Shown: positions 1-64,000 of the stretch, one piece after another
Position numbering within the stretch: position 1 is the first letter of the stretch
How the letters are laid out: every line of letters begins with the position of its first letter
From: Pigmentiphaga sp. NML030171
GTDB taxonomy: Bacteria; Pseudomonadota; Gammaproteobacteria; Burkholderiales; Burkholderiaceae_B
Assembly: GCF_002188635.1 (NCBI RefSeq)
Contig: NZ_NINX01000021.1
Span: forward strand, 124,001-188,000
DNA length: 64,000 bases
Reading direction: 5' to 3'
Notes under the pieces: model-generated
What the model saw: only the letters and a program-made list of their open reading frames with translations
Told to the model about the DNA's origin: nothing
The model's database searches: none
Position numbers and translations under genes: made by a program

Positions 1-275
1 CGAAACCGGCGGACTGGCAAAGCCAGATCCGCGGTTTCCTGGGTCTAGTACGCGCTTCTTGGATTGGATCACCGTTGCTACCGCTGGCAGCCAGCGATAG
101 CACCCGTGCCAAACCCAAGATAACGGTACTAGACCCAGGATGCAGTGGATCCAGCTTTGCCGGTCCACCCGCATCGCCCCCTTGAGGGGGCCCGCGTAGC
201 GGGTAGGGGGTGGGCTTCCCTTCCGGTCCACCCGCATCGCCCCCTGGGGGGCGCCCGAAGGGCGTAGGGGGGGGT
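1..275. repeat. Intergenic repeat family 1, copy A (degenerate)
   Basis: This copy shares with the one at 4744-4990 the flank reading gaaaccggcggactgg, an outer inverted repeat CCTGGGTCTAGTAC at 38-51 paired with its complement ending at 139, and a gcatcgccccct/taggggg tail. The inner arms (58-88 and 90-119) match only with several mismatches and one indel, so the palindrome has decayed relative to copy B. The tail module beginning ccggtccacccgcatcg occurs twice in tandem, from about 160 and from 223. It lies immediately upstream of mnmC. The G/C-rich tail hairpins may act as terminators for whatever lies to the left. Confidence 0.8.
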
Positions 276-281
276 TATCAT
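276..281 (+). promoter_or_regulatory. Candidate -10 box of mnmC (TATCAT)
   Basis: TATCAT stands out in very G/C-rich sequence and ends 7 bases before the GTG start of mnmC. No Shine-Dalgarno sequence lies between, so transcription would begin at or next to the start codon (leaderless). No convincing -35 box is visible. Confidence 0.4.
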
Positions 282-288
282 CCTCGCC

Positions 289-2178
289 GTGTTTACCCCC
301 CTGACTCCTTCCCGCCCGGCCTTCGATCAGGACGGCCTGCCTTATAGCCCGCTCTACGGCGACATCTACCATGCCGCCCAGGGGGCGTTGGAGCAGGCTC
401 GCCATGTGTTCCTGGCGGGCAACGGTCTGCCGGAGCGATGGCGCGGACGCGAGCGCTTCACCGTGTGCGAGACGGGATTCGGGCTGGGGCTGACTTTCCT
501 GGCGCTATGGCGCGCCTGGCGCGACGATCCCCGGCGCAGCCGGAGGCTGCATGTGGTGTCCGTCGAGGCCCATCCCTTTGCCCGCGAGGACCTGGCGGAG
601 CTGCTGCGCGCGCGGGTGCCCGCCGGGTGGGACGACATGGCGGCGCAACTCTTGGCGCAGTGGCCGCCTCTTCTTCCCGGCCTGCACCGGCTGGACCTGG
701 ATGGCGGCGCGGTGACGCTGACCCTGGCCTTCGGGCTGGCCGAACAGATCGTGCCCCGGCTGGTCCTGCGCGCGGACGCTTTTTTCCTGGATGGATTCAA
801 GCCGTCCGCGAATCCCGGCATGTGGTCCGAGCCGCTGATGAAGGCGCTGGCCAGGCTGGCCGCGCCGGATGCCACGGCGGCGACCTGGGCGAGCGCCGGC
901 GCGGCGCGCCGCGCCTTGCAGGCGGCGGGTTTCGAGGTCGAGCGCAGGGAGGGCTTCGGCGGCAAGCTGCACATGACGGTGGCGCGCCATGCGCCGCGCT
1001 TCGAGCGCCGCCACGCGCCGGCCGAGCCGCCGTCCTTCGCCGAGCGCCATGCCATCGTGGTGGGAGCGGGCATCGCCGGGGCCGGTGTGGCGCATGCGCT
1101 GGCGTTGCGTGGCTGGCGCGTGTCCGTGTTCGATGCGGCCTGGACTTTTCCCCCGCAAGGTGGCGGCCATCTGGCCGCCGCATTGACGCCGTTGCTGGCC
1201 CGGGACGACAGCCCCCGCGCGCGCCTGAGCCGTGCCGGTGCCTTGCGCGCGGCCGCGCGCTGGGCGCCGTGGATGGACGGCGGGATCGTCGCCCGCTGCG
1301 GCACCGTGCAGCAGGCCAAATCCGACGACAAAGAGGCCGGCATGCGCGCCATGCTGGAGGAGCTGCGTTTTCCGGCCGACTGGGTGCGACCGGTGACGCG
1401 GGACGAAGCCAGCGCGCTGGCGGGTTGCCCGACGGCGCGCGGCGGGGTCTATTTTCCGGGCGGACTGCGGGTGCGTCCGCGCCTGCTGGGGGCGGCGCTG
1501 CTGTCCCGGCCGGGCATCGAAGTCCGGGCGGCCCGGGTAGCCCGCATCGAGGCGCTGGCGGCGGACGTGCCGTCGGGCCGCCGGTGGCGGGCCCTCGACC
1601 AGGAAGGCGCCACGCTGGCCGAGGCCGAGATCGTGGTGCTGGCCAATGCGGCCGAGGCGCCGCGGCTGCTTGCCGCCAGCGGACTGGCCGCCGACGGCGA
1701 ACTGCCGGGTTTCTTCGGGCAAAAGGCCATAGCGGGACAGATCACGCTGCTTCCCGCGCAAGATGCCGCCTGGCGCCCGCCGCGCTGCGTGGTGGCGGGC
1801 GACGGCTACGTGCTGCCCGCCGTGGACGGCGCCTGCGTGGCCGGCAGCACGTACGTCCACGATGCCTCGCGCGCCGTCGTCACGGCCGAGGGCCACGCGG
1901 TCAACCTGGACCGGGCCGCGCGGCTGCTGCCGGCACTGGCCGGGGCCGGCCTGGATCCCGGCGCGTTCACGGGCTGGGCCGGGTGGCGCGCCGTGCTGCC
2001 CGGCAGGTTGCCGGTGATCGGCGAATCGCCTGTCCATGGCGGGCTCTGGGCCGCCTCGGGCTATGCCTCGCGTGGCCTGAGCTGGTCGGCGCTGGGAGGC
2101 GACATACTGGCCGCTTCCCTGGAGGGAGAACCCATGGTGCTGGAGGGGGATTTGCTGCGCATGATCGCCTGGCGCTGA
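289..2178 (+). CDS. mnmC: Bifunctional tRNA mnm5(s2)U34 biosynthesis protein MnmC
   Basis: MnmC performs the last two steps of 5-methylaminomethyl-2-thiouridine synthesis at the tRNA wobble position: FAD-dependent removal of the carboxymethyl group, then SAM-dependent methylation. The 629-residue protein has the expected two-domain layout. Residues 1 to about 240 are the MnmD-type methyltransferase, with the N-terminal SPLYGDIYH segment and the motif ETGFGLGLTFL. From about residue 255 a DAO-type FAD domain begins with the dinucleotide-binding motif VVGAGIAGAG, and it ends with the flavin-contacting ASGYASRGLSW segment. The start is a GTG with no Shine-Dalgarno site, chosen because it gives the normal family N-terminus. 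The gene stands alone between a repeat and a glycosidase-like gene. Confidence 0.95.
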   Translation: MFTPLTPSRPAFDQDGLPYSPLYGDIYHAAQGALEQARHVFLAGNGLPERWRGRERFTVCETGFGLGLTFLALWRAWRDDPRRSRRLHVVSVEAHPFAREDLAELLRARVPAGWDDMAAQLLAQWPPLLPGLHRLDLDGGAVTLTLAFGLAEQIVPRLVLRADAFFLDGFKPSANPGMWSEPLMKALARLAAPDATAATWASAGAARRALQAAGFEVERREGFGGKLHMTVARHAPRFERRHAPAEPPSFAERHAIVVGAGIAGAGVAHALALRGWRVSVFDAAWTFPPQGGGHLAAALTPLLARDDSPRARLSRAGALRAAARWAPWMDGGIVARCGTVQQAKSDDKEAGMRAMLEELRFPADWVRPVTRDEASALAGCPTARGGVYFPGGLRVRPRLLGAALLSRPGIEVRAARVARIEALAADVPSGRRWRALDQEGATLAEAEIVVLANAAEAPRLLAASGLAADGELPGFFGQKAIAGQITLLPAQDAAWRPPRCVVAGDGYVLPAVDGACVAGSTYVHDASRAVVTAEGHAVNLDRAARLLPALAGAGLDPGAFTGWAGWRAVLPGRLPVIGESPVHGGLWAASGYASRGLSWSALGGDILAASLEGEPMVLEGDLLRMIAWR

Positions 2179-2511
2179 TCCCGGGCCGAATCGTGGGAAA
2201 ATAGCGGGATTAACAGCAAAAAAGACGTGCCTGGGGGCGCGCGGTGCCCGGCCCGCGTGTCCCGATCCGCTGCTTCCAGGGGCGCGGGATGGCCCCGGAT
2301 ACGGCCTTGCCGGGCCTCTCGCGGCGCCCCGCGAAGCGCGTCCGTGCGGGAGACGGCTTCTTCCACGGTTTATTTGCCTCCCCGAATCCGTCAAAATAGA
2401 GGTTTTGGCGAAAAAGTGCGGTCATTTGCCGCATTTGGGGCGGATAGCGGGGCCTCGCGAGGGTTGCGTCTTTGCTATTGCCAATCTGTCGAAAGCGATC
2501 GAGGGAAACCT
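2179..2511. other. Intergenic region without recognised gene
   Basis: This 333-base gap between mnmC and the GH31-like gene holds no convincing coding sequence. The reading frame of the downstream gene is open back to 2227, but that stretch lacks domain similarity and has a poor composition for a protein. Near the right end are an A/T-richer segment (about 2385-2430) and a small inverted repeat built on gcggtcatttgccgc. I would place the promoter of the glycosidase-like gene here but cannot define its boxes. Confidence 0.5.
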
Positions 2512-4740
2512 GTGCCACTTCAATTCGACTCCTCCCGCTACCAGCGTCTGGAATCCCTGTCTCTCAACACGACCAGCCCGTCCGCCGTCCGTTTCACGAC
2601 GGACCAGGGCCAGCCGGTGCTGGTCGAGGCCAGCGCGCCAGGCGTGTTCAGGTTGAGCATGGGCACGCCCGCCGCCACCGGCAAGCCGGCCTCCGGCTCC
2701 GCCACGCGCGCCGCCGCCCTGCATGATCTGCTGGCCCGGGACGAGGCCATAGGCGAGGCCGTGGTTGAACAGGCGGATGTGGCCGGCCAGCCCGGCTGGC
2801 GCATCGTCCAGGGCGACAACGTACTCGAGATCGCCGCCAATCCCGTGCGGCTGGCCTTGTACCGCAAGGGGCAGCAGGTGCTGGCCTCGTCCGCGGACCA
2901 GGACCTGTGCCCGCTCGGCACCGAAGACGCCGCGGCCCCGACGTCGTGGGCCCTGTGCTTCGACCTCGCGGTTGGCGAAGCCGTCCACGGCCTGGGCGAA
3001 AGCCGCATCATGCTGGACCGCCGCGCCGAGCGCGTGGTGTCCGACGAGGCCGAGTCGCGCGCCCTGCCGCTGGCCTGGAGCCCGCGCGGCTGGGGGCTGT
3101 ACGTCAATACGCTCGAATCCGTCGTGCACGACATCGGCCTGCCCGAGTTCGCGCCCGACAGCTACGTGGTGACCGTGGCCGACGCCCAGTTGGACGTGTT
3201 CCTGTTCGTGGGCGAGCCGGCCGAGATCCTGAACCAGTACACCCAGTTGACCGGCCGCGCGGGACAGCCCACGCTGTGGAGCATGGGCACGTGGCTGCAC
3301 CAGGCGCCCGATACCGGCGCCGAGCAGCTCGCCGCCGTGGCCGGCCAGATGCGCAGCCGCGGCGTGCCCCTCGACGCCGTGTCGTTCCGGCCACCCGCGG
3401 CCTGGGAGATCCGCGCCAAGCTGAACCTCGAATGGGACGCCGCCCGCTTCCCCGATCCGCGCCAGGTGCTGGGCGAGTTCAAGGGCCTGGACCTGAAGGT
3501 GTGCGCACCCGGTTTCCCGGGCGTGCCCACCCACAGCCCCATGTTCGCCGAACTCGAGGACAAGGGCTGGCTGCTGACCGACGAATCCGGCGCCGCGCAG
3601 GTGTTCGCCGGCGTGCCCGCCAGCGCGGGCGTCGCCTTCGGCCTGCTCGACCTGACCCACCGCGACGTGTGGACCTTCTGGCGCGACAAGATCCGCCAGG
3701 TCATGGACGAGGGCGTCGATGCGGTGTCCTGCGACATCCAGTTCGACATCCCCGACGGCGTCGAGGCGCGCAACGGCGATACCGGAGCGCGGCTGCGCAC
3801 GGCCTATCCCATGCTGGTCAAGCGCTGCCTGTTCGAGGCGGCGGCCTGGAACAAGACCCCGCCCGAGGGCGTGGTGTGGAGCCGCGATCTCTTCCCGACC
3901 GGCCAGCGCCTGCCCATGCAGGCCCCCGTGTCCGTGCCCAACACCTGGGAAGGACTGGCCGAATCGCTGCGCGCCGCGCTGACGGCGGGGGCCAGCGGGC
4001 TGCCCGCCCATGCCCACGACATCGGTTCGCCCCAGCATCCGCGCGACGCCATGACGCCCGAGCTGTACCTGCGCTGGCTGGCGGCCGGCGTGTTCAGTTC
4101 GCACCTGCGTTTTCACGCCGTGCCGGGGCTGCTGCCCTGGGACTTCGGCGAGGAGGCCTTCCAGCACGCGCAGACGCTGATGCAGTGGCGCTATAGACTC
4201 ATTCCCTACGTGCTGGGGGTGATCGAGGACGCGGCCCGCACCGGCCTGCCGGTGCAGCGTTCCATGGCCCTGTCCTTCCCGGACGATCCCGAGGCGCATG
4301 CCCACGAGCTGCAATACCTGCTCGGCCCGGCCCTGCTGGTCGCGCCGGCCGTGCAGCCCGGCAACCAGATCCGCGTCTATTTCCCCAAGGGCGAAGCCTG
4401 GTGGGACCTGAACACGGGCTGGCGCTACGAGGGCGGCACGACCTGGACCTTCGAATGCGGCCTGGACCGCCTGCCCGTGTTCGGCCGCGAAGGCCACATG
4501 CTGTGCCTGGGGCCCGCCGCCCAGCACACCGGCGAGTTCAACTCCGCCCGCATCCTGGACGAGGTCTGGCTGTTCGGCATGCCCGTGCACAACCCCAGCG
4601 TGATGCGCAACAAGATCCGCGTCATGCAGATGCAGGGTTCGAGCTACGCCAAGGGCCTGGAAGGCCTGAAGATCCTGCCCTCCGAAGGCCTGGAAGTGAA
4701 GCGCCGCGGCGCCGAGGTACGTATCTCTCGGGCGAGGTAG
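2512..4740 (+). CDS. Glycoside hydrolase family 31-like protein, probable loss of catalytic acid
   Basis: The 742-residue protein follows the GH31 (alpha-glucosidase/alpha-xylosidase) plan: N-terminal beta domain with HGLGESRIMLDRR, a TIM barrel, then C-terminal beta domains. The nucleophile region GVDAVSCDIQFDIPDGVE keeps an aspartate (about residue 408). In E. coli YicI the acid/base aspartate lies 66 residues after the nucleophile in a WGGD motif. Here that region reads APVSVPNTW and the equivalent residue (about 474) is serine, although the following AESLR, HDIG and GVFSSHLRFH segments are conserved. Activity is therefore doubtful. The GTG start at 2512 is preferred because GAGGGA lies just upstream; an in-frame extension to 2227 is possible but unsupported. 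No signal peptide is seen. Confidence 0.8.
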   Translation: MPLQFDSSRYQRLESLSLNTTSPSAVRFTTDQGQPVLVEASAPGVFRLSMGTPAATGKPASGSATRAAALHDLLARDEAIGEAVVEQADVAGQPGWRIVQGDNVLEIAANPVRLALYRKGQQVLASSADQDLCPLGTEDAAAPTSWALCFDLAVGEAVHGLGESRIMLDRRAERVVSDEAESRALPLAWSPRGWGLYVNTLESVVHDIGLPEFAPDSYVVTVADAQLDVFLFVGEPAEILNQYTQLTGRAGQPTLWSMGTWLHQAPDTGAEQLAAVAGQMRSRGVPLDAVSFRPPAAWEIRAKLNLEWDAARFPDPRQVLGEFKGLDLKVCAPGFPGVPTHSPMFAELEDKGWLLTDESGAAQVFAGVPASAGVAFGLLDLTHRDVWTFWRDKIRQVMDEGVDAVSCDIQFDIPDGVEARNGDTGARLRTAYPMLVKRCLFEAAAWNKTPPEGVVWSRDLFPTGQRLPMQAPVSVPNTWEGLAESLRAALTAGASGLPAHAHDIGSPQHPRDAMTPELYLRWLAAGVFSSHLRFHAVPGLLPWDFGEEAFQHAQTLMQWRYRLIPYVLGVIEDAARTGLPVQRSMALSFPDDPEAHAHELQYLLGPALLVAPAVQPGNQIRVYFPKGEAWWDLNTGWRYEGGTTWTFECGLDRLPVFGREGHMLCLGPAAQHTGEFNSARILDEVWLFGMPVHNPSVMRNKIRVMQMQGSSYAKGLEGLKILPSEGLEVKRRGAEVRISRAR

Positions 4741-4743
4741 AAG

Positions 4744-4990
4744 CCCCCCCCTACGCGCTTACGCGCGCCCCCCAGGGGGCGAAACCGGCGGACTGGCGGA
4801 GCCAGATCCGCGGTTTCCTGGGTCTAGTACCCGTTTCTTGGGTTGTGGCGCCGGTGCTTCGCTGGCTGCCAGCGAAGCACCGGCGCCACAACCCAAGATA
4901 AAGGAACTAGACCCAGGATGCGGTGGATCCGGCTTTGCCGGTCCACCCGCATCGCCCCCTTGAGGGGGCGCCCGAAGGGCGTAGGGGGTG
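4744..4990. repeat. Intergenic repeat family 1, copy B (intact)
   Basis: This element fills the gap between the convergent GH31-like and NlpE-like genes. It has a ccccctacgcgc/agggggcg hairpin at its left end, the gaaaccggcggactggcgg flank, an outer inverted repeat CCTGGGTCTAGT (from 4817, partner ending 4917), a perfect inner palindrome at 4837-4897, and the gcatcgcccccttgaggggg tail. Its position suggests a role as a bidirectional terminator, but the size and the perfection of the inner arms exceed what a terminator needs. Confidence 0.85.
4837..4897. repeat. Perfect 61-bp palindrome inside repeat copy B
   Basis: Two 30-base arms starting CTTGGGTTGTGGCGCC are exact reverse complements around a single central base. 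The corresponding arms in copy A differ at several positions, so this copy is either recent or maintained. Confidence 0.95.
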
Positions 4991-4996
4991 GGCCTA

Positions 4997-5815
4997 TCAG
5001 TCCTCGCAGGGGCTGTCCAAGGTGCCGCGGGCCAGCTTGTCTACGACCACCGACTCTACCGGGGGTTCGCCGCTGCGGGCGATGTGGCCGTCTATCCACA
5101 TCAGGACCGGGGTGCCGGGGGCCACGCGCAGTTTGGCGTAGGCGTCGGCCAGGGCCTGGGCCTGGCCGGTGGACGACACCGGATAGCGCTTGCCGGTGCT
5201 GCAGATGGCGAAGGTGGGCTGGCCGTCCTTGGCCATCACCTTGCCGCGCATGGTGAAGGTGTCGGTGATGAAGTCCACCTCGAACTGCTGGGTCAGGGCG
5301 TAGTTCAACGTGGACTGGATGGGTTCGCCGTTCTGGTCCAGCATGCGCAGCGTGCTGCCGGAGATGAACTCGTAGAGTCCGCCCTCGTTGCGGTCGCCGA
5401 TCAGGCGGATCTGGTCGGGCGAGTCGAACAGGCGTTCCCAGCGGCCGGTGCTGATGAAGCTTTGTTCCTTGTTGTCGCGCGTGCCGAAATACACCCGGCG
5501 CATGCGCCAGGTCCAGTCGGGCAGCAGCGTGAGCGTGACGCGCTGGCCGGCGCAGTCGGCGCAGGGGATCACGCCGCGGAAGGTTTGCGGCTGGGCCAGG
5601 GGCACGCCCCTATCCTGTCCGCCTCGCTCGGCCTGTTCCCGCGTCACGGCGGGCGGCGGCGGGATCACCGCGTCGGCGGCGGCCAGGGTGCCGGAGCGCT
5701 CGCGGTCGGGCAGGGGGATGGAGCACGCGCCCAATCCGGCCGCCACGGCCAGGGCGGCGGCCAGGGTGGCAAGGCGGGAAGGGGCGGGGCGGGAGGAAAG
5801 GGGCGGGTTGGTCAT
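4997..5815 (-). CDS. NlpE-N-terminal-domain outer-membrane lipoprotein
   Basis: The 272-residue protein has a lipoprotein signal ending in the lipobox LGAC, so Cys31 would be lipidated. Around residues 75-180 is an NlpE N-terminal-like domain containing the short CADC motif, followed by the typical LTLLPDWTWRMRRVYFGTRD strand pattern. This domain occurs in the copper-resistance/envelope-stress lipoprotein NlpE, where a CxxC motif is implicated in sensing. The C-terminal part (from about residue 190) is predicted as a small separate domain with two further cysteines (AICSTGK and DSPCED). The start is supported by GGAG five bases upstream. It is convergent to the GH31-like gene and divergent from pilD. 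The function here is unknown; a stress-sensing or metal-related role is inference from the family. Confidence 0.75.
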   Translation of the reverse strand: MTNPPLSSRPAPSRLATLAAALAVAAGLGACSIPLPDRERSGTLAAADAVIPPPPAVTREQAERGGQDRGVPLAQPQTFRGVIPCADCAGQRVTLTLLPDWTWRMRRVYFGTRDNKEQSFISTGRWERLFDSPDQIRLIGDRNEGGLYEFISGSTLRMLDQNGEPIQSTLNYALTQQFEVDFITDTFTMRGKVMAKDGQPTFAICSTGKRYPVSSTGQAQALADAYAKLRVAPGTPVLMWIDGHIARSGEPPVESVVVDKLARGTLDSPCED

Positions 5816-5994
5816 GACGGCTCCGGCTCTTGAGATTTATCGCAAGTCTAACCTGTTGCGTCTGCCGGCATGCGAAGGGAAGCGCGGCGGGCATCGACGG
5901 ATGCCGTGCCGGGGGCAGGACATTTATTGCCGTGCCCGTCCCACGCGGGGCCCCGGGGGCGGTTAAGCTTGCGGGGGGCCGCCGTGGCGGCGTT

Positions 5995-6000
5995 TACATC
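5995..6000 (+). promoter_or_regulatory. Candidate -10 box of pilD (TACATC)
   Basis: TACATC ends seven bases before the pilD ATG, with no ribosome-binding site between, the same layout as at mnmC, yacG and yqgE. This suggests a leaderless transcript; the -35 region is not recognisable. Confidence 0.35.
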
Positions 6001-6007
6001 CTTGTCT

Positions 6008-6862
6008 ATGTCATTCGTGCAGATACTCGCGGCCACCCCGTGGCTGGCCTATGCGACCGCCGCCGTGCTGGGGCTGGTGGTGGGCAGCTTCCTCAACGTC
6101 GTGATCGCGCGCCTGCCGCAGATGATGCAGCGCGCCTGGCAGGAGCAGTGCGCGGAGCTGCACGGCGCCGCGCAACCCGGGCAGGCCCGCTTCGACCTGG
6201 CCTATCCCCCCTCGCATTGTCCGGCCTGCCGGCATCCGATCGCCTGGCGCCACAACATCCCGGTGCTGGGCTGGCTGGCGCTGCGCGGCCGCTGCGCCCA
6301 TTGCGCCGCGCCCATCTCCTGGCAATACCCGCTGGTGGAACTGGCGTCGGCGGCGTTGTTCGCGGCCTGCGTCGTGGTGTTCGGCGTGACCTGGACCAGC
6401 CTGGCCGCCATGGCATTCTGCGCGGCCTGCCTGGCGCTGGCCGTGATCGATCACCAGACCTCGCTGCTGCCGGACGACCTGACGCTTCCGCTGCTGTGGG
6501 CGGGCCTGTTCGTCAACCTGTGGGGCGGTTTCGCCTTCCTGCCCGACGCGGTCATCGGCGCGATGGCCGGCTACGGGGTGCTGTGGTCCGTGTACTGGCT
6601 GTTCCGCCTGCTGACGGGCAAGGAAGGCATGGGCTACGGCGATTTCAAGCTGCTGGCCGCCATCGGCGCCTGGCTCGGGTGGCAGAGCCTGCCGCTGGTC
6701 ATGGTGGCGGCCTCGCTGGCCGGTGTGGCGGTGGCCGGGGTGCTGATGATCGCCGGCCGCGTGCGGCGCGACCAGCCGCTGCCATTCGGGCCGTACCTGG
6801 CGGCGGCGGGCGTGGCCGCGATGTTCGCGGGCGACGCATGGATTAAGCTGCTGGCATGGTAG
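6008..6862 (+). CDS. pilD: Prepilin peptidase / N-methyltransferase PilD
   Basis: PilD is the inner-membrane aspartyl protease that cleaves type IV prepilins and type II secretion pseudopilins and methylates their new N-termini. The 284-residue protein has the full A24 peptidase plan: a first membrane helix with VVGSFLNVVIARLP, a cytoplasmic loop with two cysteine pairs (CPAC and CAHC) that bind zinc, then several membrane helices. The two catalytic aspartates are in the AVIDHQTSLLPD and GYGDFK motifs. The ATG at 6008 gives the normal N-terminus; upstream in-frame sequence has no family similarity. The gene overlaps coaE by seven bases, an order common in betaproteobacteria. The pilin genes themselves are not in this window. 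Confidence 0.95.
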   Translation: MSFVQILAATPWLAYATAAVLGLVVGSFLNVVIARLPQMMQRAWQEQCAELHGAAQPGQARFDLAYPPSHCPACRHPIAWRHNIPVLGWLALRGRCAHCAAPISWQYPLVELASAALFAACVVVFGVTWTSLAAMAFCAACLALAVIDHQTSLLPDDLTLPLLWAGLFVNLWGGFAFLPDAVIGAMAGYGVLWSVYWLFRLLTGKEGMGYGDFKLLAAIGAWLGWQSLPLVMVAASLAGVAVAGVLMIAGRVRRDQPLPFGPYLAAAGVAAMFAGDAWIKLLAW

Positions 6863-7497
6863 GCACACTTCCTTCTTTCCCCGCCCGTCCCTTGCGCGTG
6901 GGCCTGACCGGCGGCATCGGATCCGGCAAGACCGCCGTGGCCGATATCCTGGAGGCGCAGGGCGCGGCCGTCATCGATACCGATGCCATCGCGCATGCGC
7001 TGACCGCGCCGGGCGGACTCGCCATCGAGCCGCTGCGGCGCGAATTCGGTCCGGACATGATCGGTCCCGACGGCGCGATGGACCGTCCCCGCATGCGGGC
7101 CCTGGTGTTTTCCGACGCACAGGCCAAGACGCGGCTCGAGGCGCTGATCCACCCGCTCATCGGCCAGGAGGTCGAGCGCGAGGCCGCCCGGCGCCAGGGG
7201 CTCTATCAGGTCTTCGTGGTGCCGCTGCTGGTGGAGTCGGGTCGCTGGCGGGACCGGGTGGACCGGATCTGCGTGGTCGATTGCGACGAGGCCACCCAGG
7301 TCCGGCGCGTGCAGCGCCGCAGCGGCCTGGCTCCCGACATGGTCGCCCGCATCATGGCCGCCCAGGCGACGCGCGCCCAGCGGCTGGCCGTGGCCGACGA
7401 CGTCATCCTCAACGATGGCCAGACCACGCCCGGCCAGCTGTCCGAGCGTACGCTGGCCCGGCATCGCGCGTGGCTCGACCTGCTGGCGCTGCCCTAG
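6856..7497 (+). CDS. coaE: Dephospho-CoA kinase
   Basis: CoaE phosphorylates the ribose 3'-hydroxyl of dephospho-CoA, the last step of coenzyme A synthesis, in the cytoplasm. The 213-residue protein has a Walker A motif GGIGSGKT at residues 19-26, the substrate segment VIDTDAIAHALTAPGG, and the LID-type region around QRRSGLAPDMVARIMAAQ. The length fits the family. Translation is probably coupled to pilD through the seven-base overlap. In related genomes zapD and yacG usually follow directly; here a Bug gene and a LysR gene sit between. Confidence 0.95.
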   Translation: MVGTLPSFPARPLRVGLTGGIGSGKTAVADILEAQGAAVIDTDAIAHALTAPGGLAIEPLRREFGPDMIGPDGAMDRPRMRALVFSDAQAKTRLEALIHPLIGQEVEREAARRQGLYQVFVVPLLVESGRWRDRVDRICVVDCDEATQVRRVQRRSGLAPDMVARIMAAQATRAQRLAVADDVILNDGQTTPGQLSERTLARHRAWLDLLALP

Positions 7498-7512
7498 CAG
7501 GCTGCCCGGGCT

Positions 7513-8469
7513 TTACTGGATGTCCAGCTTGCGGATCAACGCGTCCCAACGCGCACGCGTGTCGCGCAACCACGCCGTGGTCTGCGCCGAGTCGGCCCAG
7601 AACGGCGTCACCGCCATCTGATCCAGTTGCCGGCGCACTTCCGCGCTTTCCAGGATGTCGTGCAGCAGGCCTTCCCACTTCGTCACCACGGCCGCCGGCG
7701 TGCCGGCGGGAAACAGGACCACCTGGCTGAATCGCACGTCGAAGTCGGGTACGCCCTGTTCCTGCGCCGTGGGGACTAGCGGCAACTGGGGATTGCGGAT
7801 GGCGGCGGACGTGGCCAGCGCCTGCAGCGCGCCGGACCGGACATAGGGAAGGGTGTTGGACGAGGCCACGAAGGCCAGCGGCACGTGGCCGGCCACCACG
7901 TCCGACAGGGCGGGGGCGTTGCCCTTGTAGGGCACGTGCGTGCCGCGTATGCCGGTGCGGGCCTTCAGGAGTTCGAAGGTCAGGTGGCCGGGCGAGGCCA
8001 GGCCGGCCGAGGCGTAGGTCAGGTCCTCCTTCCTGGCCCGGTCCAGGAAGTCGCGGAAATCCTTCAGCCCCAGCCTGGGGTGGGCCACCAGCACCTGCGA
8101 GGTGGTGCCGAAGATGCCGGCCGGCACGAGATCGCGGTAGGGGTCCAGTCCCATGTTCCGGTAGACCGACGGATTGATCGTCAGCAGGTGGTCGACGCTG
8201 ACCAGCGCCGTATAGCCGTCCTTGGGCGAGCGCGCGACGTATTCGGCGCCGATGTTGCCGCCGGCACCCGCCCGGTTCTCGACGATGACGGGCTGTTTCA
8301 GGCGCGATGCCGCCTGTTCGGCGATCAAGCGGGCGATCAGGTCCAGCGGCCCGCCGGCGGCGAAGTTGACGACCAGCTTGACCGGATGGTCGGGATAGTC
8401 GGCGGCTCGCACCGAGGGCGCGGCGGCAACGAGGGAAAGCACGAGGAAAAGGCGCGCAAGCGGTCGCAT
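7513..8469 (-). CDS. Bug-family (TctC-like) periplasmic solute-binding protein
   Basis: Bug proteins are periplasmic receptors, related to TctC of tripartite tricarboxylate transporters, that bind small carboxylates or related compounds; most lack a cognate membrane partner nearby. The 318-residue protein has a signal peptide ending near SVRAADYPD, then the family N-terminal signature KLVVNFAAGGPLDLIARLIA, the ligand-loop segment VIVENRAGAGGNIGAEYVAR, and the second-domain THVPYKGNAPAL motif. It is divergent from the LysR gene at 8596, which probably controls it. The ligand cannot be predicted. No membrane transporter subunits are nearby. Confidence 0.9.
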   Translation of the reverse strand: MRPLARLFLVLSLVAAAPSVRAADYPDHPVKLVVNFAAGGPLDLIARLIAEQAASRLKQPVIVENRAGAGGNIGAEYVARSPKDGYTALVSVDHLLTINPSVYRNMGLDPYRDLVPAGIFGTTSQVLVAHPRLGLKDFRDFLDRARKEDLTYASAGLASPGHLTFELLKARTGIRGTHVPYKGNAPALSDVVAGHVPLAFVASSNTLPYVRSGALQALATSAAIRNPQLPLVPTAQEQGVPDFDVRFSQVVLFPAGTPAAVVTKWEGLLHDILESAEVRRQLDQMAVTPFWADSAQTTAWLRDTRARWDALIRKLDIQ

Positions 8470-8564
8470 GGGGTGTCTCCGTGGAAGGGGGGCGGGCTGG
8501 CTGGAGCCAGTCTGGTCGGCGCCGTGCCGGCATTATGGGAACGGAGAGGTATTTGTTTCCAATG

Positions 8565-8595
8565 ATAAAATTCCGCTCTGTCATACATAAAATTC
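8565..8595 (+). promoter_or_regulatory. Direct repeat ATAAAATTC at the LysR/Bug divergent promoter
   Basis: ATAAAATTC occurs at 8565-8573 and again at 8587-8595, 22 bases apart (about two helical turns), and the second copy touches the LysR start codon. It is the most A/T-rich part of the divergent promoter and may be a LysR binding site, promoter boxes, or both. Confidence 0.45.
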
Positions 8596-9561
8596 ATGGC
8601 AATGGACTGGACCCGGCGCCTGCGCATCCGGCAGCTCGAAGTGCTGAGCAGCCTGGCCGACACGTGCAATCTCAGCCACACCGCCGAACGTCTCTGCATG
8701 ACGCAGCCGGCCCTGTCCAAGTGGCTGGCCGAGCTCGAGGCCGAACTGGGCGTGCCCCTGTTCGAGCGCCATTCGCGCGGCCTCGTGCCCACGCGTTTCG
8801 GCACCGCCATGGCCGAACATGCCCGCGTCATGCTGGCCGAGGTCGAGCGGGCCAGTCACGCCATGGCGCTGATGGCCGAAGGGGCGGACGGGCACCTGTC
8901 GATCGGGGTGACGGCCACGGTCTCGACCGGCCTGCTGCCGGACAGCGTGGCCTTGCTGCTGGCCCGGCGTCCCGAGACCCGGCTCTCGATCACCGAGTCG
9001 ACGCTGGACCAGCTTCTGCCGCCCTTGCTCGAGCGCCGCCTGGATTTCGTGGTCACGCGCCTGGAGGGCGACGCCATCGACGATCGCCTGCGCTGCACGC
9101 CGGTCTATGGCGAAAGCATCGCGGTGGCCGCGCCTCCCTCGCACCCGCTGGCCGCCCGCCGCGGCCTGGCCTGGACGGATCTGGAAGGATGCGGCTGGGT
9201 GGTGCCGCCCCAGGGCAACCCGCTGCGCCGCGAGCTGGACGCCGAGTTCGCGCTGGCCGGCCTGCCCGCGCCGCGCTACCGGGTCGAGGCGGTCGGCATC
9301 CTGATGCTGGTGGCCATGATGCAGCGGGCCAACCTGCTGACCGCGCTGTCGCGCCGCGTGCTGGGCTACTTCCAGGCCGCCGGGCAGCTCGTGGCGCTGG
9401 ACCTGCCCACGCACCGGCAGGGCATGGTGGGCATCCTGCGCCATCGCGACGCGCCCGACACCGCCTTGCATCGCGACTTCCACGAGGCCTTGCTGGAAGC
9501 GGCCGGCGCGGCGGGCGTCACAACTCGAAACCGCATTGCCGAGCCGCCTGCTTCAAAGTAA
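8596..9561 (+). CDS. LysR-family transcriptional regulator (divergent from Bug gene)
   Basis: The 321-residue protein has the N-terminal winged helix-turn-helix of LysR regulators: RIRQLEVLSSLADTCNLSHTAERLCMTQPALSKWLAELEAE in outline (residues 10-50). An effector-binding domain begins near residue 95 (HLSIGVTATVSTGLLPDSV). The divergent arrangement with the Bug gene is the classic LysR layout, so control of that gene in response to its ligand is likely. The ATG has no visible ribosome-binding site; a second in-frame ATG lies two codons downstream. The C-terminal 25 residues (GAAGVTTRNRIAEPPASK in part) look like an unstructured tail. The Bug/LysR pair appears inserted between coaE and zapD. 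Confidence 0.9.
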   Translation: MAMDWTRRLRIRQLEVLSSLADTCNLSHTAERLCMTQPALSKWLAELEAELGVPLFERHSRGLVPTRFGTAMAEHARVMLAEVERASHAMALMAEGADGHLSIGVTATVSTGLLPDSVALLLARRPETRLSITESTLDQLLPPLLERRLDFVVTRLEGDAIDDRLRCTPVYGESIAVAAPPSHPLAARRGLAWTDLEGCGWVVPPQGNPLRRELDAEFALAGLPAPRYRVEAVGILMLVAMMQRANLLTALSRRVLGYFQAAGQLVALDLPTHRQGMVGILRHRDAPDTALHRDFHEALLEAAGAAGVTTRNRIAEPPASK

Positions 9562-9608
9562 GGGGTGATCGGGCCACGGTTGAGTGTTTTTCCGGTGGGC
9601 TCCGTACC

Positions 9609-9614
9609 TACAAT
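9609..9614 (+). promoter_or_regulatory. Candidate -10 box of zapD (TACAAT)
   Basis: A near-consensus TACAAT hexamer lies downstream of the LysR stop. Transcription from here would give zapD a leader of roughly 110 bases, containing the competing inverted repeats at 9622-9661. No good -35 box at standard spacing is visible. Confidence 0.4.
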
Positions 9615-9621
9615 GGAGGTG

Positions 9622-9661
9622 TTCCGAAGCGCCCGCGCAAGGGCCGTTCGGAAGCGGGCGC
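9622..9661 (+). promoter_or_regulatory. Two mutually exclusive hairpins in the zapD leader
   Basis: TTCCGAA (9622-9628) pairs with TTCGGAA (9647-9653), and the adjoining GCGCCCGC (9629-9636) pairs with GCGGGCGC (9654-9661). The two helices are interleaved with no spacer between neighbouring arms, so they cannot form together as a simple nested hairpin. The layout is compatible with an RNA switch upstream of zapD, but only the sequence pattern supports this. Confidence 0.4.
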
Positions 9662-9728
9662 GGCAAGTGTCGCCGTGTCCATGCCGTACAGGTATATTTC
9701 TACGAAATTCCGATTCCGGACGGTCTAC

Positions 9729-10484
9729 GTGGTTCTTTACGAATACCCATTCAACGAGCGCGTCCGTACGCTGCTGCGTCTGGAAAGCCTCTTCGACAAT
9801 CTGTTCTTCTTCGTGCGGCAACCGGATGCCCGCGGGCATCACGTCGCATTGACCACGCTGTTCGAAATCCTGGATGTATCGGCGCGCGCCGATCTCAAGT
9901 CCGACCTGCTGCAGGACCTGGAGCGCTATCGCCAATCCCTGAGCTCGCTGCGCGAGCATCCCGGCGTCGATCGCCAGACCCTGGACGTCATGCTGTCCAG
10001 CATCGAGCAGGCCACGGGTTCGCTGGTGGCACAGGGCAAGACCGGCCAGCCGTTGCGGCAGAACGAATGGCTGACCAGCATACGCAGCCGCCTGGCGATC
10101 CCGGGCGGGGCGTGCGAGTTCGACGTTCCTTCCTTTCATGCCTGGAAGCACAAGCCTGTCGAGCATCGGGTCCAGGATCTCGCCCAGTGGGTCGAGCCCT
10201 TCCTGCCCATACGCGACGGCCTGGCCATCGTGCTGAAGATGCTGCGCGAATCGGGCCGCCAGGTCGCGGTGGTGGCCGAGGGCGGAGCCTTCCAGCAGAT
10301 GCTGGGAGGCAAGGCCTATCAGTTGCTGCGCATCTACGTCGACGAGGCGCTGGGCGTGTTTCCCGAGGTCAGCGCCAACAAGTACATGGTGTCGGTGCGC
10401 TTCTCGTCGCAGGGGGGCGACCTCAAGCCCCAGCCGGTGGTGGCCGACGTGCCCTTCCAGCTGACGCTGTGCAACAGTTTCTAA
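9729..10484 (+). CDS. zapD: Cell division protein ZapD (YacF)
   Basis: ZapD is a cytoplasmic protein that cross-links FtsZ filaments and stabilises the Z-ring. The 251-residue product carries the family N-terminus [20 protein letters not shown] and conserved segments throughout, including [12 protein letters not shown] and NKYMVSVRF near the end. The GTG at 9729 is preferred because it starts two residues before the conserved LYEYP motif. An in-frame ATG at 9681 would add 16 residues of unrelated sequence. Neither has a strong ribosome-binding site. It is followed by yacG, as usual, but has been separated from coaE by the LysR/Bug pair. Confidence 0.9.
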
Positions 10485-10510
10485 GCGCGGCGGCCCCTTC
10501 GTCCGCTGGC

Positions 10511-10516
10511 TACAAT
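10511..10516 (+). promoter_or_regulatory. Candidate -10 box of yacG (TACAAT)
   Basis: TACAAT ends six bases before the yacG ATG, with no Shine-Dalgarno site between. A leaderless yacG transcript is possible; otherwise yacG depends on readthrough from zapD. Confidence 0.4.
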
Positions 10517-10522
10517 GCTGCC

Positions 10523-10738
10523 ATGGTCAAGAACGTCAAATGTCCCACTTGCGCCAAGCTGGCTCCGTGGAGCCCCGAGAACGCCTGGCGGCCCTTCTGT
10601 TCCGAGCGCTGCCGCCAGATCGACCTGGGGGCGTGGGCGGCCGAGAAATTCTCCATTCCCGGCGCGCCGCTGGAGACCGACGACCTGAGCGGCGACACCT
10701 CGGGGCGCCTGTTTCCTCCGCCGCAATCGGTGAACTGA
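10523..10738 (+). CDS. yacG: DNA gyrase inhibitor YacG, zinc-binding
   Basis: YacG is a small zinc protein that binds the GyrB C-terminal domain and inhibits gyrase in E. coli. The 71-residue product has four zinc ligands in a treble-clef arrangement: C7-x2-C10 (CPTC) and C26-x3-C30 (CSERC). These are separated by the conserved SPENAWRPF segment and followed by [14 protein letters not shown]. It lies 38 bases after zapD. It converges on a LysR gene with only seven bases between the stop codons. Confidence 0.92.
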
Positions 10739-10745
10739 ACGGGCC

Positions 10746-11654
10746 CTAGGCGTTGGCCAGCAGTGCCCGGATGTCCAGCGACCGCAGCAACTGCATGGTT
10801 TCCCGCGTCAACCGGGTCAGCGGCTGCAGCCGTGCCGTGCACATGATCAGATTGTTGTGCATGGACGGCGTGTGTACGCGGGCCGTGGCCAGCGTGCCGG
10901 CGCGTCGCTGCGGCCCGATGGCGCTGGCCGACAGCAGCGCGTAGCCTTCGCCGCTTTCGGCCAGCGCCACCATGGTGTGGACCGCGTTGACCTCGGCGAC
11001 GATGTTCAGGGCGATGCCGCGCCGGCGGCAGGCGGCGTCCACCACCGCGCGGATGGTGTTGGGCTCGCAGGGCAGGATCAGCGGATAGTCCGCCAGGGCA
11101 TCGACCGGCAGCGATTCGGGCAGCCGCTCGCCCGGACCCGGCACGCATCCCACCAGCATCAGTTCCTCCTGGAATACCGGTTCGTAGTCCAGCGTCTCGC
11201 CGGGGGCGGGATCGTACAGCAGCGCGACGTCGACCCGGCCTTCGTGCAGCCATTCCCTCAGGCTCACGCTCAACCCCTCGGTCACGGTCAGCGCGGCGCC
11301 CGGCAGGCGTTCGCGAAAACCGCGCACCAGGCTGGGGGCCAGCAGGTGGGCGATGCGCGGCGGAAAGCCGACCACGATCTTGCCGCGGGGCACGGCCTTC
11401 AGTTCGTGGATTTCCTGGCGCGCGGTGGCCAGTCGGGCCAGGACGACCCGGGCGTGCTCCAGCAGGCACCTGCCCGCCTCGGTCGGCTCCACGCCGCGGC
11501 CGTTGCGGTACAGCAGGTGCTCGTGCAGCTCCACCTCCAGCAGGCGGATCTGCCGGCTCAGGGAAGGCTGGGTCATTTCGAGCACCATGGCGGCGCGCGT
11601 GAAGCTGCCGGCATCGACGACCTGGACGAAGTACTCGAGTTGCTTGATATCCAT
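10746..11654 (-). CDS. LysR-family regulator (divergent from flavin monooxygenase)
   Basis: The 302-residue protein starts MDIKQLEYFVQVVDAGSF and has the complete LysR DNA-binding domain (AAMVLEMTQPSLSRQIRLLE). Its effector domain resembles the Nac/CynR group, with GKIVVGFPPRIAHLLAPSLV. It is divergent from the monooxygenase at 11775. The intergenic region carries two overlapping short palindromes that fit LysR binding sites. It probably controls the monooxygenase/Bug transcription unit and itself; the inducer is unknown. Confidence 0.9.
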   Translation of the reverse strand: MDIKQLEYFVQVVDAGSFTRAAMVLEMTQPSLSRQIRLLEVELHEHLLYRNGRGVEPTEAGRCLLEHARVVLARLATARQEIHELKAVPRGKIVVGFPPRIAHLLAPSLVRGFRERLPGAALTVTEGLSVSLREWLHEGRVDVALLYDPAPGETLDYEPVFQEELMLVGCVPGPGERLPESLPVDALADYPLILPCEPNTIRAVVDAACRRRGIALNIVAEVNAVHTMVALAESGEGYALLSASAIGPQRRAGTLATARVHTPSMHNNLIMCTARLQPLTRLTRETMQLLRSLDIRALLANA

Positions 11655-11670
11655 GCCTGTCTCGCGTTAC

Positions 11671-11695
11671 ATAGAGAAGTTCTATAGCTGCTAGA
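11671..11695. promoter_or_regulatory. Overlapping palindromes, probable LysR operator
   Basis: ATAGA-N5-TCTAT (11671-11685) overlaps TCTA-N7-TAGA (11681-11695) in the divergent promoter between the LysR and monooxygenase genes. Both have the T-N11-A symmetry typical of LysR targets. Confidence 0.55.
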
Positions 11696-11774
11696 GCTGT
11701 TCTGCAATTTACTCGATATGTCCCGACTTCAATAATGGGCGCTTCCGCAAAGGCGGACCCATCGGAGGCGTTTC

Positions 11775-12923
11775 ATGAAGAAGTCGGAGTTGCCGGTTGC
11801 GATCATCGGCGCGGGCATAGGCGGGCTGGCGGCGGCGACCGCGCTGCGCGCCCAGGGCGTGGAAGTGCAGGTCTACGAACAGGCGCGGCAGTTCGCGCGC
11901 ATCGGGGCGGGCATCCAGATGACGCCCAATGCCATGCGGGTGCTCGATGGGCTGGGGCTGCGCCCGCAACTGGAATCGATCGCCTTCGCCCCCCGGTCGT
12001 CGTTGAACCGCGCGCACGACACCGGCGCCGTGACGAACGAGTTTCCGCTGGCCGGCGCGGTCCTGGAGCGCTATGGCATGCCCTTCCTGGCCATGCACCG
12101 GGGCGACCTGCACGCGGCGCTGGCGGCGCGGGTACCGGCGGCGCACATCGCGCTGGGCAAGAAGCTGGTGCACCTGGACCAGGGCGATGGCGAGATCGCG
12201 CTGCGCTTCGAGGATGGCACCCAGGCCCGCGCCCGCGCGGTGATCGGCGCCGACGGCGTGCATTCGCTGGTGCGCGAACTGCTGCTGGGCGAGGAGCAGC
12301 CGCGTTTCACCGGCCGCGTCGCCTACCGGACGACGTTCCCGGCCAGCCGGCTGGGCTCGCTCGACATCGGCCAGTCGCGCACGAAATGGTGGGGACCGGA
12401 CCGCCACATCGTCATCTATTACGTCACCCGGAACCAGGACGAAATCTATTTCGTCACCAGCCAACCCGAGGACGCCGGCTGGCTGACCCCTGAATCATGG
12501 TCGGCCAAGGGCGACCTGGAGGTGCTGCGGGCGGCCTATGCCGATTTCCATCCCGACGTGCGCGCGGTGCTGGCGGCATGCCCGGACGTGCACAAATGGG
12601 CGATCTTCCAGCGCGATCCGCTGCCGAGCTGGGGACGGGGCAACATCGTGCTGATGGGCGACGCCTGCCATCCGATGACGCCCTACATGGCCCAGGGCGC
12701 GGCCATGGCATTGGAGGACTCGGTCGTCCTGGCGCGCTGCGTGGCCGCCCACCGCACCGACCTCGATGCGGCGTTCCGCCTGTTCGAGCAGGTTCGCAAG
12801 CCCCGCACGTCGGCGGTGCAGGCCGGATCGAGCGCCAACAACTGGATGCGCGAGTCCACCAATCCCGATTGGGTCTACGGTTACGACGCCTGGAACGTGT
12901 CCCTGGACGCGGGCGCGCAATAA
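11775..12923 (+). CDS. FAD-dependent aromatic monooxygenase (NicC / salicylate-hydroxylase-like)
   Basis: This 382-residue group A flavin monooxygenase uses NAD(P)H and FAD to hydroxylate an aromatic ring, often with decarboxylation. Visible motifs are the N-terminal VAIIGAGIGGLAAATALRAQG FAD fold (quoted in part), MHRGDLHAAL, the GADGVHSLVR segment, and the second FAD motif VLMGDACHPMTPYMAQGAAMALED. The C-terminus NPDWVYGYDAW closely resembles that of 6-hydroxynicotinate 3-monooxygenase NicC, as do the overall length and segments such as TKWWGPDRHIVIYYVT. No other nic genes are present, so the substrate could instead be another hydroxylated benzoate or pyridine carboxylate. It is divergent from a LysR gene and followed by a Bug receptor that may import the substrate. 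Confidence 0.88.
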   Translation: MKKSELPVAIIGAGIGGLAAATALRAQGVEVQVYEQARQFARIGAGIQMTPNAMRVLDGLGLRPQLESIAFAPRSSLNRAHDTGAVTNEFPLAGAVLERYGMPFLAMHRGDLHAALAARVPAAHIALGKKLVHLDQGDGEIALRFEDGTQARARAVIGADGVHSLVRELLLGEEQPRFTGRVAYRTTFPASRLGSLDIGQSRTKWWGPDRHIVIYYVTRNQDEIYFVTSQPEDAGWLTPESWSAKGDLEVLRAAYADFHPDVRAVLAACPDVHKWAIFQRDPLPSWGRGNIVLMGDACHPMTPYMAQGAAMALEDSVVLARCVAAHRTDLDAAFRLFEQVRKPRTSAVQAGSSANNWMRESTNPDWVYGYDAWNVSLDAGAQ

Positions 12924-12984
12924 GCCTTCGCCGGACGGAGCCGGGAGGCCGGTGCCCGTCCGGCGCATCAAAATAGGAGACAGC

Positions 12985-13947
12985 ATGAAGACACGCATCA
13001 AGACTTTCGTCGCGGCCATGATGCTCGCGGCGGTCCCGGCCCTGGCGGCGCACGCCCAGTATCCGGACCGGCCCATCAAGCTGGTGGTGCCGCACGGGCC
13101 GGGGGGCGTCGCCGACACGGTGTCGCGCATCTTCGCCGATGCGCTGGCGCGCGAGCTTAAGCAGCCGGTCATCGTCGAGAACAAGGCCGGTGCCAGCACC
13201 ATGATAGGCGCCGAGTACGTCGCCAAGGCCGCCCCGGACGGATACACGCTGTTGATGGCCTCGGTGACCACCTTGTCGATCAATCCTTCGCTGTATCCCA
13301 ACATCACCTACGATCCCAAGCGCGACTTCGCGCCGGTCTCCATGGTCGCGGCGCTGCCGTTCTACCTGATGGCCAGCCCCACGCTGGGCGTCAAGAACGT
13401 GAAGGAACTGGTCGCGCTGGCCAAGTCCAGGCCGGGGCAGCTCAACTATTCGTCGCCCGGGTCGGGCACGTCGCCGCACTTGGTGGGCGCGCTGTTCGCT
13501 TCCATGACCGGGGTCGACACCCTGCACGTGCCGTACAAGTCCACCGCCTCGGCCGAGGTCGATCTCAACGCCGGCCGCATCCATTTCGCCTTCACCGGTT
13601 CGGGCATGGCGCCGATCCGTTCAGGCCGGGTGGTCGGCCTGGGCGTGACCAGCGGCGAGCGCCTGGCGTCCATGCCCGAGCTGCCCACGCTGAAGGAACA
13701 GGGCCTGGACCTGGAGGCGACCGTCTGGAACGGCGTGGTCGCGCCCGCCGGCACCTCGCCGGAGATCGTCCGCAAGCTTGCCGACGCATTGGCCCGCATC
13801 GCGCGGTCGCCGGACATCAAGGAGAAAGTGCAGGCCCACGGCGGCATCGCGGTGGGCAATACGCCCGCCGAGTTCAAGCGCCTGATCGACACCGAGGCCG
13901 CGCGTTGGGAGAAAGTGATCAAGGAGGCCAGCATCACCGTGCAGTGA
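12985..13947 (+). CDS. Bug-family periplasmic solute-binding protein
   Basis: The 320-residue protein begins after AGGAGA and has a signal peptide ending LAAHAQYPD. The family signature KLVVPHGPGGVADTVSRIFA follows, then VIVENKAGASTMIGAEYVAK and the LHVPYKSTASAEVDLNAG ligand segment. It lies 61 bases after the flavin monooxygenase and is probably cotranscribed with it, which makes the monooxygenase substrate a likely ligand. As with other Bug genes here, no TctA/TctB partner is near. A G/C hairpin follows the stop. Confidence 0.9.
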   Translation: MKTRIKTFVAAMMLAAVPALAAHAQYPDRPIKLVVPHGPGGVADTVSRIFADALARELKQPVIVENKAGASTMIGAEYVAKAAPDGYTLLMASVTTLSINPSLYPNITYDPKRDFAPVSMVAALPFYLMASPTLGVKNVKELVALAKSRPGQLNYSSPGSGTSPHLVGALFASMTGVDTLHVPYKSTASAEVDLNAGRIHFAFTGSGMAPIRSGRVVGLGVTSGERLASMPELPTLKEQGLDLEATVWNGVVAPAGTSPEIVRKLADALARIARSPDIKEKVQAHGGIAVGNTPAEFKRLIDTEAARWEKVIKEASITVQ

Positions 13948-13960
13948 CGCGGCCGGGAGG

Positions 13961-13980
13961 CCGGCGGAGGGGGCCGCCGG
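13961..13980. terminator. Terminator-like hairpin between convergent genes
   Basis: CCGGCGG and CCGCCGG form a seven-base-pair stem with a six-base loop in the 46-base gap between the Bug gene and the convergent Nudix-ThiE gene. There is no T-run. Confidence 0.5.
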
Positions 13981-13993
13981 TCCGTCGCCCGGG

Positions 13994-15124
13994 TCAGCCG
14001 CCCCAGAAGCCGCTGATGCCCGCGATGCCATGCGCGCCGTGCGCCAGGGCCGTCGCGCGCGTGTCCGCCGACTGCCCGCCCAGCGCGAGCACCGGCAGGC
14101 CGGCGTGCAGCGCCAGCGTGCCGAAGGTCTCCCAGCCCAGGCCGGGCTGGCCGGGATGCGAGCGCGTGGGCAGCACCGGCGCCAGCACCGCGAAGTCGGC
14201 GTCCAGCTGGCGCGCGCGTTCCAGTTCCGCGGCATCGTGGGCCGATACGCCCAGCATCGCGCCGGGCGGCAGCTTGGGGCGCTGGGCCGGGACGTCGGCG
14301 GCGCGCAGGTGCACACCGTCGGCATCGGCGATCCAGTCGCGCGGATGCGCGCTGTTGACCAGTACCCGCGCGCCGGCCGGCCGGGCGCGTGCCACCACCT
14401 GTTTCAGCACCTGGCGCAGCGCGTCGTCCGCCGCGCCGCCGGGCCAGTCCGGTTCACGGAACTGGATCAGCTTCAGGCCCGAGGCCAGCGCGGCATCCAG
14501 GCGCCGCAGGAAGGCATCGACGTTGCCGGGCGAGCCGATATGGGTGATGGCATAGGTATCGGGCACGTGCAGCCACCGCAGCGGCGGCAGCGTGGCCGGC
14601 AGCAGGGGGCCGATGCGCGGCTCCAGCGCCAGTCCCAGCGCGTCCTCCGGCGACTGCGCGCGCGCCTGGGCCGTTTCCAGGTCGGTCGGCTGCTCGCCCC
14701 GGGCGATGCGCGCTTCCAGCGCCTTCAGCCGTTCCCCGTGATCGCGCCGCGCCGCCTGCACCTCGGCCTCGCTCGCGTCCCGTATCCGCCCCCATTGCAA
14801 GGCCTGCGATTCCAGCCCCCGGGGCTCGCCTTCCCAGCGGGTGACCCGGCAGAAATACAGCCTGACGGTGGCGTGCGAGTAGGCGTGCACGTGCGTGACC
14901 CAGGTCGACGACTCCAGCACCGTCACCCCCAGTTCTTCCTTCAATTCCCGCGCCAGGGCCTGCAATATCGTCTCGCCCGGCTCCAGCTTGCCCCCCGGCA
15001 GCTCCCACCATCCCGCGTAAGGCTTGCCTTCGGGCCGCTGGCCCAGCAGCAGGCTGCCGTCCGGCCGGAGCATCACGCCCACCGCGACATCCACGACTTT
15101 CACACCAGAACCCAGAGACCCCAT
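13994..15124 (-). CDS. Nudix hydrolase (MutT-like) fused to a ThiE-like domain
   Basis: The roughly 376-residue protein has a MutT-type Nudix domain at its N-terminus. It carries the Nudix box pattern [23 protein letters not shown] (motif G-x5-E-x7-RE-x2-EE-x-G) near residues 40-65. A linker and then a TIM-barrel domain related to thiamine-phosphate synthase ThiE/TenI follow (about 190-376, with [33 protein letters not shown] and LALGG). MutT-ThiE fusions are known in proteobacteria and are usually annotated as 8-oxo-dGTP diphosphatases; the role of the ThiE-like part is unclear. Start: ATG at 15124 with GGAAGG close upstream; an in-frame GTG at 15148 would add eight residues. TATTGT at 15155-15160 (minus strand) is a possible -10 box. 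Confidence 0.85.
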
Positions 15125-15160
15125 AATCCTTCCAAAAATGCAATCCACACAAGAACAATA

Positions 15161-15265
15161 CCCAGGGCACAGCGGATCCGGCTCCGCCGGTCCGCCAGTG
15201 CCGCCCCCTGGGGGGCGCGCGCAAGCGCGTAGGGGGGAGCCCTCCTGTCAGCGCGTAGGGGGGGG
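15161..15265. repeat. Intergenic repeat family 1, partial copy C
   Basis: This truncated relative of the copies at 1-275 and 4744-4990 keeps only the right half: cccagg, gcggatccggctccgcc, a gccgccccctggggggcgc hairpin and the gcgcgtagggggg tail. The tail is present twice (about 15225 and 15251). The last codons and stop of the DUF815 gene lie inside the second tail. Confidence 0.7.
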
Positions 15266-16144
15266 GACCTCCCTCCCGGCCCAATCCTTGGCGAACTGCC
15301 AGGCGACCCGGCCGGAACGCGAGCCGCGCTCGAGCGTCCATTGCAGCGCGGCCGTACGCGAGCGCGCGATGGATTCCTCGCTGCATCCCAGGTCGCGCAG
15401 CCAGTGCGCCACGATGTCCAGGTAGTCGTCCTGCTTGAACGGATAGAACGACAACCACAGTCCGAAGCGCTCGGACAGCGAGATCTTTTCCTCGACGGTC
15501 TCGCCGGGATGGATCTCGCCGTCGCTCTGGTGCTTGGCCTGCAGGTTCTCGTGCATGTACTCCGGCATCAGGTGGCGCCGGTTGGACGTGGCGTAGATCA
15601 GCACGTTCTGGGTCGATGCGGCGATCGAGCCGTCCAGCACCGACTTGAGCGCCTTGTAGCCGGCCTCGCCTTCCTCGAACGACAGGTCGTCGGCGAAGAC
15701 CAGGAAGCGCTCGGGCCGCTCGGCCACGGTCTCCACGATCTCCTGCAGGTCGCCCAGGTCGCTCTTGTCGACTTCGATCAGGCGCAGTCCGCGATCGCCA
15801 TACGTGGCCAGCATGGCCTTGACCAGGGAACTCTTGCCGGTGCCGCGGGCGCCGGTCATCAGCACGTTGTTGGCCGGTTTGCCTTCCAGGAACTGCACCG
15901 TATTCCGGTCGATCACTTCCTTCTGGCGATCGATGTGCTGCAGGTCGTCCAGGTCGATGCGCGCGATGTGCCGCACCGGCTCCAGCCAGCCTCGCGTTCC
16001 GCGCTTGCGCCAGCGGAAGGCGTGGGAATTCCAGTCCACGGGGGGCGGGGCGGGGGGGAGCCAGGCTTCGAGCTGGGCGAGAACGCCCTCGGCGCGTTTC
16101 AGGAAAGAGGCCAGATCGACAGGTGGGGAAGACTCGTTCGGCAC
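15248..16144 (-). CDS. DUF815-family AAA-type ATPase
   Basis: The 298-residue protein belongs to the DUF815 family of predicted P-loop ATPases. It has a Walker A motif TGARGTGKSSL and a Walker B-like segment FLVFADDLSFEEGE. The conserved C-terminal block includes ATSNRRHLMPEYM, ISLSERFGLWLSFYPF and the SGRVAWQFAKDW helix. The cellular role is not established. The GTG start at 16144 is chosen because AGGAA precedes it and the protein then starts just before the conserved region; the frame stays open further upstream across a toxin-antitoxin relic. The C-terminal residues PPPTR and the stop codon are encoded by a repeat element. Confidence 0.85.
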   Translation of the reverse strand: MPNESSPPVDLASFLKRAEGVLAQLEAWLPPAPPPVDWNSHAFRWRKRGTRGWLEPVRHIARIDLDDLQHIDRQKEVIDRNTVQFLEGKPANNVLMTGARGTGKSSLVKAMLATYGDRGLRLIEVDKSDLGDLQEIVETVAERPERFLVFADDLSFEEGEAGYKALKSVLDGSIAASTQNVLIYATSNRRHLMPEYMHENLQAKHQSDGEIHPGETVEEKISLSERFGLWLSFYPFKQDDYLDIVAHWLRDLGCSEESIARSRTAALQWTLERGSRSGRVAWQFAKDWAGREVPPPTR

Positions 16145-16233
16145 AGCAGCGTTCCTATCTTCGGCCGGAGCCGCGCAGGCCCCGGATCGTGTTCTTGAAC
16201 GACGGATTCCGGCCCGGGCAGGGGCGCCGTCCG

Positions 16234-16425
16234 ATCGAAATCCGCCTACGGCATCGGGTATTGCACCATTTTTTTCAAGGGCGCGCCCGCAGGGCCGGAT
16301 TGCCTGCCTGGCTACAGGCAAACGGCACCGCACCTGTTCTATGTCGAGAACGGGGACGCTGTCCTGGTGGACGATCAGGGTCATCACCAGGAGAGCAGAT
16401 CATGCGTATGCACAACCCCGCGCCA
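16234..16425 (+). pseudogene. Decayed HigB-HigA toxin-antitoxin relic
   Basis: Two short reading frames resemble pieces of the HigB toxin. One frame (from about 16234) reads IRLRHRVLHHFFQG and RRAGLPA, like the HigB N-terminus (FRHKGL..FF..G...GI.A). A second frame (about 16300-16387) reads LPGYR and FYVENGDAVLVDDQGHH, like the HigB end. The middle is deleted and the frame is shifted. Immediately after comes AGGAG and an ATG at 16402 coding MRMHNPAPPERG, the typical HigA antitoxin start (MRMHNPPHPGE), after which similarity stops. The toxin-then-antitoxin order and spacing match HigBA loci. Recognition rests on short segments, so it is moderately certain. Confidence 0.55.
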
Positions 16426-16440
16426 CCGGAGCGTGGAGGA

Positions 16441-17667
16441 TCAAGATCTGTAGTCGGCGTTGATGCTCACGTACTCGTGCGAGAAATCGCAGGTGTACAC
16501 CGTCTCGGTCACTTTCCCTCGGCCCAGCGAAATACGCACGGCGATCTCGGCCTGTTTCATCACGCGCTGGCCGTCTTCTTCCCGGTAGTCGGGATTGCGT
16601 CCTCCATGCTTCGCTACCCACACGTCGTCCAGCCACAGGTTGACCCGGCCCACGTCCAGGTCGTCGATGCCGGCGTAGCCGATGGCCGCCAGGATGCGTC
16701 CCAGGTTGGGGTCCGAGGCGTAGAAGGCGGTCTTGACCAGCGGCGAATGCGCCACCGAATACGCGACCTTGAGCGCCTCTTCCTGGCTGCCGGCGTCCTC
16801 GACCCGGATGGTCATGAACTTGGTCGCGCCTTCGGCGTCGCGCACGATCAGTTGGGCCAGCTCGGTCGCCGCGGCCTTCAGCGTGGCCAGCAGCTCGGGG
16901 TAGAGCGGATCCGACTCGGACTCGATGCGCAGGCCCGCGCGGCCGGTCGCGGCGATGATGAAGGAATCGTTGGTCGAGGTGTCGCCGTCCACCGTGATGC
17001 GGTTGAACGAGACGTCGGCGACCTGGCCCGCCATGCGTTTGAGCAGGGCGGGGGCGATGGCGGCGTCGGTGGCCAGGAAACCCAGCATGGTCGCCATGTT
17101 GGGCCGGATCATGCCGGCGCCCTTGCTGATGCCGGTCAGGGTGATCTGGTGGCCGCCGATGTTGGCCTTGCTGGACACGATCTTGGGCAGCGTGTCGGTG
17201 GTCATGATGCCGTGCGCGGCCTCGGTCCAGTTGCCCGGCGCCAGCGCCTTGACGGCGGCCGGCAGGCCGGCCTCGATGCGATCCACCGGCAGCGGCTCCA
17301 GGATCACGCCGGTCGAGAACGGCAGGATCTGGCGCGGGTCCAGGCCCAGCAGCTTCGCCAGCGCGTCGCAGGTGGCGCGGGCGGCGGCCAGGCCGGGCTC
17401 GCCCGTGCCCGCGTTGGCGTTGCCGGTGTTGATGACCATGGCCCGGATGGGCAGCGAATGCGCCAGGTGTTCCTCGCACACCTGGACCGGGGCGGCGCGG
17501 AAGCGGTTGCGCGTGAATACGCCGGCCACGCTGGTGCCTTCGGCCAGCCTGAACACGGTCAGGTCGCGGCGGCCGGCCTTGCGGATGCCGGCTTCGGTGA
17601 CGCCGATTTCGACGCCGTCCACCGGAAAGACGAGTTCGGGAGCGGGAATGTGCAGATTGACGGCCAT
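16441..17667 (-). CDS. argJ: Bifunctional glutamate N-acetyltransferase / amino-acid acetyltransferase ArgJ
   Basis: ArgJ moves the acetyl group from N-acetylornithine to glutamate, recycling it in arginine synthesis; bifunctional forms also use acetyl-CoA. The 408-residue precursor cleaves itself before a threonine in the conserved [16 protein letters not shown] segment (about residues 190-205) to give alpha and beta chains. Other conserved segments are [14 protein letters not shown]-like ([14 protein letters not shown] here), GDTSTNDSF and the C-terminal [23 protein letters not shown] precedes the ATG. It lies after hemL on the same strand with a terminator-like hairpin between. Confidence 0.97.
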
Positions 17668-17690
17668 GGCTGTCCTCGCGGAGCGGAAGG

Positions 17691-17715
17691 GGCGGGGCGC
17701 GGCCTGCGCCCCGCC
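17691..17715 (-). terminator. Terminator-like hairpin after hemL
   Basis: GGCGGGGCGC and GCGCCCCGCC form a perfect ten-base-pair stem with a five-base loop in the 51-base gap between the hemL stop and the argJ start. No T-run follows, so termination efficiency is uncertain. Confidence 0.6.
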
Positions 17716-17718
17716 GGA

Positions 17719-19008
17719 TCAGGGATTGAGTTCGGCAAAGGCCTCGCCGGCGATGGCGACGGTCCGGGCGATGACGTCGTCGTCGTGGGCGATCGAGACG
17801 AAACCGGCCTCGAACGCCGACGGCGCGAAGCTTACGCCGCGCACCAGCGCGGCGTGGAAGAATTTGTTGAACGCGGCGGTGTCCGAGGCCGAGACCTCGG
17901 CCAGCGAGGTCGGCACCGTGTCACGGAAATACAGCCCGAACATGCCGCCCACGTGGTCGGCGCTGAAGGGCACGCCCGCGCTGGCGGCGGCCGCGCGCAG
18001 GCCTTGCACCAGCTTGCCGGTCTGGGCTTCCAGCTTCTCGTAGAAGCCCGGTTCGGCCAGCAGCCGCAGGGTGGTCAGGCCCGCGGCCACCGCCACCGGG
18101 TTGCCCGACAGCGTGCCGGCCTGGTAGACGCCGCCCAGCGGGGCGATGTGGGCCATGATGTCGCGCCGGCCGCCGAAGGCGCCGATGGGCATGCCGCCGC
18201 CGATGACCTTGGCCAGGGTGGTCAGGTCGGGCACGATGCCGGTGCGGCCCTGCACGCCCTGGGGGCCGACGCGAAAGCCGGTCATGACCTCGTCGAAGAT
18301 CAGCACCGCGCCGTAGCGGGTGCACTGGTCGCGCAGCGCCTGCAGGAAGCCGGGCACGGGCTGGACCAGGTTCATGTTGCCCGCCACGGGCTCCACGATC
18401 ACGCAGGCGATTTCGTCGCCGTACTGCCTGAACGCGGCTTCCACGCCGGCGATGTCGTTGTAGTCCAGTACCAGGGTGTGCGAGGTGAACTCGGGCGGCA
18501 CGCCGGCCGAGGTCGGGTTGCCGAAGGTCAGCAGGCCCGAGCCGGCCTTCACCAGCAGGCTGTCGGCATGGCCGTGGTAGCAGCCCTCGAACTTGATGAT
18601 CTTGGCCCGGCCGGTGTAGCCGCGGGCCAGCCGGATCGCGCTCATGGTCGCCTCGGTGCCCGAGCTGACCAGGCGCACCTGCTCGATCGAGGGCAGGCGG
18701 TGCACGAGCATCTCGGCCAGCTCGACCTCGGCCTCGGTGGGGGCGCCGAACGACAGGCCGTTGACGGCGGCCTCCTGCACGGCCCGGATAACTTCCGGAT
18801 GGGCGTGGCCCAGGATGGCCGGGCCCCACGAGCCCACGTAGTCGATGTACTGCTTCTTGTCGGCATCCCAGGTGTAGGGACCGGCGGCGCGTTCGATGAA
18901 GGGAGGGGTGCCGCCCACCGAGCGGAAGGCGCGCACCGGCGAATTGACGCCGCCGGGAATGGTGCGGCAGGCGCGTTCGAAGAGTTCTGCGTTGCGGATC
19001 ATGGTCAT
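17719..19008 (-). CDS. hemL: Glutamate-1-semialdehyde 2,1-aminomutase
   Basis: HemL converts glutamate-1-semialdehyde to 5-aminolevulinate in C5-pathway haem synthesis, using pyridoxal phosphate. The 429-residue protein has [20 protein letters not shown], the [19 protein letters not shown] segment, the PLP-contacting [12 protein letters not shown] motif and the Schiff-base lysine in [17 protein letters not shown]. The start ATG at 19008 overlaps the thiE stop as ATGA; a second ATG at 19002 would give the more usual 427-residue form. It is the last gene of a thiD-thiE-hemL run joined by four-base overlaps, so translational coupling is likely. Confidence 0.97.
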
Positions 19009-19688
19009 GCCTTGTTGGGGTTGCCGGCGGGGTCCTCGGCCCAGGCCTGGGCGAAGTCCCGCGCGGCGGCTTCGATGTCGTCGGCGCCGAACAGCGCGGT
19101 GATGACGGCCAGCGCGTCGGCGCCCGCCGCCACGGCCAGCCGCGCGTTGGCCGGCGTGATGCCGCCGATGGCGACGATGGCCGGCCGGCCGGCGCCGGGG
19201 CGCCGCAGCCCGCGTGCCTCGGTCAGGCAGGACAGCGGGGCGTGCACGGCCGCGGGCTTGGTGGGGGAGTCGAACACCGCGCCGAAGGCCACGTGGTCGG
19301 CGCCCGCGGCCAGCGCGGCACGGGCGCGCCCGATCTCGTCGTAGCAGGAGGCGCCCACCAGCAGCGCCGGTCCGCCGGCCTGGCGGGCCTGGGCGATGTC
19401 GCCGTCCTCGCGCCCCAGGTGGACGCCGTCGGCGCCGGCCTCGATGGCCAGCCGCCAGTCGTCGTTGATGACCAGGAGCACGCCCAGGCGGTCGCAGGCG
19501 GTTCGCAAGGCCCGTGCCTGTTCCAGCCGCTTGGCCGGCTCGGCCAGCTTGCGGCGCAGTTGCACGGCGCGCAGGCCGCCGCGGGCGGCCGCTTCCACCG
19601 CGGCCACCAGCCGGGCGGTGTCGTCCCATTCGGGCGTGATGCCGTACAGGCCGCGCAGCGGGTGGTTCAGGGCGGGATCGGCGCTCAT
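19005..19688 (-). CDS. thiE: Thiamine-phosphate synthase
   Basis: ThiE joins hydroxymethylpyrimidine diphosphate to the thiazole phosphate to give thiamine monophosphate. The 227-residue TIM-barrel protein has LRAVQLRRK, the diphosphate-contacting [23 protein letters not shown] stretch (shown in part), [21 protein letters not shown] and [11 protein letters not shown]. Conserved Arg/Asn/Asp positions of the family are retained. It overlaps thiD and hemL by four bases each (ATGA), so the three are one operon. A separate ThiE-like domain occurs in the nearby Nudix fusion. Confidence 0.95.
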
Positions 19689-20626
19689 GGCTCGGACTCC
19701 GTGGAGTGGGGCGCCGCCTCGTCGCCGGCCGCCGCCTGCTCGCCCTGCTTGGCCCAGAAGAAACGGTCGGGCAGCAGCCGGCCCATGCCGGGCTGGAAGC
19801 CCGAGGCCAGCGCCTGCCAGGTGTATTCCTGGGCCTCCGCCGTGGCGTCGCGCACATCCATGCCGCTGGCCAGCAGGGCGGCCAGGGCCGCCGACAGGGT
19901 CGGGCCGGCGCCCCGGAAGTTGCCGGGCAGCCTTGGCCAGCGGTATTCGCCCGCCGGTTCGGCGGCCGTGTCGCCGCCGCCGCGCAGCGTGTTGACCACG
20001 ATGTCGCCGGGCTGGTGCAGGCCGGTGGCCAGCACCCAGGCCGCCCCCCGGCGCAGCAGCGCCTGGGCCGCGGTCTCGTCGGCCGAGTCCAGGTCCAGCA
20101 GGCCGTCCGCCACCAGTTGCTCCAGCCGCAGGCTGTCGGCCACGACCAGGGTCGACTGGGGCACCAGCAGTTCGATGGTGGCGGCCATGATTTCCTCGGC
20201 CGAGTCCTCGGTTTCCGCGTCGTCCGCGTCCGGGGGATCCGCCCCCAGGTGCAGCACCACCGGGACGGCCGAGTAGTCGGCCAGGATCTCGGCCACGGCC
20301 GCCACCGCCTCGGCCGAGAACAGCCCGCCGATCTTGAAGGCCCGCACCGGCATGTCCTCCAGCAGGCTGCGGGCCTGGTCGTCTATCCATTCGGGCGCGA
20401 CGGCTTCGCCGTCTTCCAGCCCGGCCGAGTCCTGCACGGTATAGCCGGTCAGCACGGTCAGCGCATGGCATCCCATGCTGGCACAGGTCAGCAGGTCGGC
20501 CTGGATACCCCCGCCGGCGCTGGGGTCGGAGGGGGCGAAGGTCAGAACGAGGGGAGGCGTGGGGGCGGCTGGCAACGAAAAGTCTCGAAAGGCGGCGCCG
20601 TCCGGCGGGATCCGGGCGGGGCCCAC
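19685..20626 (-). CDS. thiD: Hydroxymethylpyrimidine / phosphomethylpyrimidine kinase (divergent ThiD)
   Basis: ThiD phosphorylates hydroxymethylpyrimidine twice for thiamine synthesis. The 313-residue protein has the substrate-binding N-terminal segment [21 protein letters not shown] and [10 protein letters not shown], plus the [12 protein letters not shown] segment typical of the family. The C-terminal anion-hole motif, normally GTGC, reads GAGP here ([18 protein letters not shown]). A roughly 20-residue acidic insertion ([15 protein letters not shown]) replaces a normally short loop. It may therefore be a specialised or weakly active ThiD. The start is a GTG without a ribosome-binding site; the first 25 residues are uncertain. 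First gene of thiD-thiE-hemL, divergent from rubredoxin. Confidence 0.85.
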
Positions 20627-20647
20627 GGTGTTTCGGTAAGATGCGAG

Positions 20648-20653
20648 ATTCTA
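20648..20653 (-). promoter_or_regulatory. Candidate -10 box of thiD operon (TAGAAT)
   Basis: On the minus strand TAGAAT lies 21 bases before the thiD GTG, within the 84-base divergent gap to rubredoxin. No TPP-riboswitch sequence is seen in this short leader. Confidence 0.35.
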
Positions 20654-20710
20654 ATGGATGCCCGATGGTTCCCGGTCCGCGGGGACAGGGCTTGGTAAGA
20701 TTGAGCGACG

Positions 20711-20875
20711 ATGCGTACCTGGATGTGTCTGATTTGCGGCTGGATCTACGACGAGGCGGCCGGCCTGCCGGAAGAGGGTATCCCTCCTGGAACGAAGTGG
20801 GAAGACGTGCCGCCCAATTGGGTTTGCCCCGAATGCGGCGCCCGCAAGGAAGATTTTGAGATGGTCGAGATCTGA
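20711..20875 (+). CDS. rubA: Rubredoxin
   Basis: This 54-residue electron carrier binds one iron through four cysteines in two knuckles: CLICGWIYDEAAG (C-x2-C-G-x-I-Y-D) near residue 6 and NWVCPECGARKEDF (W-x-C-P-x-C-G-x-x-K-x-x-F) near residue 40. The spacing and length fit class I rubredoxins. It is divergent from thiD and upstream of yqgE, an order shared by related genomes. The redox partner is not encoded nearby. Confidence 0.95.
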   Translation: MRTWMCLICGWIYDEAAGLPEEGIPPGTKWEDVPPNWVCPECGARKEDFEMVEI

Positions 20876-20890
20876 CCCGCCGCGGGCGTT

Positions 20891-20896
20891 TACAAT
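20891..20896 (+). promoter_or_regulatory. Candidate -10 box of yqgE (TACAAT)
   Basis: TACAAT ends six bases before the yqgE ATG, in the short gap after rubredoxin. There is no properly spaced ribosome-binding site, so a leaderless transcript is possible. Confidence 0.4.
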
Positions 20897-20902
20897 TCAG
20901 GT

Positions 20903-21469
20903 ATGAGCGAACGCGCCAATATCGATCTCACGAACCAGTTCCTGATCGCCATGCCGGCCATGGCCGATCCGAACTTTGCCGGCGCGGTCATCTATGTATG
21001 CGAACACACCCCCAAGGGCGCGCTGGGCCTGGTCATCAACCGGCCCACCGACCTGACCCTGGCGGGCCTGTTCGAGCGGATCGAGCTGTCGCTGGACGAT
21101 TCCCCCCAGGCGGCGTCCCCGGTGTTCTTCGGCGGGCCGGTCCAGACCGACCGCGGCTTCGTGCTGCATGCCCCGGTGGGCGACTACAACTCCTCCATCA
21201 AGGTTGGCGACCTCGCCCTGACCACCTCGCGCGACGTGCTGCAGGCGGTTGCCGACGGCCAGGGGCCCGGCAAGCTGCTGGTCACCCTGGGCTACGCGGG
21301 GTGGGGCGCGGGCCAGCTCGAGGACGAAATCTCCGAGAACGCCTGGCTCAGCGTGTCGGCATCGTCCGACATCATCTTCAACGTTCCGCCGTCCGAGCGT
21401 TTCGACGCCGCGCTGGCGCTGCTGGGCATCGCCCCGATCATGCTGGCGGGCGAAGCCGGCCATGCCTGA
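20903..21469 (+). CDS. yqgE: YqgE/AlgH family protein (DUF179)
   Basis: The 188-residue protein belongs to the YqgE/AlgH family. Its biochemical role is not established; in Pseudomonas AlgH was linked to alginate control. Family features include LTNQFLIAMPAMADPNFAGAV (in part), VYVCEHTPKGALGLVINRPT-like sequence, VFFGGPVQTDRGFVLH and the C-terminal GYAGWGAGQLEDEI motif. It overlaps ruvX by eight bases, the conserved partner arrangement for this family. It probably leads the yqgE-ruvX-pyrR-pyrB-pyrC' run. Confidence 0.93.
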   Translation: MSERANIDLTNQFLIAMPAMADPNFAGAVIYVCEHTPKGALGLVINRPTDLTLAGLFERIELSLDDSPQAASPVFFGGPVQTDRGFVLHAPVGDYNSSIKVGDLALTTSRDVLQAVADGQGPGKLLVTLGYAGWGAGQLEDEISENAWLSVSASSDIIFNVPPSERFDAALALLGIAPIMLAGEAGHA

Positions 21470-21872
21470 CGAAACGCTGCTCGCCTTCGACTACGGAACC
21501 CAATTCATCGGCGTTGCCGTCGGCAATACGCTGACCGGCCACGCGCGTCCGCTGGAAGTCATCGCCAACACCACGCGCGAGGCACGCTTCGGCCGCATCG
21601 AGCAGTTGCTGGGCGAATGGCAGCCGTCCCGCCTGGTGGTGGGCCTGGCGCTGGATGCCGACGGCGGCGAGCAGCCCATGACGGCCCTGTGCCGGCGTTT
21701 CGCCAACCAGTTGAACGGCCGCTACGGCCTGCCCGTGGAACTGGTGGACGAGCGCGGCACCAGCCTGGCCGCCCAGTCCGAGATGGGGGCGGCCGGCCGC
21801 GGGCTGCGGGTGGACGCGGTGGCCGCCGCCATCATCCTGCAGAGCTACTTCGACACGCCCCGTTCTCCCTGA
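21462..21872 (+). CDS. ruvX: Putative pre-16S rRNA nuclease / Holliday-junction resolvase-like YqgF
   Basis: The 136-residue protein has the RNase H-like YqgF fold: LLAFDYGTQFIGVAVGN with the first catalytic aspartate, RLVVGLALDADGG, VELVDERGTS with the conserved Glu, and a C-terminal RVDAVAAAIILQSY helix with the last Asp. The family is implicated in 5'-end maturation of 16S rRNA. The ATG at 21462 overlaps the end of yqgE by eight bases and is the only start giving the normal N-terminus. Confidence 0.93.
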   Translation: MPDETLLAFDYGTQFIGVAVGNTLTGHARPLEVIANTTREARFGRIEQLLGEWQPSRLVVGLALDADGGEQPMTALCRRFANQLNGRYGLPVELVDERGTSLAAQSEMGAAGRGLRVDAVAAAIILQSYFDTPRSP

Positions 21873-21884
21873 TCCGAGACTGCC

Positions 21885-22424
21885 ATGAACCCAACTCCTC
21901 CCAACCTCGACGCCGAGGCGCTGTATGCGCGGCTGCGCGATGCCGTGCGCAAGCTGCTGGACACGCTGCCGGCCGACCGCACCCACCTGGTCGGCATCCA
22001 TTCCGGGGGATCGTGGATAGCCGAGCGGCTGCACCGCGACCTGGGCCTGCCCGAGGCGCCCGGCAAGCTGGACATCAGCTTCTATCGCGACGACTTCGCG
22101 CGCATCGGCCTGCATCCCCAGGTCAAGCCCTCCGACATCGCCTTCGACGTGGACGACAAGCACCTGGTCCTGGTGGACGACGTGCTCTACACCGGCCGCA
22201 CCATACGCGCCGCCATGAACGAACTGTTCGACTACGGGCGCCCGGCCTCCATCCGGCTGGCCGTGCTGGTGGACCGGGGCGGGCGCGAGCTGCCCGTGGC
22301 CGCCGACTTCGCCGCGGCCACCGTCGATCTGGCGCCGGGACAGAGCCTCGTGCTGTCGCGCGCCGGGGATGCCTTCAAGATCGATTTCGAAACCCTGCCG
22401 CCCCAGGAGCCGCACCATGCGTAA
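21885..22424 (+). CDS. pyrR: PyrR: pyr operon regulator / uracil phosphoribosyltransferase
   Basis: The 179-residue protein has the PRPP-binding motif [17 protein letters not shown] at about residue 105, preceded by [14 protein letters not shown] and DISFYRDDF, all typical of PyrR. In Gram-positive bacteria PyrR binds pyr mRNA to cause attenuation; in proteobacteria it may act mainly as an enzyme. I see no obvious anti-terminator pair upstream here. It overlaps pyrB by eight bases and is preceded by ruvX with a 12-base gap. Confidence 0.93.
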
Positions 22425-23364
22425 CCCGCAGCTCAACAGCAACGGCGAACTCACCCACCTGTTGACCGTGGAGGGATTGCCGCGCGCGATCCTGAACCAG
22501 ATCCTCGATACCGCGGAATCCTTCGTGCCCCTGGCCGACCGCGAGATCAAGAAAGTGCCGCTGCTGCGCGGCAAGAGCGTGTTCAACCTGTTCTTCGAGA
22601 ACTCCACGCGCACGCGCACGACGTTCGAGATCGCGGCCAAGCGCCTGTCGGCCGACGTCTACAACCTGAACATCAACGCCTCGTCGGCCAGCAAGGGCGA
22701 GTCGCTGCTGGACACCATCAACAACCTGTCGGCCATGCAGGCCGACCTGTTCGTGGTGCGGCACGCCTCCAGCGGCGCGCCGCACCTGATCGCCCAGCAC
22801 GTGGCGCCCCACGTGCACGTGATCAACGCCGGCGACGGCCGCCACGCGCACCCGACGCAGGGGCTGCTGGACATGTACACCATCCGTCACTACAAGAAGG
22901 ACTTCACCAAGCTCACGGTGGCGATCGTCGGCGACATCCTGCATTCGCGCGTGGCCCGTTCCGACATCCATGCGCTGACCACGCTGGGCGTGCCCGAGGT
23001 GCGGGCCATCGGTCCGCTGACGCTGCTGCCTTCCGGCCTCGAGCAGATGGGCGTGCGCGTGTTCACCGACATGGCCGAAGGCCTCAAGGGCGTGGACGTC
23101 ATCATCATGCTGCGCCTGCAGAACGAGCGCATGCGCGGCGCCCTGCTGCCTTCCGCGCAGGAGTACTTCAAGCACTACGGCCTGACGCAGGAGAAGCTCG
23201 CGCTGGCCAGGCCCGATGCGATCGTCATGCACCCCGGACCGATGAACCGCGGCGTGGAGATCGATTCCCCGGTGGCCGACGGCAAGCAGGCCGTTATCCT
23301 GAACCAGGTCACGTTCGGCATCGCGGTCCGCATGGCCGTCATGAGCATCGTCGCAGGAGCCTGA
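22417..23364 (+). CDS. pyrB: Aspartate carbamoyltransferase catalytic subunit
   Basis: PyrB condenses carbamoyl phosphate with aspartate, the committed step of pyrimidine synthesis. The 315-residue protein has the carbamoyl-phosphate motif [13 protein letters not shown], the active-site lysine segment [28 protein letters not shown] and the aspartate-site [12 protein letters not shown]. The start overlaps the end of pyrR by eight bases. No pyrI follows; the next gene is an inactive dihydroorotase homologue, as in dodecameric PyrB/PyrC' complexes of Pseudomonas. Confidence 0.96.
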
Positions 23365-23367
23365 CCC

Positions 23368-24660
23368 ATGAAAATCCATATCCAGGGCGGCCGCCTGATC
23401 GACCCGGCCAACGGCGTGGACGCCGTCAACGACATCTACATCGCCGCCGGACGCGTGGTCGGCATCGGCCAGGCGCCGGCCGGTTTCGTGCCCAACCGCC
23501 TGATCGACGCGCGCGGCCTGGCGGTGCTGCCGGGCCTCGTGGACCTGTCCGCCCGGCTGCGCGAGCCCGGCTTCGAGCACCGCGCCACGCTGGAGTCCGA
23601 ACTGCAGGCGGCGCTGGCGGGCGGCGTGACCAGCCTGGTGCTGCCGCCCGACACCGATCCGGTGCTGGACGAGCCAGGCCTGGTCGAGATGCTCAAGCAT
23701 CGCGCCCGCCAGCTCAACCAGTCGCACGTCTATCCGCTGGGCGCGATGACGGTCGGCCTGAAGGGCGAGATCATCACCGAGATGGCCGAGCTGACCGAGG
23801 CCGGCTGCGTGGCGTTCTCGCAGGCCGACGCGCACGTCACCGACACCAACGTGCTGCTGCGGGCCATGCAGTACGCCCGCACCTTCGACTATGCGCTGTG
23901 GCTGCGCCCGGAGGATCCCTGGCTGGCCCGCGAGGGCGTGGCCGCCAGCGGCGCCATGGCCTCGCGCCTGGGCCTGGCGGGCATCCCCGAGCAGGCCGAG
24001 ACCATCGCCCTGCACACGCTGTTCGAACTGCAGCGGGCCACGCGCGCGCGCCTGCACCTGTGCCGCATTTCCAGTGCCGCCGGGATCGAACTGGTGCGCC
24101 GCGCCCGCGCCGAGGGCCTGCCCGTGACCTGCGACGTCAGCGCCCACCACGTGCACCTGACCGACGTGGACATCGGCTACTTCGACGCGCATTGCCGGCT
24201 GACCCCGCCGCTGCGCGGCCAGCGCGACCGCGATGCCATCCGGGCCGCGCTGGCGGACGGGACGATCGACGCGATCTGCTCGGACCACACGCCGGTGGAC
24301 GAAGACTACAAGCTGCTGCCCTTCGGCGAGGCCGAGCCCGGCGCGACGGGCCTGGAACTGCTGCTGTCGCTGGCGCTGAAATGGGCCCGCGACGCCGATC
24401 TGCCGCTTTCGCGCGCGGTGGCGCGCGTCACCAGCGAACCCGCCCGGGTCCTGGGCACCAAGGTGCTGGCCTCGTGCGGTCAACTGGGCGCCGGGGCGCT
24501 GGCCGACCTCTGCCTGGTCGACCTGGACGCGCACTGGCTGGTCAGCGAGGACAGCCTGCAAAGCCAGGGCAAGCACACGCCGTTCCTGGGCATGGAACTG
24601 CCGGGCAAAGTCCGCATGACCATCGTCGCGGGCCACGTCGCGTATGAGGCGGCTGCCTGA
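23368..24660 (+). CDS. pyrC': Dihydroorotase-like protein PyrC' (pseudo-dihydroorotase)
   Basis: The 430-residue protein has the amidohydrolase fold of class I dihydroorotase. However, the metal-binding HxH of the first strand is missing: PGLVDLSARLREPG replaces the usual PGLVDxHVHxREPG. Later positions such as AHHVHLTD and CSDHTPVDE remain. In Pseudomonas and relatives such PyrC' proteins have no dihydroorotase activity but are required for assembly of the PyrB holoenzyme. It follows pyrB after three bases. A true dihydroorotase must lie elsewhere. Confidence 0.92.
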   Translation: MKIHIQGGRLIDPANGVDAVNDIYIAAGRVVGIGQAPAGFVPNRLIDARGLAVLPGLVDLSARLREPGFEHRATLESELQAALAGGVTSLVLPPDTDPVLDEPGLVEMLKHRARQLNQSHVYPLGAMTVGLKGEIITEMAELTEAGCVAFSQADAHVTDTNVLLRAMQYARTFDYALWLRPEDPWLAREGVAASGAMASRLGLAGIPEQAETIALHTLFELQRATRARLHLCRISSAAGIELVRRARAEGLPVTCDVSAHHVHLTDVDIGYFDAHCRLTPPLRGQRDRDAIRAALADGTIDAICSDHTPVDEDYKLLPFGEAEPGATGLELLLSLALKWARDADLPLSRAVARVTSEPARVLGTKVLASCGQLGAGALADLCLVDLDAHWLVSEDSLQSQGKHTPFLGMELPGKVRMTIVAGHVAYEAAA

Positions 24661-24662
24661 TC

Positions 24663-25433
24663 GTGCGCGCCTGGTTTCGCCTGGCCGCGCACCTGCTGCG
24701 GTTCTCGCTGCGGTTCCTGCTTGTCACCCTGTGGGTGATATTCGGGCTGATCGTGCTGGCCACCGTGTTCCGGCGGTTCGACGTGGCGCGGCGCGACCGG
24801 ATCAACTGCTGGTGGTCCCGCTGGCTGCTGCGCTGGTGCGGCGTCCGCGTCTACGTCAGCGGCCATCCGCCGGTCGAGGGCGCGGCCCTGCTGATCGCCA
24901 ACCACGTGTCGTGGCTGGACATCTACGCGCTCAGCAGCGTGCGCTGCACCATCTTCGTCGGCAAGCGCGAGCTGCGTGACTGGCCGGTACTGGGCTGGCT
25001 GATCGCGGGCGTGGGCACGGTGTTCATCGAACGGGGCAACCGGCGCGCCCTGCACCACGTGGCCCAGGCCATGGGCGAGCGCTTCGCGCGCGGCCAGTTG
25101 ATCGGACTCTTTCCCGAAGGCACGACCTCAGACGGCCTGGACGTGCTGCCCTTCCACGCCGGCCTGTTCGAGCCCGCTCGCCGCGCCGGCGTGCCGGTGC
25201 TGCCGGTGGCGCTGCGCTATCTCCATCATGGCGCGCGCAGCACCTTGCCTTCCTACGTGGGCGAAGAAACGCTGATGGGCAATGCCTGGCGGGTACTGGG
25301 CTCGACCGGCGTGGCGGTGCAGGTCGTCTACCTGCCGCCCGCCACGGCCGAGAACGGCGACGAGGACCATCGCCATGCGATGGCGGCGCGGGTGCGGGAA
25401 GCCATACGGGCCGAGGTGCGCCAGGCGGATTGA
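24663..25433 (+). CDS. plsC: 1-acyl-sn-glycerol-3-phosphate acyltransferase family protein
   Basis: The 256-residue membrane-associated acyltransferase has an N-terminal hydrophobic helix (residues about 8-35). The catalytic NHVSWLD (Hx4D) motif lies near residue 80, a GVGTVFIERGNRRAL segment follows, and the substrate-contacting FPEGTTSDG is near residue 155. PlsC adds the second acyl chain to make phosphatidic acid; related enzymes acylate other lipids, including ornithine lipids. The GTG start lies two bases after the pyrC' stop, so the gene is translated with the pyr operon. Confidence 0.85.
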   Translation: MRAWFRLAAHLLRFSLRFLLVTLWVIFGLIVLATVFRRFDVARRDRINCWWSRWLLRWCGVRVYVSGHPPVEGAALLIANHVSWLDIYALSSVRCTIFVGKRELRDWPVLGWLIAGVGTVFIERGNRRALHHVAQAMGERFARGQLIGLFPEGTTSDGLDVLPFHAGLFEPARRAGVPVLPVALRYLHHGARSTLPSYVGEETLMGNAWRVLGSTGVAVQVVYLPPATAENGDEDHRHAMAARVREAIRAEVRQAD

Positions 25434-25480
25434 ATACGTCCCCTGGCTTGCCGATGGCCCTGCGTTGCGTTAATGTATTG

Positions 25481-25497
25481 CAAATGCGATGCATTTG
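25481..25497. promoter_or_regulatory. Operator-like palindrome before toxin-antitoxin operon
   Basis: CAAATGC-GAT-GCATTTG is a perfect seven-base inverted repeat with a three-base centre, ending nine bases before the antitoxin ATG. This is the expected position for autorepression by a ribbon-helix-helix antitoxin. Confidence 0.65.
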
Positions 25498-25506
25498 GGA
25501 GTTGCC

Positions 25507-25785
25507 ATGAAAACCGCCACGCTTCCTCCCCTGCGGGTAGAGCCGGAACTGCGCGAGGCTGCTGAAAGAGTCCTCGAAGCAGGGGAGAGTTTGTCCAGCT
25601 TTGTCGAGCAGGCTGTTCGTTCGGCTGTATCGCGCCGCGAGGCGCAGGCTGCTTTCCTGGCCCGGGCCTTGGCCTCGCGTGATCAGGCGCGGGAGTCGGG
25701 GGACTACGCATCGTCGCAAGCCGTATTGGACAAGTTGCAGCAGCGCCTGGAGGCAGCGAAGGTCGACCGGCGCAAGCGGTCTTGA
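25507..25785 (+). CDS. Ribbon-helix-helix antitoxin (YlcI/YnfO-like)
   Basis: The 92-residue protein starts with a short strand and two helices in the ribbon-helix-helix pattern (TLPPLRVEPELREAAERVLEAGESLSSFVEQAV), typical of DNA-binding antitoxins. A charged helical tail rich in Lys/Arg/Gln would wrap the toxin. GGGAG lies just upstream, within the palindrome border. The gene ends in TGATG with the ATG of the next gene, a classic antitoxin-toxin arrangement. Confidence 0.8.
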   Translation: MKTATLPPLRVEPELREAAERVLEAGESLSSFVEQAVRSAVSRREAQAAFLARALASRDQARESGDYASSQAVLDKLQQRLEAAKVDRRKRS

Positions 25786-26090
25786 TGTACCGCGTTCGTT
25801 TCACGCGGGAAGCCGAGCAGGACCTTCTGCGGCTCTATGATTTTGTCCTGGAGAGGGATCCCGATGATCCGGGCCTGGCCGCCCAGGCCTTGGTCGCAAT
25901 CCAGGGTGGCGTCGAGATTCTCGAGCGTTCGCCCTATACCTGCAGAAAAGCGACGCCGCATTCGCCCTACCTGCGCGAACTGGTGATTCCTTTCGGCCGT
26001 ACGGGTTACGTCGCCCTGTTCGAGATCGATGGGCCTGATTCCGTCACCATCCTTGCCGTGCGCCTCCAGCGCGAAGACGACTATCACTGA
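25785..26090 (+). CDS. ParE/RelE-superfamily toxin
   Basis: The 101-residue basic protein has the ParE-type layout: an N-terminal MYRVRFTREAEQDLLRLYDF strand-helix, then a second helix, and C-terminal strands with RELVIPFGRTGYVALFEI and VTILAVRLQREDDYH. ParE toxins inhibit DNA gyrase, while RelE relatives cleave mRNA; sequence alone does not decide here, but ParE is favoured. Translation is coupled to the antitoxin by one-base overlap. Its 3' end overlaps the convergent LysR gene by seven bases. No defect is visible, so the module looks functional. Confidence 0.82.
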   Translation: MYRVRFTREAEQDLLRLYDFVLERDPDDPGLAAQALVAIQGGVEILERSPYTCRKATPHSPYLRELVIPFGRTGYVALFEIDGPDSVTILAVRLQREDDYH

Positions 26091-27058
26091 GGCGCCGCCC
26101 GCCGCCGCGCGCGTTTGGCCGGAGCGGCGCCATCCTCGCCCGCCGCGGGCACCCGGAACAGCCTGTGCACCAGCGCCCGTACCCATTGCAGCGAGGGATC
26201 GCGCGCCGTGCTGGCGTGCCACAGCAGGCGCACGTCGTAGGCGGGCGCATAAGGCAGGGTCCATACCTTGAATCCATAGCGCGGCTGCGCGTTGCGCGCG
26301 TACGTGGTGGGTACGATCGCCAGCATGCGCGAATTCATGACCATCTCGGGCAGCGCGCCGAAATGGCGTGCCCGCACGGCGATACGGTCGTCGAGCTTCA
26401 TGCGCGTGAGCATTTCGCTGACGCTGTCGTGGAAGGTTGCCGTGGGCGAGGCCACCAGCAGCGATGCGCTGGCCAGTTCGGCGGGACTCAGTGTCTTGCC
26501 CTTGTGTCCGGGCGTGGGCGTCCAGTCCGGCGAAGTGATCGCCACATAGGGCTCGTGGAACAGCACGTCGGCCTGGATGCCGCGCTGCTTGGGATGCAGG
26601 ATGCCCAGGCAGAAGTCGATCTCGCGCGCTTCCAGGGCGGCGGCGACATCGTTGGCGGGCACGGAAATGTTGGTCAGCCGGGAGTGGGGGGCCTCGGTGT
26701 GCAGTGCCGCGGCCAGGGTCGGCAGGAAGGTCATTTCTCCCAGGTCGGACATGGAGACTCGCCACTCGACGTGGCTGTGCTGGGGATCGAAGGCTTCGCG
26801 TCCGGTCACCGCGGTTTCCAGGGCGCGCAATTCCGCCGCGACGGTGGGTGCGACCTGTTCGCAGATGCGGGTGGGGACCAGCCCCTGGGGGGTGCGCACG
26901 AAGAGCTCGTCGTCGAAGAAGTAGCGCAGGCGGGCCAGGGCGTTGCTGGTGGCGGGTTGGGAGAGGGAGAGGAGTTTGCCGGCGGCGGTGACGGAGCGAG
27001 TTTGGTGGATGGAGACCAGGACGCGTAGGAGGTTCAGGTCTAGTTGGCGGAAGTTCAT
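26084..27058 (-). CDS. LysR-family regulator (NodD/LinR-like group)
   Basis: The 324-residue protein begins MNFRQLDLNLLRVLVSIHQTR, a start typical of NodD/NahR/LinR-like LysR proteins, followed by helix-turn-helix LSLSQPATSNALARLRYFFDDELFVRTPQGL (in part). The effector domain starts near residue 95 (VEWRVSMSDLGEMTFLP). The C-terminal 20 residues are Ala/Arg-rich. A long palindromic repeat begins 23 bases upstream of its start codon, so its promoter must overlap or lie beyond that structure. The target is unknown; the molybdenum hydroxylase genes upstream on the same strand are candidates. Confidence 0.88.
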   Translation of the reverse strand: MNFRQLDLNLLRVLVSIHQTRSVTAAGKLLSLSQPATSNALARLRYFFDDELFVRTPQGLVPTRICEQVAPTVAAELRALETAVTGREAFDPQHSHVEWRVSMSDLGEMTFLPTLAAALHTEAPHSRLTNISVPANDVAAALEAREIDFCLGILHPKQRGIQADVLFHEPYVAITSPDWTPTPGHKGKTLSPAELASASLLVASPTATFHDSVSEMLTRMKLDDRIAVRARHFGALPEMVMNSRMLAIVPTTYARNAQPRYGFKVWTLPYAPAYDVRLLWHASTARDPSLQWVRALVHRLFRVPAAGEDGAAPAKRARRRAAPQ

Positions 27059-27080
27059 GGGGGTTTCTGGTTCTTGAGAC

Positions 27081-27307
27081 GGCTGTGTCCGGGGCGGCCG
27101 CCGTGGGGCGCAGAGGAGCCGGTCCCGGCCTTGCCGGGACTTCCCGGTGTCGGGGCGCTTGGCGGGGCGGGCGCAGAACTCGCGCGGGGACAGTCCACTG
27201 GACTGTCCCTACTGCCGCGCTCAAACAGCTGCGCCCTTGCTTCCCCGCCAAGCGCCCCGACACCGGCGGCTCCAATGCGCCCCACGGCGGCCGCCCCGGA
27301 CACAGCC
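27081..27307. repeat. Long structured palindrome, copy L1
   Basis: Outer arms 27081-27112 and 27276-27307 are perfect 32-base complements (GGCTGTGTCCGGGGCGGCC...). The left side then holds a conserved small hairpin (GTCCCGGC/GCCGGGAC). Inner arms 27146-27167 and 27243-27264 are perfect (GGTGTCGGGGCGCTTGGC...). The core has helices GGGCGCAG/CTGCGCCC and GCGCGG/CCGCGC and an apical GGGACAGTCC/GGACTGTCCC stem. TTCTTGA lies just outside the left arm, as in copies L3 and L4. It occupies most of the 366-base gap between the LysR start and the cytochrome stop; nothing else is seen there. Confidence 0.9.
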
Positions 27308-27424
27308 TGCGTCATCTGCCAGTGCAAGGGTGCTGGCGTCCTGGAGGATGGGGTGGGGGTATCCGGGGCCCTTATGGGGATTCTACGGAATATTCAGTGG
27401 GCAAATGAAGGGGGCTTGCCCCCT

Positions 27425-28705
27425 TCATTTGCCCTCGCGCAGTTTCGTCACGTCGGCGGCGGTGATCTGGCCTTCGCGGGCGCCCCAGGTGGTGCGCAGG
27501 TAGTTGGTCAGTTGGGCGATCTCGTCGTCGGTCAGGCGGCGGGCGAAGCCGGGCATGTCGCCGATGGTGGTGCCGTCGGGCAGGCGTTGGGCGGGCAGGC
27601 CGTCCAGGATGGAGAGCAGCAGGTTGCGTGGGTTTTCCAGGCGGACGGTGCTGTTGTTGGCCAGGGGAGGCATGCCGGGCGGGTGGCCTTCGCCGTCGAC
27701 GCCGTGGCAGGCGGCGCAGGTGTTCAGGTAGACGCGGCGGCCGGGGGAGGGGGCGGCGTTGTCGGGCTTGGCTTGTGGGGCGGGGGCGGGCTTGGGGGGC
27801 TGGTCGCCCAGCAGGAAGGCGGACATGGCCTTCAGGTCGTCGTCGCTCAGGTATTGGGTGCTGTGCAGGATGACGGGGTACATCTCGTCGGCGGCGATGC
27901 CCTGGGGGGCGAGTCCGGTGCGCAGGAAGCGTTGCAGGTCTTCCGGCGTCCAGCCGCGTTCGGCCAGGGCCCGAGGGGTCAGGGACGGCGCCTCGAAGCG
28001 GTTCAGGGTGTAGCCCTGCAGCCAGTCGTCGCGGTGGAGCTGGCCCAGCTTGCCGCGCGGGGTGTGGCATTCGCCGCAGTGCCCCAGGACGTTGGTCAGG
28101 TAGCGGCCGCGCACCCATTGCGCGGAGTCGCCCTGCGAGGCGGCGGGCAGCGGGTCGTGGTCGAAGAACAGCAGGTTCCAGCCCGTCATCAGGATGCGCA
28201 GGTTGAGCGGGAAGGGGATCTCCGGTTTCTTGTTGGGCTGGGCGCTGGGGCGCACGCTCATCAGGTAGGCGTAGATCAGGTCGGAATCGGCGCGGGGGAT
28301 GTCGTGGTAGGCCGTGTACGGCATGGCCGGGTAGAGGTTGCGGCCGTGCGGGGCCTTGCCCCGGGTCAGCGCGCGGTGGAATTCGTCGGCGGTCCAGCGG
28401 CCGATGCCGTGGTCGGGGTCGGGCGTGATGTTGGTGCCGTACAGCGTGCCGAAGGGAGTCTGCAGCGGGAAGCCGCCGGCGTAGGCGGCGCCGTCGGCGG
28501 TCTGGTGGCAGGCCGCGCAGTCGGCGGCGCGGGCCAGGTAGCGGCCCAGCTGTAATTGTTCCGGCGTGGCCTGGACCTGCTGGGGCGGGCGGTCGGGCGG
28601 ATCGTCGCGGTTGCCCAGGATCGCCGCGGCGACGGCGACCACGATCAGGACCAGGATGACGAGGGCGACGATGGGACCGCGTCGCCGGGGGGACGGGCGG
28701 GCCAT
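27425..28705 (-). CDS. Triheme cytochrome c, electron acceptor of molybdenum hydroxylase
   Basis: The 426-residue protein has one N-terminal membrane helix (about residues 11-32, signal anchor) and three c-type haem motifs: CAACH near residue 63, CGECH near 214 and CAACH near 340. Met ligands are plausible in NITPDP...MPYTAYHD and GDMPGFARRLTDDE. The three-domain layout resembles the cytochrome subunits of membrane-bound gluconate and alcohol dehydrogenases. These pass electrons to ubiquinone or terminal oxidases. It is encoded two bases after the 2Fe-2S subunit and in the same operon, which makes it the likely acceptor. Confidence 0.9.
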   Translation of the reverse strand: MARPSPRRRGPIVALVILVLIVVAVAAAILGNRDDPPDRPPQQVQATPEQLQLGRYLARAADCAACHQTADGAAYAGGFPLQTPFGTLYGTNITPDPDHGIGRWTADEFHRALTRGKAPHGRNLYPAMPYTAYHDIPRADSDLIYAYLMSVRPSAQPNKKPEIPFPLNLRILMTGWNLLFFDHDPLPAASQGDSAQWVRGRYLTNVLGHCGECHTPRGKLGQLHRDDWLQGYTLNRFEAPSLTPRALAERGWTPEDLQRFLRTGLAPQGIAADEMYPVILHSTQYLSDDDLKAMSAFLLGDQPPKPAPAPQAKPDNAAPSPGRRVYLNTCAACHGVDGEGHPPGMPPLANNSTVRLENPRNLLLSILDGLPAQRLPDGTTIGDMPGFARRLTDDEIAQLTNYLRTTWGAREGQITAADVTKLREGK

Positions 28706-28706
28706 C

Positions 28707-29255
28707 TCAGTTCTCCTTGAGGACGAGGCCGGGGGTGGCGAGGATCACCGCCTTGGCCGCCTCGAAGTAGCGTACGTAGCCGGTGCAGCGGCAGATGTGG
28801 CGGCCCAGGTGCTCGGTGATCGTGTCTTCCAGCTGGTCGGCGCGCACCGGGTGGGCCTTGAGTCGTTCCATCAGCGCGGTCGCGCCGATGACGAAGCCGG
28901 GCGTGCAGTAGCCGCACTGGAAGCTGTAGTGGTCCAGGTAGGCCTGCTGGATCGGGGTGATGGCGATGATCTTCCGCTTATCGTCGCGCTCGGCCAGGCC
29001 TTCTATGGTCCGGATACGCTTGCCGTTGAAGTAGTGGGCACCGGTGATGCAGGTACGGATCTCCTCGGTGCCGTCCGGACCGTCCAGCAGCACCGTACAG
29101 GCATGGCAGACGCCGATGCCGCAGCCGAAGCGCGATCCGGTCAGGCCCAGGTACTCGTGCAGGAAGTCGACCATCATCAAGGTGTCGGGCACGTCCATGG
29201 GCCCGACTTGCTTGCCGTTGATGGTCAGCGTCAGGGGCGAGGTCGTGATCGTCAT
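28707..29255 (-). CDS. 2Fe-2S subunit of xanthine-dehydrogenase-family hydroxylase
   Basis: The 182-residue protein has two [2Fe-2S] domains. The plant-ferredoxin-type one is formed by RFGCGIGVCHACTVLLDG plus a later cysteine in EIRTCITGAHYF; the helical one by FQCGYCTPGFV and ICRCTGYVRYFEAA. This is the small-subunit pattern of isoquinoline 1-oxidoreductase (IorA) and aldehyde-oxidase-type enzymes. It has no signal peptide; export would be as a passenger with the Tat-signal-bearing large subunit. The start overlaps the end of the large-subunit gene as ATGA. Confidence 0.93.
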   Translation of the reverse strand: MTITTSPLTLTINGKQVGPMDVPDTLMMVDFLHEYLGLTGSRFGCGIGVCHACTVLLDGPDGTEEIRTCITGAHYFNGKRIRTIEGLAERDDKRKIIAITPIQQAYLDHYSFQCGYCTPGFVIGATALMERLKAHPVRADQLEDTITEHLGRHICRCTGYVRYFEAAKAVILATPGLVLKEN

Positions 29256-32095
29256 GATTCCAGGACCTCCCGTATTTTCTCCGGCGTGACCGGCAGGTCG
29301 GTGAAGCGGTGGCCGATGGCATGCGCGATGCCGTTCACGATGGCGGCGACGATGGGGATCATGACGACTTCCGCGATGCCCTTGGGCGGATCGGTGTCGG
29401 AGATGGGCGGCAGGATGTCGCCGGTCTGGCTCCAGACGGCCACGTCGTGCGCGCGCGGCAGGTGGTAGCGGTCGAAGTTCCAGGTGCCGTTGCCGGGGCC
29501 GTCCTCGTACAGCGGCAGGTACTCGTGCAGCGCGTGGCCGATGCCCATCGCGATGCCGCCCTGCAATTGCCCCGACACCAGTTCCTCGACCACCGGCTTG
29601 CCGCATTCGAGCACCGAGTGGTGCGACAGCAGCCGCACCTTGCCGCTGGTCGGGTTGACGGCCAGCTCGGCCAGGGCGGCATTGGCGCTGTAGTAGGTGA
29701 CGCCGGCGTTGTTGCGCTGGGCCGGCGGATAGAAGACGTTGGCCCGCCTGATGACGTCGTAGGGCCTGGCCGAGCGGCCGCCGTCGCCGTAGCGCACGGC
29801 CAGGCCGTCGAGCGGGCGCCGGACGGTCGTGCCGCCCACGTCGAAGTCGGCCTCGGCCCATTGCCAGCGGTTGAAGGTATGGCCCACGGCGGCGGTCACC
29901 AGGTTGGCCTCGTAGGCGGCCTTGACCAGGCGCTCGAGCGGCAGCGGTTCCAGGCCGTTCGCGGTCAGGCCGCGTTCGGTCCAGCGCGCGTCCTCGCGCC
30001 GCACGACCAGGGGCGCGGCCTGGCCGCCACCCGCGCCGCGGGTCCAGATGGCCATCGCCGCCGGCCACAGTCCGTGCTCGAACACGACACGGGCCGTTTC
30101 CTTCGTGGCGTGCCCGAAGAAGTAGACGGAGTTGCTGGCGCTGGAGGGCGAGGCGTGGACCGGCGTCCACATCGGATCGGCGGCCAGCCGGTCCTGTTCC
30201 TCCTGCTTGACCGTGTAGGTATCGACGTTGCCGACCATGGGCAGGTCGGACCAGTCGGTAACGGCGGTGCGCACTTCGTCGGCGGGGCGGCCGAACCATT
30301 CGGCGCACATCACGGCCTGCGAGGTGCTCATGCCGGTGCCGATCTCGACGCCGGTATGGTGCAGCACGATGCGGCCTTCGCTTGTCAGCTCCACGCGCAC
30401 GAAGGCGGCCTCGCCGCCGGTGCCGAAGTCCTTCTGCACGCAGGCGAAGCCCACGCCATAGCGTTCGTTCGGATGGGCGGCCTCGTAGTCGAGCTTGCGC
30501 TGCGCCCGTTCGGCCCACAGCGGATGGCGGCGCGCGCGCTCGAGCACCTCGTCCACCCGCAGGGCGCCGCCGGCGATGGCGCCCTGGGTGTTCTTCATGC
30601 CCGACAGCAGTGCGTTGCGGATACGGAACTCGATCGGATCGAGCCCCAGTTCCGCCGCCATCTCGTCGATCATCATCTCGGTGGCGGCCATGCTTTGCAG
30701 CGTGCCGTAGCCACGCGCCGAGCCCGCGTCGATGGCCCGCGTGGCCTCGGCCACGGCGATCAGGTCGTTCTTGGGGAAGTAGTACACCGACTGCGCGGCG
30801 GTGGCCGCCACCATGACCACCGAGGGCGAGAAGTTCGCGCGTCCGCCGCCGTTGCCGGTCAGCGTGCCCTGGAAGGACTGGAGCTTGCCGGTCTTGCGGT
30901 CTACCGCCATGGTGTACTGCATGTCGAAGGCGTGGCGCTTGAGCGAGGTCTGGAAGTGCTCGAAGCGGTCGACCGCGAAGCGCACCGGATGGCCGTCGCC
31001 GTACAGCGCGGCGACCAGGCCGTAGAACGGCACGTTGCAATGGTCCTTGGAGCCGTACCCGACCGTGTAGCAGGGGTGCACGAACAGGTGTTCCAGCGGG
31101 AAGCCGCTGTCGGCCACCATCTTGGCGGCGGCCTCGGCCACTTCCTGCGGCGATTGCGTGGCCAGCACCATGTGCAGGGAACGGGTGGCCGGGTCATACC
31201 AGCAGTTCGCGTTGTCGGGCTCGAGCGCGGCGGTGTCGATGGACTGCGTGGTGTAGCGTCGTTTCATGACCAGCCAGTCGGCGGGCGGCGAGGCCAGTTC
31301 CGCGCCGATCTGCTCGGCCGCGCGCATGCCCTGCGCGTCGATGCTGTCCTCGGCCTTGGTGGAGGGCCAGATCAGTGTCTTCTTTTCCGTGGGGAAGAGC
31401 GGGCTGTCTTTCAGGCTGGAATAAGCATCTTCGTCGTCGGGCGAGGCGCCGCCCACGCGCACGTAGCGGAACACGCCCCAGGGCTCGCGGTCGAGCGGCC
31501 CCGTGGTCGCGCCGTAGCGGATGACGTCGCGGGCGGCGCGCAGCCGGCCGCGGGCGAGCTGGTAGCGCGCGAAGTCGTGGAAGATCAGGATGGCGACCGC
31601 GTGTCCCAGGTAGGCCGGCGTCTTGCCGGCGGGCAGCAGCATGTCGTCGCCGTAGAAGCTGGGGAAGGCGAGCTTGTCGCGGGCCAGATCCTCGGCCGTG
31701 ACGACGCGGTCGGGCTTGAGGTCATCGCCCAGCGGCGCGAGGTCGAAACCCTCGTAGAGCCGGTCGGCCAGCGTGGCGCGAAGGATCAGCGCGTGGGACT
31801 GCTGCTTGGGCCAGTGCGGCATGTCGGCGGCGCGGATGTCGCGGGCGAAGACCTTGCCGCCGACCACCTTCTCGTGGCCGTCGACCCGGAAGCGGGTGCG
31901 GCCGCTGGCCCGGTTCCATTCGGGACCGCGGAAGATGCGTTCCTCGAACAGGGCGCCGAAGGCGGCGCTGTACAGGGGGGCGATCCACACCGTGACGCCG
32001 CCCACCGCGATGGCCTTCAGGAAGCCACGGCGGGACATGCCGGCTCCGGTGGAGTCCGCGCGGGCCGTCGGGTTCCAGGCAGGATCTTGCTTCAC
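29252..32095 (-). CDS. Tat-exported molybdopterin-binding hydroxylase large subunit (IorB-like)
   Basis: The 947-residue protein has a twin-arginine signal (SRRGFLK, residues 21-27) and the molybdopterin-binding domains of the xanthine dehydrogenase family. Visible segments include RFRVDGHEKVVGGKVFARDI, VHPCYTVGYGSKDHCNVPFYG, RAIDAGSARGYGTLQSMAATEMM and GVEIGTGMSTSQAVMCAEWFG. Near the C-terminus PPKGIAEV contains the likely catalytic glutamate. The size and Tat signal match isoquinoline 1-oxidoreductase beta subunits and related periplasmic aldehyde or N-heterocycle hydroxylases. With the 2Fe-2S subunit and triheme cytochrome it would hydroxylate a substrate in the periplasm and feed electrons to the respiratory chain. 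The substrate is unknown. It is divergent from iorA/iorB. Confidence 0.9.
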   Translation of the reverse strand: MKQDPAWNPTARADSTGAGMSRRGFLKAIAVGGVTVWIAPLYSAAFGALFEERIFRGPEWNRASGRTRFRVDGHEKVVGGKVFARDIRAADMPHWPKQQSHALILRATLADRLYEGFDLAPLGDDLKPDRVVTAEDLARDKLAFPSFYGDDMLLPAGKTPAYLGHAVAILIFHDFARYQLARGRLRAARDVIRYGATTGPLDREPWGVFRYVRVGGASPDDEDAYSSLKDSPLFPTEKKTLIWPSTKAEDSIDAQGMRAAEQIGAELASPPADWLVMKRRYTTQSIDTAALEPDNANCWYDPATRSLHMVLATQSPQEVAEAAAKMVADSGFPLEHLFVHPCYTVGYGSKDHCNVPFYGLVAALYGDGHPVRFAVDRFEHFQTSLKRHAFDMQYTMAVDRKTGKLQSFQGTLTGNGGGRANFSPSVVMVAATAAQSVYYFPKNDLIAVAEATRAIDAGSARGYGTLQSMAATEMMIDEMAAELGLDPIEFRIRNALLSGMKNTQGAIAGGALRVDEVLERARRHPLWAERAQRKLDYEAAHPNERYGVGFACVQKDFGTGGEAAFVRVELTSEGRIVLHHTGVEIGTGMSTSQAVMCAEWFGRPADEVRTAVTDWSDLPMVGNVDTYTVKQEEQDRLAADPMWTPVHASPSSASNSVYFFGHATKETARVVFEHGLWPAAMAIWTRGAGGGQAAPLVVRREDARWTERGLTANGLEPLPLERLVKAAYEANLVTAAVGHTFNRWQWAEADFDVGGTTVRRPLDGLAVRYGDGGRSARPYDVIRRANVFYPPAQRNNAGVTYYSANAALAELAVNPTSGKVRLLSHHSVLECGKPVVEELVSGQLQGGIAMGIGHALHEYLPLYEDGPGNGTWNFDRYHLPRAHDVAVWSQTGDILPPISDTDPPKGIAEVVMIPIVAAIVNGIAHAIGHRFTDLPVTPEKIREVLES

Positions 32096-32330
32096 AGCAC
32101 GCTCCTTGCAGCAAAACCGCAGCTGTCATGCTGGCAGCAAAGGATGGATTTATCAATACCGGAAAATGTAGGGAATCAAGACAGGCCGGGCCGATATTCA
32201 TGGATGATCCTTATAGGGATTATCCGGGGTATTCACAAAACAAATGTGGGATATACGAATAAACCATTAGCCCACGGCCCGCCGCTGGAGAAGAATGATG
32301 CGCTGACACCAGGCAGAGGAGAACGGGACC
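32096..32330. promoter_or_regulatory. Divergent promoter region, Mo-hydroxylase / IorAB-TRAP operons
   Basis: This 235-base gap is clearly more A/T-rich than its surroundings, especially about 32135-32270 (for example atggatttatcaatacc and gggatatacgaataaacc). It must hold promoters for both directions. Short similar motifs (ccttatagggattat; gtgggatatac) are present but I cannot assign boxes. GAGGAGAACGGG before 32331 is a good ribosome-binding site for the right-hand operon. Confidence 0.55.
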
Positions 32331-34511
32331 ATGGCGGAGCGTTCGTTCACGAACGAGGTCGGCAAGCTGAAGCTGGGAGAGGGCGAGGAGTTCCGCGGCG
32401 AGGGGATCCTGGCGGTGACCAAGGCCCTGCTGCAGTCCGGCGTGTCGTACGTGGCGGGATACCAGGGAGCGCCGATCTCGCACCTGATGGATGTGCTGAC
32501 CGACGCGAACGACATCCTGGAAGAGCTGGGCGTGCACTTCGAGCACAGCGCCTCCGAGGCGACGGCCACCGCCACCCTGGCGGCCTCGGTCAACTATCCG
32601 CTGCGCGGCGCCGTCACCTTCAAGTCCACCGTGGGCACCAACGTGGCCTCGGACGCGCTGGCCAACCTGGCCTCGGGCGGCGTGACCGGCGGCGCGCTGC
32701 TGATCGTGGGCGAGGACTACGGCGAAGGCTCCAGCATCATGCAGGAGCGCTCGCATGCCTTCGCGATGAAATCGCAGGTCTGGCTGCTGGACCCCCGCCC
32801 CAACCTGGAAAGCATGGTGGGCGCGGTGGAGCGGGGCTTCGAGCTGTCCGAGGCCAGCAATACGCCGGTCATGCTGCAGCTGCGCATCCGCGCCTGCCAC
32901 GTGCATGGCCGCTTCACCACGCGGGCCAACAAGCGGCCGGCGTTCACGCTCAAGGACGCCATCGAGAATCCCGAGCGCGACGTCAACCGCATCGTGCTGC
33001 CGCCGGCCTCCTACCTGCACGAACAGGAAAAGGTGGCCAAGCGCTGGCCGGCGGCGGTGCGCTACATCGTCCAGCACGGCATGAACGAGTTCTTCGGCGC
33101 CGACGACCGGGACATCGGCATCGTCATGCAGGGAGGCATGTACAACGGCGTGCTGCGCGCGCTGGAGCTGCTGGGGCTGGCCGATGCCTTCGGCCAGTCG
33201 CGGATTCCCCTGTACGTGCTGAACGTGACCTATCCCCTGGTGGACGAGGAGTTCGTCCGCTTCTGCGCCGGCAAGCGCAGCATCCTGATCGTGGAAGAAG
33301 GGCAGCCCGACTACATCGAGCAGGCGGTGCACGCCATCCTGCGGCGTGCCGACCTGAACACGCGCGTCCATGGCAAGGACGTGCTGCCGATGGCGGGCGA
33401 ATACACCGGCGGCGTGCTGCTCAAGGGATTGGCGGAGTATGTGCGCCGCTACGAGCCCGGCCTGCTCGAAGGGCGGACGCTGCCTCGCGCCGCGCGGCCG
33501 GCCTCGCCCGCGCGCATGCCGGACAATCCCAAGGCCTTCGCCATCCAGCGTGCTTCCGACCAGGTCCAGGGCCGGCCGCCGTCGTTCTGCACCGGCTGTC
33601 CGGAACGGCCCATCTTCACCGCCATCAAGCTGGTCGAGCGCGAACTGGGCCGGCACCACATCAGCTGCGACATCGGCTGCCATCTGTTCTCGGTGCTACC
33701 GCCCTTCAACCTGGGCGCCACCACCATGGGCTACGGCCTGGGGTGGGCCGGCGCCTCGGCGCTGAACACGCGCGAGACTTCCCGCCGCACCATCTCCATC
33801 ATGGGCGACGGCGGGTTCTGGCACAACGGCCTGACCAGCGGCGTGGGCAACGCCGTGTTCAACGAGACCGACAACGTGCTGCTGGTGGTGGACAACGGCT
33901 ATTCGGCCGCCACCGGCGGACAGGACGTGCTGTCGTCCAAGGCCGAGAACCCCATACGCAGCACCAACAACCCCATCGAGAACGCCGTGCGGGGGGTGGG
34001 CGTGAAGTGGGTGCGGACGGTGACGCGCACCTACAGCGTGGCGCAGATGCGCGACACGCTGCGCGAGGCGCTGACCACGCGCGAGAAGGGGCCGAAGGTG
34101 GTGGTGGCGCAAAGCGAATGCATGCTGAACAAGCAGCGCCGCGTGCGTCCGCTCATGCGCAAGGCCATAGGCGAAGGCCGGCGGGTCGTGCGCGAGCGCT
34201 TCGGCGTGGATCCCGATACGTGCACCGGCGACCATTCCTGTATCCGCCTGTCCGGTTGCCCCTCGCTGACCATACGGGACAATCCCGATCCGCTGCGCAC
34301 CGATCCGGTCGCGGCGGTGGTGGACAGTTGCGTGGGCTGCGGACTGTGCGGCGAGGTGTCGCACGCGGCGGTGCTATGCCCATCGTTCTACCGGGCCGAG
34401 ATCATCAACAACCCGGGACGCTGGGACAAATTCAAGGCGCGCGTCAGGAAGGCCGTCATCGGCGCCTTGCAGCGCCGCATCGACCGTCGGCTGGAGGGAT
34501 TGGCGGCATGA
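32331..34511 (+). CDS. iorA: Indolepyruvate ferredoxin oxidoreductase-like alpha subunit
   Basis: The 726-residue protein resembles IorA, which oxidatively decarboxylates aryl-2-oxoacids to acyl-CoA using thiamine diphosphate. It has an N-terminal pyrimidine-binding domain (YVAGYQGAPISHLMD, FEHSASEATATATLAASV). The ThDP-binding motif GDGGFWHNGLTSGVGNAVFN ends in DNGYS, near residues 490-530. C-terminal cysteine clusters CTGDHSCIRLSGC and CVGCGLCG...LCPSF fit two [4Fe-4S] centres. The start is strongly supported by GAGGAG. It is coupled to iorB by an ATGA overlap and followed by a TRAP transporter. The likely substrates are aromatic or other bulky 2-oxoacids or, given the DUF6537-type partner, a related acyl substrate. 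Confidence 0.88.
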   Translation: MAERSFTNEVGKLKLGEGEEFRGEGILAVTKALLQSGVSYVAGYQGAPISHLMDVLTDANDILEELGVHFEHSASEATATATLAASVNYPLRGAVTFKSTVGTNVASDALANLASGGVTGGALLIVGEDYGEGSSIMQERSHAFAMKSQVWLLDPRPNLESMVGAVERGFELSEASNTPVMLQLRIRACHVHGRFTTRANKRPAFTLKDAIENPERDVNRIVLPPASYLHEQEKVAKRWPAAVRYIVQHGMNEFFGADDRDIGIVMQGGMYNGVLRALELLGLADAFGQSRIPLYVLNVTYPLVDEEFVRFCAGKRSILIVEEGQPDYIEQAVHAILRRADLNTRVHGKDVLPMAGEYTGGVLLKGLAEYVRRYEPGLLEGRTLPRAARPASPARMPDNPKAFAIQRASDQVQGRPPSFCTGCPERPIFTAIKLVERELGRHHISCDIGCHLFSVLPPFNLGATTMGYGLGWAGASALNTRETSRRTISIMGDGGFWHNGLTSGVGNAVFNETDNVLLVVDNGYSAATGGQDVLSSKAENPIRSTNNPIENAVRGVGVKWVRTVTRTYSVAQMRDTLREALTTREKGPKVVVAQSECMLNKQRRVRPLMRKAIGEGRRVVRERFGVDPDTCTGDHSCIRLSGCPSLTIRDNPDPLRTDPVAAVVDSCVGCGLCGEVSHAAVLCPSFYRAEIINNPGRWDKFKARVRKAVIGALQRRIDRRLEGLAA

Positions 34512-36076
34512 GCATCGGCAACGAGACAGGCGCGCCGCGCGCGCTGACCATCGCGGTGCTGGCCATGGGCGGCGAGGGCGGCGGGGTGCTGGCCGACTGG
34601 CTGGTGGACCTGGCCGAGCACAACGGTTACCTGGCCCAGACCACCTCGGTGCCGGGCGTGGCCCAGCGCACGGGCGCGACGGTGTACTACATCGAGATGT
34701 TCCGCGAGGCGGACGTGCCGCCGGGCAAGGCGCCGGTCATGGCGCTGGGGCCGGTGCCCGGCGAGGTCGACGTGGTCATCGCCTCCGAGCTGATGGAGGC
34801 GGGCCGCGCCTTGCAGCGGGGCCTGGTGGCGGACGACCGCACCACGCTGATCGCGTCCACCCACCGGGTGTATTCCATGACGGAGCGCACGGCGATGGGC
34901 GACGACCGGGTCGATTCGGCCGCGCTGCTGGAAGGCGGACGGGTGGCGGCGCGGCGTTTCGTGGCGGCCGACTTCAGCCGGATCGCCGAGGACGCCGGCA
35001 GTCCCATCAGTCCGGCGCTGTACGGGGCGCTGGCGGCGACGGGCGCGCTGCCCTTCGGCCGCGAACGGTTCGAGGATGCCATCCGCCGCGGGGGCGTGGG
35101 GGTGAAGGCCAGCCTGGAGGCCTTCGCCGCGGGCTTCGACGCCGCCATCGCCGGCCAGGAGACGGTGCTGCACGAGACCACCGTGCGGCGCGAGGTGCCG
35201 GCGGCGGCTTCGCCGGCGGAGGCATCCGCGGCCCCCGGCCGGCTGCCCGCTGCCGTCGGCCCCCGGCTGGCGTCCCTGGAAGAGCGGATGGCGCGCGAAT
35301 TCCCGGCCAAGTGCCACGCGGTGCTGCGCGCCGGCCTGGTCCGCGCGGCCGACTACCAGGACGTGGCCTATGCCGGCGAGTACCTGGACCGGCTGGTCCC
35401 GCTGCTGTCCGCGCTGCCGGATCGCGGCGCCGCCAGCATGGAGGTATTGTCCGAGACGGCGCGCCACCTGGCCTTGTGGATGACCTACGAGGACGTGGCG
35501 CGGGTGGCGGACCTGAAGACGCGCGGCGCGCGCTTCGCCCGCGTGGCCGCCGAGGTGCGGCTGACGCCGGCGCAGCAACTGGAGATCAATGAATTCATGC
35601 ACCCCCGGCTCGAGGAACTGGCCGACGCCATGCCCGCCTGGCTGGGACGGTGGATGATGCGCAGCGCCTTCGCGCGGGCCTGCATCGGGCCGTTCACGCG
35701 CAAGGGCCGGGTGGTGCGCACCAGTTCGCTGCGCGGTTTCCTGCTGCTGTACGCGGTGGCGGGGCTGCGCGGCATGCGCCGGGCGTCGCTGCGCTATCGG
35801 GTCGAGCGCGAGCGCATGGATCGGTGGATGGAGGCCATCGTCTCGCTGGCGGCCGGGCAGCCGGCGCTGGCCGTGGAAGTGGCGCGCGCGCAGCGGCTGA
35901 TCAAGGGCTACGGCGACACCCACGTGCGCGGCTGGGGCAATTTCCAGCGCATCATGTCGGTGTTGCCGGCGCTGCGGCAGGCCGACGACGGCCCCCCGCG
36001 CCTGCGGGCGCTGGTCAAGGCGGCCCTGTCGGACGACAGCGGCCGCGCGCTGGAGGAAAAACTCGCGACCGTCTAG
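34508..36076 (+). CDS. iorB: Indolepyruvate oxidoreductase beta subunit with DUF6537-type extension
   Basis: The 522-residue protein begins with a pyruvate:ferredoxin oxidoreductase gamma-type domain (ALTIAVLAMGGEGGGVLADWLVDLAEHNGYLAQTTSVPGVAQRTGATVYYI region). This is the CoA-binding or beta part of Ior enzymes and ends near residue 210. A helical C-terminal half of about 300 residues (from LASLEERMAREFPAKCHAVL) matches the extension of large betaproteobacterial IorB proteins. Ferredoxin is not encoded nearby. The ATG overlaps the iorA stop (ATGA), and the downstream gap to dctP is 59 bases, so one operon with the TRAP transporter is likely. Confidence 0.85.
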   Translation: MSIGNETGAPRALTIAVLAMGGEGGGVLADWLVDLAEHNGYLAQTTSVPGVAQRTGATVYYIEMFREADVPPGKAPVMALGPVPGEVDVVIASELMEAGRALQRGLVADDRTTLIASTHRVYSMTERTAMGDDRVDSAALLEGGRVAARRFVAADFSRIAEDAGSPISPALYGALAATGALPFGRERFEDAIRRGGVGVKASLEAFAAGFDAAIAGQETVLHETTVRREVPAAASPAEASAAPGRLPAAVGPRLASLEERMAREFPAKCHAVLRAGLVRAADYQDVAYAGEYLDRLVPLLSALPDRGAASMEVLSETARHLALWMTYEDVARVADLKTRGARFARVAAEVRLTPAQQLEINEFMHPRLEELADAMPAWLGRWMMRSAFARACIGPFTRKGRVVRTSSLRGFLLLYAVAGLRGMRRASLRYRVERERMDRWMEAIVSLAAGQPALAVEVARAQRLIKGYGDTHVRGWGNFQRIMSVLPALRQADDGPPRLRALVKAALSDDSGRALEEKLATV

Positions 36077-36081
36077 GATGA

Positions 36082-37651
<1,570 letters not shown>

Positions 37652-37655
<4 letters not shown>

Positions 37656-38968
37656 GCTGGCAGATCGCGGCCTGGATCCTGCTGGGCGGATCCACGGTGC
37701 TGCTGTTCATCGGCATGCCCGTGGCGCTGACCTTCATCTCCATCAATATCATCGGCGCGTGGCTGTACATGGGAGGCGAGATCGGGCTGATGCAGCTCGC
37801 CCGCAATAGCGTCAGCTCGGTGGCGGCCTTCTCGCTCACGCCCATTCCGCTGTTCGTGCTGATGGGCGAGGTGCTGTTCCACACCGGCCTCGCGCTCAAG
37901 GTGATCGACGGCATCGAACGGCTGATCACGCGCGTGCCGGGCCGCCTGGCCGTGGTCGCGGTGGTGGCCGGAACGGTGTTCTCGGCCATTTCCGGATCGA
38001 CCATCGCCACCACCGCCATGCTGGGATCGCTGATGCTGCCGGTCATGCTGTCGCGCGGCTACCATCCCCGCATCGCGACCGGCCCCATCATGGCCATCGG
38101 CGCCGTGGACATGCTGATCCCGCCGTCGGCGCTGACCGTGCTGCTGGGTTCGCTGTCGGGCATCTCCATCTCCAAGCTGCTGATAGGCGGCGTGATGCCG
38201 GGGATCATCCTGTCGGTGGCCTTCGTGCTGTGGATCGTGGTGCGCGTGCGCATCACGCCGTCCTGGGCGCCGGCGTCCGATACCGGCGAGCGGCGCACCG
38301 GCTGGGCGCGATGGAACCTGTTCGTGGCCTACGTGCTGCCCACGCTGTCCATCTTCGGCGTCGTGGTGGGGGCGCTGGCGGCGGGTTGGGCCACGCCCAC
38401 CGAGTGCGCGGCGCTGGGTTCCTTCGCCACCATGCTGCTGGCCGCGCTCTACCGGCGCCTGACCTGGGAAGCCGTGGTCAAGTCGCTCAAGGGAACGGCT
38501 GCGATCTCGGGCATGATCCTGTTCATCATCCTGGGTGCCACGACCTTCGCCCAGATCCTGTCGTTCTCGGGGGCGAGCAACGGCCTGGTGGAGACGATCA
38601 CCGGCCATGGCCTGTCCACCGGCATGATCGTGCTGGGCATGATGCTGATGCTGATCTTCCTGGGCATCTTCGTCGACCAGATCAGCATGATGATGATCAC
38701 GCTGCCGATCTTCATGCCCATCGTCGGCGTGCTGGGCATCGACCCGGTGTGGTTCGGGGTCATGTTCCTGATCTGCATGCAGCTCGGCCTCCTGCTGCCG
38801 CCGCATGGGCTGCTGCTGATGACCATGCGCGGCGTGGCGCCGCCGTCGGTCTCCATGGGGACGATCTTCATCGCGGTCGTGCCCTACGTGGTCATGAGCC
38901 TGTTGTTGCTGGGCGCGGTGTTCTTCCTGCCGGGCATCGCCACCTGGCTGCCGAAGATGATCGGCTAG
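37652..38968 (+). CDS. dctM: TRAP transporter large permease subunit DctM
   Basis: The 438-residue protein is the sodium- or proton-driven transport channel of the TRAP system, with about twelve membrane helices. Family segments include the N-terminal FIGMPVALTFISINIIGAW, AVVAGTVFSAISGSTIATTA, the GYHPRIATGPIMAIGAVDMLIPPS region and the C-terminal DQISMMMITLPIFMPIVGVLG. It is the last gene of the iorAB-dctPQM run. A long palindromic repeat follows. Confidence 0.93.
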
Positions 38969-39039
38969 CCTGGGCTGAATCGCCATGCATGGCATCCATG
39001 ATGACTGGCCTCAACTGCAGGGACTGAGATATTGAACCG

Positions 39040-39280
39040 TCCTTGACCGGTGGGGTGGGGCGGCCCGCGGTGGGGCGCAGCGTAGCCGGTCCCGCTGCGC
39101 GGGACTTCCCGGAGTTGGCGCGGTTGGCGGGGCGGGCGTGAACTCGCGCGGGGACAGTCCCCCGGACTGTCCCTACTGCCGCGCTCAGACATGCACGCCC
39201 TTGCTTCCCCGCCAACCGCGCCAACTCCGGCGGCTCCGAATGCGCCCCACCGCGGGCCGCCCCACCCCACCGATCAAGGA
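39040..39280. repeat. Long structured palindrome, copy L2
   Basis: Outer arms 39040-39079 and 39241-39280 are 40-base complements with one mismatch. Inner arms 39109-39132 and 39207-39230 are perfect over 24 bases (CCGGAGTTGGCGCGGTTGGC...). The conserved small hairpin is GTCCCGC/GCGGGAC; core helices are GGGCGTG/CACGCCC and GCGCGG/CCGCGC; the apical stem is GGGACAGTCC/GGACTGTCCC. Arm sequences differ from L1 and L3 while pairing is kept. It lies in the 461-base gap between dctM and the Rieske gene. The rest of that gap (39281-39429) holds the Rieske promoter region and no recognised gene. Confidence 0.9.
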
Positions 39281-39429
39281 CTACGGCGGTGATGAGTGAC
39301 GCCCATAATTGAATGGGATTTGCATCAAAAGTGGGATGATGAGTTCCAGCCATGTGGCTATGCCCCGGCCGGGCAAGTCCTTACCATCGCTCCGTCGCCC
39401 CAAGTTCGCGAGGCGTATTGGAGAAAACG

Positions 39430-40683
39430 ATGGAGGCAGGAGAGGCGCTGGTCGACTGGCCCAGCGAAGGCATCACCCGGGTGCCGTTCCAGGTCTTTTC
39501 CGACCGGGAGGTCTACGACAGGGAACAGCAGCGGATCTTCCGCGGCCCGGTCTGGCAGTTTCTCTGCATCGAGCAGGACATTCCCGAACCGGGCGACGTG
39601 GTCACGTCCTGGATGGGCGAGACGCCGGTGATCGTCGCGCGTGACCACGATGGCCGCATTAACGCCATGGTCAACCGCTGTGCCCACAAGGGCGCGCTGG
39701 TCGCGTTGAAGAGCAAGGACAAGGTCAAGAATCTGACCTGTGTCTACCATGCGTGGTCATACCGGCTGGACGGCCGGTTGCGGTCCATCGCTTTCCAGAA
39801 CGGCGTCAACGGCAAGGGCGGCATGCCCGAGGATTTCGACGTCGAGGCGCACCGGCTGCAGCCGGTGCGCGTGCAGGCCTTCTGCGGGCTGGTGTTCGGC
39901 ACGCTGTCGGACGAGACGCCGCCACTGGACGAGTTCCTGGGGCCGCGCATGAGCGCCTTCATCCAGCGCAACTTCGGCCGGCCGCTGAAGGTGCTGGGCC
40001 GGCATAGCCAGATCATCCACAACAACTGGAAACTGTATGCCGAGAACGTGCGGGACTCCTATCACGCGACGCTGCTGCATACCTTCTACACCACGTTCAA
40101 GGTCAACCGGCTGGACATGGACGGGGGCATCATCCTGTCCGACCGCAAGTGGCACCACATCAGCTATTCCAAGCGCGCCACCTTCAATCTCGACAAGGAG
40201 TACCTGACGGCCGAGGTGCACTCCGCCAAGTACGGCGCCAAGCACGGCGAATCGGCGCTGGAAGGCCCCGAACTGCTGGACGCCTGGGAAGAGTTCGACG
40301 ACGGCATCACCCACAGCATCCAGACCGTGTTTCCCAACGTGGTGTTCCAGTTCACGCTCAACTCCCTGGCTATCCGGTTCTTCGTGCCCCAGGGCGTGGA
40401 CAGGACCGAACTGAAATGGATATTCCTGGGCTACGAGCGCGACACGCCCGAGCAGTCGAAGATGCGCATCATGCAGTCGAACCTGACGGGCGCGGCCGGC
40501 CTGGTGGCCCTGGAGGACGGCTGCATCAACGAGTTCGTGCAGCGGGGCACGGTGGGGGCGGGCCAGCGCGCGGCGTTCATCGAGATGGGCGGCCGCGTGG
40601 CCGAGTCGAACGAGTCGTCGCGCGCCACCGAGGCCTCGGTCCGGGGGTTCTGGCACGGCTATCGCGACATCATGGGATTCTGA
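39430..40683 (+). CDS. Rieske ring-hydroxylating oxygenase, alpha subunit
   Basis: The 417-residue protein is the catalytic subunit of an aromatic ring-hydroxylating oxygenase, closest by eye to the anthranilate/salicylate 5-hydroxylase/benzoate group. The Rieske [2Fe-2S] ligands are C84-x-H86 and C104-x2-H107 (NRCAHKG, LTCVYHAWSY). The mononuclear iron site lies in NWKLYAENVRDSYHATLLH, with a later aspartate expected near the C-terminal half. GGAG precedes the ATG, which is preferred to in-frame starts further upstream because family similarity begins there. No ferredoxin or reductase gene is in the cluster. The beta subunit follows directly. The substrate is not predictable beyond an aromatic acid. 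Confidence 0.92.
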   Translation: MEAGEALVDWPSEGITRVPFQVFSDREVYDREQQRIFRGPVWQFLCIEQDIPEPGDVVTSWMGETPVIVARDHDGRINAMVNRCAHKGALVALKSKDKVKNLTCVYHAWSYRLDGRLRSIAFQNGVNGKGGMPEDFDVEAHRLQPVRVQAFCGLVFGTLSDETPPLDEFLGPRMSAFIQRNFGRPLKVLGRHSQIIHNNWKLYAENVRDSYHATLLHTFYTTFKVNRLDMDGGIILSDRKWHHISYSKRATFNLDKEYLTAEVHSAKYGAKHGESALEGPELLDAWEEFDDGITHSIQTVFPNVVFQFTLNSLAIRFFVPQGVDRTELKWIFLGYERDTPEQSKMRIMQSNLTGAAGLVALEDGCINEFVQRGTVGAGQRAAFIEMGGRVAESNESSRATEASVRGFWHGYRDIMGF

Positions 40684-40696
40684 CGGAACGCTGATC

Positions 40697-41203
40697 ATGC
40701 AGACCACACTTCGTACTGCTTCTTCCCCCGCCGTGCGCGAGGACGTCCAGGCCGCGATCGTACGGCTGATGGCCGACTATGCCCACGCGCTGGACGACGA
40801 CGAACTGGAGTCCTGGCCGGACTTCTTCACCGACGATGGCACCTACCGGCTGACCACGCGCGAGAACGTGGCGGCCGGGCTGCCCGTGGGCATCATCCAT
40901 TGCGAGGGGCGCGGCATGCTGCGCGATCGCATCGCGGCGCTGCGTACCGCCAACATCTTCGAGCCGCATTGCTACACGCACGTGCTGGGACCCAGCCGGG
41001 TCGCCGCGGTGGGCGACGGCATCTGGCGCGTGCGGTCGAATTTCAGCGTCTATCGCACGTTCGAGAGCGGGGAATCCCGGCTGTACGGCGTCGGCAAGTA
41101 CCTGGACATCGTGCATGCCCAGGGCGACGGCCCGCGCCTGCGGGAACGCGTGGTCGTGCTGGATTCGCGCTGCGTCGACGTGCTGACCGTCATTCCACTA
41201 TAA
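40697..41203 (+). CDS. Ring-hydroxylating oxygenase, beta subunit
   Basis: The 168-residue protein has the NTF2/SnoaL-like fold of small oxygenase subunits: VREDVQAAIVRLMADYAHALDDDELESWPDFFTDDGTYRL in outline, then FEPHCYTHVLGPSR and the C-terminal RERVVVLDSRCVDVLTVIPL. It stabilises the alpha3beta3 hexamer and is not itself catalytic. It lies 13 bases after the alpha subunit. Confidence 0.9.
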   Translation: MQTTLRTASSPAVREDVQAAIVRLMADYAHALDDDELESWPDFFTDDGTYRLTTRENVAAGLPVGIIHCEGRGMLRDRIAALRTANIFEPHCYTHVLGPSRVAAVGDGIWRVRSNFSVYRTFESGESRLYGVGKYLDIVHAQGDGPRLRERVVVLDSRCVDVLTVIPL

Positions 41204-41234
41204 CGGGCGCGCCGCGCACCGGAGGAGACACATC

Positions 41235-42209
41235 ATGAAGAAAAGCTTGAAAGCCGCCGGCCTGGCCGCCGCGGCATGGGCCGCCTGTATCGCGCCGTCG
41301 CAAGCCGCCGACGACACCGATTGGCCGCGGCATGCCGTGCGGCTGATCGTGCCCTACGCGCCGGGCGGCATCGCCGACCAGATGGCGCGCATCACGGCCG
41401 AGGCGTTGCAGGCCGCGTTCAACCAGCCCTTCGTCGTCGAGAACAAGCCGGGCGCCAGCGGCAGCCTGGCGACGTCCTACGTGGCCAAGAGCAAGCCCGA
41501 CGGCTATACGCTGCTGGTGGGCCTGGCCGCGCCCCAGACCCTGAACCAGTTCATCTACAAGGTGGACTACCACGGGCTGAACGATTTCGCGCCGGTGGCG
41601 TTGCTCAACACCAATCCGCTGATCCTGGCCGTGCATCCCTCGCTGCCGGTCAAGACGGTGGCCGATGTGATTGCGTATGCACGCAAGTATCCCGGCAAGC
41701 TGAACTTCGGCGGCGCCGGGGGACTGACGCAGTTCGCCGGCGAGGTCTTCAAGTACGACACCAAGACCGACATGGTGCACGTGCCCTACCGGGGGGGCGC
41801 GCCGGCCGTGGCGGCCGCCGTGGCCGGCGACGTGCAGATGACCTTCGCCAACTATTCCGACGTGCAGCCCTGGATCGAGTCCGGCCGGCTGCGCGCGGTC
41901 GCCATCACCAGTCCCAAGCGCTATCCCCGCAATCCCGACCTGCCCACCATCGCGGAGTCGGGCGTGCCCGGGTACGGCATGGACGGCTGGACCGGATTGC
42001 TGGCGCCCGCCGGCACGCCGCCCGCCGTCGTGCGGAAGATCTCGGCGGTGGTGCGCAAGACGCTGAACGAACCCGCGATGAAGGACAAGCTCGGGGCCAT
42101 GGGCAGCCCGCCCGGGAACATGTCGCCGGAGGAGTTCCGGACCTTCATGGCCGGCGAGATCAAGCGCTGGCAGGGTTTCGTGGCCGAGTCCGGCATCAAG
42201 GTGGAATAG
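41235..42209 (+). CDS. Bug-family periplasmic solute-binding protein
   Basis: The 324-residue protein follows GGAGGAG and has a signal peptide ending near PSQAADDTDW. Family segments are VRLIVPYAPGGIADQMARI, FVVENKPGASGSLATSYVAK, VHVPYRGGAPAVAAAVAGDV and SGVPGYGMDGWTGLLAPAGTP. It is the third Bug gene in the window and sits between the oxygenase and sulfurtransferase genes on the same strand. It may therefore capture the aromatic substrate. Confidence 0.9.
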   Translation: MKKSLKAAGLAAAAWAACIAPSQAADDTDWPRHAVRLIVPYAPGGIADQMARITAEALQAAFNQPFVVENKPGASGSLATSYVAKSKPDGYTLLVGLAAPQTLNQFIYKVDYHGLNDFAPVALLNTNPLILAVHPSLPVKTVADVIAYARKYPGKLNFGGAGGLTQFAGEVFKYDTKTDMVHVPYRGGAPAVAAAVAGDVQMTFANYSDVQPWIESGRLRAVAITSPKRYPRNPDLPTIAESGVPGYGMDGWTGLLAPAGTPPAVVRKISAVVRKTLNEPAMKDKLGAMGSPPGNMSPEEFRTFMAGEIKRWQGFVAESGIKVE

Positions 42210-42211
42210 GC

Positions 42212-43414
42212 ATGGCCAACGAGCGTGAAGCCGCCCCGATGCCGACCGGACCACTGATCGCCGCCTCCGACCTGGCCCGCATCGCGGGCAGCGCGGGCGT
42301 GGCCATCCTGGACTGCACCAGCCACCTGCCCGCGGAGCGGCGCGACGCGCGCCGCGAATTCGAGGCGGCGCACATACCGGGCGCGCGTTTCGTGGACCTG
42401 GCCGAGATCAGCGATCCGGCGTCCGGCCTGCCCACGATGCTGCCGCCGGTGGCGCAGTTCGAGGCCGTCATGCGTGGACTGGGCATCCAGGCCGGGGATC
42501 TGGTCGTGGTCTACGACACTCACGGCATACGCACCGCGCCACGGCTGTGGTGGATGTTCCGGGGCTACGGCCACGAGCGCGTGGCGGTGCTGGACGGCGG
42601 GTTGCCCGCGTGGCGGGCCGCCGGCGGCGCGGTGGAGCAGGGCCCGGCCGCGCCCGCGCGGGAAGGGGACTGGAGCGCGATGCGCGAGCACGACGCGGTG
42701 GCCGATACCGCCGCCACGCGCGCTGCCGCTGCGCACGCCTCGTCCCAGGTGGTGGACGCGCGCAGCGCCGAACGCTTCCGGGGCCTGGCGCCCGAGCCGC
42801 GGCCGGGACTGCGCGCCGGCCACATCCCGGGCAGCGTCAACCTGCCTTACGAACAACTGCTCGACCCGGTTTCGCATGCCTACCTGCCTGACGACCGGCT
42901 GGCCGAGGTCATGCGGGCGCATGGGCTCGGGCTGGGGCGGGACACCCGCTTCGTCTGCTCCTGCGGATCCGGCGTGTCGGCCTGCGTGCTGGCCCTGGCC
43001 TTGCACAAGCTGGGCGAACGCGACGTCAGGGTCTACGACGGGTCCTGGACGCAATGGGGCAGCGATGCGGCCTTGCCGGTCGAGACGGGGGACGGCCATG
43101 TCTATGCCTTGAAGACCTACGTGGCGGCTCCCGGCAAGTTCGCCGCCATGCGCGACCGCTTCCTGTCATCGGCCGCGCCCCTGCTGGCCGAGCAAGGGTT
43201 GATGCTGGAACGAAGCTGGACGCCGCCCGAGGCGCCCGACACCTTCGTCTACCTGCTGAAATGGCGGTCGGGCGTGGATTTCGACCAGGCCTGGGACGCG
43301 TTCGCGCGGGATCCGCGCTGGCTGGAGGTCAAGCGCCGCTCGGAAGCGCAGGGACCCCTGATCGCCCGCCAGGAGTCTATGATGCTGGGTACTTCAACAG
43401 GGGAGATGCGGTGA
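42212..43414 (+). CDS. Tandem-rhodanese sulfurtransferase fused to a NIPSNAP domain
   Basis: The 400-residue protein begins with two rhodanese domains, like 3-mercaptopyruvate or thiosulfate sulfurtransferase SseA. The first (about 15-145) has aspartate in VVVYDTHGIRTAPRLWW and is structural. The second (about 165-290) has the active loop CSCGSGVSA, whose CGSGV form resembles mercaptopyruvate-type enzymes. From about residue 298 a NIPSNAP-like alpha/beta-barrel domain follows (VYALKTYVAAPGKFAAMRDRF ... TFVYLLKW ... ARDPRWLEVK). This fusion is unusual to my knowledge. The gene starts two bases after the Bug stop and ends in TGATG with the hydrolase gene. A link to the aromatic pathway is inferred only from position. 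Confidence 0.85.
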   Translation: MANEREAAPMPTGPLIAASDLARIAGSAGVAILDCTSHLPAERRDARREFEAAHIPGARFVDLAEISDPASGLPTMLPPVAQFEAVMRGLGIQAGDLVVVYDTHGIRTAPRLWWMFRGYGHERVAVLDGGLPAWRAAGGAVEQGPAAPAREGDWSAMREHDAVADTAATRAAAAHASSQVVDARSAERFRGLAPEPRPGLRAGHIPGSVNLPYEQLLDPVSHAYLPDDRLAEVMRAHGLGLGRDTRFVCSCGSGVSACVLALALHKLGERDVRVYDGSWTQWGSDAALPVETGDGHVYALKTYVAAPGKFAAMRDRFLSSAAPLLAEQGLMLERSWTPPEAPDTFVYLLKWRSGVDFDQAWDAFARDPRWLEVKRRSEAQGPLIARQESMMLGTSTGEMR

Positions 43415-44205
43415 TGAGCGCGCAGGGCAAGTTCGATGCGGGGTCGGGCCTTTACTACACGGTGCAGGGGCCGTCGGCGGGCGAGGCGGTGCTGCTGGTC
43501 CATTCGATCATGTCCGACGGGGAAAGCTGGGCGCGGCAGGCCGCCTGGCTGGCGCGCACGTACCAGGTGGTCGCCATCGACCTGCCGGGCCATGGCCGGG
43601 CGCCTGTCGCCGGCGAGGTGACGCTGCCCGGCCTGGCCGATGCGATCACGCGGCTGGCCGACACGCTCGGTCTTGCGCGCTTCCATTTCATGGGCGTATC
43701 GCTGGGCGCCATGATCGGCTTCGACCTGGCCACGCGCCATGCCGCGCGGCTGGCCAGCCTGGTGGCATGCGATGCGCCGTCCAGCACGCCGGACAACTAC
43801 GGGGCGCTGTGGGACGAGCGGATCGCGCGCGCCAGGCGCGACGGCATGGCGGCGCTGGCGGACGAGACCTTGGCGCGCTGGTTCACGCCGGCCACGCTGG
43901 CGGAGCAGCCGGCCCTCGTCGCGCGGGTCCGCGAGCAGATCCTGAAGACGCCGGTGGAAGGCTATGCGCATTGCGCGCGGGCGATCAGCCGCTTCGACTA
44001 TCGCGACGGGCTGGCGCGCAGCCCGGTCAGGGCAACGCTGACGGCGGGCGAGGCCGACGGGGTCATCGTGCCGGCCATGCGCGAGCAGGCGCGGGCGATG
44101 CCGCATGCCCAATGGGTGGAGATACCCGGGGCCGGGCACCTGCCCCAGCTCGAGAATCCGGCCGCCTTCGAGGCCATGATGGCGGGGCACTTCGGCAAGG
44201 CGTAG
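43414..44205 (+). CDS. Alpha/beta hydrolase (PcaD/BioH-like)
   Basis: The 263-residue protein has the alpha/beta-hydrolase fold: oxyanion segment LLVHSIMSDGESW, VVAIDLPGHGRA, the nucleophile elbow GVSLGAMIG and the terminal histidine in IPGAGHLPQLE. The lid segment DNYGALWDERIARARRDGMAAL resembles 3-oxoadipate enol-lactonase PcaD. In an aromatic-acid operon a lactone or ester hydrolase role is reasonable. The substrate is unknown. The start overlaps the upstream stop (TGATG). Confidence 0.88.
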   Translation: MSAQGKFDAGSGLYYTVQGPSAGEAVLLVHSIMSDGESWARQAAWLARTYQVVAIDLPGHGRAPVAGEVTLPGLADAITRLADTLGLARFHFMGVSLGAMIGFDLATRHAARLASLVACDAPSSTPDNYGALWDERIARARRDGMAALADETLARWFTPATLAEQPALVARVREQILKTPVEGYAHCARAISRFDYRDGLARSPVRATLTAGEADGVIVPAMREQARAMPHAQWVEIPGAGHLPQLENPAAFEAMMAGHFGKA

Positions 44206-44241
44206 GCGCCTGCGCGGGGTTCCCGCTGGCGTGACCAGGCC

Positions 44242-45144
44242 CTAAGCGTCCTGCGACTTGCGGATGGCGTCCGCCAGGTATTTGAGCATCGCCCGGGTGG
44301 CACGGGGCACGCTGGTGCGCGAGACGATGTAGGCATTGAGCGGCAGGCGGGGCTCCCACTCGGGAACGATGCGCTTGAGGCGTCCGCCGGGCACGTAATC
44401 GCGTCCCAGGATCTCGGGGATCAGCCCCACGCCGGTTCCGCAGGCCACCATCTCGCGCAGCAGGCGGATGCTGTTCACGCGCGCCCGCACCCGCCCCAGC
44501 GCGGAGCGGCCCGCGCCCGACGGCACGGTGTTCCACAGGCTTTGTCCGGACTGCAGCTCGGTCACCACCCAGTCGAGCGCGGGCAGCGTGGCCAGGGATA
44601 TGGGCTGGGGCAGGCCGGCTTCATAGGCGGGGCTGCAATAGAGCCCGTAGCGGATCTCGCCCAGCTTGCGCACCGTCAGCCGCGACGGCTTGGGCTCGCC
44701 GAAGGCGATCAGGATGTCCACGCCTTCGCCGATCAGGTCGATGGGCCGCGTGGTGGTGTCGACCACGATCTGCAGGTCGTTGTGTTCCAGGGCGAATTCC
44801 GAGATGGCCTGCCCCAGCCACGCCGTGCCGAACTCGATGGGCATCGCGACGTTCAGCGTGCCCGACATGCTGGTGGCGCTGCGTGCGATCTTGCGCGCGA
44901 TGCTGTCGCGGGCGCGCGCGATGTCCGCGCACTCCTGCAGCAGGTCCAGGCCCAGGGCGGTGGGCGAGACCTTGCGCGTATTGCGTTTGAGCAGCATCGC
45001 GCCGCAGCTTTTCTCCAGCGCGATCAGGCGGCGGCTGAGCGTGGCGCGCGGCACGCCCAGCTTGTGCGCGGCCGACGTGAGCGAGCCGCTTTCCACCACG
45101 GATTGGAACAGCATCAGATCGTCGAGGTCGAGTGACAGATGCAT
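44242..45144 (-). CDS. LysR-family regulator (divergent from the CHAT-TpsB-TpsA operon)
   Basis: The 300-residue protein starts MHLSLDLDDLMLFQSVVESGS with a complete winged helix-turn-helix (AAHKLGVPRATLSRRLIALE), a form typical of the DSD-type LysR subgroup. Its effector domain includes LNVAMPIEFGTAWLG and YGLYCSPAYEAGLPQP. The promoter faces the TPR-CHAT gene, and the gap contains CCTAT-N5-ATAGG. It may control that secretion operon. It converges on the hydrolase gene with a 36-base gap, so control of the aromatic operon at a distance is also possible. Confidence 0.88.
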   Translation of the reverse strand: MHLSLDLDDLMLFQSVVESGSLTSAAHKLGVPRATLSRRLIALEKSCGAMLLKRNTRKVSPTALGLDLLQECADIARARDSIARKIARSATSMSGTLNVAMPIEFGTAWLGQAISEFALEHNDLQIVVDTTTRPIDLIGEGVDILIAFGEPKPSRLTVRKLGEIRYGLYCSPAYEAGLPQPISLATLPALDWVVTELQSGQSLWNTVPSGAGRSALGRVRARVNSIRLLREMVACGTGVGLIPEILGRDYVPGGRLKRIVPEWEPRLPLNAYIVSRTSVPRATRAMLKYLADAIRKSQDA

Positions 45145-45173
45145 GTCGCGGCCTTACCCCTTTAGCGCTATGT

Positions 45174-45188
45174 CCTATTGCGTATAGG
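45174..45188. promoter_or_regulatory. Palindrome CCTAT-N5-ATAGG in LysR/CHAT divergent promoter
   Basis: This perfect five-base inverted repeat with a five-base centre has LysR-type symmetry. It lies 30 bases upstream of the LysR start codon and about 80 upstream of the CHAT gene start. Confidence 0.5.
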
Positions 45189-45267
45189 CATGTTAGCGCA
45201 CGCTACCTAGACTTCGTTCCTATATCCATGGCGGGACGCACCCGCTGCGAACGTGGAGCGCGAGAGC

Positions 45268-47388
45268 ATGGGGCGGGCGATGCGGAAGGAGAGGATCTGG
45301 AGCGGCGCGCGCAAGGCCGTGTGCGCGCTGTCGTTCGGACTGGCCCTTTCGCCGGCATGGGCCCAGGAGCCCGTGCCGGACGCCGAGGTGGGGCAGGTCG
45401 CGCAGGAGCGGCTGGCCGATGCCGACACCCTGCTGGCGCTGACCCAGGACGGTGCGATCCTGTATGCCCAGGATCCGGTCAAGCTCAGCGGCTACCAGTA
45501 TTGCAGCCAGGCGGTGGCGCTGGCCGAACAGGGCGAGTTCCGGCAGAGCGTGCGCGCCGCCAGCAAGGCGCTGCACCTGGCCCAGGCCACCAACGATCCC
45601 AACCTGGCCGCGCTGGCCAATCGCGACCTGGCGATCGCCTACAGCTATGCGGGCCGCCTGGACAAGGCGGAGTCCTTCGCGCGCGAGGCGCTGCGGCATC
45701 CTCCCAAGGAACCCGAGAAGGTGCTGGGGCCGGTGCACAAGGTGCTGGGCGACGTCGAAGTCCGGCGTGGCGACTACCCCGCGGCGATCAAGAGCTACGA
45801 GACCGCGCTGGCGAACAGCTCGGAACGCTATGCGCCGCTGGTGCGCGTGTCGCTGGTCAACGCGCTGGCCGAGAACGGCGATGCCGCGCGGGCGCGGCAG
45901 GTGCTGGACGCCACCGCCCAGCCTTCCGACCCGGTCCTGGCCACGCAGTGGCAGCGCACGCGCGCGCGGGTCTTGCTGGCCGAGAACCGGCCGCAGGAAG
46001 CGGCGGACCTGTACCGCTCGCTCACGACGCGACGGACCGGCGCCGACAGCGGCTACTACCAGCTGTGGGCGTGGGACGGCGTGGCGCGCAGCGAGATGGC
46101 GCTGGGCAACAAGCCGGCGGCGGCCGATGCGCTGGGCAAGGCGCTCGACGGGGTGGACGCGGTGCGCGCGCGTTTCCGCAGCGACGAATTCAAGATGGGA
46201 CTGTTCTCGGACATGCAGTCGGTGTTCGAGCGCGCGATCGGTTTGTACAGCGACCTGGGCAACGCCTCGGCGGCATTCGAGTTGAGCGAGCGCAGCCGCA
46301 GCCGGGCCTTGCTGGACGCGGTGCGCGGGCGGGGCAGCGTACCGGATGCCGCCATGGCCACGTTGTCGCTGTCGGGGCTGCAACAGTCCCTGGCGCCCGA
46401 CGAACGGGTGATCCAGTTCCATGCCCTGCCCGAGCGCCTCCAGGCCTGGATCGTCGGGCCATCCGAGCTGCGGGAAGTTTCCATCCCGATCGGGCGCGAC
46501 GACCTGGCCAAGCTGGTCGACGCCTTTCGCGACCTGATCGTCAACGGCAAGCGCGGCGCGGTGGACGGCGCGGCACGGGTGGGCGAACTGCTGATCGCGC
46601 CGCTGGGCATCGCGCCCGGGCAGCGGCTGGTCGTGGTGCCGCACGGCCCGCTGCACTACCTGCCGTTCCAGGCGCTGCGCCTGAACGGCGCCTACCTGAT
46701 CGAAAGCCACGCGATGTCGGTGGCGCCGTCCATGAGCATCGCCGTGCAGCTCGCGCGCAGGACGCCGCGCGTCGCGCCCACGCTGACCGCGTTCGGCAAT
46801 CCGCGCATCGAGGACCAGTACGACCTGCCCGGCGCCGAGCGCGAGGTGCAGGAACTGGCGCGGCTGTTCCCGCAGAAGAACGTCTACATGGGCACCGCCG
46901 CCACCAAGACCCAGTTCAAGGAAGCCGCCGCCCGCGCGCCCCTGATCCACGTGGCCGCCCACGCGCAGGCCGACACCGTGGATCCGCTCTATTCGCGCAT
47001 CCTGCTGGCCAACGAGGACGGCCGGCAGAGTTTCCTGGAGGCGCGCGAAATCCTGGGGCTGGACATGAACCACACGGCCCTGGTCACGCTGTCGGCGTGC
47101 GAGTCGGGGCTGGGCCGGATCGCGCAGGGCGACGAGGTGCTGGGGTTCACGCGGTCTTTCCTGTCCGCCGGGTCATCCAGCCTGATCGCCTCGCTGTGGC
47201 CGGTGTCCGACGACGCCGCGGAGCTGTTGATGAGTACCCTGTACGCCGAACTGGCCAAGGGCAACGACATCCAGCGGGCGATGCAGGCCGGCCAGCTTGC
47301 CGTCCTCAAGCGCAACAAGATGGCGCATCCGTTCTTCTGGGCGCCGTTCAACCTGATCGGGAACTGGCGCCTGACGGTGGAGGGCTGA
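45268..47388 (+). CDS. Secreted TPR-CHAT domain protein (putative cysteine protease) of a TPS locus
   Basis: The roughly 706-residue protein has a signal peptide ending SPAWAQEP, then helical repeats consistent with TPR (about 60-330, for example SKALHLAQATNDPNLAALANRDLAIAYSYAG). The CHAT domain covers the C-terminal 330 residues. CHAT is a caspase-like cysteine protease fold; the expected dyad is present, with His565 in LIHVAAHAQAD and Cys611 in LVTLSACESGLG. VVPHGPLHYLPFQAL and SLWPVSDDAAELLM are further signatures. It precedes tpsB by three bases, so it should act in the periplasm on, or with, the TpsA export path. Start candidates are GTG 45253 and ATG 45268 or 45280; 45268 has GGAG upstream. 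Confidence 0.88.
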   Translation: MGRAMRKERIWSGARKAVCALSFGLALSPAWAQEPVPDAEVGQVAQERLADADTLLALTQDGAILYAQDPVKLSGYQYCSQAVALAEQGEFRQSVRAASKALHLAQATNDPNLAALANRDLAIAYSYAGRLDKAESFAREALRHPPKEPEKVLGPVHKVLGDVEVRRGDYPAAIKSYETALANSSERYAPLVRVSLVNALAENGDAARARQVLDATAQPSDPVLATQWQRTRARVLLAENRPQEAADLYRSLTTRRTGADSGYYQLWAWDGVARSEMALGNKPAAADALGKALDGVDAVRARFRSDEFKMGLFSDMQSVFERAIGLYSDLGNASAAFELSERSRSRALLDAVRGRGSVPDAAMATLSLSGLQQSLAPDERVIQFHALPERLQAWIVGPSELREVSIPIGRDDLAKLVDAFRDLIVNGKRGAVDGAARVGELLIAPLGIAPGQRLVVVPHGPLHYLPFQALRLNGAYLIESHAMSVAPSMSIAVQLARRTPRVAPTLTAFGNPRIEDQYDLPGAEREVQELARLFPQKNVYMGTAATKTQFKEAAARAPLIHVAAHAQADTVDPLYSRILLANEDGRQSFLEAREILGLDMNHTALVTLSACESGLGRIAQGDEVLGFTRSFLSAGSSSLIASLWPVSDDAAELLMSTLYAELAKGNDIQRAMQAGQLAVLKRNKMAHPFFWAPFNLIGNWRLTVEG

Positions 47389-47391
47389 AGC

Positions 47392-49032
47392 ATGCGGGGT
47401 GCCGACAAGACATGGAATCGCCGAGGTATCGCCGCCGCGGCGATGGGGCTGGCATGCTCGGCCGCGCTGGCCCAGACGCCCGGGCCGCTGGCGCAGGCGC
47501 CGTCGCAGCGCCTGCCTGAACCGCCCGCGCCAGCCGCGCAGACGGCCTTCCGCTTGCAGCAGGTGACCTTCACCGGCGCCGCGGCCATACCGGCGGACGA
47601 ATTGCAGGCGCTGGCGGCCGGGTATGTGGGGCGCGATGTTTCGCTGTCCGACCTGGAAGCGCTGGCGCAGGACGTGACCGGGCTGTACCGCAGCCGCGGC
47701 TACTTCCTGGCCCAGGCGCTGGTGCCGGTGCAGACCGTGCGCGAGGGACGGGTCGAGATCAGCGTCGTCGAGGGGCGCCTGGGCAAGGTGGACATCCAGG
47801 TCGCGCCGGATGCGCCGATCTCCGAGGGACGCGTCCGCGCCTACCTCGCGCCGCTGCAGCCGGGCCAGCCGGTCAGCGCGCAAAGCTACGAACGCGCCAT
47901 GCTGCTGCTGTCCGACCTGCCCGGCATCAAGGTGTCGTCCGGCCTGCAGGAGGGCGGCGAGCCCGGCACGACGGACCTGGTGGTCGAGGTGACGCAGGCG
48001 CGGCGCGTGACCTTCGCCTTCGACGCGGACAACCACGGCACGCGCGAGTCGGGTCGGGTCCGCGCGGGCGGCACCATGCGCGTGGCCAGTCCGCTGGGGC
48101 TGGGAGACAACCTGGACGCCCGGCTCATGATGTCCGAGGGCAATTCGCTGAACTTCGGACGGCTGGGCTACGAGGCGCCGCTGGGCACGGACGGCCTGCG
48201 CCTGGGCGCGGGCATCTCGCGGGTGCGCTATGAACTGGGCCAGCCCTGGTCGCAACTGGGCGCCAAGGGCCGGGCGACGGTGGCCGACCTGTCGCTGAAC
48301 TACCCCGTGATCCGGCAGCGTGGCCAGAATCTGTTCCTGCGCCTGGGCGTGGACCACAAGGACCTGCGCGACGATCTTTCCATGTTCTCGTATTCGGCGC
48401 GCAAGAATATCGTCGGCGTGGGACTGGGCTGGAGCTGGGAGCGGCGCGACGAATTGCTCGGCGGCGGCTATTGGGCCAGCACCGGTACCCTTTACCACGG
48501 GCGCCTGGACATCAAGGACGACCTGACGCGCGCGATGGACCAGGGGCCGGCGGGCCACCGCACGGACGGCGGATTCACCAAGCTGACCTGGCAGGTGTCG
48601 CGCCTGCAATCGGTGCTGCCGCGCCACACCTTGTACGTGTCCCTGGGCGGGCAGCTCACCAACGGCAACCTGGACGCGTCCGAGAAGCTGGCGCTGGGCG
48701 GCGCCCGCGCCGTGCGCGCCTTCCCGTCCAGCGAACTGCTGGTGGACGAGGGGGTGCTGGGCGTGGTCGAGTGGCGCTGGTCCGCCACCGAGGACCTGAC
48801 GCCCTATGTGTTCTACGACGTGGGCAAGGGCCGGATGTTCCATTCGCCCACCAGCCTGGACACCAACAATACCCGCAGCATGCAGGGCTTCGGCATCGGC
48901 GCGGTCTGGTCGCGGCCCGGCGATTTCATGGTGAACGTCTCGCTGGCGTGGCGCCGCAACACCTCGGCGCCGGTCACCGACGGCGGCGATCGCAAGCCCA
49001 GGATCTTCGTGCAATTCCAGAAAGTGTTTTAA
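47392..49032 (+). CDS. Two-partner secretion transporter TpsB (ShlB/FhaC/HecB family)
   Basis: The 546-residue outer-membrane protein has a signal peptide ending SAALAQTPG and a Pro/Ala-rich N-terminal stretch. A POTRA_2 domain follows (RLQQVTFTGAAAIPADELQAL..SLSDLEALAQDVTGLYRSRGYFLAQALVPVQ in outline), then a second POTRA and a C-terminal 16-strand barrel. The L6 loop motif, normally VRGY, appears as LGGARAVRAFPSSE, and the protein ends in an aromatic residue (QKVF) as outer-membrane barrels do. It exports TpsA partners across the outer membrane. The adjacent 7.2-kb gene is the expected cargo. Confidence 0.93.
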   Translation: MRGADKTWNRRGIAAAAMGLACSAALAQTPGPLAQAPSQRLPEPPAPAAQTAFRLQQVTFTGAAAIPADELQALAAGYVGRDVSLSDLEALAQDVTGLYRSRGYFLAQALVPVQTVREGRVEISVVEGRLGKVDIQVAPDAPISEGRVRAYLAPLQPGQPVSAQSYERAMLLLSDLPGIKVSSGLQEGGEPGTTDLVVEVTQARRVTFAFDADNHGTRESGRVRAGGTMRVASPLGLGDNLDARLMMSEGNSLNFGRLGYEAPLGTDGLRLGAGISRVRYELGQPWSQLGAKGRATVADLSLNYPVIRQRGQNLFLRLGVDHKDLRDDLSMFSYSARKNIVGVGLGWSWERRDELLGGGYWASTGTLYHGRLDIKDDLTRAMDQGPAGHRTDGGFTKLTWQVSRLQSVLPRHTLYVSLGGQLTNGNLDASEKLALGGARAVRAFPSSELLVDEGVLGVVEWRWSATEDLTPYVFYDVGKGRMFHSPTSLDTNNTRSMQGFGIGAVWSRPGDFMVNVSLAWRRNTSAPVTDGGDRKPRIFVQFQKVF

Positions 49033-49099
49033 GGAACCGGGGCGGCGGAGACCGGCGCCCAAGGCGGCGCGGACCGCGCTCCGGGACCAGGAGAATCAC

Positions 49100-52000
49100 A
49101 TGAGTGCAGCCATCCGTTCCCCGCGCAAGGTTCGCGGGCCCGTTTCCGCGGTGCCCCAGGAGCGTTGGAGTCCCCGTCCGCTGGCGCTGGCGCTCGCCCT
49201 GGTGGGCACCAGCGCGGGCGCCCAGATGCCGACCGGCTTCAATCCCGTGCAGGGCAGCGTGCTCGCGCCCGTCACGAGCGGCAACGTCATGTCCATCCAG
49301 CAACAGAGCGATCGCGCCATCATCGAGTGGAGCACGTTCTCGATCGGCGCGGGCAACGCGGTCCGCTTCCTGCAGCCCGGCGCCTCCAGCATCGCATTGA
49401 ACCGGGTGCTGGGCGGGGACCTGTCGCGCATCTCGGGAGATCTGTCGGCCAATGGCCGGATCTTCCTGATCAATCCGGCGGGCGTGCTGTTCGGGCAGGG
49501 CTCCAAGGTGGAGACCGGCGGCCTGGTCGCCTCGACGCTCAACATCTCCAATGCCGACTTCATGGCGGGCCGCTTCCGGTTCGAGCGCGACGACGCCAAC
49601 ACCGCTTCGGTGACGAACCTGGGCACCCTGACCGCGCCGGGATCGACCATCGCGCTGATGGCCGCTACCGTGGTCAACGGCGGCGAAGGCAAGATCGTGG
49701 CCGACGGCGGCACCGTGGGGCTGGTGTCGGCCCGCCAGGTGACGCTGGACTTCCAGGGCGACGGACTGACCACGTTCCGCTTCGCGCCGGACGCCGGCGC
49801 CAGCATGGCCGCGGTCACCAACGAAAGCGGCGCGGTGCTCCAGGCCAACGGCGGCCGGGTGGCGGTGCTGGCGGATTCGGCCCAGGTGGCGCAGCGCGTG
49901 GTCAACCAGCAGGGCACGATCCGGGCACAATCGCTGACCGCGCGCAACGGCGAGATCATCCTGGGCGCATCCGGCCAGGCGGACGTGGCGGTGGGCGGCA
50001 CGCTGGACGTGTCGGGCACCGCGGGGGCGTCGGGCGGCACCCTCCGCATCGAGGCCGGCGGCATCCGGACCGGATCGGCGCGCCTGGATGCCTCCGGCGA
50101 CGGCGGCGGCGGGCACATCGAACTGGCGGGCCGGCGGGCGGTCACCATGGACGAGGGCAGCCGCCTGCACGCGGATGCGCTGGCCGCGGGCAACGGCGGC
50201 ACCGTCGACATCGGCGCCCCGGGGCTGCATGCGGCGGGCATCATGACGGCGAATGCCGCGGGCGACGGAGCGGGCGGCGTCGTCAAGACGTCGGGCAGCG
50301 TGGTCGAGGTCGGGGCGGCCCATGTCTCGGCGGCCGGCGCCGGCAGCGGCGCCAACGGCAAATGGACGATAAGCTCGCAGGGCGACGTGACCGTGGGTAC
50401 CGCGCCGGCGGCACGGCCCGCCACCGAGGTGTCCGTGGCCGGTGACGACAGCCGGGTATCCGGCGGCGCCGTGGGCGAAGCGCTGGGGAACCGTACCGAT
50501 GTGACCGTGGCCGCCACCGGCTTCGCGCTCGACGGCGGCCGGGGGCAGAGCGGCAACGTGGTGTTCGAGAGCGACGCGAGCGTGGTCAAGACCCAGGGCG
50601 GCACTTCCACCCTGCGCGTGGACGCCATGCGCAACATCGACATGTGGAACGGCGCGCGCATCGAGTCGCAGGCGGGCGCGCTGAACGTCGAGTTCAACGC
50701 CGATTCCTCGGGCAAGGCCGCGATGCGCCGGCCGGAAGGCGCCAGCGATTTCGTCGAGGAAAGCGGGGGCAGCATCGACGTGGAAGGCGCCACCATCGCT
50801 ACCCGGGGTGGCGACCTGCGCCTGTTCGGGCAAGGCGATGCCGCCAACGGCAAGGCCACCGGCGGCACGTCCTTCGTGAATGGCCGGGCGCAGACCCGCC
50901 GCGCCGGCATCTTCGTCGGCTGGAGCGACGTGTCGCTGTGCGCCGACGATGCCTGCTCGGCAGGCGGTTCGCTGGCCGCCGCGGGGGCCGGCATCACCAC
51001 CGTCGACGCGACGTCCGGCCGCGGCGTGGAAGGGGGCGAGGGCGTCACCCTCAGCGGGACCGGCGTGGCGGCGGGCGGCGACATCACGATAACCGGCCAC
51101 GGCGGCGTGGCGGCGGCGGGCGTACGGATAGACGGGCGCCGCGAAGGGGGCACGCAGCACCAGTTGAACGCGGCGGGCGACATCACCATCGTCGGCACGG
51201 CGGCCAATGCCACGCTGGCCGACAATCTTCCCGTGGAGGTCCCGGAAGCCGGCGTGGCGATCCGGAACACCACCTTGGCGGCCGGCGGCGACGTGACGAT
51301 CGACGGCAAGGGCTCCAACCTGGACGCGCTGACGCAGTCGCCCGACATCTTCGGCGTGCTGGGCTACGACACCATCGAGGCCGTCGATGGCGTGCACATG
51401 CTCGACACCCGGGTGCTGGCCGGTCCGCGCCGCGACATCCTGATCACCGGGGCGGCGGGCGGCGACGGCCTGCTCATCCAGAGCGACGGCGCCTCGGGGG
51501 CGACCTTCACCACCATCGCCGCGCGCGGCGTGCGCATCGAGAAAAGCGTCGAGGCCCTGGAGGCGCCGGGCGGGACGGCGCCCGACATCGCCACCGACGG
51601 TGGCCGCATACGCATCGCCGGCCGCGACAGCGACGTCTGGCTGGCGGGCGAACCGACCAAGGTGGGCGCGACGCTGCAGGTGGACGCCGGCAGCGCGGAC
51701 GGCCGGGGCGGCAGCATCGAGGTCACCGGACGCAACGTGGGCGTGCTGGGTGCCACCGCGCTGCTGGCCGACGGCGCCGGCGGCGGGGGCGACGTGACGG
51801 TGCGGGCCGAGGCCGTGGCGGCCGTGGACGATTTCGCGCGCGTGCAGGCGAACTCGACCGGCGCCGAGGGCGATGGCGGCAAGGTACTGTTGACGGGGCA
51901 GGATGGCCTGCGCGTCCACGGCTCGCTCCAGGCGCGGGGCACGGGCGCGGGCCACGGCGGACGGATCGAGACTTCCGGCGGCGGCGTCGACGCCAGCGGC

Positions 52001-55000
52001 GTCCGGGTCAATGCCGGGACCGTCACCGGCGCGGCGGGAAACTGGATCGTCGATCCCTATGACGTCCGCATCGTCCACGGCACCGGGCCGGGCGCGCCGC
52101 TGGCCGATCCTTTCGAGGCGGTGGCCGACACCACGATCCAGGATTCCAGCATCAACACCGCCCTGGATGCCGGCACGAGCGTACGCATAGGGACGGGGGC
52201 CGGCAGCGGCACGGGCGGCGACATCACCATAGCCAGCGGCGTGGATATCCGCCGCACGACCGGCGCGGCGCCGCTGGCGTTCGCGCTGGACGCGTACCGC
52301 GGCATACGAGGCGATTCGTTCAGCATCGTGTCCGAGGCGGGCGCGCTCGACCTGGCGTTCAACAGCAACGCAAGCGGCACCTTGTCGGGCGATCAGTCCA
52401 TCGCCTTCCAGAACGCGACGCTGACCACCAACGGCGGATCGGTCAGCCTGTATGGCCAGAGCGACCCGGTGGCGGGCAGCGCCAGCTCCAATCGCGGGCC
52501 GGCCATCCGGTTGGTGGACAGCGTCATCGACACGCGTGTCGGCCAGAGCGATGCCGGCGCCGGCGGGAACGTCCTGCTGCGGGGCGCGGGCGACGGGGTG
52601 GCCAGCGTGGACATCGAAGGCGGACGCATCGACGCGGCCAGCGGCAGCGTCACGGTGCGCGGCGTCTCTTCCAGTTATGGAGAGGGCGTGCAGATGACGT
52701 CGGGCAGCAGCGACGACACCATCATTACGACCACGTCCGGCAACATCGCCATCGTCGGCATCGGCGGCGGCGATTCGTCGACGGGCGCGGAAGGCGTCAG
52801 GATGGAAGGGGCGCACGTGCAGTCCGCCAGTGGCGACGTGGACGTGCGCGGGCTGGCGCGGGGGGCGGGCACGACCGCTTCCGGCGTGATCCTGGAGGAC
52901 TCTTCGCTGGTCGCGCAGGCCGGCCGGGCGCGCGTGGCGGGTCAGTCCGAAGGCAGCGGCGCCGGCATAGACCTGCAAGGCGGCTCGTCCAGCCTGTCGT
53001 CGCATGCCATCGATGGCCAGCAAGGCGTCGTCCTGCGGGCCGACAACGACGGCAGCGCCGATGCGATCGCGCTCGCGGCCTCGGTGCGGTCGGGTGCGTC
53101 GATCAACCTGCGGCCGGGCGGCGTCGATGCCGCGGGCAATGCCACCGACCACACGGCGACCCGGATTTCCGTGGGCGGGGCGGGCGGCAACGGGTTCTCG
53201 CTGTCGGACGCCGACATGGGGAACCTGGATGCGCCCAACGTCATCGTCGGCAGCAATACCCACGCCGCCGACATCTCGGTGGACGGGCCGGTGGCCACGG
53301 CCGGCAACCTGACCCTGCAGAACGAAGGAGGCGGGGCGATCGCGCTGGGCGACAACGTGACGGCCGGCACGCTGGCGCTGCTGGCGGGCGGCAACGTGAC
53401 CCAATCGCCCACCGCCGCGATCGCCGCGAACGCGCTGGCGGCCCGATCGGCCACGGGCGACGTCGTGCTGACCAACGCGGGCAATGCCGTGGCCACGGTT
53501 TCCGGCGGCGCGGCGGGCGACTTCCGCTACGTCGATGCCGACGGCATCACGGTCGGCAACGTGTCGGCCCTGGGCATGGACGCCGCGACCAACGGCGTGC
53601 AGACCCGGGCGCTGGATGGCATTTCGGCCGACCGCGCCATCGTGCAGGCCCGTGCCGGGAACATCACGGCCAATGCCGCGATTACCGCGCCGACCGCCAT
53701 CACGCTGCAGGCGGATGCCGGCGCCATCCAGCTCAACCGGACCCTGGACAGCGGTTCGGTGGGCCTGCTGGCGGCCGGCGCGATCGGCCAGCAGGCGGGC
53801 GCCGCCATCACCGCCGGCACGCTGGTCGCCCGTTCGACCGGCGCGAGCGTGACGCTGACGGACGCGGGCAACCGGGTCGGGATCCTGGCGGGCAGCGCGG
53901 CCACCGATTTCCGGTATGCGAACGCCGACGGCTTGACCCTGGGAAATGCCGCCGTCGTGGGCCATGACACCGCGGGCAACGTGCAGGCCGTTGCCGCGTC
54001 GGGGATCTCGGCCGATACGACGCAGATCGCGGCTCGCAAGGGCGATCTGGACGTCGCCGCCGCCGTCTCGGCCGTCGACCTGCTCAGCCTGCAGGCCGAC
54101 ACCGGGGCGATCGGAGTGGGTGCCGCGGTCCAGGGGCGCACGGTGGCGCTGCTGGCCGGCGGCGACATCACGCAGGCCGCCGCCGGCGCCATTGCCGGCG
54201 ACGCGCTGTTGGCCCGGTCCACGGCGGGCGACGTCCAACTGGCGGCGGGGAGCAATGACGTGCGTACGCTGGCGGCATCCGCCGCGGGCGACCTGCGCTA
54301 TCGCGGCAGCGGCGACCTGGCGGTGGCAACGGTGACGGCGGGGGCGCTGGACGCCAGCGGCACGCCGCAGACCGTCGCGGCTTCGGGCCTGACGGCCACC
54401 GATGCGATCGTCCAGGCGACCACGGGCAACCTGTCGGTCCAGGCGGCTTCGAACGCAGCCAACGGGCTGACCTTGCAGTCGGACGCGGGAAGCGTGCAAG
54501 TCGGGCAATCGCTGCAGGCGCGAACCGTGGCCCTGCTGGCCCGCGGAGACATCGGCCAGCAGGCCGGCGCCGGCATCACGGCGGACACGCTGGCGGCCCG
54601 GTCGACGGCCGGGTCGGTGACGCTGACCGCCCCCGGCAACGACGCCGGCGTGTTCGCGGGCAGTGCGGCCACCGAGCTGCGCTACGCGGACGCGAATGCG
54701 CTGACCGTCGGCGAGGCCACTGTCGCCACCCAGGATGCGGGGGGTGGGCTGTCGTCATCGACCGTGGCCGGTGCGCAGGCCGGCACGGTGCGGGTCGCGG
54801 CGCGGACGGGCAGCCTGACGGTCGCCTCGGGCGTGACGGCCACCGATGCCGCCAGCCTGCAGGCCGATGCCGGCGCCGTGGCCGTGAACGCCGCGGTGCG
54901 GGCCCGGACCGTGGCATTGCTCGCCACGGGAGGGATCACCGAATCGACGTCCGGCGGCATCGCGGCGGATGCGCTGCTGGCGCGTTCGACCGGCGGCGAC

Positions 55001-56287
55001 GTGCGGCTGGAGAACGGCGGCAACGACGTGCGCGCGCTGGCGGGCAGCGCGGCCGGCAGCCTGGCCTATCGCGGCACCGGCGACCTGGCCGTGACGACCG
55101 TGACGGCCGCCGGGCTGGATGGGGCGGGCGCGCCGCAGACGGTCTCCGCCTCGGGCGTGACGGCCGGCGATGCGTTCGTGCGGGCCACCTCGGGCAATCT
55201 GTCCATCGCCGCCGCCTCGGCCGCGGCCGGGGCGATGGTGCTCCAGGCGGACGCCGGCAACGTGACGCTGGGGCAGTCCGTGCAGGCCGCCACGGTCGCG
55301 CTGCTTGCCGGCGGCGACATCGGCCAGAATGCGTCGGGCTCGATCATCGCCGACGAACTGGCGGCCCGCAGCACGGACGGCAGCGTCGTCCTGGACCAGG
55401 CATCGAACCGCGTCGGCACGGTGGCGGGCGGGGCGCGTGGCGGGTTCGCCTACACCGACGCGGATGCCCTGCGCATAGGCGAAGTCACGCTGCCGACACT
55501 GGGCGCGGGGGAAGGCGTGGTGGCCGGCTCGGAACGAGGCATTTCCGCCGCCACCACGGTCGTGCGGACCCAGTCCGGCGACCTGACGCTGGATGCCGGC
55601 GTGACCGGCGGCACCGCCGACCTGGTGGCGGCGGCGCGCTTCCAGAATCCGGACGGCGCGCGCATCGATACTTCCGGGCGCTGGCGGGTATGGGCCGACA
55701 CCTGGGAGGGCGAGACGCGCGGCGGCATGGCCGGCTCGGGCACGCTGCCCAACCTGTACGGCCGCGCCTATGGCGCATCCATCGCCGACGCGGACAACCA
55801 CTTCATCTACCGGCAACAACCGACGGTGACCGTGACGCTGGACAGCGCCTCGCGGCCGGCCGGCATCGGCAATCCCGCCCTGGGCTACACACTGGAGGGC
55901 CTGATTCTGGGCGATACCGGAGCGGGCATCAGCGGCACGGCCGGCTCGGCCGCCACCGCGTCGAGCCCGGCCGGCACCTATGCCGTGACCGCGGTCACAC
56001 CCTTCGTCTCGGCCGAGGGATATCTGATCAACGTCGTGCCGGGCGTGCTGACCGTGAACAGCTACACCCTGCCCAGCGTGGACCTTCAGCGCGAGATACC
56101 GACCACCTATCTGTACGACCGGAACCTGGCCCCCGTGGCCATGTGCTTCGCCACCGGGCCGATCGCCGGCGACCGGGTCGAGCAGGCGGGCGACGTGCTG
56201 GCCCGGGAATGGTCCCGGGTGCGGACACGGCCGAACCTGAGCAACTGCGTGTCCACCGATCGCCGCAACGCCTGCTCGGATTTTTAG
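49100..56287 (+). CDS. Large TpsA exoprotein with TPS domain, six 128-residue repeats, MBG-like domain and C-terminal cysteines
   Basis: The 2395-residue protein has a signal peptide ending near SAGAQMPTG. The TPS secretion domain (about 45-280) carries the signature RIFLINPAGVLFGQGSKVE. A long beta-helical region rich in Gly, Ala, Asp and Thr follows. Six repeats of about 128 residues occupy about 1415-2180, starting with segments like VALLAGGDITQ. An MBG-type Ig-like domain lies at about 2233-2320. The tail has three cysteines (2349, 2383, 2392); the last two are nine residues apart and close to the C-terminus. H. influenzae HMW1 is held at the surface by a similar C-terminal disulfide, so cell anchoring is possible. 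AGGAG precedes the start. No toxin domain of the CdiA type is seen, which favours an adhesin role. Confidence 0.92.
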   Translation: MSAAIRSPRKVRGPVSAVPQERWSPRPLALALALVGTSAGAQMPTGFNPVQGSVLAPVTSGNVMSIQQQSDRAIIEWSTFSIGAGNAVRFLQPGASSIALNRVLGGDLSRISGDLSANGRIFLINPAGVLFGQGSKVETGGLVASTLNISNADFMAGRFRFERDDANTASVTNLGTLTAPGSTIALMAATVVNGGEGKIVADGGTVGLVSARQVTLDFQGDGLTTFRFAPDAGASMAAVTNESGAVLQANGGRVAVLADSAQVAQRVVNQQGTIRAQSLTARNGEIILGASGQADVAVGGTLDVSGTAGASGGTLRIEAGGIRTGSARLDASGDGGGGHIELAGRRAVTMDEGSRLHADALAAGNGGTVDIGAPGLHAAGIMTANAAGDGAGGVVKTSGSVVEVGAAHVSAAGAGSGANGKWTISSQGDVTVGTAPAARPATEVSVAGDDSRVSGGAVGEALGNRTDVTVAATGFALDGGRGQSGNVVFESDASVVKTQGGTSTLRVDAMRNIDMWNGARIESQAGALNVEFNADSSGKAAMRRPEGASDFVEESGGSIDVEGATIATRGGDLRLFGQGDAANGKATGGTSFVNGRAQTRRAGIFVGWSDVSLCADDACSAGGSLAAAGAGITTVDATSGRGVEGGEGVTLSGTGVAAGGDITITGHGGVAAAGVRIDGRREGGTQHQLNAAGDITIVGTAANATLADNLPVEVPEAGVAIRNTTLAAGGDVTIDGKGSNLDALTQSPDIFGVLGYDTIEAVDGVHMLDTRVLAGPRRDILITGAAGGDGLLIQSDGASGATFTTIAARGVRIEKSVEALEAPGGTAPDIATDGGRIRIAGRDSDVWLAGEPTKVGATLQVDAGSADGRGGSIEVTGRNVGVLGATALLADGAGGGGDVTVRAEAVAAVDDFARVQANSTGAEGDGGKVLLTGQDGLRVHGSLQARGTGAGHGGRIETSGGGVDASGVRVNAGTVTGAAGNWIVDPYDVRIVHGTGPGAPLADPFEAVADTTIQDSSINTALDAGTSVRIGTGAGSGTGGDITIASGVDIRRTTGAAPLAFALDAYRGIRGDSFSIVSEAGALDLAFNSNASGTLSGDQSIAFQNATLTTNGGSVSLYGQSDPVAGSASSNRGPAIRLVDSVIDTRVGQSDAGAGGNVLLRGAGDGVASVDIEGGRIDAASGSVTVRGVSSSYGEGVQMTSGSSDDTIITTTSGNIAIVGIGGGDSSTGAEGVRMEGAHVQSASGDVDVRGLARGAGTTASGVILEDSSLVAQAGRARVAGQSEGSGAGIDLQGGSSSLSSHAIDGQQGVVLRADNDGSADAIALAASVRSGASINLRPGGVDAAGNATDHTATRISVGGAGGNGFSLSDADMGNLDAPNVIVGSNTHAADISVDGPVATAGNLTLQNEGGGAIALGDNVTAGTLALLAGGNVTQSPTAAIAANALAARSATGDVVLTNAGNAVATVSGGAAGDFRYVDADGITVGNVSALGMDAATNGVQTRALDGISADRAIVQARAGNITANAAITAPTAITLQADAGAIQLNRTLDSGSVGLLAAGAIGQQAGAAITAGTLVARSTGASVTLTDAGNRVGILAGSAATDFRYANADGLTLGNAAVVGHDTAGNVQAVAASGISADTTQIAARKGDLDVAAAVSAVDLLSLQADTGAIGVGAAVQGRTVALLAGGDITQAAAGAIAGDALLARSTAGDVQLAAGSNDVRTLAASAAGDLRYRGSGDLAVATVTAGALDASGTPQTVAASGLTATDAIVQATTGNLSVQAASNAANGLTLQSDAGSVQVGQSLQARTVALLARGDIGQQAGAGITADTLAARSTAGSVTLTAPGNDAGVFAGSAATELRYADANALTVGEATVATQDAGGGLSSSTVAGAQAGTVRVAARTGSLTVASGVTATDAASLQADAGAVAVNAAVRARTVALLATGGITESTSGGIAADALLARSTGGDVRLENGGNDVRALAGSAAGSLAYRGTGDLAVTTVTAAGLDGAGAPQTVSASGVTAGDAFVRATSGNLSIAAASAAAGAMVLQADAGNVTLGQSVQAATVALLAGGDIGQNASGSIIADELAARSTDGSVVLDQASNRVGTVAGGARGGFAYTDADALRIGEVTLPTLGAGEGVVAGSERGISAATTVVRTQSGDLTLDAGVTGGTADLVAAARFQNPDGARIDTSGRWRVWADTWEGETRGGMAGSGTLPNLYGRAYGASIADADNHFIYRQQPTVTVTLDSASRPAGIGNPALGYTLEGLILGDTGAGISGTAGSAATASSPAGTYAVTAVTPFVSAEGYLINVVPGVLTVNSYTLPSVDLQREIPTTYLYDRNLAPVAMCFATGPIAGDRVEQAGDVLAREWSRVRTRPNLSNCVSTDRRNACSDF
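53340..55640 (+). repeat. Six tandem ~384-bp coding repeats in tpsA, with dimeric higher order
   Basis: Units begin at about 53371, 53759, 54142, 54527, 54911 and 55294 (V/L-ALLA-x-G-x-I/V-x-Q/E). Their spacing is 383-388 bases, or about 128 residues. Units 2 and 4 resemble each other (QQAG, SVTLT, AGSAAT, RYA). Units 3 and 5 share a different set (DALLARST, NDVR, YRGxGDLAV, VTAxxLD, PQTV). The array thus looks built by duplication of a two-unit, roughly 768-base block. Confidence 0.85.
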
Positions 56288-56299
56288 GGGGAACGGGAC

Positions 56300-58195
56300 C
56301 TAGAGACTGGCCGACCGGGCGCCGCGTCCGGCCGGCGTCCAGCGTCCCAGCAGCGCCCGCAGCTTGGCGGGCGCGACCGGCTTGGTCAACAGCGTGACCG
56401 AGGCTTCCCGTACCCGCTGCAGGATGTCCGGCGTGGTCGTGCCCGAGATCATGATGGCGGTGGCGCGCGGCCGCAGCTCCCGCGCCTGCAGCAGCAGCGC
56501 GAGCCCGTCGTCGCTGTCGCCCAGTTGCAGGTCGCACAGGATCACGTCGTAGCGCCGGCTGGCGTCGCGCAGCTTGCGCAGCGCGTCGCCGGCCGTAAGG
56601 GCCTGGTCCACGCGGCAGTTCCATTGCCGCAGCAGGTGGGCCGTTCCTTCCTGGATGGCCTCGTCGTCGTCGATCAGCAGGCAGTCCAGGTCCAGCGAGG
56701 TCGTGCCGGCGGTCTCGGACGCGGCGGCCATGGGCGCCACGGGCGGTGCGTCGGTGCTGGGCAGCAGCAGCGAGAATGTGCTGCCCCGGCGCAGCGCGGA
56801 TCGCACGCCGATGTCGGTCTGCAGCAGGCGGGCGATGCGGGCGCAGATGGACAGGCCCAGGCCGAAGCCGTTGCGCCGGTCGCGCTGCGGATTGGCGACC
56901 TGGTAGAACTCTTCGAAGATGCGCAATTGCTGGATGGGCGCGATCCCGATGCCGTTGTCGCGCACCTCGATCCGGGTGGCGGCGCCGTCGCGCCGGGCCG
57001 CCACCAGCACCCTGCCGCCTTCGCTGTGGCGCACGGCGTTGCGCACCAGGTTGTCCAGCACGCGCATGACCAGGCCCGCATCGGTCATGACCGCGCGGCC
57101 GCGGTCGCGCCACACCAGCTCCACGCCGGCCTCGCGCGCGACCGCGCCATGCATGGCGTCGAGCTGGTCGAACAGGTCGCGCACGCGCACCGGGGCATAG
57201 GACGGCGACAGCACGTTGGCGTCGAGCCGCGAGATGTCCAGCAACGCGTCCAGCAGCGCGCTCATGACCTGGGTGCCTTCCTGCAGGCGCTGCATGGCGG
57301 GCAACTGCGCGGGGCTGGCGGTGGGCAGCAGGCCGTCGATGAACAGTCCCATCGCATGCACCGGCTGGCGCAGGTCGTGGCTGGCCGTGGCCAGGAAGCG
57401 CGTGCGCGAACGCGTGGCCTGTTCAGCCTGCGACAGCCGCGCGAGCGCCTCCTGGGTGGCGGCCTGGATGCGCTCTTCCTGGGACGAGTAGGCGTCCTGC
57501 AGGCGTTGCGCCATGTGGTCGACGTCGCTGGCCAGGGCGGCGATCTCGTTGCGGCCGCACGGACCGCAGCGGGCGTCCAGCTTCCCTTCCTGCAAGGACG
57601 AGACAGTGGCGGAGATCCGTTTGAGCGGCCGGACGACGGCGCGTGCCATGTGGCGGGCCGACAGCCAGGCCAGCAATAGGGCCGTGCCGCCTATCAGGCC
57701 GCCGGCCAGCATCGAGGCGGCGCGCGCGCTCCGGTGCTGGGCATCGTCCAGGAACACGCGCACCGTGCCGATGTCCAGCGCCGGTCCGCCGGGGCGGGGG
57801 TAGTCGGTCAGGCCGCGCGTGGCGCGCAGGCGCACCGGTTCGGCGAAAGGGCGGGCGTGCTTGAGCTTGCCCGACTCCGGCCCCGCCGCGATGGCGATGC
57901 CCGCGCCGTTGCCGATCTCCACGCGCGACGCGATCCCCTTGGCCACCATGTTCTCGGCCAGGTCGCGCAGCGTTTCCACGTCGCCCGCATACAGGCTCAG
58001 GTCGCTGGCCACGGCAAGCTGCCGGGCGATCGCCGCGCCGTTGGCGCGGAAGGCCTGCTCCAGCGCGTCCAGCCGTTCGTGGGTGAACCACAGGGTCAGC
58101 GCCACGGCGGCGGTGGCGCACGGCAGCACCCCGAGGCGTATGAGGTCCCGTTGCAGACTGTCCGATCGAAGCGCGGCGGGGAGCATGAGAGCCAT
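56300..58195 (-). CDS. Hybrid sensor histidine kinase with C-terminal receiver
   Basis: The 631-residue inner-membrane protein has two membrane helices (about residues 18-36 and 160-180) flanking a periplasmic sensor of roughly 120 residues, then a HAMP domain. The kinase core has phospho-acceptor His273 in ATASHDLRQPVHAMGLF, an N box NLVRNAVRHSEGG, G boxes VRDNGIGIAP and GFGLGLSI, and a receiver domain with Asp555 in ILCDLQLGDSDDG. The output is not DNA binding, so a separate regulator or phosphotransfer protein should exist; none is adjacent. It follows the binding-protein gene after 14 bases and converges on tpsA with only 12 bases between. Confidence 0.92.
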   Translation of the reverse strand: MALMLPAALRSDSLQRDLIRLGVLPCATAAVALTLWFTHERLDALEQAFRANGAAIARQLAVASDLSLYAGDVETLRDLAENMVAKGIASRVEIGNGAGIAIAAGPESGKLKHARPFAEPVRLRATRGLTDYPRPGGPALDIGTVRVFLDDAQHRSARAASMLAGGLIGGTALLLAWLSARHMARAVVRPLKRISATVSSLQEGKLDARCGPCGRNEIAALASDVDHMAQRLQDAYSSQEERIQAATQEALARLSQAEQATRSRTRFLATASHDLRQPVHAMGLFIDGLLPTASPAQLPAMQRLQEGTQVMSALLDALLDISRLDANVLSPSYAPVRVRDLFDQLDAMHGAVAREAGVELVWRDRGRAVMTDAGLVMRVLDNLVRNAVRHSEGGRVLVAARRDGAATRIEVRDNGIGIAPIQQLRIFEEFYQVANPQRDRRNGFGLGLSICARIARLLQTDIGVRSALRRGSTFSLLLPSTDAPPVAPMAAASETAGTTSLDLDCLLIDDDEAIQEGTAHLLRQWNCRVDQALTAGDALRKLRDASRRYDVILCDLQLGDSDDGLALLLQARELRPRATAIMISGTTTPDILQRVREASVTLLTKPVAPAKLRALLGRWTPAGRGARSASL

Positions 58196-58209
58196 GGAGC
58201 GGAACAGGC

Positions 58210-59331
58210 CTAGTCCCGGCGCGCCACGGCCGCGGTCAGGGCCTCGTCCGGCGGCAAGGCCAGGCCCAGCCGCTTGGCCACGTGGGGATTGGTGCGTACC
58301 GTCAACCGCCGCGGCGCCTCGACCACCGGCGGACCGGGAGGCGCCTGTCTGAGGCGCACGGCCAGGGCATGGGCCTGCTCGGCCAGCTGCGCGTTGCCGG
58401 GGACCAGCGCCGCCACGGCGCCGGCCCGCACCATGGCCTCGCTGGTGGCGAAAACGGGCAGGTTGGCCGTGGCCGCCGATTGCAGCAGCGCCAGGGCCGC
58501 GGCGGACGTCGATCCCACCGGGTCGGGCAGCACGAGCAGGGCGTCGCTGGCGGGAACGACGACCTGCAAGGCCCCGGTCAGCGCATTGGCGTCGGGGGCG
58601 TCGGCCGCGGCGATGGCCCAGGGCCGGCCGCCGCGCGAGGGATGCTGGGCGGGCCAGGCCAGGGCGGCGCTGGCCAGCTCGCGCATCAGCGGTTCGGCCT
58701 GGGGCGCGGTCACCACGCCCACGCGGCGCTTGCCGGGCAGCACGGCGTCTATCAGGCTGAGCTGCTCGGCCGCGGCCGGGTCGCGCAGCAGCACGGCGAT
58801 GGCGCGTTCGGGGCGGCGCAGCGCCGGCAGGGCGCGCAGTTCCTCGTAGTCCAGGCGGCCCAGCAAGGCCGGCAGGACGGGTTCGCTGCCGGCGCGCTGG
58901 ACCACGGCCCGGGCAGCTCGCGGGCCCACGGCGACCAGCACGCCCGGGTCGCTGCCCTCGGCGCGCGCCGGGGGCGGGGGGGAGGCCGATGACGCCGTAT
59001 CGGGCAGCATGGAGCCGCGCGCGCTGCGCGTGCGCACGCCGGCCAGGACGGAATCGCCGTCGTCCGGACCGGCCCGCGGCGCGGCCGCCTGTGGCGCGCC
59101 GAGCTGGCGCAGCGAGTCCAGCGGCAGGATGTCGACCTTGCCCTGGGTCAGCCGGTGCGAGGCGGCGTTGACGCTGCGCAACTGCGCGGCGAATTCGCCG
59201 TACTGCTGCGCCGTATCGTCCAGGATGAGCGTCATGTCGGCCGCCCAGCACGCGGCCAATGGCGCGGCCAGCCATAGGATGGCCAACCGGCGCAGGAGCG
59301 GCAACAGAGGCGGCGCGGATGTTCGGAGCAC
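58210..59331 (-). CDS. Periplasmic ABC-type substrate-binding lipoprotein paired with sensor kinase
   Basis: The roughly 373-residue protein has an N-terminal hydrophobic segment ending in the lipobox-like PLAAC, then a type I periplasmic-binding-protein fold of the ABC substrate-binding family. Segments include VLVAVGPRAARAVVQRAG, ERAIAVLLRDPAAAEQLSLIDAVLPGKRRVGVV and LLVLPDPVGSTSAAALALLQSAATANLPVFATSEAMVRAGAVAALV. There is no ABC permease nearby. Pairing with a histidine kinase suggests it presents a ligand to the kinase sensor domain. The GTG at 59331 is preferred because it yields a normal signal peptide; the frame is open to 59448. Confidence 0.75.
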   Translation of the reverse strand: MLRTSAPPLLPLLRRLAILWLAAPLAACWAADMTLILDDTAQQYGEFAAQLRSVNAASHRLTQGKVDILPLDSLRQLGAPQAAAPRAGPDDGDSVLAGVRTRSARGSMLPDTASSASPPPPARAEGSDPGVLVAVGPRAARAVVQRAGSEPVLPALLGRLDYEELRALPALRRPERAIAVLLRDPAAAEQLSLIDAVLPGKRRVGVVTAPQAEPLMRELASAALAWPAQHPSRGGRPWAIAAADAPDANALTGALQVVVPASDALLVLPDPVGSTSAAALALLQSAATANLPVFATSEAMVRAGAVAALVPGNAQLAEQAHALAVRLRQAPPGPPVVEAPRRLTVRTNPHVAKRLGLALPPDEALTAAVARRD

Positions 59332-59547
59332 GTTGCGAAGATTCGAAGATTCGTGAAAGCGGTATCCGCAATCTACGTAAGCCCGGCGCGCGCGGCGATA
59401 GGGCAGAGGGTCTATGCCGCCGGCAGGCCGGCCGCCGGGGGACGCCACGTCCGTAGGCGATGGAATAGGCCGCTTGGCATATCGATCCGGATCGGGGATT
59501 TGCGCACACTATGGCATCCGCCTGCCCATCTTCCTGGAGTGCGCGCC

Positions 59548-60159
59548 ATGAAAACCTCCGTCCGGCCCCGCGCTTTTCCCCCGGGCTTTTTCGCCGCCGC
59601 GGCCCTGGCCTGCGCGGCCGCCTTTGCGATCCCGCACCCGGCACATGCCCAGTCCGGCAACTTCGGCACCGAGACCCCCTCGGTCAACCAGATCATCGAC
59701 CAGCTCAAGGCCGGCGGCGGCGACGATGCCACCGCCGGCGTGCGCACGCGCGCGCTGCGTCCCGGCGCTTCGTCCCAGGCCACCGCGATGCCCGAAACCG
59801 CGCCCGCCCCCGCCGCGCCGGCCGCCATTTCCATGCAGATCCAGTTCGCGTTCGGCTCGGACCAGATCGCCGAAAGCTCGCGCCGGTCCATTGACAACCT
59901 GGCCGCCGCCCTGGCCTCCGATGAGCTGAAGGGCCGCACGTTCACGGTGGCGGGCCATACCGACGGGGTGGGGTCGGCCGACTACAACATGCGCCTGTCG
60001 CAGCGCCGTGCCGCTTCGGTCAAGACCTACCTGGTCGGCCATGGCGTCGACGCCGCGCGGCTGCGCACGGTGGGCAAGGGCCAGACCGAACTGCTGAATC
60101 CGGCCGATCCGCGTGCCGCCGAGAACCGGCGCGTGGAAATCATCGCCACCGGCTCGTAG
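59548..60159 (+). CDS. OmpA-family peptidoglycan-binding protein
   Basis: The 203-residue protein has a signal peptide ending HPAHAQSGN, an unstructured Pro/Ala-rich linker (about residues 60-95), and a C-terminal OmpA-like domain. That domain carries IQFAFGSDQIAESSRRSIDNLAAAL, VAGHTDGVGSADYNMRLSQRRAASVKTYLV and NRRVEI; the Asp and Arg that bind diaminopimelate are in these motifs. It lacks a lipobox and a beta-barrel, so it is a soluble periplasmic or secreted peptidoglycan binder. It is divergent from the kinase/binding-protein pair and followed 38 bases later by the PAAR-like gene, probably one operon. Confidence 0.88.
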   Translation: MKTSVRPRAFPPGFFAAAALACAAAFAIPHPAHAQSGNFGTETPSVNQIIDQLKAGGGDDATAGVRTRALRPGASSQATAMPETAPAPAAPAAISMQIQFAFGSDQIAESSRRSIDNLAAALASDELKGRTFTVAGHTDGVGSADYNMRLSQRRAASVKTYLVGHGVDAARLRTVGKGQTELLNPADPRAAENRRVEIIATGS

Positions 60160-60197
60160 CCGCGCGCCGGTTTCCGGCGCGCTGCGGGAGGACCGCC

Positions 60198-60587
60198 ATG
60201 GCCATGCACGTCGTCAATGGGGCGCTGCTGCAATGCAGCTTCGGTCTGGCGCCCTCGTCCCTGGTGGTGCTGCCCGTCAATCGGATGATGTCCTCGAACC
60301 AGCCGGCGGCCAACATCATGGACCACAAGCCCATGGTCAACATCATGCCCTTCGGCATGTGCGCCAGCCTTGGCAATCCTACGGTCGCCTCGGCGACCTC
60401 CGCCGCCCTGGGCGTGCTCACCCCCATGCCCTGCGTGCCCGCGACCAGTTCGCCCTGGACACCCGGTTCGCCCACCGTCATGCTGGCCAACCAGCCGGTC
60501 CTGAACAACACGTCGACCTGCATGTGCAACTGGGGCGGGGTGATCACCATCACCATGCCGGGACAGGTGACCGAACTGGTGCCCTGA
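60198..60587 (+). CDS. DUF4280 PAAR-like protein
   Basis: The 129-residue protein matches the DUF4280 pattern: GALLQCSFGLAPSSL, the central NIMPFGMCASLGNPTVASAT, PMPCVP and the C-terminal STCMCNWGGVITI. DUF4280 proteins resemble PAAR spike tips and are often encoded beside type VI secretion or other contractile-injection effectors. Cysteines at CSF, MCA, PCV and CMC could bind metal. It follows the OmpA-family gene and converges on the 737-residue orphan. No VgrG or other secretion genes are in the window; they could lie to the right. Confidence 0.85.
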   Translation: MAMHVVNGALLQCSFGLAPSSLVVLPVNRMMSSNQPAANIMDHKPMVNIMPFGMCASLGNPTVASATSAALGVLTPMPCVPATSSPWTPGSPTVMLANQPVLNNTSTCMCNWGGVITITMPGQVTELVP

Positions 60588-60612
60588 CCAGGGCGGGCCG
60601 AACTGGCCGCCG

Positions 60613-62826
60613 CTATGCCGCCTCGGTGCCCAGTACGACCTTGCCGACCTGATCGATGTCGGGCTTCTCGGGCCGGACCGCTGCGCTGTCGCTTACCCGG
60701 ATATTGCTGAAGGGGGCATCGCCGGCGGGCGGCGCATCCTCGTCGCCGCCGGCAAGCAGCGACCTGGCCTTGTCTTCGTCCGCGCCCGTGGCCTTGTCCA
60801 GGACGTCCTGCACGCCGTCCTTGCGTGCCCGGTCGACGTTGCCGACCTTGTCCTTCATGTCCTTGGCGCTGTTGGCCGGATCCAGGAAGTTGAACTTGTT
60901 GTCGCCCAGCTGGCTGACCGCGTCGTCCATCTTCTTGCCGCTTTCCTTGGCCTGTTCCGTGGCTTCGAGGAGATTGTCCTTGGTGTGCTTGACGTCCTGG
61001 ACCATGCCGGTGGCCTGCTTGATCTTGTCGCGCACCGGATTCCAGACGGTCTGACCCACGGTATCGCCCAGGCCGAAGGCATCGAGCAGCAGGTTGAACA
61101 GCGGAAACAAGGTATTGCGAACCTGCAGGGCCAGCAGCATGGGCAACCGGCCCAGCCAGATCTCCATGGTCCGCGCATCCTTGCTGAGCGCCTGTCCACG
61201 CATCTTCTGCAATTCCGCGCTCAGCTCCTCGGCGATGAAATCGATGATGACGTCCAGGTGGGCGGCGTGCCTGGTCAGGAAGTCGCGCAACAGTTCCGCG
61301 CCCTTGTTGAGCAATTGCTGCTTGCCCATGCTGACTTTGCCGAGCTGGGTCTCGCCTTCGGCCTTCTTGTTGTCTCCAGGAGGAGGAAAGCCCGCGAGCT
61401 TGAACACCAGGTCCACGATCAACTTGCTCAGCGCTTCGCGCGTGGACAGCGCGGTCAGTACGCGAAGATCGCCGTCTCCGGCTGCCAGCAGCAGGTTGGT
61501 GTAGACGCGCTCGAGAATGGCGACCGAGGCCTTGGCGATCTCCTGGACCACGGTGTCGACGAAGCCGGGCAAGGGCTGGATGCCGGTACCCTGGGCGATC
61601 GCGCGCGAAATCAGCACCGGCGCGGGAACGATCTTGTCGAGGTTCTTGGGATCCGTACGGGGCTCGTTCCAGCGCGTGCCGCCCGCCAGCGTGGCGAAGG
61701 CCGCGGCCAGGGCGGCGGTGCCCGGCCGCGTGCGGGCGCCCGCCGTCTCCAGCCAGTCGGTCAGCGATTCCTGGGCACCCTTGGCCTTTTCCTGCGCCTC
61801 CTCGATCTTGTCCTGGGCATCGTCGACGGCCTTCTCGGCCTTGCCCAGGGGATTGTCGGCGTAGGTCTTGGCTGGCTCGGGCGGGGCCGCGCCTTGCGCG
61901 TCCGGCGCTTCCTTCTCGAAGAACCAGATGCCGAAGGTAGGTTCGCGGCCGTCCCGTATCGCCGCCACGGAGAAGGCCCGGCAGGCTTCCTCGATGCCGG
62001 CTTCGTATTCCGCGCGCGCCGCCTGGAACATGGCCTTGTACGTATCCTGGGCCTTGAACAGGTACTTGGGAATGTCGGCAATGAACCCGCCCACCCCGCC
62101 AACGGCGCCCAGCGGCCCGGGCAGGGGCAGCGACGGCAGTCCCGCGCCTCCGCCCGCCCCCGGCTTGAAGGCCGAGGCGCACAGCACGGCAAAATCGGCG
62201 CGTACCTGGTGCAGGTCCACGCCGGCCTGGTGCAGGGTGGGGTAATCGATCGACCCGACGTTCAGCTTGTCGCCGGTGGCCTGGATCTTGACCAGCAGCG
62301 GCGTGAATTGCTCGGGGCCGACCGCCGCGGACTTCTGGCCGCTGCCCAGCAGCGAACCGACGGTTTCCATGGCGTTGCCGATCGCGCCCTGCATGTTGGT
62401 TTCCAGCACGTGCTTGGCGGCATCGACGAAGCTGAACAGCAGCATGGTCTCGCGCAGCAGGGCGTCGCGGCAGCCTACGCCGTGGCCCGGCGGCCCTTTG
62501 CCGGCGAAGGTGTCGTTCATGTCGCCGTGCACCTTGCCGAAGTGGATGAATTCGATGGGCATGGGGCGGCTGCCTCGGTTCTCGTCCGAGGATTGGCTTT
62601 CGGAGCCCTGGGCGGTCGGTTTCAGGAAGAGTTTTTGCGGTTGGCCGAGTTTGTCGTTGAGTGTTTCGCGGGCGTAGTAGTACGGGGTGCCGCTGGGGAC
62701 GCCGCCGGCACCGCCGCCGAGCTTGCCGGCGACGTCGTCGATCAGTCCGCCTAGGGTGGAGTCTTTGCCGGCGACGCTATCGGCTTTGTCCGCTGCTGTG
62801 CCGGCCGCGCTTTCGAGTAGTCCCAT
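60613..62826 (-). CDS. Large orphan protein of a PAAR-like/LysM cluster
   Basis: I do not recognise this 737-residue protein. It has no signal peptide. The N-terminus is small-residue rich (MGLLESAAGTAADKADSVAGK). A segment PMPIEFIHFGKVHGDMNDTF follows. A Gly/Pro-rich hydrophobic stretch (about 225-255) precedes a helical, coiled-coil-like region NPLGKAEKAVDDAQDKIEEA near residues 325-350. The C-terminal half is mostly helical with amphipathic or hydrophobic helices (FPLFNLLLDAFGLGDTV). The ending, with many Asp and Gly, resembles a linker. Its position next to a DUF4280 tip protein and a LysM/peptidoglycan-binding gene suggests a secreted effector or structural component. That is inference. 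Confidence 0.65.
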   Translation of the reverse strand: MGLLESAAGTAADKADSVAGKDSTLGGLIDDVAGKLGGGAGGVPSGTPYYYARETLNDKLGQPQKLFLKPTAQGSESQSSDENRGSRPMPIEFIHFGKVHGDMNDTFAGKGPPGHGVGCRDALLRETMLLFSFVDAAKHVLETNMQGAIGNAMETVGSLLGSGQKSAAVGPEQFTPLLVKIQATGDKLNVGSIDYPTLHQAGVDLHQVRADFAVLCASAFKPGAGGGAGLPSLPLPGPLGAVGGVGGFIADIPKYLFKAQDTYKAMFQAARAEYEAGIEEACRAFSVAAIRDGREPTFGIWFFEKEAPDAQGAAPPEPAKTYADNPLGKAEKAVDDAQDKIEEAQEKAKGAQESLTDWLETAGARTRPGTAALAAAFATLAGGTRWNEPRTDPKNLDKIVPAPVLISRAIAQGTGIQPLPGFVDTVVQEIAKASVAILERVYTNLLLAAGDGDLRVLTALSTREALSKLIVDLVFKLAGFPPPGDNKKAEGETQLGKVSMGKQQLLNKGAELLRDFLTRHAAHLDVIIDFIAEELSAELQKMRGQALSKDARTMEIWLGRLPMLLALQVRNTLFPLFNLLLDAFGLGDTVGQTVWNPVRDKIKQATGMVQDVKHTKDNLLEATEQAKESGKKMDDAVSQLGDNKFNFLDPANSAKDMKDKVGNVDRARKDGVQDVLDKATGADEDKARSLLAGGDEDAPPAGDAPFSNIRVSDSAAVRPEKPDIDQVGKVVLGTEAA

Positions 62827-62910
62827 CGCTTATTTCTCCTCGGTCGTCGTCGGGGCGCCGGCGTGGTGCGGGGGTGATATCCATTGCGGAGAGATTCGAG
62901 TTCTTGACCC

Positions 62911-63158
62911 GGCCTTGGTTGGTGTGGCGGGGCCGCCCAGCCCCCGGGGCGCAGCGAAGCCGGTCCCGCTGCGCGGGACTTCCCGGTTTGGGTGGACCCG
63001 GCGGGGCGGGCGCAGAACTCGGGCGGGAACAGTCCCCCGGACTGTTCCTAAGGCCGCCCTCAAACAGCTGCGCCCTTGCTTCCCCGCCGAGCCCACCCAA
63101 ACCGGCGGCTCCGAATGCGCCCCGGGGGCTGGGCGGCCCCGCCACACCAACCAAGGCC
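62911..63158. repeat. Long structured palindrome, copy L3
   Basis: Outer arms 62911-62953 and 63116-63158 are perfect 43-base complements (GGCCTTGGTTGGTGTGGC...). Inner arms 62983-63006 and 63082-63105 pair with two mismatches. The conserved small hairpin is GTCCCGC/GCGGGAC, core helices are GGGCGCAG/CTGCGCCC and GGGCGG/CCGCCC, and the apical stem is GGAACAGTCC/GGACTGTTCC. The last two differ from L1 and L2 by paired changes. TTCTTGACC lies just outside the left arm. With L4 it makes up most of the 562-base gap between the orphan gene and the LysM gene, and no other gene is seen there. Confidence 0.9.
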
Positions 63159-63230
63159 TGCGGCTTTGCGTTGCCACGATTCTCGCCCTGGATGGGTTAA
63201 CTACGTTTGATCCACGCGACTCAGGGTGCA

Positions 63231-63359
63231 GGTCTTGTCTGGCGCGGAGGGGGCAGGCAGGGGGGGCCAACCCCATCCCCACCGGGAAGTCCCGCGTAGC
63301 GGGACCGGCTTCGCTGCGCTCGGCCCCCCCTGCCTGCCCCCTCCGCGCCAGACAAGACC
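63231..63359. repeat. Long palindrome, minimal inverted copy L4
   Basis: Arms 63231-63268 and 63322-63359 are perfect 38-base complements (GGTCTTGTCTGGCGCGGAGG...). Inside is the conserved small hairpin found in L1-L3 (CCGGGAAGTCCCGC..GCGGGACCGGC), but in the opposite orientation, and the inner arms and core are absent. Outside the right arm the plus strand reads atcaagaactc, the complement of the GAGTTCTTGA border of L3, which confirms the inverted orientation. Confidence 0.88.
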
Positions 63360-63388
63360 GGATCAAGAACTCGATCCCATGCAATGTC

Positions 63389-64000
63389 CTACACATGGAG
63401 CTCTTCCAATTTGGCGCGCGTCGCATCATCCGGCTCGCCGGTCGCCTCCAACCCATACTGGCTCTGGAAGCGCTTGAGCGCATCACGCGTGGCGTCGCCG
63501 ATGCTCCCGCTCTCGCCGCCGCAATCAAACCCCAGGTTCTCCAGCCTGCGCTGCACGCCGGCGTTGTCGCTGACCGGACGCAGCGCGCCGATGGCGATGT
63601 CGTAGACCTCGGCGCCCTCGGACAGCGTCAACGTGGCGCTGCGCGTCTCGCCCGGGATGGGATGCTCCAGCTTGCCGTCGCCGTCGGTCACGCCGTGGAT
63701 CACCTTGTCGCCGAAGACCAGGGTATAGGCTTCCTTGGCGCGCGGCTCGTCCAGCACCGTCAGCCGCAGCTTGAGCTTGGTCGGTTCGCCCTTGCGCGTG
63801 AACGTGTGGCGGGCGTCCACCGGCTTGCTGACCGACTTCGTCCCCTTGTCGGGAATGAAGATCTCGTCGCCCGGGACGAGCTGGTTGGGATCCTTGCGCT
63901 TGGCGCGCAGGCCGGCGTTGTTGCCGTGTTCCCAGATCGTCTTCCACAGGAATCCGTGGTCCTTGGCGATGCTGGCGATACTGTCGTTCTCTCCCACCGT
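63389..64000 (-). CDS. LysM and peptidoglycan-binding domain protein (partial, start beyond window)
   Basis: At least 204 residues are present; the frame continues past the window end, so the N-terminus is missing. The visible part begins within a LysM domain (VGENDSIASIAKDHGFLWKTIWEH, with DPNQLVPGDEIFIPD). The middle beta-rich section (residues about 65-130) is not recognised. It ends with a PG_binding_1 domain (GVQRRLENLGFDCGG, ATRDALKRFQSQYGL). LysM proteins with this WKTIWEHGNNAGLRAKRKDPN pattern usually accompany PAAR/VgrG-type effector modules. Together with the DUF4280 and orphan genes this suggests a contractile-injection-related cluster extending right. Confidence 0.85.
   Translation of the reverse strand, partial: TVGENDSIASIAKDHGFLWKTIWEHGNNAGLRAKRKDPNQLVPGDEIFIPDKGTKSVSKPVDARHTFTRKGEPTKLKLRLTVLDEPRAKEAYTLVFGDKVIHGVTDGDGKLEHPIPGETRSATLTLSEGAEVYDIAIGALRPVSDNAGVQRRLENLGFDCGGESGSIGDATRDALKRFQSQYGLEATGEPDDATRAKLEELHV

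Follow-up and report, generated by a model that had tools for sequence, protein, structure and literature searches.

A dispersed intergenic repeat of Pigmentiphaga and related bacteria with a Y-shaped fold conserved on one strand

Among the short, mobile-looking and intergenic palindromic DNAs of bacteria are MITEs and ERIC/NEMIS-type repeats, the copies of which share their arm sequences. Another kind of folded DNA is the attC site of integrons, which is recognised as a folded single strand by its shape and its extra-helical bases, and whose stem sequence is variable. REPINs, or REP-BIMEs, are mobilised by RAYTs, and compensatory changes on both sides of their hairpins are reported (PMC3116915). 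In Bordetella, the Bor repeats are described as REP-like hairpins of 26-30 bp (PMC1590033) and the Bor-2 repeat of B. bronchiseptica as 167 nt long, intergenic and present in 17(6) copies (PMC2267715).

The repeat described here, which we call the Y element, has four representatives (L1 to L4) in the window, that is, the whole stretch of 64,000 nucleotides analysed, which belongs to a genome of 5.86 Mb (G000). Like REPINs (PMC3116915), it is a dispersed, extragenic and non-autonomous repeat with paired inverted units and the potential to form hairpins in single-stranded DNA or mRNA. Unlike a short REP, its unit spans about 200-250 nt with several copy-specific stems; moreover, unlike in REPINs, its tail is AAGAAC-like, its paired units face outward, G000 has no Y1/RAYT match, and the presence of Y1 is not associated with that of the element. 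Bor, Bor-1 and Bor-2 (PMC2267715, PMC1590033) are likewise structured intergenic repeats of related bacteria; the Bor repeats differ as being REP-like hairpins of 26-30 bp (PMC1590033), and Bor-2, to judge by its published length and location, may be an earlier glimpse of the Y element. Unlike those of MITEs and ERIC/NEMIS repeats, the arms of the Y element differ between copies and covary; and it differs from attC in size and Y architecture, with no cassette array among the copies examined. A literature search, including passages of PMC3733652, found no description of the Y element.

The preliminary description of the window had reported four long palindromes with a shared internal layout and a TTCTTGA-like border, and all three statements hold. 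A repeat search recovers the outer arm pairs of all four, together with a second, nested arm pair inside L1, L2 and L3, which is different in sequence in each of them and absent from that description (Table 1). A pattern of the internal module matches three times, in L2, L3 and L4, against 0 expected from 100 shuffles, and L1 is missed because its P4 hairpin is longer. The border is the complement of an AAGAAC-like tail, which lies 3' of the outermost stem P1 and is thus seen from the other strand. Of the 54 copies in which P1 was parsed, 35 have AAGAA(C/A) at most 30 nt beyond P1 on its 3' side, 24 of them exactly at +6, as compared with 4 of the 54 on the 5' side.

Full copies are more than long palindromes, as they fold into a Y in which P1 leads to a three-way junction carrying the long stem P2 and the hairpin P4. 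L1, L2 and L3 follow a common plan on the minus strand (on the plus strand for L4), namely P1, a small internal loop, the short helix P1b, the junction, and then P2 and P4, with an AAGAAC-containing tail 3' of P1 that is altered in L2. P1 is about 20-65 bp long with its inner part P1b included, and P2 about 20-24 bp; P2 ends in GGGG/CCCC and is followed by an AAGCAA internal loop, P3, a second internal loop CUGUUUGAG/CGAGUU, P3b and the hairpin P5, both internal loops of this P2 arm being conserved. The P1/P2/P4 plan appears in the minimum free energy folds of 13 copies and, by eye, in most of 27 loci, a few of which deviate inside. In 52 of 54 copies from Pigmentiphaga and in 44 of 54 from elsewhere, the fold of the defined strand is more stable than that of the complement; in the other 10 copies from elsewhere the complement folds equally well or better. 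A kink-turn reading of the P3/P3b loop was dropped since the tandem GA is missing from some copies. On the minus strand the covariance model R2 gives L1, L2 and L3 178, 157 and 165 bits, as against 44.9, 38 and 33 bits on the plus strand; all three were in its training set, so that these scores measure strand and fit rather than independent discovery. Across the covariance models built here, L1 to L3 score 144-178 bits on the minus strand. L4 scores weakly either way in cmsearch (35.7 bits minus, 23.4 plus), and its strand was assigned by eye from P4 and the tail; by eye it appears to be an internally deleted relative that keeps P1, P4 and the tail.

Table 1. Features of the four elements in the window (window positions; arm identities from the inverted-repeat search)
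Feature	Position	Strand	Basis
L1 3' tail UCUCAAGAAC (on + = GTTCTTGAGA)	27070..27079	-	sequence and tail-position statistics
L1 full Y-shaped element, P1 arm to arm	27081..27307	- (folded strand)	arms, fold, R2 score
L1 outer arms	27081-27121/27267-27307		41 nt, 95%
L1 modelled core (P1b, P2, P3, P3b, P5, P4)	27115..27273	-	covariance model
L1 hairpin P4	27122..27140	-	sequence, fold
L1 stem P2 enclosing P3/P3b/P5	27144..27266	-	repeat search, fold
L1 nested arms (arms of P2)	27144-27167/27243-27266		100%
L2 full element, core 39082-39237, altered tail UUCAAUAUC	39039..39281	-	arms; 157.1 bits
L2 outer arms	39039-39079/39241-39281		41 nt, 98%
L2 nested arms	39109-39132/39207-39230		100%
L3 3' tail, GTTCTTGACC on +	62900..62909	-	sequence
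L3 full element, core 62956-63112	62911..63158	-	arms; 165 bits
L3 outer arms	62911-62953/63116-63158		43 nt, 100%
L3 nested arms	62983-63006/63082-63105		92%
L4, apparently an internally deleted copy (P1, P4, P2 3'-strand remnant), outward from L3	63231..63359	+	arms; strand by eye
L4 outer arms	63231-63275/63315-63359		45 nt, 93%
L4 tail AAGAAC	63365..63370	+	sequence

The four loci are not the whole set, and a search of the genome and its relatives for further copies, as had been proposed, finds pairing elements well beyond them: one motif gave 63 matches across 10 of 11 genomes of the genus, 13 of them in G000, and no match in the draft G010. The named loci that bear the motif belong to Pigmentiphaga, Alcaligenaceae SAGV5 and the MAG 67-32. 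With covariance searches, whose E-values come from a shortened calibration, the element is found in 58 of 151 genomes of the family and 24 of 43 sampled genera (model R1, G000 included; the other 93 genomes gave no R1 match), in 38 of 300 genomes and 25 of 135 genera of the order (model R3, G000 included), and in 5 of 299 genomes of a phylum sample (R3), namely G000, one more member of the order and three from other orders of the class. Copy numbers per genome are lower bounds, with at most 19 candidates scored in the family search and at most 9 in the order and phylum searches, and 8 genomes of the family have at least 19 candidates. Two stretches of 200 kb hold 8 full copies (G043) and 7 matches at E up to 0.01 (G051); they were picked for known copies and give no unbiased density, and we infer dozens of copies in genomes such as these. 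Near-identical copies stand at several sites of G043. BLAST of L1 against plasmids, and of one distant copy against plasmids and phages, gave no match at E 0.001, though some may have been missed through divergence or the low-complexity filter.

For the arms, 64 elements were extracted and one truncated duplicate was left out; P1 could be parsed in 54 of the remaining 63, the other nine being six copies at contig ends, one hybrid, one interrupted copy and one failed P1 call. The two arms of a copy are on average 89% identical (lowest 71%), as compared with 55% between loci. Thus the locus-specific arms claimed in the preliminary description are real, though not absolute, since at 80% identity the P1 arms of the 54 copies form 25 clusters, of which the largest have 14, 7 and 4 copies. 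Outer P1 lies outside the covariance model and was assessed by these arm identities and clusters. For the core, 52 of the 54 copies were kept after removal of identical or N-bearing cores, 51 of them in alignment A1 (one P5 deletion left out) and 43 in alignment A2 (after removal of seven divergent rows and one with an insertion).

Nearly every modelled helix keeps its pairing by change on both sides. In the 43 Pigmentiphaga copies 97.7% of the cells are paired and 34 of 62 pairs have changed on both sides, with 363 doubly changed cells versus 95 in shuffles. In the wider set A3 from many genera (67 copies, 66 distinct), 95.3% of the cells are paired, falling to 41% when the partner is slid by one column, and 57 of 62 pairs have changed on both sides; its 1158 doubly changed cells compare with 328 in shuffles, and 0 of 500 shuffles are as high, a count that is inflated and no probability as both alignments hold related sequences and A3 is fitted to the model, so that what matters is the size of the effect. 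The covariation extends to the short inner helices P3, P3b, P4 and P5. Covariation in support of one conserved fold of one strand, the mark of a structured non-coding RNA, is therefore present in the Y element.

The mismatches, moreover, are not alike on the two strands. Counted as distinct sequence contexts in a strand-symmetric alignment of the DNA arms, G.U and A.C stand at 19:6 in P1 and 29:1 in P2, together 48 versus 7, with one-sided sign tests of 0.007 for P1 and 3e-8 for P2. P2 of the wider alignment gives 54:6; P3b/P5 there run in the opposite direction (12:20), for which we suspect misaligned columns. P1 has also 33 other mismatches in distinct contexts and 143 gap positions, the latter partly from trimming of the ends, and given these it is looser than P2. 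One strand, as RNA or single-stranded DNA, thus appears to be under selection to fold, less tightly in P1 than in P2; strand bias in mutation could contribute to the excess of G.U.

Comparison of orthologous loci with and without an element, likewise proposed beforehand, reveals copies gained or lost, collapsed and recombined. At the site of L3 and L4, where the flanks are 80-94% identical, G008 has no elements, G009 has just a short stretch with a tail-like CCGGATCAAG, and G003 and G006 carry a single collapsed hybrid, whose inner 18 bp between inverted repeats are flipped between the two (loci L156 and L158, at about position 2520), which is a natural hairpin-mediated inversion. The empty site L157 has no clear target duplication, and its flanks have diverged. 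The L1 site lies upstream of a gene that by eye is LysR-like. Here the elements of G000 and G003 are complete and differ in their arms, in flanks 94-96% identical; G008 and G006 have remnants that look like deletion products, and in G009 there is a hybrid with unmatched arms, of which the 5' flank and arm derive from a different locus; G004, G005, G007 and G010 have no element, but their upstream sequence differs and so they are not clean empty sites. The G008 remnant resembles the G000 arm and the 3' arm of G009 resembles the G003 arms, hence the two arm types are most simply explained by an exchange of alleles or copies through recombination. At another locus the structure is kept in four species, where mismatched and compensated versions of one pair coexist; these uncompensated mismatches, together with the unmatched arms of the G009 recombinant, indicate that pairing is not instantly restored. 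A miniature hairpin at locus L134 (578-628), resembling the outer P1 arms and the tail alone, is probably an end product of deletion.

Many copies are single and not paired. Where two copies lie closer than 700 bp, 18 of 22 pairs are outward with their tails out, 4 are tandem and 0 inward, a count from which L3/L4 was left out (equal strands in cmsearch, opposite by anatomy) and in which, among the weakest partners (35-40 bits), the strands of L183, L190 and L203 were checked by eye. The spacers of the two outward pairs examined in G051 are merely partly alike, and one long spacer between an outward pair (1.07 kb, G030) holds by eye a nitroreductase-type gene. With respect to the flanking genes, the folded strand runs with them in 18 copies and against them in 17, and 20 copies lie between convergent and 0 between divergent genes (n=55, counted by hand with a simple reading-frame caller; the remaining 8 of the 63 copies lacked a called gene on one or both sides). 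In three of the 20 convergent cases there is an overlapping frame on the same strand, which may be the true neighbour and would then make the counts 21/17/17. This gene context is a pattern of tolerated insertion avoiding promoters, and the near-random orientation makes a role inside host messages unlikely.

No partner gene came to light. As an obligatory partner RAYT/Y1 was rejected, with 0 PF01797 candidates in G000 and absence from 46 of the 58 element genomes; so was TnpB, with no match in G000 and absence from 43 of 58, and so was reverse transcriptase (RVT_1), missing in 21 of 58, G000 among them. Y1 and TnpB have no association with the element (Fisher p 0.84 and 0.55). Element genomes are enriched for RVT_1 (odds ratio 3.9, p 0.0001), which we read as confounding by mobile-element load. 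An all-against-all comparison of the neighbouring frames, the 20-kb stretches left out, was tried for a partner beside the copies and nothing recurrent stood out, the 20 largest clusters and 6 sequences examined looking by eye like common families and shadow frames; no autonomous transposon partner was recognised near the copies. At gathering score Rfam has no match in the window and none in the 18 distant loci scanned; the 20 loci scanned in the family give a single one, a tRNA away from the element. Sub-threshold Rfam matches of L3/L4 are mostly to miRNA hairpin models, the best being MIR1858 with 40.6 bits versus a gathering score of 137 (E 1.5e-5).

We hold with some confidence that L1 to L4 are copies of a dispersed, intergenic and non-autonomous structured repeat that folds as one single strand into a Y, and that a REPIN-like repeat of a new type is, on balance, the best reading of it. 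The REPIN trait of two close inverted units is present in the pairs just described. On the other hand, the GTAG/CGTC tag of the REP edge was seen at no P1 end by eye, the edges being AAGAAC-like in 35 of 54; many copies do have GTAG at the P5 bulge, which varies, however. By analogy, then, the Y element would work like a REPIN but without two of its defining features, the tagged REP edge and the RAYT. Each copy, or outward-facing copy pair, would spread in intergenic DNA, for which one particular strand would have to fold into the Y with the tail after P1; a putative trans-acting factor, presumably encoded elsewhere, would read the shape, the loops and the tail. The stem sequences could drift freely provided that they pair, and compensatory changes, wobble intermediates and recombination between copies would lead to the arms owned by each locus. 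The folded strand, as the candidate intermediate of mobility, might be single-stranded DNA at replication forks or a transcript, and the copies would move rather than merely be lost. It is a bolder and doubtful step to suppose that Burkholderiales and their relatives harbour a new class of mobile nucleic acid, a unit defined by its Y fold with a mover that is neither Y1 nor TnpB, possibly passing through RNA and reaching dozens of copies in some genomes.

Of the two alternatives offered in the preliminary description, structural selection is the better supported, and the other, in which one arm is copied into the other by template switching or hairpin repair and pairing is a mutational by-product, is not needed and seems improbable to us. 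The many paired positions at which the P1 arms of G000 and G003 differ within such similar flanks at the LysR-like site would suit it, and the 18-bp flip between G003 and G006 displays hairpin-related rearrangement. However, arm-to-arm copying treats the strands alike, so that G.T and A.C mismatches should be about equal on a given strand, and the G.U excess in P1 and P2 therefore favours selection on one folded strand; copying also fails to predict that the short inner helices covary; mismatches without compensation persist, as does a recombinant whose arms do not match; and the arm likenesses of G003 with G009 and of G000 with G008 point to allele exchange and not to new writing. More improbable still is a cruciform or a bidirectional terminator, for which dyad symmetry alone would matter: the location near gene 3' ends and the 0 of 55 copies between divergent genes agree with it, but dyad symmetry predicts neither the G.U bias nor the conserved asymmetric loops, mismatch counts are not symmetric in P1 and P2, and by eye the copies examined showed no U-tract following P1.

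A more serious rival, though we think it rather unlikely, is a multicopy structured non-coding RNA with a host function and its own transcript, perhaps two divergent ones from a central promoter, whose copies spread and are kept for use. The strand-specific covariation and the conserved internal loops are what it asks for, the outward pairs fit divergent transcription, and orthologous copies have kept their structure in four species for longer than one would expect had they been dead mobile copies, which could be a sign of use by the host. Against this, upstream sequences look to be shared within subfamilies alone with no common promoter by eye, the family genomes without a match include the same-genus draft G010, and copy numbers vary, with copies lost or collapsed at orthologous sites.

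The Y element is a structured element of unusually strong covariation, in more than half of the sampled genera of its family, with neither an Rfam family nor a description that we could find. It offers a natural experiment on the evolution of long stems in which selection acts on nothing but their pairing. It is also a marker of rearrangement, as its copies undergo recombination, collapse and inversion at orthologous sites. If the element is mobile, identifying its mover would reveal a further mobilisation system; if it is an RNA, it is a common one that has been overlooked. Several copies lie at contig ends of draft genomes, and the element may break assemblies.

Other repeats are seen around the elements. 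By eye, a hairpin of the type GGTTACTTT...AAAGTAAC follows P1 in 14 of the 18 copies examined from distant families (L181-L186, L188, L189, L191-L194, L197 and L200); this AT-rich hairpin, GGTTACTTTCTTTTG...CAAAAGAAAGTAAC and variants, may be a separate repeat travelling with the Y element. At four loci of G043 (L175, L176, L171, L178) frequent short palindromes of the form GCCACCCACAAGGGGTGGCGCTACA, which have CTAC (GTAG in the complement) close to the end, flank the elements and look like ordinary tagged REPs beside them. The window itself has a different repeat family of the CCGGTCCACCCGCATCGCCCCC type at 1-260, 4744-4993 and 15187-15221, at most 94% identical to the reference, and similar stretches occur near some Y elements on other contigs. 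Finally, a long region of internal direct repeats at 50900-55300 of the window is possibly a large repetitive gene.
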